Notes under the pieces: generated by a model
Told to the model about the DNA's origin: nothing
The model's database searches: none
The model's input: the letters and a program-made list of their open reading frames with translations, nothing else
Assembly: GCA_022562055.1 (NCBI GenBank)
Contig: JADFQA010000029.1
Coordinates: 1 to 40,778 of the forward strand
DNA: 40,778 bases
Source: Acidobacteriota bacterium
Lineage (GTDB): Bacteria; Actinomycetota; Acidimicrobiia; Spongiisociales; UBA5794
Reading direction: 5' to 3'
Part shown: positions 1-40,778 of the stretch, one piece after another
Layout: the number at the start of each line of letters is the position of its first letter
Position numbering within the stretch: position 1 is the first letter of the stretch
Made by a program: the position numbers and the translations under genes

Positions 1-728
1 GATACGTCGATCGGAAGCCCGCGGTCGACCAGCATCGAAACCACCTCCGGGTCCTCCAGGCAGCGCACGCCGTGGCCGATTCGCTTTGCGCCAAGTGCGA
101 TGATCGCACCACGCACGCTTTCGGCGCCCACTGTCTCGCCCGCATGGGGTATCGATTCGAGACCAGCGGCGCGTGCCTTGTCGAACACCAGCTTCCATGG
201 CTCGGGTGGGAACCCCACCTCCGGCCCACCGAGACCCACGGCGACTACCCCATCGGGTGCATTTGTACCGGCGACGTAGTCGACCGCATCGAACCCGGTT
301 TGGACATCGAGGTGGCGGGAATTGTCAACAATCCAAGCTAACTCGACACCGAGCCTCGCGGCTGTTGCCCGGCCGGCGTTGAGACCGGTGGTGATCTCTC
401 TCTCGGTCATCCCATTCATCTGATGCCACACGGGAGAGAAAAACACCTCGGCGTACCGAGTGTTTTCGTCGGCCATCTCGCCTGCCATCTCGCTCACGAT
501 CAGTTCAAGATCTTCAGAGCGACGCAGCACTTTCGTTGTTTTGAGGAACAGGTCAACGAAACTCGGAAAGTCGCCGAACACGTAGGACTCAGCAAGCTCC
601 TCTACCGATTCGACGCCAATATCAATCCTATGCTCTTGCGCCAGCGCAAAGACAGTCGCCGGTCGGATAGACCCTTCAAGATGCCGATGCAGTTCGACCT
701 TCGGCAATCCTGCAATGAATTCCTTCAT
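1..728 (-). CDS. Adenosine deaminase family protein (3' end outside window)
   Basis: Purine salvage enzyme that hydrolytically deaminates adenosine (or a related purine) to inosine using a metal ion. The reading frame is open from an ATG at 728 to the window edge, so about 242 N-terminal residues are visible and the C-terminus is missing. Seen: the metal-binding HRHLEGS motif at residues 14-20, the catalytic HAGE motif at about 195-198, and RIGHG shortly after, in the order expected for adenosine/AMP deaminases. A TAGGGT -10 box ends 6 nt before the ATG, pointing to a leaderless mRNA rather than read-through from murI upstream. Adenine deaminase (an adenosine-deaminase-like subfamily) cannot be excluded without the C-terminal part. 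Confidence 0.9.
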   Translation of the reverse strand, partial: MKEFIAGLPKVELHRHLEGSIRPATVFALAQEHRIDIGVESVEELAESYVFGDFPSFVDLFLKTTKVLRRSEDLELIVSEMAGEMADENTRYAEVFFSPVWHQMNGMTEREITTGLNAGRATAARLGVELAWIVDNSRHLDVQTGFDAVDYVAGTNAPDGVVAVGLGGPEVGFPPEPWKLVFDKARAAGLESIPHAGETVGAESVRGAIIALGAKRIGHGVRCLEDPEVVSMLVDRGLPIDV

Positions 729-734
729 GCAACA

Positions 735-740
735 ACCCTA
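735..740 (-). promoter_or_regulatory. -10 box for leaderless adenosine deaminase transcript
   Basis: TAGGGT on the minus strand, 6 nt upstream of the ATG at 728. It fits the TAnnnT-plus-6-to-8-nt pattern shared by about ten genes in this window; no -35 element was identified. Confidence 0.45.
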
Positions 741-784
741 CCAACCCCCCGCACCCACGCTTTTTCCGATTCTTGCGCTACGTC

Positions 785-889
785 GTGCCGCATACGGTCG
801 AATTTAGCGCCAGAATCCAGAGCTGCGCCAGGCCATATTTCTGGCGCTTTCTGGTGCCGTATACGGTCGTGGTTAGCGCCAGAATCCAG
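785..889. repeat. Intergenic direct repeat pair with internal inverted element
   Basis: Two 36-bp direct copies (785-820 and 854-889) match at 32 of 36 positions. Both end in AGCGCCAGAATCCAG. Between them, at 839-848, lies the exact inverse TTCTGGCGCT of the AGCGCCAGAA in each copy, so the middle element can pair with either flank and form alternative hairpins. The block fills the gap between murI and the adenosine deaminase gene. It could act as a terminator, an RNA-processing structure or a regulator-binding array; no T-tract follows. A related core occurs in the dyad at 34958. Confidence 0.7.
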
Positions 890-893
890 GGAG

Positions 894-1670
894 TTAAGAC
901 AGGTCGGTAGTTGCGACCTCTGATGCTGCGGTTAGCCAACCGAGGCGGGCGAGCTGCTGGACGAAACTACCGATGGACCCGGTCGTCTTGAGCACGATCG
1001 ACCCAGACCCACCAGAATCCTCAACCACGGACAACACACGGCGTGCCACCGCTGGTGCCGGGTCGACAATGTCCACACCGGGTGGGATCAATTCTCGAAT
1101 GCGATCGATGAGAAACGGATAGTGTGTGCATCCGAGCACGATCCGATCGGCTCCCGCGGCAAGCATCGGTTGCAGATACTTCTCAAGCAGCGGCACCGCT
1201 GCGTCAAGGTCGCCCGCCTCGATGAGATCGACAAGCCCCACCCCGCGTTGTTCGACAATCGTCACGCCGTCGGCGTGCCGTTCGACCACGTCGGCATACA
1301 GCTCAGCATCCAGAGTGCCCGAGGTCGCCAAGACACCAACGACCCCGGTCACCGACGTCTCCGCGGCGGGTTTCACAGCAGGCTCCATGCCCACAAACAC
1401 CACATCGGAGAACACTTCTCGAAGCTCATGCAACGCCGCGCCCGAAGCCGTGTTGCATGCAACGACCACGACTGACGATCCCTGACGCACAAACCATTCG
1501 GTGATCTCAGTTGCCCGAGTCTTCAGCGACGTCAACGTCCTCTCGCCGTACGGTGCCCAGGCCTGATCGGCGAGATAGATGAAGTCGCTGCTCGGGAGGA
1601 CCTCGCGCAGCTCTCGGAGAACGGTCAGGCCCCCAATCCCAGAGTCGAAGACTCCAATCGGGGACCGCAC
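894..1670 (-). CDS. murI: Glutamate racemase
   Basis: Cytoplasmic cofactor-independent racemase converting L- to D-glutamate for peptidoglycan. The N-terminus reads PIGVFDSGIGGLTV, the family signature. The two catalytic cysteines are in VACNTASG and LGCTHYPF, both intact. Length of about 258 residues is typical. A GTG at 1670 is chosen because it places the signature four residues from the start, as in most MurI proteins, and lies just after the metX stop at 1673; an in-frame GTG at 1685 would overlap metX. The gene follows metX on the same strand and is probably co-transcribed with it, although the two have no shared pathway. Confidence 0.93.
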   Translation of the reverse strand: MRSPIGVFDSGIGGLTVLRELREVLPSSDFIYLADQAWAPYGERTLTSLKTRATEITEWFVRQGSSVVVVACNTASGAALHELREVFSDVVFVGMEPAVKPAAETSVTGVVGVLATSGTLDAELYADVVERHADGVTIVEQRGVGLVDLIEAGDLDAAVPLLEKYLQPMLAAGADRIVLGCTHYPFLIDRIRELIPPGVDIVDPAPAVARRVLSVVEDSGGSGSIVLKTTGSIGSFVQQLARLGWLTAASEVATTDLS

Positions 1671-1672
1671 CG

Positions 1673-2833
1673 CTACTCGGACCACTCGTTCAGCAGCGTG
1701 TCAGACAGGTGCGGTGTGTAGAGCGCCGGTTCGAGCAGAAACGAATCGTGGCCTTTGTCTGAATGCACGGTGATGCGACGCGCGGGGACATCCGCTAAAG
1801 CTAACAGCCGCATCAACTCGGACTGCTCCTCAGCATAGAAACACACATCAGAATCGATGGAGAAGACCATGTAGCGCTGATGTTTACACGCAGTGAACAG
1901 GTCCTCGAAACCGGCAACCTCGGCTTCACCAACCAGGTCGAACTGCTGCCAGGCAGACATCAGCCGGAGGTAACTGTTGGCGTCAAAACGTTTCACAAAT
2001 TTGGTGCCCTGATGCCACATGTACGACTCCAAGGGATGCTGAATCGTGTAAGTCCCCGGCCCCGCGCCACCCCTGACGATTTCCTCGCGCGCTCGTCGCT
2101 GCATTGCCTCCAACGAAACGAAAGCCTTATGACCAATCATCCTTGCTAGGCGAAGTCCGCTGTCCGGGTGCGGACCGTCGTAATAATCGCCACCTGCAAA
2201 GTCGGGATCGTTCTGGATTGCGTTGATCTGTTCAAAGTTGTGGATGATCTGCAACGGCGTCGGATTCGCACCCGCTGCAATGGGGATAACTGTCTCGACG
2301 AGGTCGGGGTACCGAGTGGCGAGCGACATTGCACAGACACCACCGGTGGAACCACCGACAACGGCGTGAAGGCGCTCGATGCCGAGATGACGGATGAGCT
2401 CCACCTGCGAATCGACGATGTCCGCAAGACCCACGTCTGGGAACGAACTGCCATACGGTTTCTCGGTCCGAGGGTTGATCGAAGCTGGCCCGGTCGACCC
2501 GTAACACCCCCCGAGGTAGTTGACACAAATAACAAAAAACCGGTCGGTGTCTAGAGCTTTTCCGGGACCAATAAAGGCGTCCCACCAACCATCGTGCATC
2601 TCCTCCACCCAGCGACCGTCAGTGCCGGCGACCTCAGTCGTCACACCAGCCGCATGGTGCGTGCCGGTAAGTGCATGAAACAAAAGCACACCGTTTGACT
2701 TGTCGACGTTCAGAGTACCGTACGTCTCGTACGCAAGCGTGACCTGGTCTAACGAACCACCCGCCCGTAACCGGAACGGATCAGCGGAGGATCCGAAGGT
2801 GAAATACTGGGTTGCCGTTTTGCCGATGCTCAT
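1673..2833 (-). CDS. metX: Homoserine O-acetyltransferase
   Basis: Alpha/beta-hydrolase-fold acyltransferase that acetylates L-homoserine, giving the substrate for the MetY enzyme encoded divergently. Seen: the nucleophile elbow GGSTGG with Ser162, Asp329 in SIDSDVCF, and His362 in SDKGHDSFL, which together make a complete catalytic triad. Length of 386 residues is normal. ATG 2833 is preferred over a TTG two codons upstream. A succinyl- rather than acetyl-CoA preference cannot be read reliably from the sequence, but actinobacterial MetX proteins are usually acetyltransferases. The SAM riboswitch lies upstream in the opposite orientation, so it controls metY and not this gene. Confidence 0.93.
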   Translation of the reverse strand: MSIGKTATQYFTFGSSADPFRLRAGGSLDQVTLAYETYGTLNVDKSNGVLLFHALTGTHHAAGVTTEVAGTDGRWVEEMHDGWWDAFIGPGKALDTDRFFVICVNYLGGCYGSTGPASINPRTEKPYGSSFPDVGLADIVDSQVELIRHLGIERLHAVVGGSTGGVCAMSLATRYPDLVETVIPIAAGANPTPLQIIHNFEQINAIQNDPDFAGGDYYDGPHPDSGLRLARMIGHKAFVSLEAMQRRAREEIVRGGAGPGTYTIQHPLESYMWHQGTKFVKRFDANSYLRLMSAWQQFDLVGEAEVAGFEDLFTACKHQRYMVFSIDSDVCFYAEEQSELMRLLALADVPARRITVHSDKGHDSFLLEPALYTPHLSDTLLNEWSE

Positions 2834-3003
2834 GTTCAACTCGTCTAGCCGGAGCGCTGAACCCGAACATTAACGCCGGGTCAGCCTCTCTCATGCCACC
2901 AACAGGATGCCGACCTTGACGATCCGTCTACAGCCACTAAGGTCCACGCAAGCTCAAGCAGCAAACGGATCATAAGGGAGAGCGCGCAAGCAAAATCTCG
3001 TAA

Positions 3004-4563
<1,560 letters not shown>

Positions 4564-4577
4564 ACCTGAATGCGTAT

Positions 4578-4612
4578 GGTGAGGGGTCCGCGTGCGATGC
4601 GGATCCCTCACC
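4578..4612 (+). terminator. Hairpin after metY
   Basis: A 14-bp stem (4578-4591 with 4599-4612, one G-U pair) and a 7-nt loop sits 14 nt after the metY stop. No T-tract follows, so it may be a weak or factor-assisted terminator or a 3'-end-stabilising structure. Confidence 0.6.
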
Positions 4613-4662
4613 TAGGTACCCGGCGTCTACGCTTGCAGCAATGAGTAACGCGGGGTCCACTG

Positions 4663-5235
4663 ATGGGCAAGACGTACGACAACATAACCCCGGCGATTGC
4701 CAGGTTCATCGCCAATCAGCCGATGTTCTTCGTTGCGACCGCACCCCTCGCCAAAGACGGTCTTGTGAACGTTTCCCCGAAGGCGCTCGACGGCACCTTC
4801 GTGGTCGTTGACGACCATCGGGTTGCGTACATCGATCTGATGGGATCAACAGGCGAAACCGTGGCTCACATCCGCGAGAACGGCCGCATCACAATTATGT
4901 TCAACTCGTTTACGGGTCCGGCACGCATCGTCCGACTGTATGGGCGGGCGACCTGGCATGAGCCCGGAGAGGTCGGTTTCGACGAACTCATCGGTAAGTT
5001 CCCCTACTTCCGGGGTACGCGGTCGATCATCGATGTGAGCGTTGACCGCATCGCAGACTCCTGCGGTTTCGGCGTGCCGAATATGACTCTCGAAAGCCAA
5101 CGCACTCAGCTCGACAAGTGGGCGCTCAAGCGTGACCGAACCGAGCTGAGCGAATACAAGGAAAACCACAACACCAGTCTGGACGGTCTCCCGATTCTTC
5201 GTCACCCTGAGAGACATATCGAGATCGCTGACTAG
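4663..5235 (+). CDS. Pyridoxamine 5'-phosphate oxidase-like flavin-binding protein
   Basis: A 190-residue split-barrel protein of the PNPOx-like superfamily, which binds FMN or F420. Seen: FIANQPMFFVATAPLAKDGL near the N-terminus, VNVSPKALDGTFVV, and a central strand IRENGRITIMFNSFTGPARIVRLYG split here as two short motifs, RITIMF and RIVRLYG. Relatives are annotated as general-stress or F420/FMN-dependent reductases; the substrate is unknown. The start at ATG 4663 gives the common MGKTY N-terminus. A TACGCT box at about 4628 suggests a transcript with a leader of about 22 nt. It stands alone between metY and a convergent oxidoreductase. Confidence 0.8.
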   Translation: MGKTYDNITPAIARFIANQPMFFVATAPLAKDGLVNVSPKALDGTFVVVDDHRVAYIDLMGSTGETVAHIRENGRITIMFNSFTGPARIVRLYGRATWHEPGEVGFDELIGKFPYFRGTRSIIDVSVDRIADSCGFGVPNMTLESQRTQLDKWALKRDRTELSEYKENHNTSLDGLPILRHPERHIEIAD

Positions 5236-5289
5236 CAGCGGTCCTACCTAGGGTGCGCTTCGACGAGTCAGAAGGTACCGCCGATGCGA

Positions 5290-7509
5290 CTACACGGTTG
5301 ACAGTGTCACCGGGACACCGTTGAGAGCTGCGTTGCCGGACCAGTCGTCCACCAGATTGTTCGATGTGAGGATGTTTAGATTCACCCCAGGTCGGCTCTC
5401 AGCAACACTGAGCCGGGTGCCCGCATACGAGTGGCCCCAGCCATGGGGAATCGACACAACGCCGGGCATGACGACATCGGTCACCTCGACCTCGACGATC
5501 AATTCGCCGCCTTCGCTCGTTACCTTTGCCTGGTCGCCGTCGGCAAGACCGTGTCTGGCAGCATCAGTCGGGTGGACCTGCACGGTGCAGCGGTTGTTTC
5601 CCTTGGTCAGAATGTCAAGGTTGTGCATCCACGAGTTGTTCGTCTTGAGATGTCGGCGGCCGATGAGGACGAGGCCTGGAGGGGGCTCGTTGAGATGATC
5701 GGCGAGCCGTGCAATGTCGGATGCGAACGTGGGCTCGGCGAGATCGATGGAACCCCAGGCGGTTTGCAGGAATCCGGGAAATCGAGGCTCCAACGCCCCT
5801 AAATCGAGTCCGTGAGGGTTATCGCTCAGCTTGGTGAGGTTCAACCCGTCGGCCACCGCGCCAAAACCGTCACCGTACGGACCTGTACGGAGCATTGCGT
5901 CGAGCACCCGATCGGCGGGACTGTCACCCGAGATCTGGTTCACAATTTCGAGAGGGTCCAATCCGCTCGCCGGAGATGCGTCGTTTTGGGTTGCCCGCGT
6001 CAACACGTTGAGTAGTGCGCCGTCGTAAACCATGGTGGGGTCCGCCCGGTGGTCGAATCCAGAAGCGATCAGTGTAAGACGTGCAAGGATCTCGTCATCA
6101 GTCGGGCGATCAACCTCAAGCAGCGACGGCGACCACTTTGCAACATTCCTCACCGACAGGCTGGTGAACACAAGGTCGTAGTGGCTCCTCTCCAGCGGGG
6201 ATCGCCCCGGCAGGATCACGTCAGCGTGCCGGGTGGTTTCGTTGAGATAGATGTCGAAACTCACCATGAAATCAAGAGCTTCAAGAGCCTCTTCGGTCTT
6301 GGTTGAGTCGGCTATCGAGAGCACTGGGTTACCTTGAAGCGTGATGAGCGCTCGGACTTGCCCCTTCCCAGGGCTGAGAATCTCCTCAGCCAGACACACC
6401 GTCGGAATCTCGCCGAGAACTTCCCTCCTCCCCGACACACGGCTATTCCAACGCCCAAACTTCCAACCACTGCCACCGGCCTGATCCCCGACGGGGCGGC
6501 CCGTGGCTGGCTTCGGAAACATCAGCCCACCGGGGCTGTCAAGGTTCCCAGTAATGATGGTGAGGGTCTCAGCCAGCCACGCGTTCACAGTTCCGAAACG
6601 GCTGGTGTGTGTCCCCATGCGCGCATACACGGCACCGGATGACGCCGACGCAAGATCCCGCGCGAATCGTTCGATGTCTTCCGACGCGATGCCTGTCGCT
6701 TTGGCGGCAAGATCGACGGTGTATTCGCGGATGAGTGTGTGAAACTCTTCAAGACCGCGAACATATGGCTCGACCGATCCCAGATCTACGAGGTCGTTGT
6801 CGAAGATCACGTTGCACATTGCGGCGAGTAAGTAGGCATCGGTGCCAGGCCTGATCGGGTGGTGCTCGGTCACGTGGGCTGCCGTTTCTGACCGCCGCGG
6901 GTCGATGAGCACGACGGTTCCGCCACGTTCTCGGATGGCGTCGAGGCGATCTGTAAACCCGGGGGCTGTGCACAGTGACCCGTTCGACGCCGCCGGGTTC
7001 GCCCCGATCATCAGCAGGTACCGCGTGCGATCGAGATCGGGCACACTGAACGACGCCGGTGACCCGTACATGAGACCACTCACGACGTGTTTTGGCATCT
7101 GATCGACGGTCGACGCCGTGAACACGTTGCGGGTACCCAAAGCGTGGATGAGCACCCGTCCGAAAATGCCTGCCGCGAGGTTGTGCACGTTGGGGTTGCC
7201 GAGGTATACCGCAACCGAGTTTCGGTCTGCGTCAAGATGCTTCCCGAGGCCAACGGCGATGGCATCGAACGCCTCATCCCAAGTTGCCTCGACATGCACG
7301 CCGTCTTTCTTGATCAACGGCGTTGTCAACCGATCCGGGTCAGCCTGGAGTTGCTTGAGGGTTGATCCCTTGGGACATATGAAGCCCTTGGAGAAGGGGT
7401 CGTCCATGTCACCGCGGATGCGCATAACAGTGTCGTCGCGTACTGTGATCTCTAGACCACACGTCGCCTCACACAGCGGGCAGGTTCTGAATGCGGTCCG
7501 GTCGGTCAT
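5290..7509 (-). CDS. Molybdopterin-dependent oxidoreductase (DMSO reductase superfamily)
   Basis: A 739-residue cytoplasmic-looking enzyme with no signal peptide. Cys10, Cys13, Cys17 and Cys45 bind a [4Fe-4S] cluster (CPLCEATCG ... FICPKG). Molybdopterin-binding segments include LMIGANPAASNG, VLIDPRRSETAAH, ALITLQGNPVLS and a C-terminal barrel with RRHLKTNNSWMHN and VHPTDAARHGLADGD. The usual Cys/Sec ligand position reads HVVSGLMYGSP, with no Cys or in-frame TGA, so it is not a standard formate dehydrogenase. Start ATG 7509 is preferred because GAGAGGA lies just upstream; the frame extends to 7527. No electron-transfer subunit or cofactor gene is adjacent. Substrate unknown. Confidence 0.85.
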   Translation of the reverse strand: MTDRTAFRTCPLCEATCGLEITVRDDTVMRIRGDMDDPFSKGFICPKGSTLKQLQADPDRLTTPLIKKDGVHVEATWDEAFDAIAVGLGKHLDADRNSVAVYLGNPNVHNLAAGIFGRVLIHALGTRNVFTASTVDQMPKHVVSGLMYGSPASFSVPDLDRTRYLLMIGANPAASNGSLCTAPGFTDRLDAIRERGGTVVLIDPRRSETAAHVTEHHPIRPGTDAYLLAAMCNVIFDNDLVDLGSVEPYVRGLEEFHTLIREYTVDLAAKATGIASEDIERFARDLASASSGAVYARMGTHTSRFGTVNAWLAETLTIITGNLDSPGGLMFPKPATGRPVGDQAGGSGWKFGRWNSRVSGRREVLGEIPTVCLAEEILSPGKGQVRALITLQGNPVLSIADSTKTEEALEALDFMVSFDIYLNETTRHADVILPGRSPLERSHYDLVFTSLSVRNVAKWSPSLLEVDRPTDDEILARLTLIASGFDHRADPTMVYDGALLNVLTRATQNDASPASGLDPLEIVNQISGDSPADRVLDAMLRTGPYGDGFGAVADGLNLTKLSDNPHGLDLGALEPRFPGFLQTAWGSIDLAEPTFASDIARLADHLNEPPPGLVLIGRRHLKTNNSWMHNLDILTKGNNRCTVQVHPTDAARHGLADGDQAKVTSEGGELIVEVEVTDVVMPGVVSIPHGWGHSYAGTRLSVAESRPGVNLNILTSNNLVDDWSGNAALNGVPVTLSTV

Positions 7510-7635
7510 GGCTGTCCTCTCACGCAAAAGACTAGGCAGTCAGCCAACAACCCGCACGGCCCATCCGAGTACCTCAGCCCTGGCACCAGGTGCTCGGGGT
7601 AGTGCGGCCGGCTGGGGAGGCCAATTCAGGGAACC

Positions 7636-9438
7636 TTAGAACGCGGTATCCGACAGCGTCATGAGAGAACCATCCTCGGTCTCAGCGGCTTCCCTGCGCA
7701 ACCGGGCCTTTGGCAGCGCATCTCTAACAAAGAACCTCGCGGACGCAACCTTGCCTTCATAAAACACCTTGTCGGTGTCAGACGCCCCGTCGATCGCATC
7801 CAGCGCGATACCGGCATGGCGGATGAGCAGCCACCCAATGACCACTTCTGACAGCGATTCGAGCAACGCGTTGGTGTGGAGACCGGTCTTGTAGATCTCA
7901 GTCGGGTTTTCCTGCGATGCCATGGTATGGGCAACCAACACACCGAGATGCTGCTGTGTGTCTTCGAGCGCAGCTCCCAACAGCGCCCGTTCGGCTTCGA
8001 GCCCGTCGTGTCCGCCCTTGACAACCTCAAGGATCTCGTTGACCAGGTTGGTCAGGGTGGCACCTCGGTCGCGGACGATCTTGCGGAAGAACAGATCGAG
8101 CGACTGGATTGCGGTCGTGCCTTCGTAGATCGTGTCAATCTTGGCGTCGCGGAGATACTGCTCCATTGGGTAGTCACGGGTGTATCCCGAGCCACCGAAC
8201 ACCTGCAGCGACTGCGCAAGCAGCTCATAGGCCTTTTCCGAGCAGTATCCCTTCACCATCGGCAACAGAAAGTCGTTGCGCTTTGCGTAGTCTTCGTTGT
8301 CCGGTTTGGCGAGCATGTGATCCGAGAGCGATGCCGTGTAGAGAACCAGCGCCCGCATGCCCTCCGAGTAGGCCTTTTGCAGCATGAGCAATCTGCGAAC
8401 GTCGGGGTGCCGAATGATTTCGACACGAGCGGCAGATTTGTCTTTTGCGTTAGCGAGATCGGCGCCTTGTACGCGCACCTTGGCGTATTCGAGAGCGTTG
8501 AGGAACCCGGTCGACAACGTCGCGGCAGACTTCGACCCGATAAGCATGCGGGCATCTTCGATGACCTTGAACATCTGCCGAATGCCCTCGTGAACACCAC
8601 CAACGAGGTACCCGACAGCGGGGTTATCGACCCCAAAGGTCAGCTCGCAAGTCGTTGACCCGCGAATCCCCATCTTGTCCTCAAGGTTGGTGGCGTAGAC
8701 ACCATTGCGCTCACCGAGCGATCCATCAGCGTTAACGAGAAATTTCGGGACGATAAACATCGACAGACCCTTGGTACCCGATGGCCCACCTTCACGGCGG
8801 GCGAGGACAAGGTGGATGATGTTTTCGCTGAGGTCGTGCTCGCCCGAGGTAATGAACCGTTTCACACCCTCGATGTGATAGGTGTTGCCTTCGACGTGAA
8901 TCGCCTTTGCGGTGCCGGCGCCGACGTCCGAACCTGCCTGAGGCTCGGTGAGAACCATCGAGGCCGCCCACTTCTTTTCGATCATTCGAACTGCGAATCG
9001 CTCACGCTGCTCGTCGGTGCCTTCAGCAGCGATTACAGCAGCCATCAGCGCCCCGGATGCGTACAGGTAGACACCCGGGTTGGCGCCTACCAGCATCTCC
9101 TGGCTGGCCCACCGCACCGAGGGCGGGGCTCCGAACCCGCCGAGATCTTTGGGAAGGCCGAGCATGTCCCAGCCGCCGTCATAGTAAGCGGCCATTGACT
9201 TTTTCACCGAGGCGGGAAGTTCAACCTCACCATCGACAAGGGACAGCTTGATCCGGTCCGCATCAACAAACGACGCTGCAAACTCGTCTTCGGAAAGTCG
9301 ACGAACTTCGCGCAGTACATCCATGACAGTGGCGCGGTCCATATCGTCAAATGGCGCAGCACCGAGGAGCTCCTCGACGTTGTTCGCCTCGAAGAGGTTG
9401 AACTCGATATCCCGTAAATTCGCCTTGTAGTGGCCCAT
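7636..9438 (-). CDS. Acyl-CoA dehydrogenase, FadE5-like
   Basis: A 600-residue FAD enzyme catalysing the first step of fatty-acid beta-oxidation, longer than the usual 380-400 because of a C-terminal extension seen in mycobacterial FadE5-type proteins. Seen: AASMVLTEPQAGSDVG (FAD and substrate loop), FGGSGYTRDYPMEQYLRDAK, and IDTIYEGTTAIQ with the catalytic base Glu439. The N-terminus MGHYKANLRDIEFNLFE is typical of the subgroup. Start ATG 9438 has AAGGGA upstream. It is transcribed divergently from a TetR gene 130 bp away, which likely represses it in response to acyl-CoA. Chain-length specificity cannot be judged. Confidence 0.92.
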   Translation of the reverse strand: MGHYKANLRDIEFNLFEANNVEELLGAAPFDDMDRATVMDVLREVRRLSEDEFAASFVDADRIKLSLVDGEVELPASVKKSMAAYYDGGWDMLGLPKDLGGFGAPPSVRWASQEMLVGANPGVYLYASGALMAAVIAAEGTDEQRERFAVRMIEKKWAASMVLTEPQAGSDVGAGTAKAIHVEGNTYHIEGVKRFITSGEHDLSENIIHLVLARREGGPSGTKGLSMFIVPKFLVNADGSLGERNGVYATNLEDKMGIRGSTTCELTFGVDNPAVGYLVGGVHEGIRQMFKVIEDARMLIGSKSAATLSTGFLNALEYAKVRVQGADLANAKDKSAARVEIIRHPDVRRLLMLQKAYSEGMRALVLYTASLSDHMLAKPDNEDYAKRNDFLLPMVKGYCSEKAYELLAQSLQVFGGSGYTRDYPMEQYLRDAKIDTIYEGTTAIQSLDLFFRKIVRDRGATLTNLVNEILEVVKGGHDGLEAERALLGAALEDTQQHLGVLVAHTMASQENPTEIYKTGLHTNALLESLSEVVIGWLLIRHAGIALDAIDGASDTDKVFYEGKVASARFFVRDALPKARLRREAAETEDGSLMTLSDTAF

Positions 9439-9493
9439 GATGCGGTCCCTTGCTTCCGGTAGCAGCGATGCTACCGAGTGTTGTTCGTAATTT

Positions 9494-9521
9494 GAGTATA
9501 CGCTCCATTTTGGAGTATGCG
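9494..9521. promoter_or_regulatory. Candidate TetR operator between fadE and tetR
   Basis: GAGTATACG at 9494-9502 recurs as GAGTATGCG at 9513-9521 (19-bp period), and CTCCA-ttt-TGGAG forms a small dyad between them at 9503-9515. It is the only AT-rich, repeat-bearing stretch in the divergent gap. Binding by the adjacent TetR protein is inferred. Confidence 0.5.
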
Positions 9522-9569
9522 ATCAAGATTCGGCTTTTCGGCTAGCCTGCCCGCACAGGGAAGGAACCC

Positions 9570-10121
9570 ATGGCGAGATATCAGGCCGGTCTTAGAACCG
9601 AGGCCCGCATCGTTGAGGCGACGCGAGCCCTCCTAGGCGAAGTCGGCCTGGAAGGCACCACTCTTAAGGCAATATGCGAGCAAGCCTCGGTCCAAGCCGG
9701 CTCGTTCTACAACATATTTGCCTCCAAAGAGGAGGTCATCGTGCGGGTCGTTAGCGAGGCGATCGCTGCTGTGGCTCCCGACGCCGCTTCGGATGCGGAT
9801 GTCAGCGACCTGGTTGAGGCGTATATCCAGTTCATCACCGGCGACCCGACGCTGGCTGCCGTGTACACCGAGATCGCAATCGCGGGCGCCCTCAACAACG
9901 GGCCCATGCGCGACAAGATTGCAAGACACCACAGGCAACGGTTGGAGATATTCTCAGCAGCGGTGCGACGATCGGTACCCGGGATCACACCGAACGATGC
10001 CATCACTCGAGCCGAGCTGCTGCTCGCCGCCCTCCACGGGTTGGGGTTCCACCTGACACTAGAACCCGATTTCGATTTCGCCGGTCACGCCCGCAGAGTC
10101 GCAACGTTCACTGTCTCCTAA
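9570..10121 (+). CDS. TetR family transcriptional regulator
   Basis: A 183-residue one-component regulator. The N-terminal helix-turn-helix reads RIVEATRALLGEVGLEGTTLKAICEQASVQAGSFYNIFASKEEV across residues 12-53 (quoted here only by its conserved ends RIVEATRALL and FYNIFASKEEV). The rest is an all-helical ligand domain. RBS GAAGGAA precedes ATG 9570. Divergence from the acyl-CoA dehydrogenase suggests a FadR-type acyl-CoA sensor. Its last codons and 3' flank recur at about 13998-14066 as a decayed copy. Confidence 0.88.
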   Translation: MARYQAGLRTEARIVEATRALLGEVGLEGTTLKAICEQASVQAGSFYNIFASKEEVIVRVVSEAIAAVAPDAASDADVSDLVEAYIQFITGDPTLAAVYTEIAIAGALNNGPMRDKIARHHRQRLEIFSAAVRRSVPGITPNDAITRAELLLAALHGLGFHLTLEPDFDFAGHARRVATFTVS

Positions 10122-10134
10122 ACAGAATTCCCTC

Positions 10135-10182
10135 GTCTTGGCGTCCATCTGTGCACGACGGTGCACGATTGGACACCGAGAC
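10135..10182. repeat. Imperfect dyad repeat after tetR
   Basis: Arms 10135-10156 and 10161-10182 pair over 22 positions with five mismatches around a 4-nt loop; the inner GTGCAC is itself palindromic. The right arm carries GTGCACGATTGGACACC, close to the GCACGATTGGACGCC arm of the perfect dyad at 34958-35010, indicating one repeat family. It could double as the tetR terminator. Confidence 0.65.
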
Positions 10183-10288
10183 AAGGATAGGTAGGCGATA
10201 CCGACACCACTCTGCCTTAACGGTGGCTTGTGTCATACTGGTTGTGGTTGATACTCGTAGCGTCATCACTTCGAAGGGGGTCGCCACA

Positions 10289-10957
10289 GTGTCGGGCTCG
10301 AAACCAGGGGTACACGACGGCGAAACGATGCGCCGGTCGCTGCAAGAACCGTCTGCGTTCTGCGACGTCTACAGCCGCCACTTCCACCACATATTCGCGT
10401 ATTGCGTTGCACACGTCGGACGAACCCGTGCAGAAGATGTTGCGCAGGACGTATTCCTCGTTGCGTTTACTCATCGCGCCGCTTTCGAGTTCGACAGGGA
10501 CGACGCCCGGCCGAGGCTCTGTGGGATCGCTCGGCATCTCTGCAGTCGCCACTTCCGCAGCCGACACCCTATCCAGCTCTTGACGCGCAAGGTCCCGCCC
10601 CCCACGGTTGGCGCGTCCGACACAGCGGTCGTCGAGCGCGTGGACGCACTGCGCCTTCGAATTCCCCTCTCGGCAGCAATATCCGATCTGCCACCGTCCC
10701 TGGAGGAAACACTGATCCTGCACGCGGTGAACGACCTGGCCCACAAGGAAATCGCTGCCCTGCTCGGTATCAAGGTAGGAACCGTAAAGTCCCGACTCTC
10801 GCGAGCGAAGGCATGTATCCGCAAGTGTTGGGACAGCGAAACCCCAGAAGCGGCCCCAAGCCGAAGCGCCGCTATGGAACCCAAAACGGTTCATGTGGCA
10901 ATGCACAGTGAGTATCGCGAACGCGATACCTGGAACACAGAAGGGGAAAGCCTGTGA
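10289..10957 (+). CDS. ECF-type RNA polymerase sigma factor
   Basis: A 222-residue group 4 sigma factor. Region 2 runs through FCDVYSRHFHHIFAYCVAHVG and AEDVAQDVFLVAF (about residues 25-65); region 4 contains LPPSLEETLILHAVNDLAHKE and IAALLGIKVGTVKSRLSRAK (about 138-178). These directly recognise -10 and -35 elements. GTG 10289 is chosen because AAGGGGG lies 9 nt upstream; the longer open frame has no support. A perfect dyad lies in its last codons, and the stop overlaps a downstream GTG (GTGA). No anti-sigma gene is recognisable next to it; the genes that follow encode exported proteins, its likely targets. Confidence 0.87.
   Translation: MSGSKPGVHDGETMRRSLQEPSAFCDVYSRHFHHIFAYCVAHVGRTRAEDVAQDVFLVAFTHRAAFEFDRDDARPRLCGIARHLCSRHFRSRHPIQLLTRKVPPPTVGASDTAVVERVDALRLRIPLSAAISDLPPSLEETLILHAVNDLAHKEIAALLGIKVGTVKSRLSRAKACIRKCWDSETPEAAPSRSAAMEPKTVHVAMHSEYRERDTWNTEGESL
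10912..10929. promoter_or_regulatory. Perfect dyad at the 3' end of the sigma gene
   Basis: GTATCGCG-AA-CGCGATAC gives two perfect 8-bp arms with a 2-nt centre, ending 25 bp before the sigma stop. It may be an operator or RNA hairpin for the downstream envelope genes, or a coincidence of coding sequence. Confidence 0.4.
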
Positions 10958-11151
10958 AAACGTTTCAAGGACCTCTGCGGTTCGCGTCCTCCATCACGAC
11001 ACTTCCGAGGACCACGCCTACTAGACACGCCCTCCTTCGAGCTGCGAGTCCAATAACCCACAGTCTCGCAAGGAGGGCTCACCCAATCACACCATTCCAC
11101 CAGGGACAACGTCCCCGGTTGTCACAGCTAGGCGCAAACCGGCTTCGATAG
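10954..11151 (+). CDS. Doubtful 65-residue ORF coupled to the sigma gene
   Basis: A GTG overlaps the sigma stop by 4 nt (GTGA) with GGGGAAAG just upstream, an arrangement typical of translational coupling and of sigma/anti-sigma pairs. The predicted product is basic, rich in Thr, Arg and Pro, and has no membrane segment or zinc-binding ZAS motif, so it does not look like an anti-sigma factor. It also runs through a strong hairpin at 11029-11078, which argues that this stretch is an untranslated leader. No family recognised. Confidence 0.25.
   Translation: MKTFQGPLRFASSITTLPRTTPTRHALLRAASPITHSLARRAHPITPFHQGQRPRLSQLGANRLR
11029..11078. terminator. Long hairpin between the sigma gene and amidase
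   Basis: GCCCTCCTT (11029-11037) pairs with AAGGAGGGC (11070-11078), and GCGAG (11044-11048) with CTCGC (11065-11069), leaving a one-sided 6-nt bulge and a 16-nt loop. No T-tract follows. AAGGAGG in the right arm resembles a ribosome binding site, so it could also be an RNA switch, processing site or attenuator about 125 nt before the amidase start. Confidence 0.5.
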
Positions 11152-11203
11152 CGGAGGAGTCACATGTTCTCTCCAACGTCATCCCACCGGAAGGAGCGTC
11201 CGC

Positions 11204-11905
11204 ATGAAAACGTCGTTACTAGTCGTCGCTTTCATCGCCTCCTTTCTGATCAAAGCAGCAGCGGCGTCGGCACCTGCCGGGGCCACACAGGGAGGAACCT
11301 TCAACTATTTTCCGTCAAACGGGTGGAACACCTACAAAGTATTTCTGTCGCCGGCGTCCCATAGCGGGGCCAACACGGGTTGCAATGGGTACGTCGAGGA
11401 CGGGTTGACCACCGGTGCCGTCGACATTGCCAGGGAAGCGGCCTCGGGTTGGGGTACCGATTTACTAAACCGACACTATTATGTACGGGTCCGGTGGGGA
11501 GTTTCGGTTACCACGAAGGTCTCGGACTCGAACGCGTGGGGGGCGGATATGCATATAGCTATGCATTCGAACGCGCAAGCGCAGAACTGTGGTGCAGGGA
11601 CGTCCTACGGCGGCACTTCGGTGATCTACCAATACAACTCGCAGAAGTCCCTAGCGGCCCAGTTCAAAACTCGAATTGGGCCGCCAAGTCCCGGCACCAA
11701 CGACAAGGCATGTCATACGCCCACATGTTCCCAGTACAACTCGCTCCACGAGCTCACTGCTACGAACGCCAAAGCTGCGTATCTAGAAATGGAGTATCAC
11801 ACGTACCAGCTTGGTGTCGATTGGCTTCTGAATAGGACATGGCAATGGCGCATCGGATGGGCGGTAGACAAATACTGGGGATACCCGAGGAACCTGATCT
11901 ATTGA
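11204..11905 (+). CDS. Secreted N-acetylmuramoyl-L-alanine amidase, Amidase_3-like
   Basis: A 233-residue exported zinc hydrolase predicted to cut the amide bond between muramic acid and the stem peptide. Signal peptide: MKTSLLVVAFIASFLIKAAA with cleavage near residues 20-25. Likely zinc ligands are His53 (ASHSG), Glu65 (YVED) and His121 in HIAMHSNA; Glu195 in YLEMEYHT is the likely catalytic acid. The usual GHGG motif is altered to SHSG, so it is a divergent member. RBS AAGGAG precedes ATG 11204. Six cysteine-containing loops are not seen, but four Cys (60, 129, 170, 175) could form disulfides. First exported gene after the ECF sigma factor. Confidence 0.72.
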   Translation: MKTSLLVVAFIASFLIKAAAASAPAGATQGGTFNYFPSNGWNTYKVFLSPASHSGANTGCNGYVEDGLTTGAVDIAREAASGWGTDLLNRHYYVRVRWGVSVTTKVSDSNAWGADMHIAMHSNAQAQNCGAGTSYGGTSVIYQYNSQKSLAAQFKTRIGPPSPGTNDKACHTPTCSQYNSLHELTATNAKAAYLEMEYHTYQLGVDWLLNRTWQWRIGWAVDKYWGYPRNLIY

Positions 11906-11952
11906 CAGGTGTTCCTGGCTTTTCTGATCACCCTCGAGAAAGGAATTTTGTT

Positions 11953-12834
11953 ATGAACCATTTTGGAAAGTATTTGGCCGTAATAGGCGTCCTAACGGTC
12001 GGCCTCTTGTCTGGTGTCGCAGCGACGTCTACTCAGGCGGTGGCGGAACTACCTCGCCCGATGGACGCGTATGTGGGATTTCGACACAACCCAGAGCTTG
12101 AGATAGCGATATTCAACAACGAAGAGACCCGCCGCCAGGCGAGCATCCAGGAGTGCATGCAGCGGCTCGGATTGGAGTACGAAGTGGTTCCGGCGGACTT
12201 CAATACGTTCGCATCGAACAACCAAGACGCGAGGTTCTATGGACTTGTGGACCCCCTCAGCCGCCGAAATCAGGAAAGGGTGATTGAAATCCAAGAGGAT
12301 CCGAACATTGTCTACGCCCGATCCCTCGGCGGAGTCGATGAGAGTAGCTATTTCGAGGCATTGTTTGGAGAGGGCTGGGAATCTGAAGATCCGGACACCG
12401 ACGCCTATAACGCAAGCTGCACAGGCGAAGCGTACCTTACGATCCCGGGATTGAGCGCAGAGGTGACCGAACTGAGGGCGGCATACGATGAAGGATTACG
12501 CTCCGAGTTCGAAACGAACGAAGAGGTCCGGTCCGCGGTGACGGGATGGGTGAGTTGCGTTGGAGCTGCAGGAGTGTCGGCTGCCGAACCCGGCGACATG
12601 ATGGCCCTGGTTGATGACGCGGTCTCGGCGGCCCAGCTTGACGATGGAATGATCGATCGGGATGAGATCAACCAGCTGTCCGACCTCGAGGAAAGACTTT
12701 TCGCAATCGACCAGAACTGCAATAGGGACCTCAGGGTCGCAAGCGCCGATGCAATTACCAGATTCGAGAGGGCGTTTATCGCCTCCAACGCCGCGGACCT
12801 GGAAACCTACCGGGCCGAAAAGTGGCAGCGTTAG
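11953..12834 (+). CDS. Secreted protein of unknown function
   Basis: A 293-residue exported protein. The N-terminus has one lysine, a hydrophobic stretch (YLAVIGVLTVGLLSGVAA) and a likely cleavage after TQAVA near residue 31. The mature part is acidic and helix-prone, with four cysteines (Cys68 in IQECMQRLG, then NASCTGEA, WVSCVGAAG and QNCNRDL) that could make two disulfides outside the cell. RBS AAAGGA precedes ATG 11953; the open frame extends into the amidase gene but that start has no signal peptide. No family recognised. Position suggests co-expression with the amidase and lipoprotein. Confidence 0.75.
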   Translation: MNHFGKYLAVIGVLTVGLLSGVAATSTQAVAELPRPMDAYVGFRHNPELEIAIFNNEETRRQASIQECMQRLGLEYEVVPADFNTFASNNQDARFYGLVDPLSRRNQERVIEIQEDPNIVYARSLGGVDESSYFEALFGEGWESEDPDTDAYNASCTGEAYLTIPGLSAEVTELRAAYDEGLRSEFETNEEVRSAVTGWVSCVGAAGVSAAEPGDMMALVDDAVSAAQLDDGMIDRDEINQLSDLEERLFAIDQNCNRDLRVASADAITRFERAFIASNAADLETYRAEKWQR

Positions 12835-13496
12835 CCGTGCAGTTCCGATGGGTGTTGTTGGCGTTCAGTGCGGGGATCGTATTGGCAGCATGTTCCGACA
12901 CGCCGTCGGTGTCCACGTCGCTGGGAGTAGTCGAAACGACTGCTGTTCCGACGGCGACGACAGCAACGTCACCTGTCACGAATACTACATCCCCGCCAAT
13001 CGCGACAACTTCGGCGCCGACCGTGACGACCACAACTTTGCCACCGCCTGTGACGTCCACGACGATCGACTACGTGGCACGGGCTGACCTTATCCGCAGG
13101 TTGGATGCGATCACTGGACTTGTCCCCGATTTAGAGGGGGTCGAGTCCTATGGCTGGGATCCGTCCCACGGCGCTCCGTACTCCTCAATTGCGTACGACC
13201 GCGACAATCAGATCTATTCGATTTCTGCGTTCACTTCCACTACCGAGACGAATGGCTACCGCCAGGTTCTGGGCCTCAGGGTGCAAGTGCCTGAGATCGT
13301 TGAACACATCGATCTCGGGGGTCACGAGGTTGCGTTCTTCAGTCTGCAGCATGGTGAGGGCGACCCAGTCGTGCAGTATGCCCTCGCCTACAACATATGC
13401 GGTATGTATAACGTGTGGGGCACGACCTTCGCGTCTGATCCAGGGCAGATGCTGGACGATTTGGCGGATGTTCTCAACAGGATCGACTGCGGCTGA
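12822..13496 (+). CDS. Thr-rich lipoprotein of unknown function
   Basis: A 224-residue lipoprotein whose GTG start lies inside the end of the preceding gene (13-nt overlap), so translation is coupled. The signal has a lipobox LAAC at residues 21-24, with Cys24 as the lipid-anchored residue. Residues 25-80 are a Thr/Ser/Pro-rich linker, probably extended across the wall and possibly glycosylated. The C-terminal globular domain (about 81-224, from DYVARADLIRRLD to VLNRIDCG) is not recognised; it has two Cys. Likely anchored on the outer face of the membrane, in the same operon as the amidase. Confidence 0.78.
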   Translation: MAALAVQFRWVLLAFSAGIVLAACSDTPSVSTSLGVVETTAVPTATTATSPVTNTTSPPIATTSAPTVTTTTLPPPVTSTTIDYVARADLIRRLDAITGLVPDLEGVESYGWDPSHGAPYSSIAYDRDNQIYSISAFTSTTETNGYRQVLGLRVQVPEIVEHIDLGGHEVAFFSLQHGEGDPVVQYALAYNICGMYNVWGTTFASDPGQMLDDLADVLNRIDCG

Positions 13497-13520
13497 GCCG
13501 AGGAGTTAGATGTGACAGCC

Positions 13521-13540
13521 GACAGCGACGTTGCTGTCGT
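13521..13540. terminator. Short hairpin after the lipoprotein gene
   Basis: CGACAGC (13521-13527) and GCTGTCG (13534-13540) make a perfect 7-bp stem with a 6-nt loop, 25 bp after the lipoprotein stop. No T-tract. Confidence 0.4.
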
Positions 13541-13552
13541 GGAGGGGTCAGA

Positions 13553-13966
13553 ATGAGTAAGCACGGTTGGGTGCGGTGGCGCCGTTGCGGTTGACCGACG
13601 GGCAAGAGACTGCTGCTTTCGCCAGCAAGAAGACGATCGCGCATATGGATCAGAAGAATTTGTACGGGTATGGGGCTCTGGTCGCCAACGGCCTCGCCAT
13701 AATCGTATACCTCGTCACGGTCACCCGAGAAGAGGAACGCTCCACACTCTTGAGGTCGCCCGTAGATAGCGGCGGCGTCCGGTATCATCGGTCTCAGTGC
13801 AATTGGTGCTTCGGCCCGAAGCATCGACACGCGTCCTCAGGCTTTCGTGACTTCGACTGTGCTCGCCGCCGTGACGGGGCTGCTGGGCATATTGAGCTTC
13901 GGTTTCATACTCCTTGGACCGGGCGAACTGACCGATCTTGCATTCCGAGAGGTCATTCAGGTCTAG
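13553..13966 (+). pseudogene. Broken small membrane protein gene
   Basis: GGAGGGG precedes ATG 13553, but that frame stops after 13 codons. Coding character continues in the next frame with a membrane segment YGYGALVANGLAIIVYLVTV (about 13660-13720), then returns to the first frame between about 13745 and 13785 with ASGIIGLSAIGASARS and a second hydrophobic stretch VTGLLGILSFGFILLG, ending at TAG 13964-13966. Two frameshifts are therefore needed to read one protein of about 137 residues. It may be the decayed last gene of the envelope operon or a victim of base errors. No family recognised. Confidence 0.5.
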
Positions 13967-13997
13967 ACCGTCAACCGAGCCGCGACCGGTGGGGTCC

Positions 13998-14040
13998 CCG
14001 GTGACGCTCCCGCAGAGTCGCGATATTCACCGTCTCATAG
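13998..14040 (+). pseudogene. Remnant of a tetR 3' end
   Basis: CGCAGAGTCGCGATATTCAC and what follows would encode RRVAIFTVS-stop, against RRVATFTVS-stop at the end of the intact TetR gene at 10121. Similarity also covers about 10 bp upstream (with one inserted base) and continues about 25 bp beyond the stop codon in both copies, to 10145 and 14066, where both reach TTGGCGTC. The rest of the gene is gone. This implies an old duplication or recombination involving the tetR 3' end. Confidence 0.55.
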
Positions 14041-14069
14041 ACGACCTCTTCCCTTGTGTTGGCGTCGTG

Positions 14070-14831
14070 CTACTTCGGCGCCATCCGGATGGCGCCGTCC
14101 ATACGAACCGTCTCACCATTCATGTAGGAATGCGTTACCAACACGTGCACCAGCTCGGCAAACTCATCGGGTCTCCCGAGGCGCTTTGGATGTGGGACCG
14201 ACTCTCCGAGCGAAATTCGGGCCGGCTCGGGCAAGGCCGCTAGTAGTGGAGTGTCGATGAGCCCTGGCGCAATGGTGTTCACGCGGATACCAACGGAGCT
14301 GAGGTCTCGAGCGACCGGAAGTGTCAGTCCCACGATTCCGCCCTTTGACGCCGAGTACGCCGCCTGCCCGATCTGGCCGTCGTATGCCGCAACCGACGCG
14401 GTGTTGACGATCGCTCCCCGCTCGTTGTCGGCCGCGGGTTCGTTACGCGCCATGGCGACCGCTGCCAGCCGGATGCAGTTGAAGGTCCCGACAAGGTTGA
14501 TCGCGATCACTTTGCGGAAGTAACCAAGGTCGTGCGGCGTGCCATCACGGTTAACAGTCCTCGCAACAGCACCGATGCCGGCGCAGTTGACGAGGACCCT
14601 CAGGTCTCCCATCTCGACTGCAATGTCGATAGCGCTCTGCACCTCGTCCGCATCTGTCACATCAGCATGCACAAACGCTCCCCCAACCTCCTCCGCAACC
14701 GTCTCTCCGAATTCGTCCTGCATATCAATGATGACGACCTGCATCCCCGCAGCCGAAAGCCTGCGCACCGTTGCAGCCCCCAGACCAGACGCTCCGCCGG
14801 TAACAATCGCTGATGACCCCTGAATGTCCAC
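14070..14831 (-). CDS. Short-chain dehydrogenase, 3-hydroxyacyl-CoA dehydrogenase type 2-like
   Basis: A 253-residue NAD(H)-dependent SDR. Seen: the dinucleotide motif TGGASGLG near residue 12, NCAG (about 90), an active-site serine in [10 protein letters not shown] and the catalytic Tyr/Lys in YSASKGG. The segment around [20 protein letters not shown] and the C-terminal [16 protein letters not shown] closely follow 17beta-HSD10/3-hydroxyacyl-CoA dehydrogenase type 2. Start GTG 14831 has AGGAG 7 nt upstream; the upstream frame to 14909 lacks support. Likely a beta-oxidation enzyme, though SDR substrate assignments are often wrong. A perfect 20-bp palindrome (14077-14096) lies in its last codons. 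Confidence 0.85.
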
Positions 14832-14952
14832 TCGTTCTCCTGACTTCGTAGTTCGATTACGAAAATAGACAGTACCGAGGCACCCGTGCCTCGTGCGACC
14901 CGGGCGCAACGCGAGTCACGCCCATCATGTCGCTCGGTCTTCCAGCATCGGA

Positions 14953-14958
14953 TACAGT
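14953..14958 (+). promoter_or_regulatory. -10 box for leaderless LLM gene
   Basis: TACAGT followed by exactly 7 nt and the ATG at 14966. This decides the start: an upstream in-frame ATG at 14927 would not be on this transcript. Confidence 0.5.
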
Positions 14959-14965
14959 TGGCTCC

Positions 14966-15900
14966 ATGGCAAAACGATCACACCGTCTTGAGTATGGGCT
15001 CCAAACATCGGGGACCTACGAAGAGCTCCTTCGCGCTGCCCTGTGGGCGGAGGAACGCGGCCTCGTTGCGTTTGCGGTCCCCGACCACTACCTCATGTCG
15101 CTGAATGCCGACGCTGAAGCTCCCGCATTCGACGGCCTCGTTCAGCTTGCAGGGTTGGCTCGCGAAACCACAACGATCGAGCTGTCGATACTCGTGTCGC
15201 CGATCACATTCCGCCACCCTCTGTGCTGTACAAAACCGCGGTGACAATCAGCGACATGTCGGGTGGCCGTTTCAAGTTGGGCATCGGCACCGGATGGCTC
15301 GACCGAGAACATGAGATTTACGGGATCCCCTATCCAGAGATGACCGAACGTTTTGCGCGTCTCGAAGACGCCCTTGCCTACATTTCCGCTGCGCTCGCAA
15401 ACAGAGCGCACGACGGCAAGTTCTACTCGCTCGAAGCGTTCAACCATCTGCCGCAGCCAGCTGGCGGAATCCCGCTGCTGATCGGTGGCATGGGAGCGGT
15501 GAAAACGCCGCGGCTTGCGGGGACGTACGCCGCAGAGTTCAACTGCTACCCCGGGTCGCCCGAAGCGTTCCGGGCAAAGATCGCGGTCGCCTGCAAAGCC
15601 GCGGCTGCCGCCGGAAGATTGCCCGACGACATGATGATATCGACGTCCGGTGCGGTGATCGCTGCCCAGACCCAGCCCGAATATGACGAACTGCTTGCAT
15701 CCGAGGCCGCCAAGGCCGGGATCACAACCGATGAACTCGAGGCGCACTTGACGGTGCGCAACACGCCGCGAGGCACGTTCCAACAGATTCGTCACCAACT
15801 CGGCACCTTCGCCGACGCTGGCGTCACCCGCTTCTATTTGCAGACGGGCAACAAGAACCTGGACGAAGTTGGCGAACTCCTCGACGCGATCGCTATCTGA
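14966..15900 (+). pseudogene. LLM-class F420-dependent oxidoreductase, one frameshift
   Basis: Bacterial-luciferase-like TIM-barrel flavoprotein of the type that uses coenzyme F420 or FMN. Residues from MAKRSHRLEYGLQTSGTYEE through LSILVSPITFRHP end at 15220; the protein then continues one frame over with VLYKTAVTISDMSGGRFKLG and GIGTGWLDREHEIYGIP. A two-base codon at 15221-15222 shows that one base is missing. Read through, the product is about 311 residues, a normal length, and everything else is intact, so a base error or a very recent mutation is likely. Leaderless -10 box TACAGT supports ATG 14966. Confidence 0.8.
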
Positions 15901-15958
15901 CGCGACACGCTGCGAGCGATCAATGCTCCCGTCGCACGCAAACCCGACGTGAGTGTCT

Positions 15959-18013
15959 CTACTCGAAGAGGGCGCTAACCACGTCAGCCACGGGATCCAC
16001 GCCTGGGGTAGCTGCCAAAACATCCTGATCAGCACCGGATGGAACCGCGGCAACGTGTTTCACGAGATGGTCGGTGCCATCTAGGAAGCGGCTCGGCTGG
16101 GCGTAGGTATGCGACGAGTCGGTACCAAAACGCTTGAAGTAGAAGCGCTGCGGGTAGAGGACGTGAAGGTTGTTCTTGGCTCTTGTGAGGGCGACGTAGA
16201 ACAGCCGCCTCTCCTCCTCTAGGCCGTCAGCGTCACCTAGAGCAAGATCGGACGGGAGGTTGCCGTCGGCTGCGTGCATGATGTACACCGAGTCCCACTC
16301 GCCACCTTTGGCAGAGTGGATCGTGCTGAGGATCAGGTAGTCGTCGTCAAGGTGAGGGTCGCTGACCTGAGACGTCGAGTCGGGTGGTTCTAGGGTGAGC
16401 TCTGCAATGAATTGACTGCGGCGCGTGTACTCGGTCGACAAGGCATGAAGCTGATCCAGATCGCCGAGGCGGACCGCAACGTTGTCATAACGCTCGGTCA
16501 AGAGGTCCGCAAGCACATCACCGAGGTACTCGATTTGGACCGGTACCGGCGGTTCGACACCATCCCCGGTGGCCTTCTCGAACGCGTCCGCAAGCCGACT
16601 CATCCAGCTGCGCGCCTCGCCGGTCACCAGAAAATCACCTCGACAGAACGCTGTCAACGGCCCTGTCGCATCCTCCTCAGCGCTCGCGGTGACCGCTTCG
16701 AGTACACGTGCGGCTGTCTTGGGGCCTACCCCGGGGATCATTTCAAGGACACGGTGCCATGCGAGTTCGTCCCTGGGGTTGTCAAGGATGCGCAGCATTG
16801 CAACGAGGTCCTTGACGTGCGCCGCCTCGATGAACTTCAGCCCGCCATATTTCACGAAGGGGATGTTGCGCCGAGCGAGTTCGATCTCGAGCCCGTCAGC
16901 GTGGTGACCAGAGCGAAAGAGGACCGCCTGGTCGTGTAGTGCAATGCCGGCTTCGCGACGCTCGAGAATCATGTCGCAAATGACGTCGGCTTGGGTGGCC
17001 TCGTCGATGCAGGTGTGAACGGTCGGCTTTACAGAATCTTGGCGGGCGGACCACAGAGTCTTCGGCACGATGTCTTTCGCATGAGTCATGACGTGGTTGG
17101 CGAGATCGAGAATCTGCGGTGTTGACCGATAGTTCTGTTCCAGCTTCACTGTCACCACCGAACGAAACCGTTGGTCAAACAGCAACAGGTTGTCAGCGCT
17201 CGCGGCCCGAAATCCGTAGATAGCTTGCGCGTCGTCGCCGACGACGGTGAGCGCCCCATCAGCACCAACCAACGCTTCAAGAATGTCTACCTGCACCGCG
17301 TTTGTGTCTTGGTACTCATCGACGAGAACGTGGTCGAACATCGACCGCACCGTGCCCCCAATCGGCGAGGTCAAAAGCCCGCGTAGGTAGAGCAAGAGGT
17401 CGTCGTAGTCGACAGTGTTGTTGGCCTTCTTACGCTCGGTGTACCGACGCACGATGTCTTTGATGGCGTCAATGTGATCGAGACACCACGGAAAACGCTC
17501 TTCCACGGTGTCCGCGACGGCTACCTGGGCGTTGATGACGCGCGAGTAGATGGATGCAATTGTGACTTTCTGCGGAAAACGTTTGCGACCAACGGCCGCC
17601 CCGCTCTCCGTTCTCACGATGCCAAATAGATCAGCAACGTCACCTTGGTCAAGAACCGTAAAACCGGGGACCAGGCCTAAGGATTCTCCGAATTCGCGGA
17701 GAAGCCGGTTAGCAATGGAGTGGAATGTGCCACCCCACACTGAAGCAATGGTTCTGTCGGCGGTGAGCCCAGATGCTCGCCGCAGCATTTCCGCAGACGC
17801 CCGCCGGGTGAACGTCAGCAGCATGATGCGTTCGGCCGGGACGCCCGATTCGATTAACCAGGCAACGCGAGCGGCCAAGGTCCGTGTCTTCCCTGACCCA
17901 GCGCCAGCAACAATCCGCAATGGGGTATTCGCAGGGTAAGTGGCGGCACGACGTTGATCTTCATTCAGTTCGTCAAGCCAACCTGAAGCGCTTTCCAACC
18001 GAGATGCGAACAT
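15959..18013 (-). CDS. UvrD/PcrA-type superfamily 1 DNA helicase
   Basis: A 684-residue 3'-5' DNA helicase. Motifs in order: Q-motif region LNEDQRRAA, Walker A AGAGSGKT, LLTFTRRASAEM, Walker B LVDEYQDTN, VGDDAQAIYGFRAA, LEQNYRST, STIHSAKGGEWDSVYI and LFYVALTRAKNNLHVLYP. All seven SF1 motifs are intact. Start ATG 18013 is set by TACTAT seven nt upstream (leaderless); the frame to 18139 would overlap the thioesterase gene. Mycobacterial UvrD2 is a near relative in layout, but the HRDC and tetracysteine C-terminus are not seen. Role in repair or replication restart inferred. Confidence 0.92.
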   Translation of the reverse strand: MFASRLESASGWLDELNEDQRRAATYPANTPLRIVAGAGSGKTRTLAARVAWLIESGVPAERIMLLTFTRRASAEMLRRASGLTADRTIASVWGGTFHSIANRLLREFGESLGLVPGFTVLDQGDVADLFGIVRTESGAAVGRKRFPQKVTIASIYSRVINAQVAVADTVEERFPWCLDHIDAIKDIVRRYTERKKANNTVDYDDLLLYLRGLLTSPIGGTVRSMFDHVLVDEYQDTNAVQVDILEALVGADGALTVVGDDAQAIYGFRAASADNLLLFDQRFRSVVTVKLEQNYRSTPQILDLANHVMTHAKDIVPKTLWSARQDSVKPTVHTCIDEATQADVICDMILERREAGIALHDQAVLFRSGHHADGLEIELARRNIPFVKYGGLKFIEAAHVKDLVAMLRILDNPRDELAWHRVLEMIPGVGPKTAARVLEAVTASAEEDATGPLTAFCRGDFLVTGEARSWMSRLADAFEKATGDGVEPPVPVQIEYLGDVLADLLTERYDNVAVRLGDLDQLHALSTEYTRRSQFIAELTLEPPDSTSQVSDPHLDDDYLILSTIHSAKGGEWDSVYIMHAADGNLPSDLALGDADGLEEERRLFYVALTRAKNNLHVLYPQRFYFKRFGTDSSHTYAQPSRFLDGTDHLVKHVAAVPSGADQDVLAATPGVDPVADVVSALFE

Positions 18014-18020
18014 GTGTTCG

Positions 18021-18026
18021 ATAGTA
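18021..18026 (-). promoter_or_regulatory. -10 box for leaderless helicase transcript
   Basis: TACTAT on the minus strand, 7 nt before ATG 18013. Best match to TAnnnT in the window. Confidence 0.55.
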
Positions 18027-18071
18027 CCACGAGGTTCCGCCGTGTCCACAAGACGAGGCGAAAACGTCCCG

Positions 18072-18443
18072 TTAGGTGTTCTCGAATCGGTCTCTGGAGA
18101 CAACCACGCGGAGATGCCTTCCCCTGGCGACCTCTTCATCTCCCATCATGACGGACACTGCAAGGTCGACCCAGTTGCCGTCGACACTGATCACTTCGGC
18201 GCGGGCGATGATCTCCGCCCCGACCGCTGAAGGGGACAAGTGGTCCAGCTCGATTCGCGTGCCAACGGTGGTGCGCCCCTCTTCGAGGCCATCACTAATC
18301 GCAGCACATGAGGCCTCTTCAACGAGCGCAACAACGCGAGGCGTGCCGAGAACAGGTACGTCGCCGCTGCCGAGATAGAGGGCCGTATCTGTGTCGGTCA
18401 CGATCGCTGTGATCTCAGCCCAGGAGCCGACAAGTTCGTCCAT
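18072..18443 (-). CDS. Hotdog-fold thioesterase (FlK-like)
   Basis: A 123-residue single hotdog domain. GTPRVVALVEEASCAAISDGLEEGRTTVGTRIELDHL (seen here as VALVEEASCAAI and TTVGTRIELDHLSPS) matches the fluoroacetyl-CoA thioesterase-like group, which hydrolyses acyl-CoA esters. The segments VGAEIIARAEVISVDGNWVD and VMMGDEEVARGRHLRVVV complete the sheet. Start ATG 18443 is chosen over ATG 18452 because TACATT stands 7 nt upstream. It is divergent from an enoyl-CoA hydratase-type gene, suggesting a CoA-ester role. Native substrate unknown. Confidence 0.8.
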   Translation of the reverse strand: MDELVGSWAEITAIVTDTDTALYLGSGDVPVLGTPRVVALVEEASCAAISDGLEEGRTTVGTRIELDHLSPSAVGAEIIARAEVISVDGNWVDLAVSVMMGDEEVARGRHLRVVVSRDRFENT

Positions 18444-18450
18444 AGGACCC

Positions 18451-18456
18451 AATGTA
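18451..18456 (-). promoter_or_regulatory. -10 box for leaderless thioesterase transcript
   Basis: TACATT on the minus strand, 7 nt before ATG 18443. It overlaps the alternative upstream ATG at 18452 of the divergent gene, which argues against that start. Confidence 0.5.
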
Positions 18457-18505
18457 CCAAACCCCGGACGTGCGGGTAGCGTACGGCCGTAGCCCTGGAG
18501 GAAAT

Positions 18506-19186
18506 TTGCACCTTGACCGTCAAGACAAAGTCTTCGTCCTCACCATGGATGACGGCGAAAACCGCATGAACGACACCTGGGTTGCTGACATCAACGCGGC
18601 CCTAGACACAGTCCAAAACACCCCTGGGCCAAAGGCACTGGTGACGACAGGCGCCGAAAAGTACTACTCCAACGGGCTTGACCTTGACTGGCTAATGGCC
18701 ACCGAGGGACTCAACGTCCGCGCGTTTGTCGCCAGTACCGAAAAGGTTCTGGCACGGCTACTCGGGTTCCCGGCGATCACTGTTGCCGCGCTCAACGGTC
18801 ACACATTTGCCGCGGGAGCGATGCTCGCGTTGACGCATGACCTTCGAATCATGCGCAGCGACCGCGGTTTCTTTTGCCTCCCAGAGGTCGATATCAAGAT
18901 TCCGTTCACTGACGGGATGAATGGCCTCGTGATGCAGCGTATGCCTGCAATGACGGCACATCGTGTGATGGTGACCGGAGCGCGGTTCGGCGGCGCCGAG
19001 TGCGTGTCCTTCGGCATCGTCGACGAAGCGGTGGCAGACGAGGACGTCCTCCCGCGTGCCATTGAGGTCGCAAGTCAGCTAGCTGATAAAGACCCTGACA
19101 CTCTGGGTCTCATCAAGCACCGCATGTACGCCGACACAATTGCGGCCCTTGAAAACTCCGCTGGGACCGCGCCTGCAGGGATGTGA
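18506..19186 (+). CDS. Enoyl-CoA hydratase/isomerase family protein
   Basis: A crotonase-fold CoA enzyme of about 226 residues. VFVLTMDDGENRMND at the N-terminus, TTGAEKYYSNGLDLDW (first oxyanion-hole segment) and LNGHTFAAGAMLAL (second) resemble delta3,delta2-enoyl-CoA isomerases. The two hydratase glutamates are not evident at GAML and PEVDIK, where only the glutamate in PEVD is visible, favouring an isomerase over a hydratase. TTG 18506 is preferred: GGAGG ends 4 nt before it and a TAGCGT -10 box sits at 18477-18482, downstream of the alternative ATG 18452. Divergent from the thioesterase; likely unsaturated fatty-acid beta-oxidation. Confidence 0.82.
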   Translation: MHLDRQDKVFVLTMDDGENRMNDTWVADINAALDTVQNTPGPKALVTTGAEKYYSNGLDLDWLMATEGLNVRAFVASTEKVLARLLGFPAITVAALNGHTFAAGAMLALTHDLRIMRSDRGFFCLPEVDIKIPFTDGMNGLVMQRMPAMTAHRVMVTGARFGGAECVSFGIVDEAVADEDVLPRAIEVASQLADKDPDTLGLIKHRMYADTIAALENSAGTAPAGM

Positions 19187-19221
19187 CTCCACTCGCCGTA
19201 GTGAGACTGCGCGGCCAACCA

Positions 19222-20823
19222 TCAGCCCGCGGACGGAATCGTAAGAACCGCGGTGGTGCCGGTTCCCGGACCGTCGCTGTAGAGGTTGAGTGATCCACCC
19301 ATGGCCTCGGCGAGACGCCGCGAAATGACAAGACCGAGACCCGTACCCGCTCGATCGCCCTGCGCGGGTCCCCGTTGAAACGGCTGAAAAAGCCCCACAA
19401 GCACGTCAGGGTCAATACCGCACCCCGAGTCGACAACTTCGACCCGAATCTGGCTAGAACCCACATCGATACTGACGAAAATCTTACCCTGATCGGTGAA
19501 CTTCACAGCGTTTGATAGGAGATTGATGAGGATCTGCCGGAGACGCATGGCGTGCGATCGAACAAGGGCGTCGGTCCCCGCGAATACGATCTCGACACCG
19601 TTGTCGGTGGCGCCCAAGCTGACGTTGTGAATGCTCTCATCGATCGCCTCCCCAAGGGAACACTCCACAAGATCACCGATCGCAAGCGATCCAGACTCCG
19701 CTTGCGCAACATCGAGCAGATCGTTGATCAATGCCAAAAGATGGTCTGCGTTCGCACGAATCGCTTCGGCATACTCAGAGCGATCCTCCGCTGAGGTCAG
19801 GCTATGATCTCTGAGCAGTTCGGCGTAGCCAATCATGGCGGTTAGCGGTGTGCGCAGCTCGTGACTCACCGCTGCCATGAACGCGGCGCGGGCGTCGAGG
19901 GTCCTACGCATTTCCTCCTCGTGGAGGACGCGCCCAATACACACCGTGGCTTGTGAGGCAAGCATCGACAAATGTGCCATTGCGGACGGCGATACACCAA
20001 CGCTGCGCCCCCCACCGAGCACACCCCCAATCAAGACACCGTCGCTGACAAACGGCACTACGAGCAATCTGTTGTATTCGCCCCATCCGAAGGACTTTGG
20101 AGTTGCGGTCGTGCCCACGGTAAGGCCAGCAAACTCCCTAAGCACAGAAAGAGCTTGCTCGGTCGAGACGGTCCTAGCTCCTTCGCTTCCTGGTTGGCGC
20201 CATGCAGCGCTGATCGGCTCACTGTTTGGGAGGACAACAACACATTGCACAATGTTGAGACCGAATCCCTGCCCAGCAAGGCGAGCCGCGTACTCGGCAA
20301 TGAGGACGGGATTGTTTAGACCCACCATCGCGACAACCGCGTGACCATCGGACAATTGACGCGGATCGGTTTCGAGTTTCAGAGTCATCCGGGAAATCAC
20401 GGTCTCTGCGAACGTTACAAACGGGGCGAGTTCGAGATCAGTGACAGGACATGTGAACTCGAAGTTCACGACAAATTCGCCAACCGGGACCACTACTTCA
20501 ACTTCGATCCCTTCGATGTCAGCAATGAGGTCTTCGTCAGAGTCTGGGTCGAGTATCACCTGGGCCTCGCCCGTGTTTAAAGCACGCCCGATGACACCTT
20601 TACCGAGAGGAATGCCATCGAGCGTCTCTGGATATCCAGCCTGAGCAACTAGCCAGAGTCGGTCGATCGCCTGGAAGTAGATGGACACAAAGAGATCGGG
20701 ACCGACGGCCTCGGATAGGGTCCCGAAGGCCGCATGCGCGGCGTCGACACCATCGCGCGACGCAGCCGATTCGGCGGCGCGATCGAGCGCCGCGACAAGG
20801 TCGTTGCCGGACAGAGACTCCAT
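19222..20823 (-). CDS. GAF-domain sensor histidine kinase
   Basis: A 533-residue soluble kinase with no membrane segment. Residues about 20-150 and 165-300 are two GAF-like sensor regions (for example IPLGKGVIGRALNTGEAQVI). The HisKA domain has the phosphorylated His321 in AVSHELRTPLTAMIGY. The ATP-binding domain has N-box LINLLSNAVKF (Asn438), G1 DSGCGI (465-470), an F-box-like FQPFQRG and G2 GTGLGL (493-498), all intact. No response regulator is adjacent, so it is an orphan here. The signal is unknown; GAF domains often bind small molecules, haem or cyclic nucleotides. Confidence 0.9.
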   Translation of the reverse strand: MESLSGNDLVAALDRAAESAASRDGVDAAHAAFGTLSEAVGPDLFVSIYFQAIDRLWLVAQAGYPETLDGIPLGKGVIGRALNTGEAQVILDPDSDEDLIADIEGIEVEVVVPVGEFVVNFEFTCPVTDLELAPFVTFAETVISRMTLKLETDPRQLSDGHAVVAMVGLNNPVLIAEYAARLAGQGFGLNIVQCVVVLPNSEPISAAWRQPGSEGARTVSTEQALSVLREFAGLTVGTTATPKSFGWGEYNRLLVVPFVSDGVLIGGVLGGGRSVGVSPSAMAHLSMLASQATVCIGRVLHEEEMRRTLDARAAFMAAVSHELRTPLTAMIGYAELLRDHSLTSAEDRSEYAEAIRANADHLLALINDLLDVAQAESGSLAIGDLVECSLGEAIDESIHNVSLGATDNGVEIVFAGTDALVRSHAMRLRQILINLLSNAVKFTDQGKIFVSIDVGSSQIRVEVVDSGCGIDPDVLVGLFQPFQRGPAQGDRAGTGLGLVISRRLAEAMGGSLNLYSDGPGTGTTAVLTIPSAG

Positions 20824-20927
20824 AAAGGATATGTCGGCATTTGTACCACTTTTCTTGATCGCAGCGAACGCACCGACGACCCGTAACCGCTAACCGCGCA
20901 TCGTAACTTGGGTAATACACTGTGGAA

Positions 20928-21362
20928 ATGATCCATATCACCGAGATCGTCGAAGTCGACGACGCAGTAGTCAAAGCGTTCGAACGGCTCGTGCCGCAAC
21001 TTTCCAAGACAAGCCCACCCCCAGACGCCGATGCACTGGCGGACATCGCTGGAAACCCCAACAGCCTCTTGCTCGTCGCCAAAGACAGCGACACCGGCAC
21101 CATCGTCGGGTCGCTGACGCTGGCGTTCTATCGCATACCGACCGGGCTTCAAGCCCGCATTGAAGATGTAATCGTTGACTCAGAATCTCGGGGCCAGGGC
21201 ATCGGGGCGTTGTTGACCGAGACAGCAGTTGAGAAAGCTCGTACCGCGGGCGCAAAGGCAGTGGGACTCACATCCAGGCCTGCACGCGAGGCCGCTAACC
21301 GGCTGTACACAAGTCTGGGGTTCGAGCGGCGCGACACGAACGTGTACACGTTCACGCTGTAG
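20928..21362 (+). CDS. GNAT family N-acetyltransferase
   Basis: A 144-residue acetyl-CoA-dependent acyltransferase. The pyrophosphate-binding motif A reads IEDVIVDSESRGQGIGALLTE (quoted in part: SESRGQGIGALL); motif B is AANRLYTSLGFERRDTNVY. Short length and single domain are typical. TACACT six nt before ATG 20928 indicates a leaderless transcript; the GTG two codons upstream would directly abut the -10 box. Substrate unknown. Divergent from the histidine kinase with about 100 bp between them. Confidence 0.87.
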   Translation: MIHITEIVEVDDAVVKAFERLVPQLSKTSPPPDADALADIAGNPNSLLLVAKDSDTGTIVGSLTLAFYRIPTGLQARIEDVIVDSESRGQGIGALLTETAVEKARTAGAKAVGLTSRPAREAANRLYTSLGFERRDTNVYTFTL

Positions 21363-21400
21363 CCGCCGCCGAAACTTAGGGGGCATGCCACAATATCCGT

Positions 21401-22396
21401 GTGGCCAGTTCAGAAACCCATGTCGAAACCCCCGACCGACCTGTACGTATTTCATCGCCTGACAAGGTGATGTTCCCGGATCAGGGGTGGACGAAGCTCG
21501 ACCTCGCCAAACATTTCGTGACCTGCGGGGAGGGGGCACTCCGCGGTGTGTACAACCGGCCTGTGATGCTGAAACGGTGGAACCACGGGGTCGGTGAAAA
21601 ACCCATCTTCGTGAAGCGCCCCAAGGGAGCTCGCACGCTCGTCGACGTGGACTTTCCGGCGTCGTCGCCAGGGAAGATGTTTGTCCCGCTCGACGTCGCG
21701 GACGTCATATGGATGGCCCAACAAAACTGTGTGGATCTCAACCCATGGGCTAGTCGCGCTGACGATCTGAGTCATGCTGACGAGCTTCGACTCGATCTCG
21801 ACCCAACGCCTGACTTCGGCTTCTCGCATGTAAAGGAAGTGGCCGCCGGTGTGCGGTTGCTACTCGACGAGATGGGGATGACGTCGTGGCCGAAAACTTC
21901 GGGCAACCGCGGAATACATGTCTATGTGCGCCTCAAACCGCAATGGGATCCGTACGAGGTCAGGCGTGCGGCGTTGGCCATCGGTCGCGAACTCGAACGC
22001 CGTATGGATCTCGCAACAACGGCCTGGTGGAAAGAAGAACGGACGGGAATCTTCATCGACTATAACCAGAACGCCTGGGGCAAGACGGTCGCGTCCGCCT
22101 ATAGCGTGAGGCACACCGGTTGGGTATCGACGCCGTTCGCATGGGATGAGCTCGCATCTATCGAGCCCGACCAATTTCCGATGGAGGGGTTCCGTGACCG
22201 TCTCGACGATGTTGGCGACCTCACAGATGGGATCGATGAGGCGGAATGTGATCTCACACCCGCGCTAGCAATGGTCGAAGCCGACGAGGAGAACGGTCTT
22301 GGTGATGCCCCGTGGCCACCGCATTACCCGAAGATGCCAGGCGAGCCGCCAAGGGTTGCACCGTCAAAGAGACGCGTGCCAGACCCCGAAACGTAA
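21401..22396 (+). CDS. LigD-type polymerase/primase domain protein
   Basis: A 331-residue free-standing POL domain of the archaeo-eukaryotic primase superfamily, as in bacterial non-homologous end joining. Catalytic metal ligands are Asp132 and Asp134 in LRLDLDP and Asp220 in IFIDYNQN; the nucleotide-binding TSGNRGIHVYV is at about 166-176. The N-terminal SSPDKVMFPDQGWTKLDLA is typical. No ligase or nuclease domain is fused. GTG 21401 is the start. A LigC-like ligase is encoded about 13 kb downstream, but no Ku gene lies in the window. It should fill gaps with ribo- or deoxynucleotides at break ends. Confidence 0.9.
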   Translation: MASSETHVETPDRPVRISSPDKVMFPDQGWTKLDLAKHFVTCGEGALRGVYNRPVMLKRWNHGVGEKPIFVKRPKGARTLVDVDFPASSPGKMFVPLDVADVIWMAQQNCVDLNPWASRADDLSHADELRLDLDPTPDFGFSHVKEVAAGVRLLLDEMGMTSWPKTSGNRGIHVYVRLKPQWDPYEVRRAALAIGRELERRMDLATTAWWKEERTGIFIDYNQNAWGKTVASAYSVRHTGWVSTPFAWDELASIEPDQFPMEGFRDRLDDVGDLTDGIDEAECDLTPALAMVEADEENGLGDAPWPPHYPKMPGEPPRVAPSKRRVPDPET

Positions 22397-22432
22397 GCGC
22401 GTCGCGGAGGATTGGCTGGCTAGGGTGAGCGC

Positions 22433-22810
22433 ATGACTGGTATTGCTCGTTTCGCATTGGTTGCTCTCGACACCGCCGACCCGGAAAGGCTGGCGAATTT
22501 CTATTCGGTGATTACCGGGTGGGAGGTGGATCCCAGGAGCGCTGGACAATGGTGGCAACTAGACAACGGGTCTGGTGCGACCATTGCGTTCCAGCTCGCA
22601 CCCAATCACCAACCGCCGGTGTGGCCGGGTGATGAACATCCCCAGCAGGCCCACCTCGACTTCGATGTACCCGATCTCGATGTTGGCGAAGAACAGGTGC
22701 TTGCGATCGGGGCGACGAAGGCCGAATCACAACCCGGTGAAACGTTCAGGGTGTTCCTCGACCCGGTCGGCCACCCGTTCTGTCTGGTGCTCAACACAGA
22801 GATGGCATGA
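22433..22810 (+). CDS. VOC (glyoxalase-like) family protein
   Basis: A 125-residue protein with two beta-alpha-beta-beta-beta units. ARFALVALDTADPERLANFY opens the first and HLDFDVPDLDVGEEQVLAIGA the second; FLDPVGHPFCLVL is the usual ending. The first-unit metal histidine is replaced (ALVALD), so it may be non-catalytic or a binding protein such as a resistance or bleomycin-type VOC. TAGGGT six nt before ATG 22433 supports a leaderless start. Function not assignable. Confidence 0.82.
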   Translation: MTGIARFALVALDTADPERLANFYSVITGWEVDPRSAGQWWQLDNGSGATIAFQLAPNHQPPVWPGDEHPQQAHLDFDVPDLDVGEEQVLAIGATKAESQPGETFRVFLDPVGHPFCLVLNTEMA

Positions 22811-22838
22811 GCCGAGGTCTGTAGACCGCGGCGCTACA

Positions 22839-23306
22839 TCACGAATCGGTGGCTAACCGAGCGCGAATCTGGGTTTCGTATCCGTCCATGATCAAGCCAA
22901 GAACTGACTTGCGGCCCATCGCCACGACGGCCGCCTTGCCAATCGGACCGAGTTTGGTGGCTCCGTCGAACCGCATCGACAGGTGTACGCCATCGGCCAG
23001 TTCTTCGACCGACCACGTGCCTACGACACGCTCGAAGATCGCCCGAAAGGCAGATGGATAACTCGCCACGTCGACCGTCATCCGCATCCTTTTCCCCGGT
23101 TCCCATAGCGTGCAGGCCTCGTTCCACTCGCGCCCCTTGGTGTCAATGCAGTGGCGCACCATGCCGAGACCGTCCCCGGATGTGATCTCAGTGTGTCTCA
23201 GGGTATCGACGACTCGGTGGTACCCACCGGCGTCCGAAACAACTTCCCACACGATGTCGATCGGGGCGTTGAAAACTCGTGTTGTCTCGATGGTGAAATC
23301 CGCCAC
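22839..23306 (-). CDS. SRPBCC family protein
   Basis: A 155-residue START/Bet v1-type helix-grip protein. The N-terminal FTIETTRVFNAPIDIVWEVV and the long C-terminal helix around GKAAVVAMGRKSVLGLIMDG mark the fold, which forms a cavity for a hydrophobic ligand. The GTG start at 23306 follows the upstream stop by 2 nt, so it is co-translated with the membrane protein gene. The pairing suggests handling of a membrane-derived or hydrophobic compound; no substrate can be named. Confidence 0.82.
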   Translation of the reverse strand: MADFTIETTRVFNAPIDIVWEVVSDAGGYHRVVDTLRHTEITSGDGLGMVRHCIDTKGREWNEACTLWEPGKRMRMTVDVASYPSAFRAIFERVVGTWSVEELADGVHLSMRFDGATKLGPIGKAAVVAMGRKSVLGLIMDGYETQIRARLATDS

Positions 23307-23308
23307 GG

Positions 23309-23735
23309 TTACACCGCCTCCGCAGGGAGTTGCTTGAGGCCGATGGTCTGGACGACAGCGAATGCGGCAACCATGACAGTGATGGCTGCGAGAGCAACGT
23401 TGCCCGAGGGTGTTAGAACGTCCGTGAACCCAATCAGTTCGACACTAGCCAGCACCCATACGATGTCTCCGGCAACGGCAAGCTTGCCGCCGCGTTTCAA
23501 CCATATCGCCGATCGAGCCCAGATCCTGAGGTCGATTGCAAACCCGACTAGGCCGACCTCCCACACCGACGAGTACCCACATGTTGAGTCCGAGCCACTC
23601 ATCGAGGGCAGGGGCGCCTAGGGCGAGACCGGCTCCACTGATACCCGAGACGGTGGCGTTTACGAGCATTGCTTTGCTCAGCAGCCCGCGTCTGGGTGTC
23701 GCCATTTCATGAAGTGTTGTGTCTAGGGCTGTCAT
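23309..23735 (-). pseudogene. Four-helix membrane protein with one frameshift
   Basis: Starts at ATG 23735 with RBS GAAGGAG. Residues from MTALDTTLHEM through LNMWVLVGV read in one frame, then continue in another with WEVGLVGFAIDLRIWARSAI and further hydrophobic segments to TAA at 23309. One extra base near 23561-23575 explains the switch. Restored length is about 141 residues with four hydrophobic helices, resembling small DoxX-like or unknown membrane proteins. The partner SRPBCC gene is intact, so a base error is as likely as decay. Divergent XRE regulator upstream may control it. Confidence 0.65.
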
Positions 23736-23862
23736 CGGTTACTCCTTCGTTCGCCCGTCCCCGTAAGTATCCGCAGGTTGACGAGGCGATTCAATTACCT
23801 GCCACGTCATAGACTTCGCACAGGGTGGCGGGTACGGTGAGGCCAACGACCGGGAGCTCATC

Positions 23863-24666
23863 ATGACCACCACCCAGGAGACGTCTGGTGCCGCGCTGAA
23901 GCGGTGGCGCATGTTGCGGCGATTGAGCCAGCTCGACCTTTCGGTTTCAGCGGACGTTTCGCAGCGTCATTTGAGCTTTCTTGAGACCGGTCGGGCAAAA
24001 CCCAGCAGGGAAATGATCATCCATCTGGCAACGGTGCTCGATGTGCCGTTGCGCGACCGCAACACCTGGCTCCATGCGGCCGGGTACGCCGCGGTGTACT
24101 CCCAACACGGCTTGGAGGAGCCCGCCATGGACCAGGTGCGGCATGCGCTGGAGTTGATTCTCGAGGCCCACGCCCCCTTCCCTGCATACGTCGTCGACCG
24201 GGCATGGACCTTGGTGATGATCAACCAGCCCGCCGCTGCGCTCACGTCGATGATGGTATCTCCCGAGGATGCACCGTTGTTTGGCGGCAACATTATGCGG
24301 CTCCTTTTACACCCGAAGGGTGTCCGAGAATTTGTCGTCAACTGGGAAAGCGCCGCGGCGGCGCTGCTGCGTCGGTTGGAACGCGAGGTCGCCGAACGCC
24401 CCGGCGATAAGGTGCTTGTTGATCTCCTCTCCGAAGTCACTGCCTATCCGGACGTCAGCGGTTTGTTGTCCCGAGCCGAGGTACCAACCGGCGCCGACCT
24501 ACTGGTCCCGTTGCACATGGATACACCCATGGGAGAAATGCGGTTCTTGACGACCATTGCAACGATCGGTGCGCCGTTCGACGTCACCCTCGAAGAACTG
24601 CGCCTAGAGACTCTGCTCCCCGCAGACGCCGCAACCGAGACGCTGTTGCGAAAGTTCGCCAAGTGA
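23863..24666 (+). CDS. XRE family regulator with MmyB-type ligand domain
   Basis: A 267-residue transcription factor. An N-terminal helix-turn-helix (about residues 10-66) contains LKRWRMLRRLSQLDLSVSAD and RHLSFLETGRAKPSR. The C-terminal domain has DRAWTLVMINQPAAALTSMM and FVVNWESAAAALLRRLEREV, as in MmyB-type PAS-like domains that bind fatty-acid-like ligands. RBS GGGAGC precedes ATG 23863. Divergent from the membrane protein and SRPBCC pair, which it probably regulates. Confidence 0.9.
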   Translation: MTTTQETSGAALKRWRMLRRLSQLDLSVSADVSQRHLSFLETGRAKPSREMIIHLATVLDVPLRDRNTWLHAAGYAAVYSQHGLEEPAMDQVRHALELILEAHAPFPAYVVDRAWTLVMINQPAAALTSMMVSPEDAPLFGGNIMRLLLHPKGVREFVVNWESAAAALLRRLEREVAERPGDKVLVDLLSEVTAYPDVSGLLSRAEVPTGADLLVPLHMDTPMGEMRFLTTIATIGAPFDVTLEELRLETLLPADAATETLLRKFAK

Positions 24667-24716
24667 CCCGCTCGACGTGCGGGGCAACGAAACGGCCTCG
24701 TCGTCAGCCGACACTG

Positions 24717-25232
24717 TCAGTCAGTTCTCTTGACTTGTTGCAGGTTCTCTCTGATGTCGGTGAGGTGGTGTTCCGATTCGTGGATCGCCTGGAGGCCCAT
24801 CCAGAGCAACGTTCGGGGTTGCGGATTTGGTGATCCGTACTGCACCGATCGTGACAACAGCTCCGGTTCGATTGCATCGAACAGTCGGACAAACATCGAC
24901 GTCGCAGCGCCCAACTCGGCAGCGACGGCCGCCGGCGTGTCGTCGGAGTACAGGCCAAGATCGATCCGTTCGTCTCGATACAGCGGTTTGAACCCTGGAT
25001 CATCTTCGACGAGACCAATGACGAGCCTGTCGCGCAGGGTCAGCAGCACATCACGGACGTGTGCGCCGTACTCCAACATTGACCAGCGCTGTTCAGACGG
25101 CCGTACAAGACAAACCTTCGGCTCATCGGTCAGCAGCGCAGCGATAGATTCGACCGCGGTCGTCACCCGCGGCCCGACGTCATCCCGACCGACCACCTCG
25201 AAATCGAATCCGCAAACGTCGCATATATCCAT
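24717..25232 (-). CDS. DinB-like four-helix protein with N-terminal CxxC
   Basis: A 171-residue protein. The first residues MDICDVCGFDFE contain a CxxC pair that looks like half of a zinc knuckle. The body follows the DinB/YfiT-like fold: RWSMLEYGAHVRDVLLTLRD, then a second bundle and HESEHHLTDIRENL, whose histidines fit the metal triad (His in GAHVRD and in SEHHLTD). These proteins are often thiol transferases or maleylpyruvate isomerase-like. TAGTCT seven nt before ATG 25232 supports a leaderless start; the longer open frame upstream is not coding. Confidence 0.8.
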   Translation of the reverse strand: MDICDVCGFDFEVVGRDDVGPRVTTAVESIAALLTDEPKVCLVRPSEQRWSMLEYGAHVRDVLLTLRDRLVIGLVEDDPGFKPLYRDERIDLGLYSDDTPAAVAAELGAATSMFVRLFDAIEPELLSRSVQYGSPNPQPRTLLWMGLQAIHESEHHLTDIRENLQQVKRTD

Positions 25233-25351
25233 GACCACGAGACTACTGGAAGCCGACACTTCACAAATGTCGTGGCAACCGGGGTCAGCGGGCAGCAGGG
25301 CGGTGCCAGGGGAGCCGCCGGTTGCGACCAATTGTGCAGCCCGACGACGGC

Positions 25352-26743
25352 TCAGGACGGTGGGATGTTTTGGTTGTGACGGAACACGTTTGTTGGGTCC
25401 ATCCGATGCTTCAAGGCGACCAGCCTCAAGTATCTGTCGTCGCCGTAGGCAGCACGGACAGCGTCGATGCCTTGGTCGGCGAGGAAGTTCACGTAACCGC
25501 CACCTGAGCTGTGTGGTTCGATTTCCGCCATTGCTTGACGTGTCCAGTCGCGGTGGAGCCCGTCCTCGGAGGGGTCGATCCAATGTACTGCATAGTTGAC
25601 GAGAAACCGCGCTTCGCGATTGGGGAAACATCCGATGTCTCTGTTACGTGCCACGGCCCCGCCGAGTTGGAAGAATCCGAGGAGGCTGTGCGGTGAGGAG
25701 ATAGTCTGGAGATGCCGGTGAAAGGTATCGATCACGTCGTCTGAGAGTTCCCGAATTGGCGTGGACTTCCAGTAATAGCGGTGCCCAACGGGGTTCGCTC
25801 CTTCGAGTACCGCCTGGTGTTCGATCATCGGTTTCGGTTGGATCGTGTCGACTATGGGCGTGCCGAGGGTCCGGAACGGGGCAACGACCGCTTCGGCCGC
25901 ATCCGGGTCGCCCATGTATACGACACCAATCATCACCACCGGCTTGCCAAGGACCTCTTCCGGCATCCATGGGACCTCTGGGGCGCTTCTCAGGAACACG
26001 ATTGTGGTGATTTCATCCGGTACATGAGCGACGACCGACCGGTAGCGACGCAGAACGTCGGCCGCGTGGGTGCCGTCGTAGACGGCGAACCCCGCCAGGA
26101 CTTTGTCGGGGAGTGGGTGGGTTGCGAACTCGAACGACGTGACAATTCCGAAATTGCCGCCACCACCGCGCAGACCCCACATCAGTTCAGGGTCAGAGGC
26201 TTCGTCGACATGAAGGATTTCGCCAGCGGCCGTGACCATCGTGACGCCGGTGAGGTTGTCGCTTGTGAGGCCGTGTTTGCGAGAGGTCCAACCGATGCCA
26301 CCCCCAAGGGTCAGACCGCCGACGCCAGTGTCGTGATCGATTCCCGCTGGGACGAGGCGGCCGAACGGGAGCGTGCCCCGATCAAGATTTCCGAGTTTCG
26401 CCCCGCCCTGCACCAATGCTGTGCTCTTGTCCGGAGATAGGGTCACGTCTGACATTTGCGACAGGTCTATGACCAGGCCTGCCTCGACGATTGCGCTCCC
26501 GGCGACGTGATGACCGCCTCCCCGAACCGAAAGCGGTGTACCGCTGGCCACCGCATATCTGACGGCGGTGGCGACGTCGTCGGTATCCACGCAAGTAGCA
26601 ATGAGTGCGGGTCGCCTGTCGATCTGGCCGTTCCATATCTGTCTCGCCTCGTCGTAAGCCAGCGAGCCGGGTACATGGATCGTGCCCTTGAAGGCGTCTT
26701 CTGGAAACAGCGGGATTGGCGTGTGCGTCATAGTGGTCACCAT
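25352..26743 (-). CDS. FAD-binding oxidoreductase, berberine-bridge type
   Basis: A 463-residue flavoenzyme with an N-terminal FAD_binding_4 domain: VRGGGHHVAGSAIVEAGLVI, with a histidine in GGGHH placed to attach FAD covalently, and DHDTGVGGLTLGGGIGW. The second attachment cysteine of bicovalent members is absent from this loop, so it is probably monocovalent. A C-terminal BBE motif YGDDRYLRLVALKHRMDPTN is intact. Such enzymes oxidise sugars, alcohols or alkaloid-like compounds with O2. ATG 26743 or 26731 is the start. Divergent from HxlR, its likely regulator. Confidence 0.9.
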   Translation of the reverse strand: MVTTMTHTPIPLFPEDAFKGTIHVPGSLAYDEARQIWNGQIDRRPALIATCVDTDDVATAVRYAVASGTPLSVRGGGHHVAGSAIVEAGLVIDLSQMSDVTLSPDKSTALVQGGAKLGNLDRGTLPFGRLVPAGIDHDTGVGGLTLGGGIGWTSRKHGLTSDNLTGVTMVTAAGEILHVDEASDPELMWGLRGGGGNFGIVTSFEFATHPLPDKVLAGFAVYDGTHAADVLRRYRSVVAHVPDEITTIVFLRSAPEVPWMPEEVLGKPVVMIGVVYMGDPDAAEAVVAPFRTLGTPIVDTIQPKPMIEHQAVLEGANPVGHRYYWKSTPIRELSDDVIDTFHRHLQTISSPHSLLGFFQLGGAVARNRDIGCFPNREARFLVNYAVHWIDPSEDGLHRDWTRQAMAEIEPHSSGGGYVNFLADQGIDAVRAAYGDDRYLRLVALKHRMDPTNVFRHNQNIPPS

Positions 26744-26817
26744 ATGTGGTCGCGACCGACAATAGAAGTTCGAAATTCGAACACGCTTTTTGTGGCGGTC
26801 GTGCGATACTGGCCCGC

Positions 26818-27504
26818 ATGCGCTCGTACGGCCAATATTGCCCAGTTGCCAAAGGTGCCGAACTGCTCGGCGACCGGTGGACACTTCTGATCATTCGAGA
26901 ACTCTTGTTCGGACCCACTAGGTTCATAGACTTTGAGCGTGGGCTGCCCGGCATCTCCCGCTCGGTGCTTGCAAGCCGTCTCAAGAGGCTCCAACGGGAC
27001 GGCATCATCGAGCGAGCTGCCGATGGGGACGGGTATCGCTTCACCGTAGCTGGCGAATCGCTGCGCCCGGTTATTCGGGCAATCGGCGACTGGGTGGGTG
27101 AATGGGTGATGGAAGACCCTCGACCCGCCGAGCTCGATCCCGAACTCCTGATGCTGTCCATTTCGCGCCATGTCCGCCGCAAGGAACTGCCGTCGGGACG
27201 CACGGTCGTGGCGTTCGAATTCGCCAACGAGCCACGGCGGTTCTGGCTCACTATGGAACGCCACGACGTGTCGGTGTGTCTCGAGGACCCGTGCCTACCC
27301 GTGGCTGTAACGGTGCGCGGGTCGGTGCGAGAGCTGTACCGGATCTACATGGGCAGAACCAACCTAAAAGCCGCCCTCGCCATGGGCCTCATAGAGCTTG
27401 CGGGGACACCGTCGAATCGTCGAGGGTTCTCAGCCTGGATGCAGTGGAGCGCATTCGTCCCCGCCGTCCGAGCCGGCACCACCCGCCGCAACCGACCAGC
27501 GTGA
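26818..27504 (+). CDS. HxlR family transcriptional regulator
   Basis: A 228-residue regulator with an N-terminal winged helix: YCPVAKGAELLGDRWTLLII, FIDFERGLPGISRSVLASRL and a wing IERAADGDGYRFTV. The conserved cysteine (Cys8) that senses electrophiles or redox in some HxlR proteins is present. An additional C-terminal SCP2-like region (about 115-210) is longer than the usual 100-130-residue HxlR. GATACT seven nt before ATG 26818 suggests a leaderless mRNA. It probably controls the divergent flavin oxidase. Confidence 0.88.
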   Translation: MRSYGQYCPVAKGAELLGDRWTLLIIRELLFGPTRFIDFERGLPGISRSVLASRLKRLQRDGIIERAADGDGYRFTVAGESLRPVIRAIGDWVGEWVMEDPRPAELDPELLMLSISRHVRRKELPSGRTVVAFEFANEPRRFWLTMERHDVSVCLEDPCLPVAVTVRGSVRELYRIYMGRTNLKAALAMGLIELAGTPSNRRGFSAWMQWSAFVPAVRAGTTRRNRPA

Positions 27505-27808
27505 AGATTCCGGAACGTCCATGTCCCGAACCGAGAACCGCGCACCCACCAAATCTCCTGACCTCCCTGATCGCACGAAAGTGGATGCCCCCGGCTAACG
27601 CACAGACCCCGATAAGCCCGGATCGGTCCACGCGGGCTGGGTCCCGGCTCAGCGGTCGTTGTCGAACGGGTCGTGATCGCCCTGGAACCTGTGGCATCCG
27701 GTGAATTGTTCGGCAGGTTTCTGGCGGTGTTGTGCCGCCGCGGGTTCCGTGATCGGCGGTCCGTCAAGTCTCAGCCTTCCGAGTCTTTCGGGCCAGATTT
27801 TGCGACGG
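27505..27808. other. Intergenic stretch without a supported gene
   Basis: About 300 bp between the HxlR gene and the catabolic-operon promoter. Open frames on both strands are short, arginine- and proline-rich and lack ribosome sites. A minus-strand frame ending FQGDHDPFDNDR near 27650 hints at a decayed coding sequence but no family is recognised. Confidence 0.5.
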
Positions 27809-27836
27809 TTGACAGCGCGGGATGATGTCTTATAGT
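27809..27836 (+). promoter_or_regulatory. Sigma-70-type promoter of the dehydrogenase operon
   Basis: TTGACA (27809-27814) and TATAGT (27831-27836) with a 16-bp spacer is the clearest two-element promoter in the window; TAGTAT with 18 bp is an alternative. The LacI-type site begins 4 bp after the -10, over the expected start of transcription. Confidence 0.7.
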
Positions 27837-27839
27837 ATG

Positions 27840-27853
27840 TGGAAACGTTACCA
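27840..27853. promoter_or_regulatory. LacI-family operator at the dehydrogenase promoter
   Basis: TGGAAACGTTACCA, a near-perfect palindrome with the central CpG typical of LacI/GalR sites. Repression by the LacI protein encoded at 31064 is inferred from matching sites at 33040 and 34480. Confidence 0.72.
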
Positions 27854-28191
27854 GTACTTACGAGATCCACCCTCGCTGCGATGCAAGAGTGCCGATTCTG
27901 AGCCTGGGAATCCCGGGAGGTTGATGTGGCAGGCGCGGAGAAGTACCAACTTGGCAACGCGGTCGACCGGGGAAGTCGATCGCGCGATGGCGCTCTGCCC
28001 TTTCGGATCTGGCCGTTATCTTCATCCGGTAACCGCCAGCTTCGTTTTGGATTAGGCGATGTGCTCATGACAAAGATTCGATCTTGGCGAGGGACATTGG
28101 TTGGATCCTCCGATGCGGATCGATATGACGGTAAACGCTCAACGTCAGGGAGATCCTGGAGCTGTCATCGGATGTCAATGAAAGGTCGACC
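27854..28191 (+). other. Long leader of the dehydrogenase operon
   Basis: About 340 bp between operator and the first confident start. A GTG at 27926 with GGGAGG five nt upstream opens a 92-codon frame overlapping the E1 beta start, but the product is Arg/Ser-rich and resembles no family. It could be a small leader ORF, a decayed gene or an untranslated regulatory leader. Confidence 0.4.
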
Positions 28192-29199
28192 ATGCCCCGG
28201 ATGAGAATGAACCAAGCGATCGTCGCAGCTCTTCACGATGAGATGAAGGAAGACTCTTCAGTGATCGTGTTCGGTGAGGATGTTGCCGAAGCCGGTGGTC
28301 CGTTTAAAACGAGTGACGGGCTTCTTGCTGCGTTCGGCGCATCAAGAGTTAGGGACACGCCAATATCGGAGATGGCCTTTCTGGGTGCCGCCGTCGGTGC
28401 TGCTGCGACTGGCCTTCGACCTGTTGTCGAGATTATGTTCGTCGAGTTTCTTGGCGTGGCCCTTGATCAGTTGACCACTGAGGCCGCCAAGTTCCACTAC
28501 TTATCCAATGGGCAGATAAAGGTACCTATCACAGTACGGGCTTCGATCGGTGCTGGTCTCGGGTTCGGTTGCCAGCATTCTCAAACCATGGAAACGTGGA
28601 TGATGGGAACTCCTGGGTTGAAGCTGGTTGTACCGTCTGGGCCGCAGTCGGCGTATGGATTGTTGCGCGCGGCGATCAGAGACAACAACCCCGTCGTGGT
28701 GCTCGAGCCGAGAGTCCTCTATGCGCAGAGAGCTGAAGTCAAAACAGGAGTTGACCAAATCATTCGGATCGGCGAAGCGAGCATTGTGGCGGAGGGCGAG
28801 GACGTCACGATTGTTGCTCTTGGATCCACCGTGGGCACTGCTATCGAGGCCGCGTCCAAGTCAGAATGGTCCGCAACGATCGTCGATTTGCAGAGTCTCG
28901 TGCCGTGGGACGTCGACGCCGTTGAAGCATCAGTTCGACAGACCGGTCGCCTCGTAATCGTCGAAGAGAATCCCTACAGCGGCGGTTGGGGGGCAGACAT
29001 CGCCGCGGAGATAGGAACGCGGTTGTTTCGGGAACTCGCCGCTCCGATTTTGCGAATAACTAGCCCAGATGTACCCGTACCGTTTGGTAAGGAACTCGAG
29101 AACTGGTATCGACCGAACGCTGCCTACGTTGCACGGCAGGTGACCGACTACCTGAAACGGGACACGATACCGCCGCACTGGTGGGAGGATCAACAATGA
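28192..29199 (+). CDS. Thiamine-diphosphate 2-oxo acid/acetoin dehydrogenase, E1 beta subunit
   Basis: A 335-residue transketolase-type subunit. VIVFGEDVAEAGGPFKTSDG, DTPISEMAFLGAAVGAAATG and GLRPVVEIMFVEFLGVALDQ mark the pyrimidine-binding domain with its catalytic glutamate in ISEMAF; VEENPYSGGWGADIAAEI belongs to the C-terminal domain. It pairs with the alpha subunit encoded next to form an alpha2beta2 E1 that decarboxylates a 2-oxo acid or cleaves acetoin. AcoB-like or pyruvate/branched-chain members cannot be told apart by eye. Beta precedes alpha, the reverse of the common order. RBS AAAGG precedes ATG 28192. Confidence 0.9.
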   Translation: MPRMRMNQAIVAALHDEMKEDSSVIVFGEDVAEAGGPFKTSDGLLAAFGASRVRDTPISEMAFLGAAVGAAATGLRPVVEIMFVEFLGVALDQLTTEAAKFHYLSNGQIKVPITVRASIGAGLGFGCQHSQTMETWMMGTPGLKLVVPSGPQSAYGLLRAAIRDNNPVVVLEPRVLYAQRAEVKTGVDQIIRIGEASIVAEGEDVTIVALGSTVGTAIEAASKSEWSATIVDLQSLVPWDVDAVEASVRQTGRLVIVEENPYSGGWGADIAAEIGTRLFRELAAPILRITSPDVPVPFGKELENWYRPNAAYVARQVTDYLKRDTIPPHWWEDQQ

Positions 29200-30194
29200 A
29201 AGCAGTAAACACCGCTGAGAGGCTCGATCGGCGGCAATCCATTAGAGATGACCCACGTGAATGGTATCGACGGATGGTCGAGATTCGCACATTCGAAGAC
29301 CGGGTGAATCAACTATTTCTCGATGGATTGGTCCATGGCACGACCCATCTTTGCACGGGCCAGGAAGCAGTTGCTGTGGGCATCGCGGCGGTCGTCAACC
29401 CGGCCGACTCGGTTACATGCACTTACCGCGGCCATGGTATCGAACTCGCTCTAGGGTTGACAGTCGTCGATCTTCTGGCCGAGATCATGGGGCGAACGCT
29501 TGGTCCGGTTGGTGGGCTGGGAGGCTCCATGCATCTTTCGGCGCCGGAGTTGGGTCTGCTGCCGACGTTCGCCATCGTCGGTGCAGGGTTGCCGGTTGCG
29601 GCTGGAGCCGCATTGACAGCACAGGTAACTGGTAATGGCGCCGTTGCGCTGGCGATTTTCGGTGACGGTGCCACGAACATCGGCGCATTTCACGAGAGCC
29701 TCAATCTGGCGGCGATCTGGAACCTGCCAGTCGTATTCGTCTGCGAGAACAACGTTTACGGCGAATACAGCCGTATCGATCGTACGACACCGATCGAGGA
29801 TCTTGCGATCAGGGCGAATTCGTACGCGATGAGAAATGAGATCGTCGATGGTCAAAATGTTGAGGCGGTGCGACAGGCTGTCTCCGTGGCTGTGGAGCAC
29901 GCACGTCGCGGCGACGGACCAACGCTCCTTGAAATGAAGACATACCGTTACGCGGGTCACTCGAGATCAGATACGGCGTCGTACCGGGTGGAAGGCGAGT
30001 TCGATGAGTGGTACAGGAGAGACCCCATTGTCACATACGGAGACAAATTGATCGAGCGCGGCGTTTTCGACTCTGAGGGGCGTGACGAAATCCATGCAGA
30101 GGTCAAAGAAACTATCGAAGCGGCGGTAGAGTTGGTCGGCAAGAGTCCGAAGCCCGACCCTTCGACAATGTTTCGGCATATCTACGCGCCATAA
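29196..30194 (+). CDS. Thiamine-diphosphate 2-oxo acid/acetoin dehydrogenase, E1 alpha subunit
   Basis: A 332-residue subunit whose ATG overlaps the E1 beta stop (ATGA), with GGGAGG upstream. The thiamine-diphosphate/Mg motif runs from GDG (156-158) to Asn185-Asn186 in FVCENN. GLGGSMHLS and the phosphorylation-loop-like YRYAGHSRSDTASYR are as in AcoA/PdhA; the substrate channel residues are not decisive. Together with E1 beta it transfers an acyl or hydroxyalkyl group to the lipoyl arm of the following gene product. Confidence 0.92.
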   Translation: MKAVNTAERLDRRQSIRDDPREWYRRMVEIRTFEDRVNQLFLDGLVHGTTHLCTGQEAVAVGIAAVVNPADSVTCTYRGHGIELALGLTVVDLLAEIMGRTLGPVGGLGGSMHLSAPELGLLPTFAIVGAGLPVAAGAALTAQVTGNGAVALAIFGDGATNIGAFHESLNLAAIWNLPVVFVCENNVYGEYSRIDRTTPIEDLAIRANSYAMRNEIVDGQNVEAVRQAVSVAVEHARRGDGPTLLEMKTYRYAGHSRSDTASYRVEGEFDEWYRRDPIVTYGDKLIERGVFDSEGRDEIHAEVKETIEAAVELVGKSPKPDPSTMFRHIYAP

Positions 30195-30212
30195 TCTGTC
30201 GAGGAGATCGGA

Positions 30213-30449
30213 ATGCGTTACAAGATCAAAATGCCCAAGGTTGCCGACTCGGTCGACGAAGTCGTGATACTGGAATGGCTTACCGAGGTAGGGTCGATCA
30301 TTGAAGCCGGACAACCGCTGGTTCAGGTTGAAACCGATAAGGTTGATATGGAAGTCCCGTCGCCGGTTTCGGGAACACTCATTGAGATGCTCGTGTCGTC
30401 TGATGACGAAGTTTCCACCGGCACGCCGATCTGTATCATTGAGGCATGA
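30213..30449 (+). CDS. Free-standing lipoyl carrier domain
   Basis: A 78-residue protein consisting only of a biotinyl/lipoyl domain. Lys43 in VETDKVDMEVPSPVSG is the lipoylation site (DKV/DKA context typical of lipoyl, not biotinyl). It starts like an E2 N-terminus (IKMPKVADSVDEVVILEWL) but ends cleanly after PICIIEA with a stop; there is no subunit-binding or catalytic (HxxxDG) domain in any frame downstream to 31063. RBS GAGGAGATCGG precedes ATG 30213. It may be a mobile lipoyl carrier working with an E2/E3 encoded elsewhere, or the stump of a truncated E2. Confidence 0.88.
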   Translation: MRYKIKMPKVADSVDEVVILEWLTEVGSIIEAGQPLVQVETDKVDMEVPSPVSGTLIEMLVSSDDEVSTGTPICIIEA

Positions 30450-31063
30450 GCACCGGTCCTACTGATGTCGTGTCGTTCGTTGCCGTGATCCGGCCGCGAC
30501 CGCGTCTTGCATCTCGATGCCGAACCCGACACTTCGGCCAATCAGCGACACTGCGAGCCTGACACCGGCTTCGGCTACGGGCGATCACACCGGGGCATCG
30601 GTCTCGCGGCGGTGTCGTTCGGCGCGATTCGTCAAAGTGTTGAAACCGTTGATGTTCCCAGCACCAGCCGTGTCCCAATGGCAACATGTTCGGCACCGAC
30701 AACGAAGCCCCGCGGATAGCTAGACACGCGCTCCCCTACTTTTCCCGCAGGTTGGTGGCGATTGGCACGCTCAAGGCCAACAGCGCTCAGCATCGGGAAT
30801 ATCGTATGGAAACGCGAGACCTATCCCGTCGGAGTAACCTTACGCTGAATGCGCGTATCGTTTGCTCCCGATGAGTCACAGCTTCGGTCGCTGGAGTTCG
30901 GCGGACGACCTATCGCTCTCCCCGTTCCCCGATTCGCGCGCACGTCGGGATCTGAAAGAGTCCGGTGGGTTCGCGCGGGTTTGGCCGAGCTGGGTATTCC
31001 CGGAGACTATCCCGGCTAATGTGAATCGCGCACAACCGGGAGCGAACACAACGGTGCATCAAT
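30450..31063. other. Non-coding or decayed stretch between lipoyl gene and lacI
   Basis: About 610 bp without a convincing gene on either strand. No E2 catalytic motif is present. A half-site GAAACG (30809-30814) resembles the LacI sites. The best coding trace is the 56-codon frame at 30849-31019 annotated separately. Confidence 0.6.
30849..31019 (+). pseudogene. Possible acyl-CoA dehydrogenase N-terminal remnant
   Basis: A 56-codon frame beginning MRVSFAPDESQLRSLEF and ending WVRAGLAELGIPGDYPG-stop. The opening (F.pDE.qLR) and the closing (W..LAELGIPG) resemble the start and the end of the N-terminal helical domain of acyl-CoA dehydrogenases, with the middle shortened. No RBS is obvious. 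Recognition is tentative. Confidence 0.3.
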
Positions 31064-32089
31064 GTGACGACTGACACACCTGCCCCAACCATCAAGGAAG
31101 TTGCCGCGTACGCGGGCGTGGCGCTGTCGTCCGTGTCCCGAGTTCTCAATAAGCACCCCGACGTTAGCACTGCGATGCGCAGTCGAGTACTGGAATCTGT
31201 TGAAGCTCTCGGCTACGAACCGAACCTCCTCGCTGCGGGACTTCGAAGCGGATCGACTCGAACTATCGGCTTTATTGTCTCCGACATCTCCAACCCGCTG
31301 TTCGCTGAAATCACTCTGGGCGCATCGCGGCGTCTCGAAGAGGCTGGTTATACGATGGTGCTCACCAATTCAGAGGGGGATCCGCAACGCGATGGGGAGA
31401 TGATCCGCTTGCTTCGTTGGAGGCAGGTCGACGGGTTCATTGTGTCGGTCGCGGATGAGAGCAGAAAATCGACGATAGAAGAACTGAAACGTGTGGACAC
31501 GCCCGTTGTGCTTCTTGATCGCGAGATCCCTGAACTGAACATGGCGGCCGCAGTACTCACCGACCACCGTTCAGGCATGAACGATGCGACCGAACATCTG
31601 GTCGGTCTTGGTCATCGGAGGATTGCGTTGATCTCGGGTCCTCTCGTCACACGGCCCGGGCGTGAACGTCTCGAAGGCTTTCGGGCGGTGTTCCGTGCTC
31701 ACGACATTCCTCAGCCCGAATATCTCATCAGAAGCGGGCCTATGAACGCAGAGTTCGGCGAGGCCATGACGCATGAAGTCCTCGATGATCCGAACCCACC
31801 TACGGCAATCCTCTGCGGGGGCAACCTTACGCTTATCGGCGTTCTACGTGCGCTCAAGAGTAGATCGTTGAGCGTTGGATCAGATGTGGCGTTGATTTCG
31901 TGTGACGACGTGCCCCTTGCCGAACTCCACGTTCCTCCCGTGTCGGTCATCGCTCGTGATACTGTCGCTCTAGGCGAACTTGCGGCCGAAGTAATGCTGC
32001 AACGAATGACCGCGGAAGTACAGACGGCTCAAGTCGAGATCGTGCCTACTCACCTTATCCTCCGCAGCTCAACGTTCAAAGCAAGTTAA
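31064..32089 (+). CDS. LacI family transcriptional regulator
   Basis: A 341-residue repressor. The N-terminal helix-turn-helix has IKEVAAYAGVALSSVSRVLN and the hinge helix LLAAGLRSGSTRTIGFIVSD; the periplasmic-binding-protein-like core includes SNPLFAEITLGASRRLEEAG, GHRRIALISGP and LISCDDVPLAELHVPPVSVI. Both DNA and effector domains are intact. GTG 31064 is the start. It sits between two operons whose promoters carry GAAACGTTTC-type sites, the expected binding motif for this family. The effector is probably the substrate of the pathway or a derivative. Confidence 0.93.
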   Translation: MTTDTPAPTIKEVAAYAGVALSSVSRVLNKHPDVSTAMRSRVLESVEALGYEPNLLAAGLRSGSTRTIGFIVSDISNPLFAEITLGASRRLEEAGYTMVLTNSEGDPQRDGEMIRLLRWRQVDGFIVSVADESRKSTIEELKRVDTPVVLLDREIPELNMAAAVLTDHRSGMNDATEHLVGLGHRRIALISGPLVTRPGRERLEGFRAVFRAHDIPQPEYLIRSGPMNAEFGEAMTHEVLDDPNPPTAILCGGNLTLIGVLRALKSRSLSVGSDVALISCDDVPLAELHVPPVSVIARDTVALGELAAEVMLQRMTAEVQTAQVEIVPTHLILRSSTFKAS

Positions 32090-33027
32090 ACACGGTTGGC
32101 ACCGGGCCGGCCACCCAAACCGATCGAGGATCGCTGCGAGTTCGTCGGAGTTTTCGTGACGGGCCTTGAAATTGCGAAAGCGAGGGTCGCTGGCAAGCTC
32201 TGGACAACCGATAGCGATGGTGAGCCGCTGCCAGAATTTCTCCTTGGGGCAGGCGACAACAAGCCATCCGTCATTCGCTTCGAACGCCTGGAATGGGATG
32301 AGGGACGGGTGCGCCGACTTTGATTTACGCACGGGTTCGATTTCTCCGTTCAACCACCATATAGCCGGGTATGTAAGGAGACTGATCGCGGTATCGAATA
32401 GGCTCAGGTCACAGTCCATGCCGACACCGTCGCGACGTGCCGCATGTACACCGGCAAGCAGCGATGGCAGCGACATAGCCTCCGGCGTAGTCGACCAGCG
32501 ACAGGCCCGATTTCGCCGGAGGGCCACCCGGCTCACCCGTGAGGCTCATCCACCCGGTGAGTCCTTGGAGGATATAGTCGTAACCGGGCTCGGAGCGATA
32601 GGGTCCTCTCATTCCGAATCCCGACAGCGACACGCATATAATCGCCTGATTATATGGAGCACAAATCGGCGTAGGTGATCTTGAGCCGTTCTGGCACGTC
32701 GCCGCGCAGGTTGGAGTACACGGCATCGGAGTTGCGCACAAGGTCTTCGAATACAGTCCTGCCCGCCGAGGTCGACATGTCGAGGCTGAGGCTGCGCTTG
32801 TTCCGGTTGAACGCTTCATAGAACAGGCTGTCCTCACCCTCCTGGAGTGGGGGAATGTAGCGGCTCACGTCTCCGCCGAACCGAGGGTCCTCAATCTTGA
32901 TGACATCCGCGCCGAGGTCGGCAAGGTGGAGACTCCCGAAGGGACCGGCTCCGTATTGTTCGATGGCAACAATACGGATGTCGGCAAGTGGGAGGAGTCG
33001 CTCGGGCTCTGATGCTGATTCGGTCAT
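32069..33027 (-). pseudogene. CaiB/BaiF-type CoA-transferase, frameshifted and truncated
   Basis: Class III CoA-transferase homologue starting at ATG 33027 with GGGAGGG. LPLADIRIVAIEQYGAGPFG and HLADLGADVIKIEDPRFGGD (with the catalytic aspartate region) are intact, followed by VSLSGFGMRGPYRSEPGYD in a second frame (shift between 32650 and 32670) and LLAGVHAARRDGVGMDCDLS in a third (shift near 32455-32475). It then runs to about 32110 and lacks the last 70-80 residues of the family; the end collides with the convergent lacI gene. The combination of two shifts and a truncation points to true decay. Confidence 0.8.
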
Positions 33028-33039
33028 ACTCCCTCCCAG

Positions 33040-33049
33040 GAATCGTTTC
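33040..33049 (-). promoter_or_regulatory. Third LacI-type operator, before the CoA-transferase remnant
   Basis: GAAACGATTC on the minus strand, one mismatch from GAAACGTTTC, just upstream of GGGAGGGAGT-ATG and directly after a TATCAT -10-like box. The layout copies the dehydrogenase promoter. Confidence 0.5.
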
Positions 33050-33215
33050 GATGATAGTCTGTGAGCGGTATCGCCTCGCGCACCGGCGGATCTGGCTGTT
33101 CAAGTGTGGCGACTGAGGCGCCGCTCGGAGGACGGCTGATCGACGCGGAAACGACGTTGAAGGGCGGAAGGTGTCTGACTGATCGATTTCTTGCAAGGTC
33201 AAGTCCCAGCCTCAG

Positions 33216-33698
33216 TCAGGCACCGCGCGGTGGCTGGAACAGCTCCACAGTGATGCCGTCGGGATCGCGTAAATAGCCCACCCTGGCACCTGTGTTGGGC
33301 CCGACAGTCACCATTACCGGGTGCGGACTCACCGGCGTGGCTCCAGCGGCCATAGCGTGGCCCCACGTTGTGTCGATGTCGGCAACTTCGATGCAGATAT
33401 GAACGTTGCCCGGATTCGCTGTCTCAGGTGGGTTGGGACTTTTTTTGTCGGTCCTGTAGTCGAGAATTTCGAGTGCGATGCCGCCAGGAAGCTCGATGAT
33501 GGAGGCATCGATGCGGATTCCGTCGTATCCCGTGACCTGCCCAAGGTACGGTCCGTCAAGCATCCGACGCCACCGAGGCTCCACGCCGAGAAAGACCTTC
33601 CAAAATGCAAGAGAACGGTCTACGTCGACGACAGTAATGCCGATGTGGTGCACGCGACGTAGCCGCGTTGATCCGGTCTGAGGGCCGTCGATCACCAT
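33216..33698 (-). CDS. VOC family protein, methylmalonyl-CoA epimerase/glyoxalase-like
   Basis: A 160-residue two-module VOC enzyme. VHHIGITVVDVDRSLAFWKV carries the first metal histidine, VHICIEVADIDTTWGHAMAA the second, and YLRDPDGITVELFQPP the terminal glutamate, so a metal site can form. The length and IELPGGIALEILDYR are like lactoylglutathione-lyase or epimerase relatives. ATG 33698 overlaps the SDR stop by 7 nt, so the two are translationally coupled and under the operator at 34480. Confidence 0.87.
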   Translation of the reverse strand: MVIDGPQTGSTRLRRVHHIGITVVDVDRSLAFWKVFLGVEPRWRRMLDGPYLGQVTGYDGIRIDASIIELPGGIALEILDYRTDKKSPNPPETANPGNVHICIEVADIDTTWGHAMAAGATPVSPHPVMVTVGPNTGARVGYLRDPDGITVELFQPPRGA

Positions 33699-34435
33699 GT
33701 GACGTAGCCCCCGCCGTAGTTGAGGGTCTGGCCTGTGATGTAGCTACCCTCGTCAGAGAGCATGAACCAAATGTACCCGGCCAGTTCCTCTGGCTGAGCG
33801 GGTCGCCCGAGTGGCACGGAGGCGTTGCGCACCAACGCCAGTTCCTCGGTGGTCGTGCCCCGCAGCGACGCTAGGCGTTCGAGCAGAGCATCCTGCATCG
33901 GCGTATCAATGATGGCCGGGCAAATCGCGTTAACACGAACCGGGATGGAGGCGAGGGCGTAGGCGAATGACCGTGTGATCGACAGGACAGTTGTTTTCGT
34001 GGCGGCGTATACGGCAGCTTCGGTGGTCGTAGCGAGCTTTGCGGAAGACGATGACAGGTTGACGATGGCGCTACCGGGCAGCATGGTCGGGCCGATCCCC
34101 TGACAGAGGAAGAAAATCGCTTCGGCGTTAACCGTCATTAGCTCCCGCCACTCGTCGACTGTGAATTCCGCGATAGGCTTCAGACGGATGATCCCAGCCG
34201 CGTTTATGAGATAGTCAAACCCTGCGGCGGCCTCGATGGCCCTCTGGCGGGCATCTTGTTCTCCGAGATCGATAACCAGCTTGGTGACGCCATCACCGAA
34301 CGCCGCGTCGAGACCCTCACGGTCGACATCAAGGGCGATGACGCTGACATCCTCGGTGACGAGCCGGTTGACCACGGCCCGTCCGATGCCGCTGGCGGCG
34401 CCAGTGACAAGGGCCTGCTTGCTTGCCATCATCAT
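33692..34435 (-). CDS. Short-chain dehydrogenase/reductase
   Basis: A 247-residue classical SDR. TGAASGIG near residue 11 binds NAD(P); ALDVD after the second strand has Asp at the position that favours NAD(H); INAAG is the NNAG variant; NLSSSSAKL supplies the serine, and YAATK the Tyr/Lys pair. The ending GQTLNYGGGYVTW is typical. RBS AAAGGAGC lies before ATG 34435. It is the first gene of a minus-strand operon with the VOC gene. Sugar, polyol or hydroxy-acid substrates are plausible given LacI control. Confidence 0.9.
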   Translation of the reverse strand: MMMASKQALVTGAASGIGRAVVNRLVTEDVSVIALDVDREGLDAAFGDGVTKLVIDLGEQDARQRAIEAAAGFDYLINAAGIIRLKPIAEFTVDEWRELMTVNAEAIFFLCQGIGPTMLPGSAIVNLSSSSAKLATTTEAAVYAATKTTVLSITRSFAYALASIPVRVNAICPAIIDTPMQDALLERLASLRGTTTEELALVRNASVPLGRPAQPEELAGYIWFMLSDEGSYITGQTLNYGGGYVTW

Positions 34436-34479
34436 GGGATTGCTCCTTTGCTGATGATAATGTTGCTCACCAGGCTACC

Positions 34480-34491
34480 AGAAACGTTTCT
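34480..34491. promoter_or_regulatory. LacI-family operator of the SDR-VOC operon
   Basis: AGAAACGTTTCT, a perfect 12-bp palindrome 45 bp upstream of the SDR start. Same core as the site at 27842-27851 on the other side of the lacI gene. A clear -35/-10 pair was not identified around it. Confidence 0.75.
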
Positions 34492-34957
34492 AGTAACTCT
34501 GGTAGCTCGGTTCTCGGATCGTCAATCGAAACGGAAATGTCGACTTCGCGAGACAAGCCAGCGAGCTGAGCGAGAAGGTCGACGGCCGTGCTACTTCAAG
34601 GAACGATGGTGTTCATTACCTCAAGGCTCCCCGACTCAGCACCAATGAACTCAGAACCTATCCGGGGTATCTGAGCTGTACACCGGCGATCGCAACAGGG
34701 TTGAGCACAAGATGAAGCTGGATGGCAGGGCGTCGCCCGAAGAAACCGGGGCAACTCCACACCGACGTCACAAACCGAAACCAAAACACCGAACGCTTCC
34801 CCGTGGCCACCCTGGGCCCTTCAACTCGACGGAATTCCGAAGCCCACCATAACCACTTAGAGTTACCGCGCGCCACTCAGAGACAACACAACTGACTAGA
34901 CACTGCACTCGTGGGCATCGCCGATACAGTCGAAGCGTCCGACCGCCCCATTTTCTC
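34492..34957. other. Gene-free stretch beside the catabolic island
   Basis: About 465 bp with only short frames on either strand, none with a ribosome site or recognisable motif. A plus-strand frame with ELYTGDRNRVEHKMKLDG near 34670 has some coding character and could be debris of a lost gene, but no family is recognised. Confidence 0.5.
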
Positions 34958-35010
34958 TGTTCTGGCGTCCAATCGTGCCGCAGGATCCTGCACGATTGGA
35001 CGCCAGAACA
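34958..35010. repeat. Perfect 21-bp inverted repeat
   Basis: Arms 34958-34978 and 34990-35010 are exact reverse complements (left arm begins TGTTCTGGCGTCC, ends AATCGTGC). The 11-bp spacer lies within its own 12-bp palindrome GCAGGATCCTGC (34980-34991). The arms share TTCTGGCG with the block at 785-889 and CACGATTGGAC with the dyad at 10135-10182. It lies just after the HAD gene end (17 bp), so it may act as its terminator; no T-tract. Confidence 0.8.
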
Positions 35011-35026
35011 GCAAGAACGGCCGTGA

Positions 35027-35683
35027 CTACACGAGGGTCGAAGCGATGTCGACTGCCTCCAGGAGAGTGGAGACAACCGGTACGCCGACTTTCTCGAGGT
35101 CGACGCGGTGGTGGGATCCTCCGTCGTAAAGGATGATCGGGATACCAACCGCGGCGGCTGCCGCCGCGTCGTCGAAGGTATCTCCGACGGCGACCACCTT
35201 TGAAGCCACAACCCCGTGAGCGGCAACCAGCATCTCGATGTGGGAACGCATCTGATCGGCCTTGAGAGCGCCCGCATCCTCGCGGTTGCCATCGATGCGT
35301 TGCATCACATCACGCAGACCGAACCCGGCGGTGAAAGGAACCAGCTCAGAATGCCACCACATGGACAAGATTGATTGCGTCCCATTCCGGTCTGCGACAT
35401 CGCGAATCGCGGCACGAGCATCGGCAGCAAGGTCAGCCTGGCGCATTAGCGACCGGTAGGTGTCATGGTAGACACCGTCGATGCTGGCCCACTCATCAGA
35501 CGTGACGGGACGCCCCATCAGGTTCTCGTAGAACAACACCACCGGCCTGGTGTAGTGATCGCGGTAGTCGTCTGCCGTTATCGCGCCTCGCCCGAGCGGG
35601 GCAACACACGCCGACACGGCGTCCACCACAATGTGGAGGTCGTCCAAAAGTGTCCCGTTCCAGTCCCAGATGATGTGTGCCAT
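35027..35683 (-). CDS. HAD superfamily hydrolase
   Basis: A 218-residue HAD protein. Motif I is IIWDWNGTLLDD, with nucleophile Asp7 and Asn9 at the position usually held by the acid/base aspartate. Motif II is ILSMWWHSEL, and motif IV is VVAVGDTFDDAAAA, giving the Mg2+ aspartates. Phosphoglycolate-phosphatase-like length and cap. ATG 35683 is the start; the frame to 35764 has no support and overlaps the ligase gene. The Asp-to-Asn change is common in a DWNGTL subgroup but makes a phosphatase call uncertain. Confidence 0.85.
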   Translation of the reverse strand: MAHIIWDWNGTLLDDLHIVVDAVSACVAPLGRGAITADDYRDHYTRPVVLFYENLMGRPVTSDEWASIDGVYHDTYRSLMRQADLAADARAAIRDVADRNGTQSILSMWWHSELVPFTAGFGLRDVMQRIDGNREDAGALKADQMRSHIEMLVAAHGVVASKVVAVGDTFDDAAAAAAVGIPIILYDGGSHHRVDLEKVGVPVVSTLLEAVDIASTLV

Positions 35684-35708
35684 AACGAGGCGAACCCTAG
35701 TTGACCGA

Positions 35709-36737
35709 TCAGTCGTCTCCAGCGCGCAGGACCGCATCGATACCGGGACCGGTCGGCCGCTCAAGTTGCTCCATCGTGCACATCTCCGGAGTTTTATCAG
35801 GCCTCCAGCGTTCGAATCGCGTAGCGTGCCTGAACGAATTGCCGGTCAGCTGGTCATACGAAATCTCGACAACGACACCGGGCTGCACAGGCACCCAGGA
35901 CATGTCTTTACCGCTGGACCACCGCGACTGGGCACCCGGCATCCTGTCAGATCCGAAAGACTCATCGGAACGCAGCGCTTCGAACCGCGCAAGCAATTCT
36001 GTGCGATCTGTGTTTGAAAACCCGCTGCAATGGCCAATGAAATGAAGCTCCCCGGCGTCGTTGTAGAGACCGAGCAGAAGCGAACCGATCTTGTCGCCGT
36101 CCTTGTGCACCCTGTAGCCACCAACGACAACGTCCACCGAGCGGCGATGTTTCACCTTGACCATCGCACGCTTACCACCCTGGTAGGCGGCAGCCGACTC
36201 TTTGCACACGATGCCGTCACAACCCGCAGCCTCAAACTCGTGGAACCAGCGTTCCCCGGTGGCAAGGTCATCCGTCGAGGGCGTGAGACTCCACCCTTCG
36301 CCGAGGGTTGCAAACAACTCTTCAAGCCGAGCACGACGCTCGGAAAACGGTCGTGGGCGCATGTCCGCACCATCGATAGCGATGAGGTCGAACACGACTA
36401 GCTGGGCGGGAGTCTCGGCAGCGAGCTTGTTGATGCGGGACTCGGCGGGATGAATTCGTTGTTGTAGGGCAGGAAAATCGAGGTGTCCATCCGTGACGAT
36501 GATGACCTCACCGTCGACAACCGCGTCTGCCGGAAGCTGTTCAAGCGCGGACACCAACTCGGGAAAGTAGCGCAACAACGGTTTCTTGGCGCGACTGTCC
36601 AACCGGAGATCACCCCCGTACGCAACACATCGAAAACCATCCCACTTCGGCTCGTACACCCAACCTGGACCCGACGGGAGGGACGTTTTCGTTTTCGCCT
36701 CCATCGTGTCAATGGGAGGATCCACACTCCATGTCAT
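35709..36737 (-). CDS. ATP-dependent DNA ligase, LigC-like
   Basis: A 342-residue ligase. The adenylated Lys31 is in VYEPKWDGFRC; motif III-like LVVFDLIAIDG, motif IV DGIVCKES and motif V MVKVKHRR follow, and an OB domain contains VVEISYDQLTGNSFRHATRF. No polymerase or nuclease domain. Size matches mycobacterial LigC rather than LigB or LigD. Start ATG 36737 is supported by TATGCT six nt upstream. It could act with the LigD-type polymerase at 21401 in end joining or base-excision repair. Confidence 0.93.
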   Translation of the reverse strand: MTWSVDPPIDTMEAKTKTSLPSGPGWVYEPKWDGFRCVAYGGDLRLDSRAKKPLLRYFPELVSALEQLPADAVVDGEVIIVTDGHLDFPALQQRIHPAESRINKLAAETPAQLVVFDLIAIDGADMRPRPFSERRARLEELFATLGEGWSLTPSTDDLATGERWFHEFEAAGCDGIVCKESAAAYQGGKRAMVKVKHRRSVDVVVGGYRVHKDGDKIGSLLLGLYNDAGELHFIGHCSGFSNTDRTELLARFEALRSDESFGSDRMPGAQSRWSSGKDMSWVPVQPGVVVEISYDQLTGNSFRHATRFERWRPDKTPEMCTMEQLERPTGPGIDAVLRAGDD

Positions 36738-36901
36738 GGCAGAAGCATAAGCTGATGCGGATACGCTGATGACACGAGCAAGCCGCATGGCCCGGCGGGA
36801 ACCGCAACCGCGCCGCCAGCAACGCGCAACTATCGATACACCACCCATTGTGGCTGGACGGTGTGCCAGTACCCGCGAACCAGCAATTAACATGACGGGC
36901 C

Positions 36902-38686
36902 ATGACTGCACAAGACAAGGATCAACCCAAGAGCCGAGACCTCTCACAGCTCCGCCGCCTGATGGCGTTTGTCGGTCCCTACCGCAGATACGCGATTCTC
37001 GGTGGCATTGGGGTGTTCATGGCCTCGGCCCTCGGGCTGGTGTTTCCACAGGTCATGGGTTCGCTCGTCGGAGACGCGCTAACCGGCTCGGGTTCGACGG
37101 CGGACATTGACAGGACCGCACTATTTCTTGCTTTCATCTTTCTTGCACGATCGCTGTTCATGGCGCTACGGATCTTCACGCTTGCATCCCTCGGTGAGGG
37201 TGTTGTCGCCGACGTGCGCATTGCGACGTACCGCCATCTCCTCACCATGCCAATCCGGTTTTTTGACGAAAACAAGACCGGCGAAATTACCTCACGCCTC
37301 ACTTCGGATATTGCGGTGGTGCAAGGAACAGTTTCGACGTCCCTTGCGACCGCCGCGGCCCAGGTCATCACGCTGATCGGCGGCGTGATTCTCATTTTCA
37401 GAATCTCCGTGAGTCTCGCCTTCTCCGTCATGGTGTTCCTCCCTGTCGCGATCGTGGTCGCCCGGGCGATCGGTGTGCGGCTCAAAAACACATCGACGGA
37501 GTTTCAGGACAGCATCGCGGAAGCGAACGGCGCTGCTGAGGAAGCCCTTTCGGCTATCCGCGTCGTGAAATGGTTCACCGACAGCGGGCAGCAAGAAGGC
37601 CGCTACAACGATGCGGTCGGGAGATCGTTTGTGCTCGCGAAGACCCGTGCTCGGCTGCGGGCAACGATGATCCCATTCGTCACGTTTACCGGCTTCGGCA
37701 CCCTGGCCTTTGTCTTGTGGCGAGGAGGACGGATGGTGCTCGACGGCGCACTAGGTGCCGACCAGCTCGTCACATTCCTGTTCTACACACTGGCGATTGC
37801 AGGCGCCATCGGAACCTTCACCGGGTTGTGGGGACAGCTCCAAGAGGCGATGGGTGCGTCGAAACGCATCTTCGAACTACTTGACAATCCGAGCGAGAGC
37901 GACCCCACGAGCGGAACCTACACGCCGGAATCCGTCGAGGGGAGGGTTACGTTCACCGATGTCCAATTCTCCTATTCGGACAGAGACACCGGCGTGCTTG
38001 AAGGCGTGACGCTCGAAGCATCCCCAGGCGAAGTCATAGCTCTCGTCGGACCCAGCGGCTCTGGCAAGTCAACACTCGTGGCATTGCTGCCAAGATTCTA
38101 CGAACCCCAGAGTGGGTCGATCATGATCGACGGAGTCGACATCGCAACGTGGGATCTGGAATCACTCCGGTCGATCATGGCAGCCGTGCCCCAAGAGACA
38201 CAGCTTTTCTCGGGGTCCATTGCGGACAACCTGCGCGTCGGTGATCCGAACGCGACCGACGACGATCTACGCGACGCCTGCGTAGCGGCCCACGCCGACG
38301 AATTCATCACGAGCTTCCCCGACGGATACGACACAATTATCGGCGAACGCGGTGTGAAGTTGTCGGGAGGTCAACGCCAACGCGTAGCCATTGCTCGGGC
38401 GCTGCTCAACGACCCGCGCATTCTCATACTCGACGAAGCTACAAGCTCGCTCGACTCTGAGAGCGAAGCCATTGTGCAGGATGCCCTCGACGTATTGATG
38501 AAGGGCCGCACGACGTTTGTCATCGCGCATCGGCTGTCAACGATCCGCAACGCAGACAAGTTGGTCGTGCTCAACAACGGTCGGATCGAACAGGTAGGGA
38601 CACACCAAGAACTCTTAGAAAACGGCGGACTGTACGCGGACCTCCATCGCCTCCAGTTCGCAACACAGTCCGTCGAGGACCGCTGA
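36902..38686 (+). CDS. ABC transporter, fused permease and ATPase (exporter)
   Basis: A 594-residue half-transporter that should homodimerise. Residues about 20-330 form six membrane helices (for example YAILGGIGVFMASALGLVF), including the coupling segment MPIRFFDENKTGEITSRLTS. The nucleotide-binding domain has Walker A GPSGSGKST (about 383-391), Q-loop VPQETQLFSG, signature LSGGQRQR (about 486) and Walker B ILILDEATSSLD (about 506), with His in VIAHRLST; all are intact. MsbA/LmrA-like; substrate may be lipid or drug. TAACAT 8 nt before the ATG is a possible leaderless -10. Confidence 0.93.
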   Translation: MTAQDKDQPKSRDLSQLRRLMAFVGPYRRYAILGGIGVFMASALGLVFPQVMGSLVGDALTGSGSTADIDRTALFLAFIFLARSLFMALRIFTLASLGEGVVADVRIATYRHLLTMPIRFFDENKTGEITSRLTSDIAVVQGTVSTSLATAAAQVITLIGGVILIFRISVSLAFSVMVFLPVAIVVARAIGVRLKNTSTEFQDSIAEANGAAEEALSAIRVVKWFTDSGQQEGRYNDAVGRSFVLAKTRARLRATMIPFVTFTGFGTLAFVLWRGGRMVLDGALGADQLVTFLFYTLAIAGAIGTFTGLWGQLQEAMGASKRIFELLDNPSESDPTSGTYTPESVEGRVTFTDVQFSYSDRDTGVLEGVTLEASPGEVIALVGPSGSGKSTLVALLPRFYEPQSGSIMIDGVDIATWDLESLRSIMAAVPQETQLFSGSIADNLRVGDPNATDDDLRDACVAAHADEFITSFPDGYDTIIGERGVKLSGGQRQRVAIARALLNDPRILILDEATSSLDSESEAIVQDALDVLMKGRTTFVIAHRLSTIRNADKLVVLNNGRIEQVGTHQELLENGGLYADLHRLQFATQSVEDR

Positions 38687-38713
38687 CCACACCTCCACGG
38701 GCGAGGTCGCTAT

Positions 38714-39706
38714 CTAGGCAGAGGCTTCAAGGTCCATCACGTACTGGTCTGCGGCGGCAGTGCAGATCACACGAAGGTTCTTCACGCCCCGTTTGATGTT
38801 GGCACGCATCATCGATTCGAGCGTGCCGTCGGATACCGCGGGATATAGCGCACTACCGGGGCACGAGGTAGCAGACGCCCAGTCTTTGTGGCCGCGTACC
38901 TCGCTCGGATCGACATTGTATGTGACCGCGGCCCACGCCAACAGTTCGGCCATCGCGGCGAGTTGCGCAACCGGGATGCCCTGCTCGTCAAAGTTCCCCT
39001 CAGCAGCGATCAGAAAATGGCCGGTGGGGTCGTAACTCGTTGCGGTATCGCCAACAGCGGTAATCGGACGACCCTCATATACGTTGCCTAGCGAGTCGAC
39101 GAGGAAGTGGTACGCCAAGTCGGGCCAGCCCTTGCCAAGATGAAACTTCTGGTGCTGGCGGGCCCGTGCCGGCGCCCGAGAGGCGCTTGAAAGGACGGCC
39201 GCGGTGTGATGCACGGTGAATCGCTCAATCGTGTGGCTGGTGAATTCGCCGAGATTTGGGTTGGCGCTCCATGCAGCTTTGCACAACACCGGCAACTCCC
39301 CCGCAACAGTCACGAAGGCGGCGAACTGCGAAGTCGAGTCCGACGGCGGCGAAGTCGTCGAGGTCGGAGCACTGGTCGTGGTGGTGGTCCCTGTCGACGA
39401 TGTTGATGTCGAGGGCGGGGTCGTTGTTGTGTTGGTCGTCGAGGTAGGCGCGACAGATGTCGTTGGCGGTGAAGACGAACTCGTTGTGTCATCGGGTGCT
39501 ACCGACGGCGTCGTGTCGGCGGGCACGGAACTACTAGAGGATGCCGACGACGCACTGGCGGCCAAAGACGTCGACGAACTCGCCGCGACCGAGGAGGAGT
39601 CGGCATCGTTCTCCTTGAAAAGTCGGGTCCATCCCAACACCGCGACCGCACCGGCGCCGGCGCCACCAAGGAGGCCCTTGAGGAACTGCCGGCGCGAGGA
39701 ACTCAT
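38714..39706 (-). CDS. Tat-exported peptidoglycan-recognition amidase (Amidase_2/PGRP)
   Basis: A 330-residue exported zinc amidase. SSRRQFLKGLLGGAGAGAV is a twin-arginine signal. Residues about 36-127 are a long Ser/Thr/Pro linker. The PGRP domain follows: FTVHHTAAVL with the first zinc histidine, YHFLVDSLGNVYEGRP, and GHKDWASATSCPGSALY with the second histidine and the cysteine, so the His-His-Cys site is complete. It cleaves the lactyl-peptide amide bond, probably in the cell wall. The gene after it ends 3 nt upstream of this start, so the two are co-transcribed. Confidence 0.9.
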   Translation of the reverse strand: MSSSRRQFLKGLLGGAGAGAVAVLGWTRLFKENDADSSSVAASSSTSLAASASSASSSSSVPADTTPSVAPDDTTSSSSPPTTSVAPTSTTNTTTTPPSTSTSSTGTTTTTSAPTSTTSPPSDSTSQFAAFVTVAGELPVLCKAAWSANPNLGEFTSHTIERFTVHHTAAVLSSASRAPARARQHQKFHLGKGWPDLAYHFLVDSLGNVYEGRPITAVGDTATSYDPTGHFLIAAEGNFDEQGIPVAQLAAMAELLAWAAVTYNVDPSEVRGHKDWASATSCPGSALYPAVSDGTLESMMRANIKRGVKNLRVICTAAADQYVMDLEASA

Positions 39707-39709
39707 CAG

Positions 39710-40117
39710 CTACACCGCCGACGAAATGTCGATGCCGCGCTCACCAAGCGTCTGCAGAAGCATTTCAGGATCGCGCACGGTGACCGTAACCGCGGCATGT
39801 TTACGTCTTACGAACGGCATCAGTGCGGGCACGCGCTCGTGAAAGCACACGCAGACTCCAGCCCGAGTGTTTGTGCCGAACGTCACGCCAGAGTCGACCC
39901 ATGACAGACGGAGTCCGATCGCCTTGTACGCGGAGTAGTCACGGGTGATGTGGGCACATTTCACGTTGCTGATCGGTGTGTCGATCACAAATCGCCCGAA
40001 CGTAGCAACAAAACGCTCGTCATCGACCACGACACTGGTGTTGCGCGGCCGAACTCCCAGCGGCGCGAGTAACGCCCGGTATTTCGGATCAAATCGGAAG
40101 TTGAACTCGTCGGCCAT
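39710..40117 (-). CDS. Conserved protein of unknown function
   Basis: A 135-residue protein with no signal peptide or membrane segment, containing FDPKYRALLAPLGVRPRNTS, FVATFGRFVIDTPISNVKCA and GVCVCFHERVPALM. The strand-rich pattern is that of a small PH-like or unknown actinobacterial domain; no catalytic motif is visible. TAGGAT six nt before ATG 40117 supports a leaderless start. It is the first gene of a two-gene operon with the Tat amidase. Confidence 0.7.
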   Translation of the reverse strand: MADEFNFRFDPKYRALLAPLGVRPRNTSVVVDDERFVATFGRFVIDTPISNVKCAHITRDYSAYKAIGLRLSWVDSGVTFGTNTRAGVCVCFHERVPALMPFVRRKHAAVTVTVRDPEMLLQTLGERGIDISSAV

Positions 40118-40197
40118 GTAACAATCCTATTCGATAGCAGGTAGTTACCACAGCTCCGCTACAATTTGGAGCAACCACTCAAAGTTTGCGAGGCGTT

Positions 40198-40778
40198 ATG
40201 AGCATCAACAGTCGCGGCGAGATCAACGGTCGACGCGTCGTGATCGTCGACGGGTTGCGCACACCCTTCCTTAAATCTCGAACCCAGTTCGCGAACGTAG
40301 GTGTCATCGAACTCGGCTCCACCGTCGTTGCAGAGTTAATACAGCGAAGCAACCTCCACCGCGACGCCATCGACTCAATCGTGTTTGGTGCGGTAGTTCC
40401 AGAGATTTCGGGACCAAACATCGCCAGAGAAATCGCCCTCTCCATCGGCCTGCCGTACTCGGTTGACGCGTACTCAGTGTCGCGAGCCTGCGCAACGAGC
40501 ACACAGTCTGTGATCAGCGGCACACAACAGATCCTCACCGGGGACGCAGACATCGTCATTGCAGGCGGTGCCGACACGTTGTCGCGGCCACCACTCACCT
40601 ATCAGGACAACTTTGTCGACGCAATGATGAGGGCGAACGCAGCGAAAGACCTTCCGACCAGACTCAAGGCCTTTGCGAAGATTCGACCGAAAGACCTGGC
40701 ACCGAACCCGCCGGCGATTGCCGAACGCACCACCGGCGAATCGATGGGTGACTCCGCCGAGAAGATGGCCCGCGAGAA
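40198..40778 (+). CDS. Thiolase / acetyl-CoA acyltransferase (3' end outside window)
   Basis: The first 193 residues of a thiolase. VVIVDGLRTPF opens the fold; the nucleophilic cysteine is in VSRACATSTQSVISG, and GDADIVIAGGADTLSRPP is the next conserved block. The insertion after RPPLTYQDNF, with FAKIRPKDLAPNPPAI, matches FadI/trifunctional-type thiolases. It should cleave 3-ketoacyl-CoA in fatty-acid beta-oxidation. ATG 40198 has GAGG 6 nt upstream; TACAAT at about 40160 is a likely -10. The frame stays open to the window edge. Confidence 0.9.
   Translation, partial: MSINSRGEINGRRVVIVDGLRTPFLKSRTQFANVGVIELGSTVVAELIQRSNLHRDAIDSIVFGAVVPEISGPNIAREIALSIGLPYSVDAYSVSRACATSTQSVISGTQQILTGDADIVIAGGADTLSRPPLTYQDNFVDAMMRANAAKDLPTRLKAFAKIRPKDLAPNPPAIAERTTGESMGDSAEKMARE

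Follow-up and report, generated by a model that had tools for sequence, protein, structure and literature searches.

A divergent amidase and a four-cysteine protein behind an ECF sigma factor gene on a small islet: a candidate accessory cell-wall cassette in Acidimicrobiia

Which genes belong together when an ECF sigma factor gene is followed by genes for a wall amidase and two further exported proteins, and is the sigma factor part of the unit? The question was raised by a stretch of DNA of 40,778 nt (hereafter the window), which is the complete contig C29 of an uncultured actinobacterium whose genome comprises 2.93 Mb in 83 contigs. On its plus strand, a TetR gene (9570-10121) is followed by genes for an ECF sigma factor (10289..10957), an exported divergent Amidase_3 enzyme (11204..11905), an exported four-Cys protein (11953..12834) and a Thr-rich lipoprotein (12822..13496, alternative start 12837), and then by a membrane-protein gene that reaches 13966 and is probably broken, being open over 13567-13966 only in two different frames. 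A preliminary description had read the sigma factor, the amidase, the four-Cys protein and the lipoprotein as one wall module, and all four open reading frames (ORFs) that it reported were present at their positions. Elsewhere in the window, a SAM riboswitch was found at 3019-3128 (69.3 bits against 44.4), with no other known RNA in the Rfam search, and the minus strand (38714-39706) encodes an exported protein with a Ser/Thr-rich linker, whose C-terminal half resembles by eye a peptidoglycan-recognition-type amidase domain. The PADLOC models returned no family for the four proteins and matched no known anti-phage defence system.

The assignment of the second gene product as a divergent zinc amidase held in the Pfam search (Amidase_3, E 3.6e-6), and since its score was barely above the curated cut-off (27.6 bits against 27), the protein is a truly divergent member of this family. 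A class profile built from six amidases (A1) matched CwlV (PDB 1jwq) at E 4.1e-6, placing the window enzyme in the same fold family as the Amidase_3 N-acetylmuramoyl-L-alanine amidases, such as CwlV and clostridial-type phage endolysins. Among 12 aligned sequences, H121 and E195 were invariant and E65 was nearly so; these residues correspond to the Glu/His ligand and catalytic Glu positions of CwlV, and cleavage of peptidoglycan is predicted from the family and from their conservation. On the other hand, the window enzyme differs from those amidases not only in its marginal score, but also in the displaced first His of the classical DPGH motif (SPASH, H53) and in the pairing or fusion with a four-Cys protein observed in its family. 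This His is replaced by Gln in the amidases of G001:C84 and G002:C75, as in a clostridial-type phage endolysin. The amidase profile matched two viral contigs with a clostridial-type endolysin at 28%, and a search of plasmids with the window amidase (P0002) returned one record at 31%.

The product of the next gene agreed with its earlier portrayal as an unknown exported protein: it has Cys at positions 68, 156, 202 and 256 and none other, its N-terminus looks by eye like a signal peptide, and Pfam, NCBIfam and PHROGs all lacked a family scoring above cut-off. The A1 search revealed 11 amidase loci in 8 of the 395 genomes of the class, and a four-Cys gene adjoined the amidase gene (six loci) or was fused to it (one) in 7 of the 11, which are spread over several families of the class. 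It lay directly after the amidase gene, on the same strand, in the window, G001:C84, G002:C75, G294:C22, G339:C185 and G339:C36, while in G351:C1 both domains were found in one ORF of 764 aa. The four-Cys proteins of G294 and G339 were recognised by a profile (A2) built without them. Because relatives repeat the pairing, the two genes do not stand together by chance, and the real unit is the amidase plus the four-Cys protein rather than the four-gene set. The wall-module proposal is supported for this pair, recurrent and once fused, but by the refuting condition of the preliminary description it fails for the four genes as one system: no ECF sigma gene was detected at the other six loci of the pair, and relatives of the four-Cys protein mostly occur without an amidase. 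The promoter-like element of the sigma factor, described below, nevertheless links its family to similar genes for exported proteins. The same amidase family has a GerMN-type partner instead of a four-Cys one in the remaining 4 of the 11 loci (G001:C265, G002:C89, G007:C58 and G119:C2). Pfam Germane was above cut-off for the G119 partner (33.9 bits against 23) and below it for that of G002:C89 (19.0), and the G001 and G007 partners were assigned through alignment only. The G119 amidase protein itself has a partner-like stretch (33%, E 3.4e-6). Literature searches found nothing joining GerMN with Amidase_3, nor Acidimicrobiia, amidase and sigma factor.

The genomic placement of the cassette was addressed by comparison with a sister genome (G002). 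There, on contig C77 (L147), the gene order continues from a TetR gene 85% identical to that of the window to the same downstream genes with no module between them, so that the block of about 10122-14069 is absent at the same place. The L147 counterpart of window 7636-10119 is 2587-5073, and that of window 14070-15891 is 5535-7351. The extra stretch is flanked by imperfect direct repeats on the plus strand (73 aligned positions, 76.7% identical). The left one (10078..10145) comprises the TetR 3′ end and the start of the following palindrome, and the right one (13995..14066) repeats the 3′ end of TetR, final codons and stop codon included. With the empty place and the repeats, the block is an islet-like insertion. 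Its GC content is ordinary (57.9% against 59.3%), and no recombinase was seen within about 10122-14069. The gene beside the G001 cassette (PIG-L-type, by reading) had its best match in the window's own genome on another contig (C7), and therefore the cassette occupies different places in the two genomes. Similar palindromes follow genes, sometimes at contig ends, at window ~10133-10180, L057 1942-1991, L058 7353-7402 and L061 9185-9222, and look like terminators or dispersed repeats.

The sigma factor itself was readily recognized, with regions 2 and 4 only (Pfam Sigma70_r4_2, E 4.1e-14; Sigma70_r2, E 1.7e-6; NCBIfam sigma70-ECF, 53.9 against a cut-off of 42.9). As had been claimed, no anti-sigma gene lies beside it, its neighbors being TetR upstream and the amidase cassette downstream. 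The window was the sole one of the seven amidase/four-Cys loci with a detected adjoining ECF sigma gene, two of the other six (G001:C84 and G002:C75) lying near a contig end on one side. The two closest sigma relatives, both at contig ends (G052:C75, L058; G002:C72, L057), carry at their 3′ ends a 57-nt element that is also present in the window (10874..10930, plus strand; 80-87% to the L057 and L058 copies). The element is read in a different frame in the window, where the C-terminal tail of the sigma factor is accordingly in another frame than in these relatives. Over 769 bp (L057 537-1305, L058 4581-5342), the two contigs are 94% identical, although they were binned in different families, which points to recent transfer or mis-binning, and they may therefore be weak independent witnesses. 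L058 carries two further copies of the element. Its first copy is followed by genes for a small Cys-bearing exported protein, a CMxxxG lipoprotein and MFP, ATPase and permease components, and after its third copy come genes for a second small exported protein and for a four-Cys protein. Among the exported-protein genes that such elements precede near related sigma genes, some have a four-Cys-type lipoprotein gene after them. The long pattern of the element was found as a single copy in the window's own genome.

Moreover, the core of the element, GGAACCC-N16-SAATNC (GGAACCC-N16-CAATGC at 10876-10904 of the plus strand), gave 11 exact matches in five genomes against one for the reversed control. 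In G052, all six matches had the start of an exported- or lipoprotein-type ORF within about 200 nt, and so had the match of G007:C69, placed just after a related sigma gene and an anti-sigma-like gene; export was judged by eye from the N-termini. Two matches each came from the window's own genome (window and C19) and from G002 (C14 and C96); no exported protein follows those of C19, C14 and C96, which look like chance. A GGAAC-type –35 block is typical of ECF promoters, and the 57-nt element is read as a promoter that would be recognized by the sigma family of the window. An integron-like recombination site was also considered as the meaning of the repeated element, but is not preferred: the copies of G007 and G052 keep the outer blocks (GGAACCC and SAATNC) and differ in the spacer, and ORFs for exported proteins come next. 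The small hairpin of the element also brought a putative role as structured RNA into consideration. With the ECF sigma regulons for envelope functions, the window sigma shares the restriction to regions 2 and 4 and the GGAAC-type –35 block, but it differs from them in having no adjoining anti-sigma gene and in that the element ends its own gene and is repeated before exported-protein units in relatives. As a separate observation, L100 1-6126 (G007:C69) holds an array round another ECF sigma gene, with small exported proteins followed by CMxxxG lipoproteins and a 44-nt repeat occurring twice before exported-protein genes.

In the window, transcription of the amidase gene from the element is putative. 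No other aligned copy is as diverged in its –10 half as the window element (CAATGC), and the amidase start lies 299 nt from the element. Between them, at the position where relatives carry an exported-protein gene, there is a 65-codon GTG ORF (10954..11151, plus strand) with no signal peptide seen, perhaps the remnant of such a gene, as well as a strong plus-strand hairpin (11029..11078), a possible terminator or leader, in a region (10958-11203) that folds at –87 kcal/mol (z –5.19). It is conceivable, although on the whole doubtful, that sigma gene and cassette are adjacent by insertion history only, the amidase having its own promoter after the hairpin and no sigma control. The diverged –10, the hairpin, the ORF in the place of an exported gene, the shifted frame of the sigma tail and the failure to detect the sigma gene at the other six loci would all fit this explanation. 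Nevertheless, the sigma core domains are intact, the sigma gene, the element and the cassette lie within one insertion, and the related sigma locus L058 carries similar cargo, with a four-Cys protein among it.

The lipoprotein is the least conserved member of the cassette. It presents a lipobox by eye (LAAC, Cys24) and a linker in which Thr, Ser and Pro make up 66% of the residues and Thr alone 21 of 58, in line with its initial description as Thr-rich, and it matched no curated family above cut-off. The reported overlap of its start with the preceding gene stands for the GTG at 12822, which lies inside that gene, and disappears with the other possible start, the GTG at 12837. The order amidase, four-Cys protein, lipoprotein was also found in G001, in G002 (with two consecutive lipoproteins) and in G294, whose lipoprotein was GerMN-like in BLAST (E 2e-6), not in Pfam. 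The searches with the window lipoprotein (P0004) were blurred by Thr-rich linkers, 63 of the 119 genomes being matched. When score and matched range were considered, relatives of its folded part were accepted only in G066, G052:C20 (directly 3′ of a four-Cys gene) and G052:C26, and no similarity to a G002 lipoprotein was detectable. Structures predicted singly for the four-Cys protein (P0003) and the lipoprotein had pLDDT values of only 41.0 and 41.2, respectively.

A rival reading is a bacteriocin-like attack module, in which the amidase would be a secreted lytic effector, the four-Cys protein or the lipoprotein its immunity protein, and the small exported proteins near related sigma genes further effectors, each with its own lipoprotein. 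The patchy distribution (8 of the 395 genomes), the islet-like insertion, the pairs of small exported protein and lipoprotein near related sigma genes, and the low within-genus identity of the amidase (45-46%) and the four-Cys protein (29-30%), against 85% for the neighboring TetR, are consistent with attack. However, an immunity protein would hardly be expected to be fused to its amidase, as one four-Cys domain is. No bacteriocin family fitted the small proteins, and no PADLOC match was obtained. This explanation is considered unlikely. The L058 locus resembles lactococcin 972-type bacteriocin loci in combining small exported proteins with ABC genes, and TIGR03608 was the best model name for its ATPase, but with 135.3 bits this ATPase stays below the cut-off of 254.85, and the small proteins of the locus match no family. 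Neither the bacteriocin model nor the export ATPase model of lactococcin 972 was above cut-off in the window or L058, and a literature search found nothing joining it with an ECF sigma factor.

A broader view of the four-Cys family was obtained with a 12-row profile (A4), which matched 80 of the 395 genomes at E 1e-5 or better, the loci used to build it matching by construction. The neighborhoods of 61 loci, taken mainly from the top of the A4 list together with earlier loci and thus not a random sample, held 76 four-Cys ORFs at E 1e-10. A MacAB-like gene (MFP, ATPase or permease) lay directly downstream of 33 of these ORFs, an amidase was directly upstream of or fused to 7, and an ECF-sigma-like ORF was within 6.5 kb of 7. 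The transporter operon is therefore the commonest setting seen and the amidase setting a special case. No MFP, ATPase or permease gene lies beside the four-Cys gene of the window, whose module differs in this respect from the MacAB-like operons adjoining its relatives. Neither viral contigs nor plasmids yielded a match to P0003, no solved structure was matched by profile A2 or A3 below E 0.07, and nothing joining MacB, Acidimicrobiia and lipoprotein was found in the literature. Maintenance of the producer's own wall, with the amidase trimming that wall as part of an envelope-stress regulon and four-Cys proteins acting as periplasmic helpers of MacAB-like transporters and hydrolases alike, would suit these transporter neighbors, one of whose MFPs carries a peptidoglycan-binding domain, and the GerMN-type partners of the amidase elsewhere, but is improbable for a cassette that is patchy, fast-changing and islet-borne, unlike housekeeping genes.

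We modestly favor the explanation that the locus is an accessory cell-wall cassette on a small islet, with an amidase and its dedicated four-Cys partner behind the ECF sigma factor of an exported-protein regulon. This reading draws on the pairing in 7 of the 11 amidase loci, the conserved E65, H121 and E195, the promoter-like element that two sigma relatives share and that recurs ahead of operons for exported proteins, and the insertion shown by the empty place in G002:C77 and the direct repeats. According to it, the exported amidase would cut peptidoglycan, and the four-Cys protein, judging from the pairing and the fusion, would be a dedicated subunit that places or controls the enzyme. The lipoprotein may be a variable membrane-anchored third member, serving as anchor or guard. 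The sigma family appears to act on genes for exported proteins through GGAACCC-N16-(C/G)AAT promoters, and the copy with which the sigma gene ends probably drives the cassette. Counting against this reading are the lack of a detected ECF sigma gene beside the other six cassettes, the diverged –10, the 299-nt gap and the hairpin; the displaced first His, the four-Cys relatives mostly lacking an amidase and the possible non-independence of L057 and L058 also weigh against it. Far more tentatively, and with doubts of our own, the ECF sigma factor could be imagined to drive promoter-tagged exchangeable cassettes, each with an exported effector (a small Cys protein or a wall amidase) and a cognate four-Cys partner, which would be islet-mobile, compete at the cell wall and represent an undescribed actinobacterial system.

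A testable promoter code can be offered for a subfamily of ECF sigma factors that appear to target secreted proteins and lipoproteins. Moreover, a large unnamed family of exported four-Cys proteins acquires a defined biochemical partner through the single natural fusion with a peptidoglycan amidase.

Follow-up and report, generated by a model that had tools for sequence, protein, structure and literature searches.

The stretch of DNA analysed here (40,778 nucleotides, hereafter the window) contains a short operon in which the genes of an E1 beta and an E1 alpha subunit of a 2-oxoacid dehydrogenase precede a small gene encoding a lipoyl-domain protein, here called LIP (order E1 beta-E1 alpha-LIP, Table 1). 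The ATG of the E1 alpha gene at 29196 overlaps the E1 beta stop codon (the mechanical ORF starts at a GTG at 29181), and the LIP start lies 18 bases beyond the end of the E1 alpha gene and is preceded by a good ribosome-binding sequence, GAGGAG. The E1 pair has the Pfam domains that define a 2-oxoacid dehydrogenase E1 (E1_dh, Transket_pyr, and Transketolase_C), and the solved structures nearest to the E1 alpha subunit are pyruvate dehydrogenase E1 alpha chains; against the NCBIfam pyruvate dehydrogenase E1 equivalogs, both subunits stay below the cut-offs (E1 alpha, 333 vs 393.85; E1 beta, 307.7 vs 321). The LacI-family gene downstream encodes a probable regulator. The pieces of the broken CoA-transferase gene lie in different frames and are 61, 53, and 61% identical to L096 in tblastn comparison, and an intact homologue adjoins E1 in some relatives. 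The VOC protein and the short-chain dehydrogenase (SDR) further downstream are possible pathway neighbours.

Table 1. Features of the E1-LIP region of the window
Feature	Position	Strand	Evidence and remarks
E1 beta subunit, 2-oxoacid dehydrogenase	28192..29199 (start may be 28207)	+	PF02779 and PF02780; orthologues (64-70% identity) share its neighbours
E1 alpha subunit, ThDP-binding	29196..30194	+	PF00676, 257 bits
LIP, stand-alone lipoyl-domain protein	30213..30449	+	78 aa, predicted lipoyl site Lys43; ORF, Pfam, relatives, model
LacI-family regulator	31064..32089	+	59% identical to L074 LacI; orthologous to LacI beside LIP in relatives
Broken CoA-transferase family III gene	32144..32979	-	PF02515 in two pieces; C-terminal part missing
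VOC/glyoxalase-family protein	33216..33698	-	Pfam; 37% identical to VOC protein in L062
Short-chain dehydrogenase	33692..34435	-	Pfam; SDRs recur in related clusters

Judged by its sequence, LIP is an E2-type lipoyl domain that is complete and has nothing else attached to it. PF00364 covers residues 4-76 (profile positions 2-73 of 73) with 75.2 bits against a cut-off of 22.1, and a score of this size in a coupled operon is not a chance match. Translation and the Pfam match confirm the first-pass annotation, which had described a 78-residue lipoyl protein ending in a clean stop after the E1 beta and E1 alpha genes, and its choice of Lys43 as the lipoyl lysine was right: the lysine lies in a DK(V/A) turn, and K43 and D42 are invariant in all 38 aligned clade sequences. 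The other invariant positions of this alignment are Pro8, Trp22, Gly27, Gly54, and Gly70, and the motif around the lysine in LIP is ETDK. The AlphaFold2 model (mean pLDDT 91.7) is a confident flattened beta-barrel of the lipoyl fold, superposing at about 0.9-1.5 Å on many solved lipoyl domains (matches include 3crk, 1y8n, and 1qjo), and the closest sequence relatives of LIP are lipoyl domains of E2 proteins. The comparison with GcvH that had been drawn earlier holds as a working analogy but not as a family assignment: the NCBIfam GcvH models, with cut-offs near 116, give LIP 22 bits (cut-off 115.85), and PF01597 matches it only in part (residues 13-59, 23.1 vs 22.2 bits).

The earlier claim that no subunit-binding or catalytic E2 domain lies downstream in any frame agrees with HMM and tblastn searches of the window. 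The E2-catalytic HMM (PF00198) has no match in the six frames of the window, and eight E2 proteins compared with it by tblastn find nothing above noise other than the lipoyl domain itself. The subunit-binding-domain HMM finds no match in the window or in any clade cluster, the positive control being 19 other loci in which the same HMM does match. None of the ORFs between 30507 and 31074 matches a Pfam family. By inspection, gcvT and gcvP are absent from the called genes of the window, as are hdr-like genes and a lipoate-protein ligase (the LbpA criterion).

A GTDB genome collection was scanned with an E1 beta alignment, yielding 80 loci with organism names, of which the nearest are mainly from Acidimicrobiia MAGs; clade membership was defined by a concatenated E1 beta and E1 alpha tree together with six-frame domain searches. 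The window E1 groups in a single clade that comprises 43 loci and has an SH-like support of 0.966. In 40 dereplicated loci (the window included, mostly from uncultured Acidimicrobiia) LIP stands alone; its gene either immediately follows that of E1 alpha or separates the E1 beta and E1 alpha genes, shares the E1 alpha strand, and is in most cases no more than about 100 bases away from E1 alpha. Its length is kept throughout these clusters, the protein ending 0-9 residues past the domain, and none of the 40 has a full-length E2 at the locus, the arrangement in close relatives that the first-pass annotation had named as the sign of a mere truncation. Outside the clade a full-length E2 beside E1 is common (11 of the loci in the E1 tree). 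All clade members retain LIP with E1; the exception is the nearest outgroup, L095 from Chloroflexi, in which the E1 subunits are fused and no lipoyl domain is nearby. Of 138 genomes in the taxonomic order of the host, 19 others have a lipoyl match of 51-61% identity within a short open frame. Left out of these counts were L129, whose "LIP only" label is an edge artefact (the frame has 1033 aa, and its C-terminal domain is lipoyl-like), L145 and L146, which fall outside the clade, and L131 and L137, flagged as E2-only on weak partial matches. LIP and E1 distances over 38 loci are correlated (r = 0.89, a value reached in 0 of 2000 permutations), as would be expected of a matched pair; shared descent contributes to this and would by itself give a correlation, and the value argues against frequent swapping of LIP. 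The constant length, the co-divergence with E1, and the lack of a full-length E2 in the clade support the earlier reading of LIP as a stand-alone lipoyl carrier for an E1, and an E1-LIP layout conserved in about 40 related clusters is, on this comparative evidence, a genuine variant rather than a broken gene.

It is thus very improbable that LIP is a truncated or frameshifted E2 remnant or an assembly error. The broken CoA-transferase gene 1.7 kb downstream indicates some local decay, but the identical stand-alone form recurs in 40 dereplicated clusters and no remnant of a catalytic or binding domain is found in any frame; the 40 relatives and the missing remnant rule out E2 truncation. Still harder to credit is a role as biotin carrier: PF00364 spans biotinyl as well as lipoyl domains and BCCPs occur among the fold matches, but LIP has the lipoyl motif ETDK and not the biotin motif MKM, its best sequence relatives are E2 lipoyl domains, and its partner is an E1, with no linked carboxylase.

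Three clade members (L085, L088, and L119), which form a supported subclade in the E1 tree, have the gene order E2 catalytic domain, E1 beta, LIP, E1 alpha. The separate E2 piece is 218-267 aa long, has neither a lipoyl nor a binding domain, and in L085 spans PF00198 nearly end to end (207.8 bits). Of all the observations, this split E2 points most strongly to LIP acting with a core in trans. A linked E2 core is absent from the other 37 of the 40 clusters, and no dedicated unlinked core was found in the 22 genomes searched, with the exception of one lone domain in G025 that looks unrelated. Among the relatives, small E2 frames were examined in G053 (contig C87), G025 (contig C80), G104, and G105: the frame in G053 is an ordinary E2 cut by the contig end, that in G105 belongs to a lipoyl/E2 pair of another E1, and that in G025 is a divergent lone domain with no adjoining E1. 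Other unusual arrangements were seen among the loci collected. A lone divergent E2 catalytic domain of 209 aa with no adjoining E1 lies at L169:1815-2444. The E1 clusters of a Neobacillus (L097:7945-10726) and a Paenibacillus (L098:7929-10717) encode an E2 without a lipoyl domain, composed of the catalytic domain and apparently two subunit-binding repeats, and there the lipoyl domain forms the N-terminus of the next protein of about 560 aa, probably E3. At L069:7096-11006, in an E1 lineage outside the clade, E1 alpha, E1 beta, and a stand-alone lipoyl protein of 75 aa are followed directly by a 551-aa protein that by eye resembles ThDP enzymes of the acetolactate synthase type.

Of the eight E1 alpha genes in the host genome, which is 97% complete, one is interrupted by stops and another is part of a Kgd/OdhA-type fusion. 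PF00198 has three matches in this genome, all in long frames: two are E2s of 498 and 377 aa, each of which also has lipoyl and binding domains, and the third is the Kgd/OdhA-type protein. As these are the sole matches, the idea that the host hides a dedicated E2 core was rejected, and a dedicated core for LIP was not found in the host genome or in most relatives. The search for an E2 without its own lipoyl domain, suggested in the earlier note, is therefore positive beside E1 in the three relatives with the split E2, and in the host yields only the domain within the Kgd/OdhA-type fusion. That LIP is encoded "in place of E2", as was also claimed, is true of the locus but not established for the reaction, for which the two ordinary host E2s probably supply the core. 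With eight E1 genes to two ordinary E2s, E1s outnumber cores in the host, and E2 cores common to several E1s seem to be usual there. The complete 498-aa E2, an E3, and a LipB-LipA fusion are found together on contig C2; the fusion makes lipoylation of LIP possible. The same contig carries a second stand-alone lipoyl protein (L070:6700-10275, 80 aa), accompanied by a separate E1 pair, an SDR, and an RraA-like gene. Elsewhere in the host, complete E1 pairs on contigs C33 (L161:4557-6647) and C18 (L162:5961-8035) have no lipoyl domain or E2 in the neighbourhood. The same holds for the pair on contig C50 (L163:5671-7617), in which an E1 alpha gene with in-frame stops lies beside an intact E1 beta gene among sugar-catabolism genes; this contig ends with an IS110-type transposase gene.

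We propose that LIP is a dedicated, diffusible lipoyl carrier of the operon E1 that delivers its acyl group to an E2 core from another locus and shares an E3, a model we consider probable, with reservations. In this model the ThDP-dependent E1 would decarboxylate or cleave its substrate and reductively acylate the lipoyl group predicted on Lys43 of LIP; the acyl-dihydrolipoyl-LIP would then diffuse to the E2 core, where the acyl group would be transferred to CoA, and LIP would be reoxidised by a shared dihydrolipoamide dehydrogenase (E3). In L085, L088, and L119 the core would be the product of the separate E2-catalytic gene beside E1. In the host a housekeeping E2 would provide it, with the 498-aa E2 that adjoins E3 as the likeliest candidate, a choice of partner that is a guess because neither the host nor most relatives have a dedicated core. 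A precedent for transfer between polypeptides is known in Corynebacterium, in which the transferase domain of OdhA uses lipoyl groups on AceF (PMC7568260). Against the carrier model, the available E2 cores hold tethered lipoyl domains, with which a free carrier must compete.

Two other readings keep LIP as a lipoyl protein and change what follows the E1 reaction. The glycine cleavage system operates free of E2, and the acyl group on LIP might likewise be passed to water or to another enzyme of the cluster, LIP being reoxidised by E3. The scarcity of E2 cores, linked or dedicated, in the clusters and genomes searched fits such a scheme, as do the CoA-transferases or AMP-binding CoA ligases near some E1s; the separate E2 core in three clade members speaks against it, and the CoA-transferases themselves hint at a CoA thioester product, so that we regard it as rather unlikely. 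Alternatively, E1 could form a product other than acyl-CoA, for example by carboligation or simple decarboxylation, and LIP could have a redox or regulatory role. SDRs and sugar-acid enzymes dominate the neighbourhoods, and the host E1 pairs on C33, C18, and C50 do without a nearby lipoyl domain or E2, which would suit this reading; however, the lipoyl lysine and its surrounding motif are invariant and every clade member keeps LIP with E1 (the outgroup fusion excepted), and we consider it improbable.

The genes near the operon in many relatives point to a 2-oxoacid substrate derived from 6-deoxy-sugar acids. Among 41 dereplicated loci, some of which are short so that all counts are minima, L-fucono-1,5-lactonase-like amidohydrolases were found in 16, L-rhamnose mutarotase-like proteins in 10, Gfo/Idh oxidoreductases in 16, LacI regulators in 12, and two kinds of enolase-superfamily proteins resembling sugar-acid dehydratases in 17 (a count that includes weak cross-matches). 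Sugar ABC transporters, whose count also includes weak cross-matches, and CoA-transferases are neighbours as well. Steps of these kinds make up the non-phosphorylating pathways for L-fucose and L-rhamnose (PMC11199699; PMC6336799). In a limited search, the enzymes that commonly complete such pathways did not turn up in the clusters: no FAH-type hydrolase was detected among 642 proteins searched with a single seed, and one HpcH-like protein was seen. We speculate that E1-LIP acts on the 2-oxoacid that ends an L-fucose/L-rhamnose-type route. The further idea that the E1 clade and its free LIP complete a non-phosphorylating deoxysugar-acid pathway, forming an acyl-CoA by oxidative cleavage in place of the usual hydrolase or aldolase reaction and without a dedicated E2, is offered as a long shot. 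A lactonase query found no match in three genomes of the host genus, in a search run without a positive-control genome; given this result and the broken CoA-transferase gene, the host may use the operon otherwise.

In the usual arrangement the product of E1 goes to a swinging arm within E2, and E2 is seen as an indispensable scaffold joining E1, the arm, and E3. That a conserved E1 can have a free protein as its arm suggests that arm and scaffold are separable, a split directly visible in the three clusters with a separate core. E1-LIP may also serve as a small matched E1-carrier pair for use in vitro, and it suggests an end step of deoxysugar catabolism in uncultured, often marine, Acidimicrobiia. 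In the literature covered (an incomplete search, with subscription papers outside its scope), we found no description of a pairing, in bacteria, between an E1 and a free lipoyl protein of the E2 type. The lipoyl domains of E2 proteins of pyruvate dehydrogenase (PDH), BCKDH, and acetoin dehydrogenase resemble LIP in sequence, fold, lipoyl-lysine motif, and linkage to E1 alpha and E1 beta genes, but LIP is a whole protein with no subunit-binding or catalytic domain attached or linked. The actinobacterial OdhA/Kgd-AceF hybrid likewise has lipoyl and E2 catalytic domains on separate polypeptides with transfer in trans, as proposed here for LIP, but its lipoyl domain is within a full E2 (AceF) and its transferase is fused to E1o (PMC7568260), whereas LIP is free and its E1 an ordinary alpha/beta pair. 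Archaeal single-domain lipoyl proteins (PMC3904984) consist, as LIP does, of the lipoyl domain only, a likeness of domain content; they are a domain class in that work, whereas LIP is tied to a fixed E1 partner in a clade of actinobacteria. LbpA of Hdr-like sulfur oxidation (PMC6067878) is also a stand-alone lipoyl protein encoded in a gene cluster, but it is GcvH-like and linked to hdr-like genes, whereas LIP is E2-like and linked to E1. GcvH itself is a free lipoyl shuttle between enzymes, the role we propose for LIP, which by sequence belongs to another family and has no linked glycine-cleavage genes.
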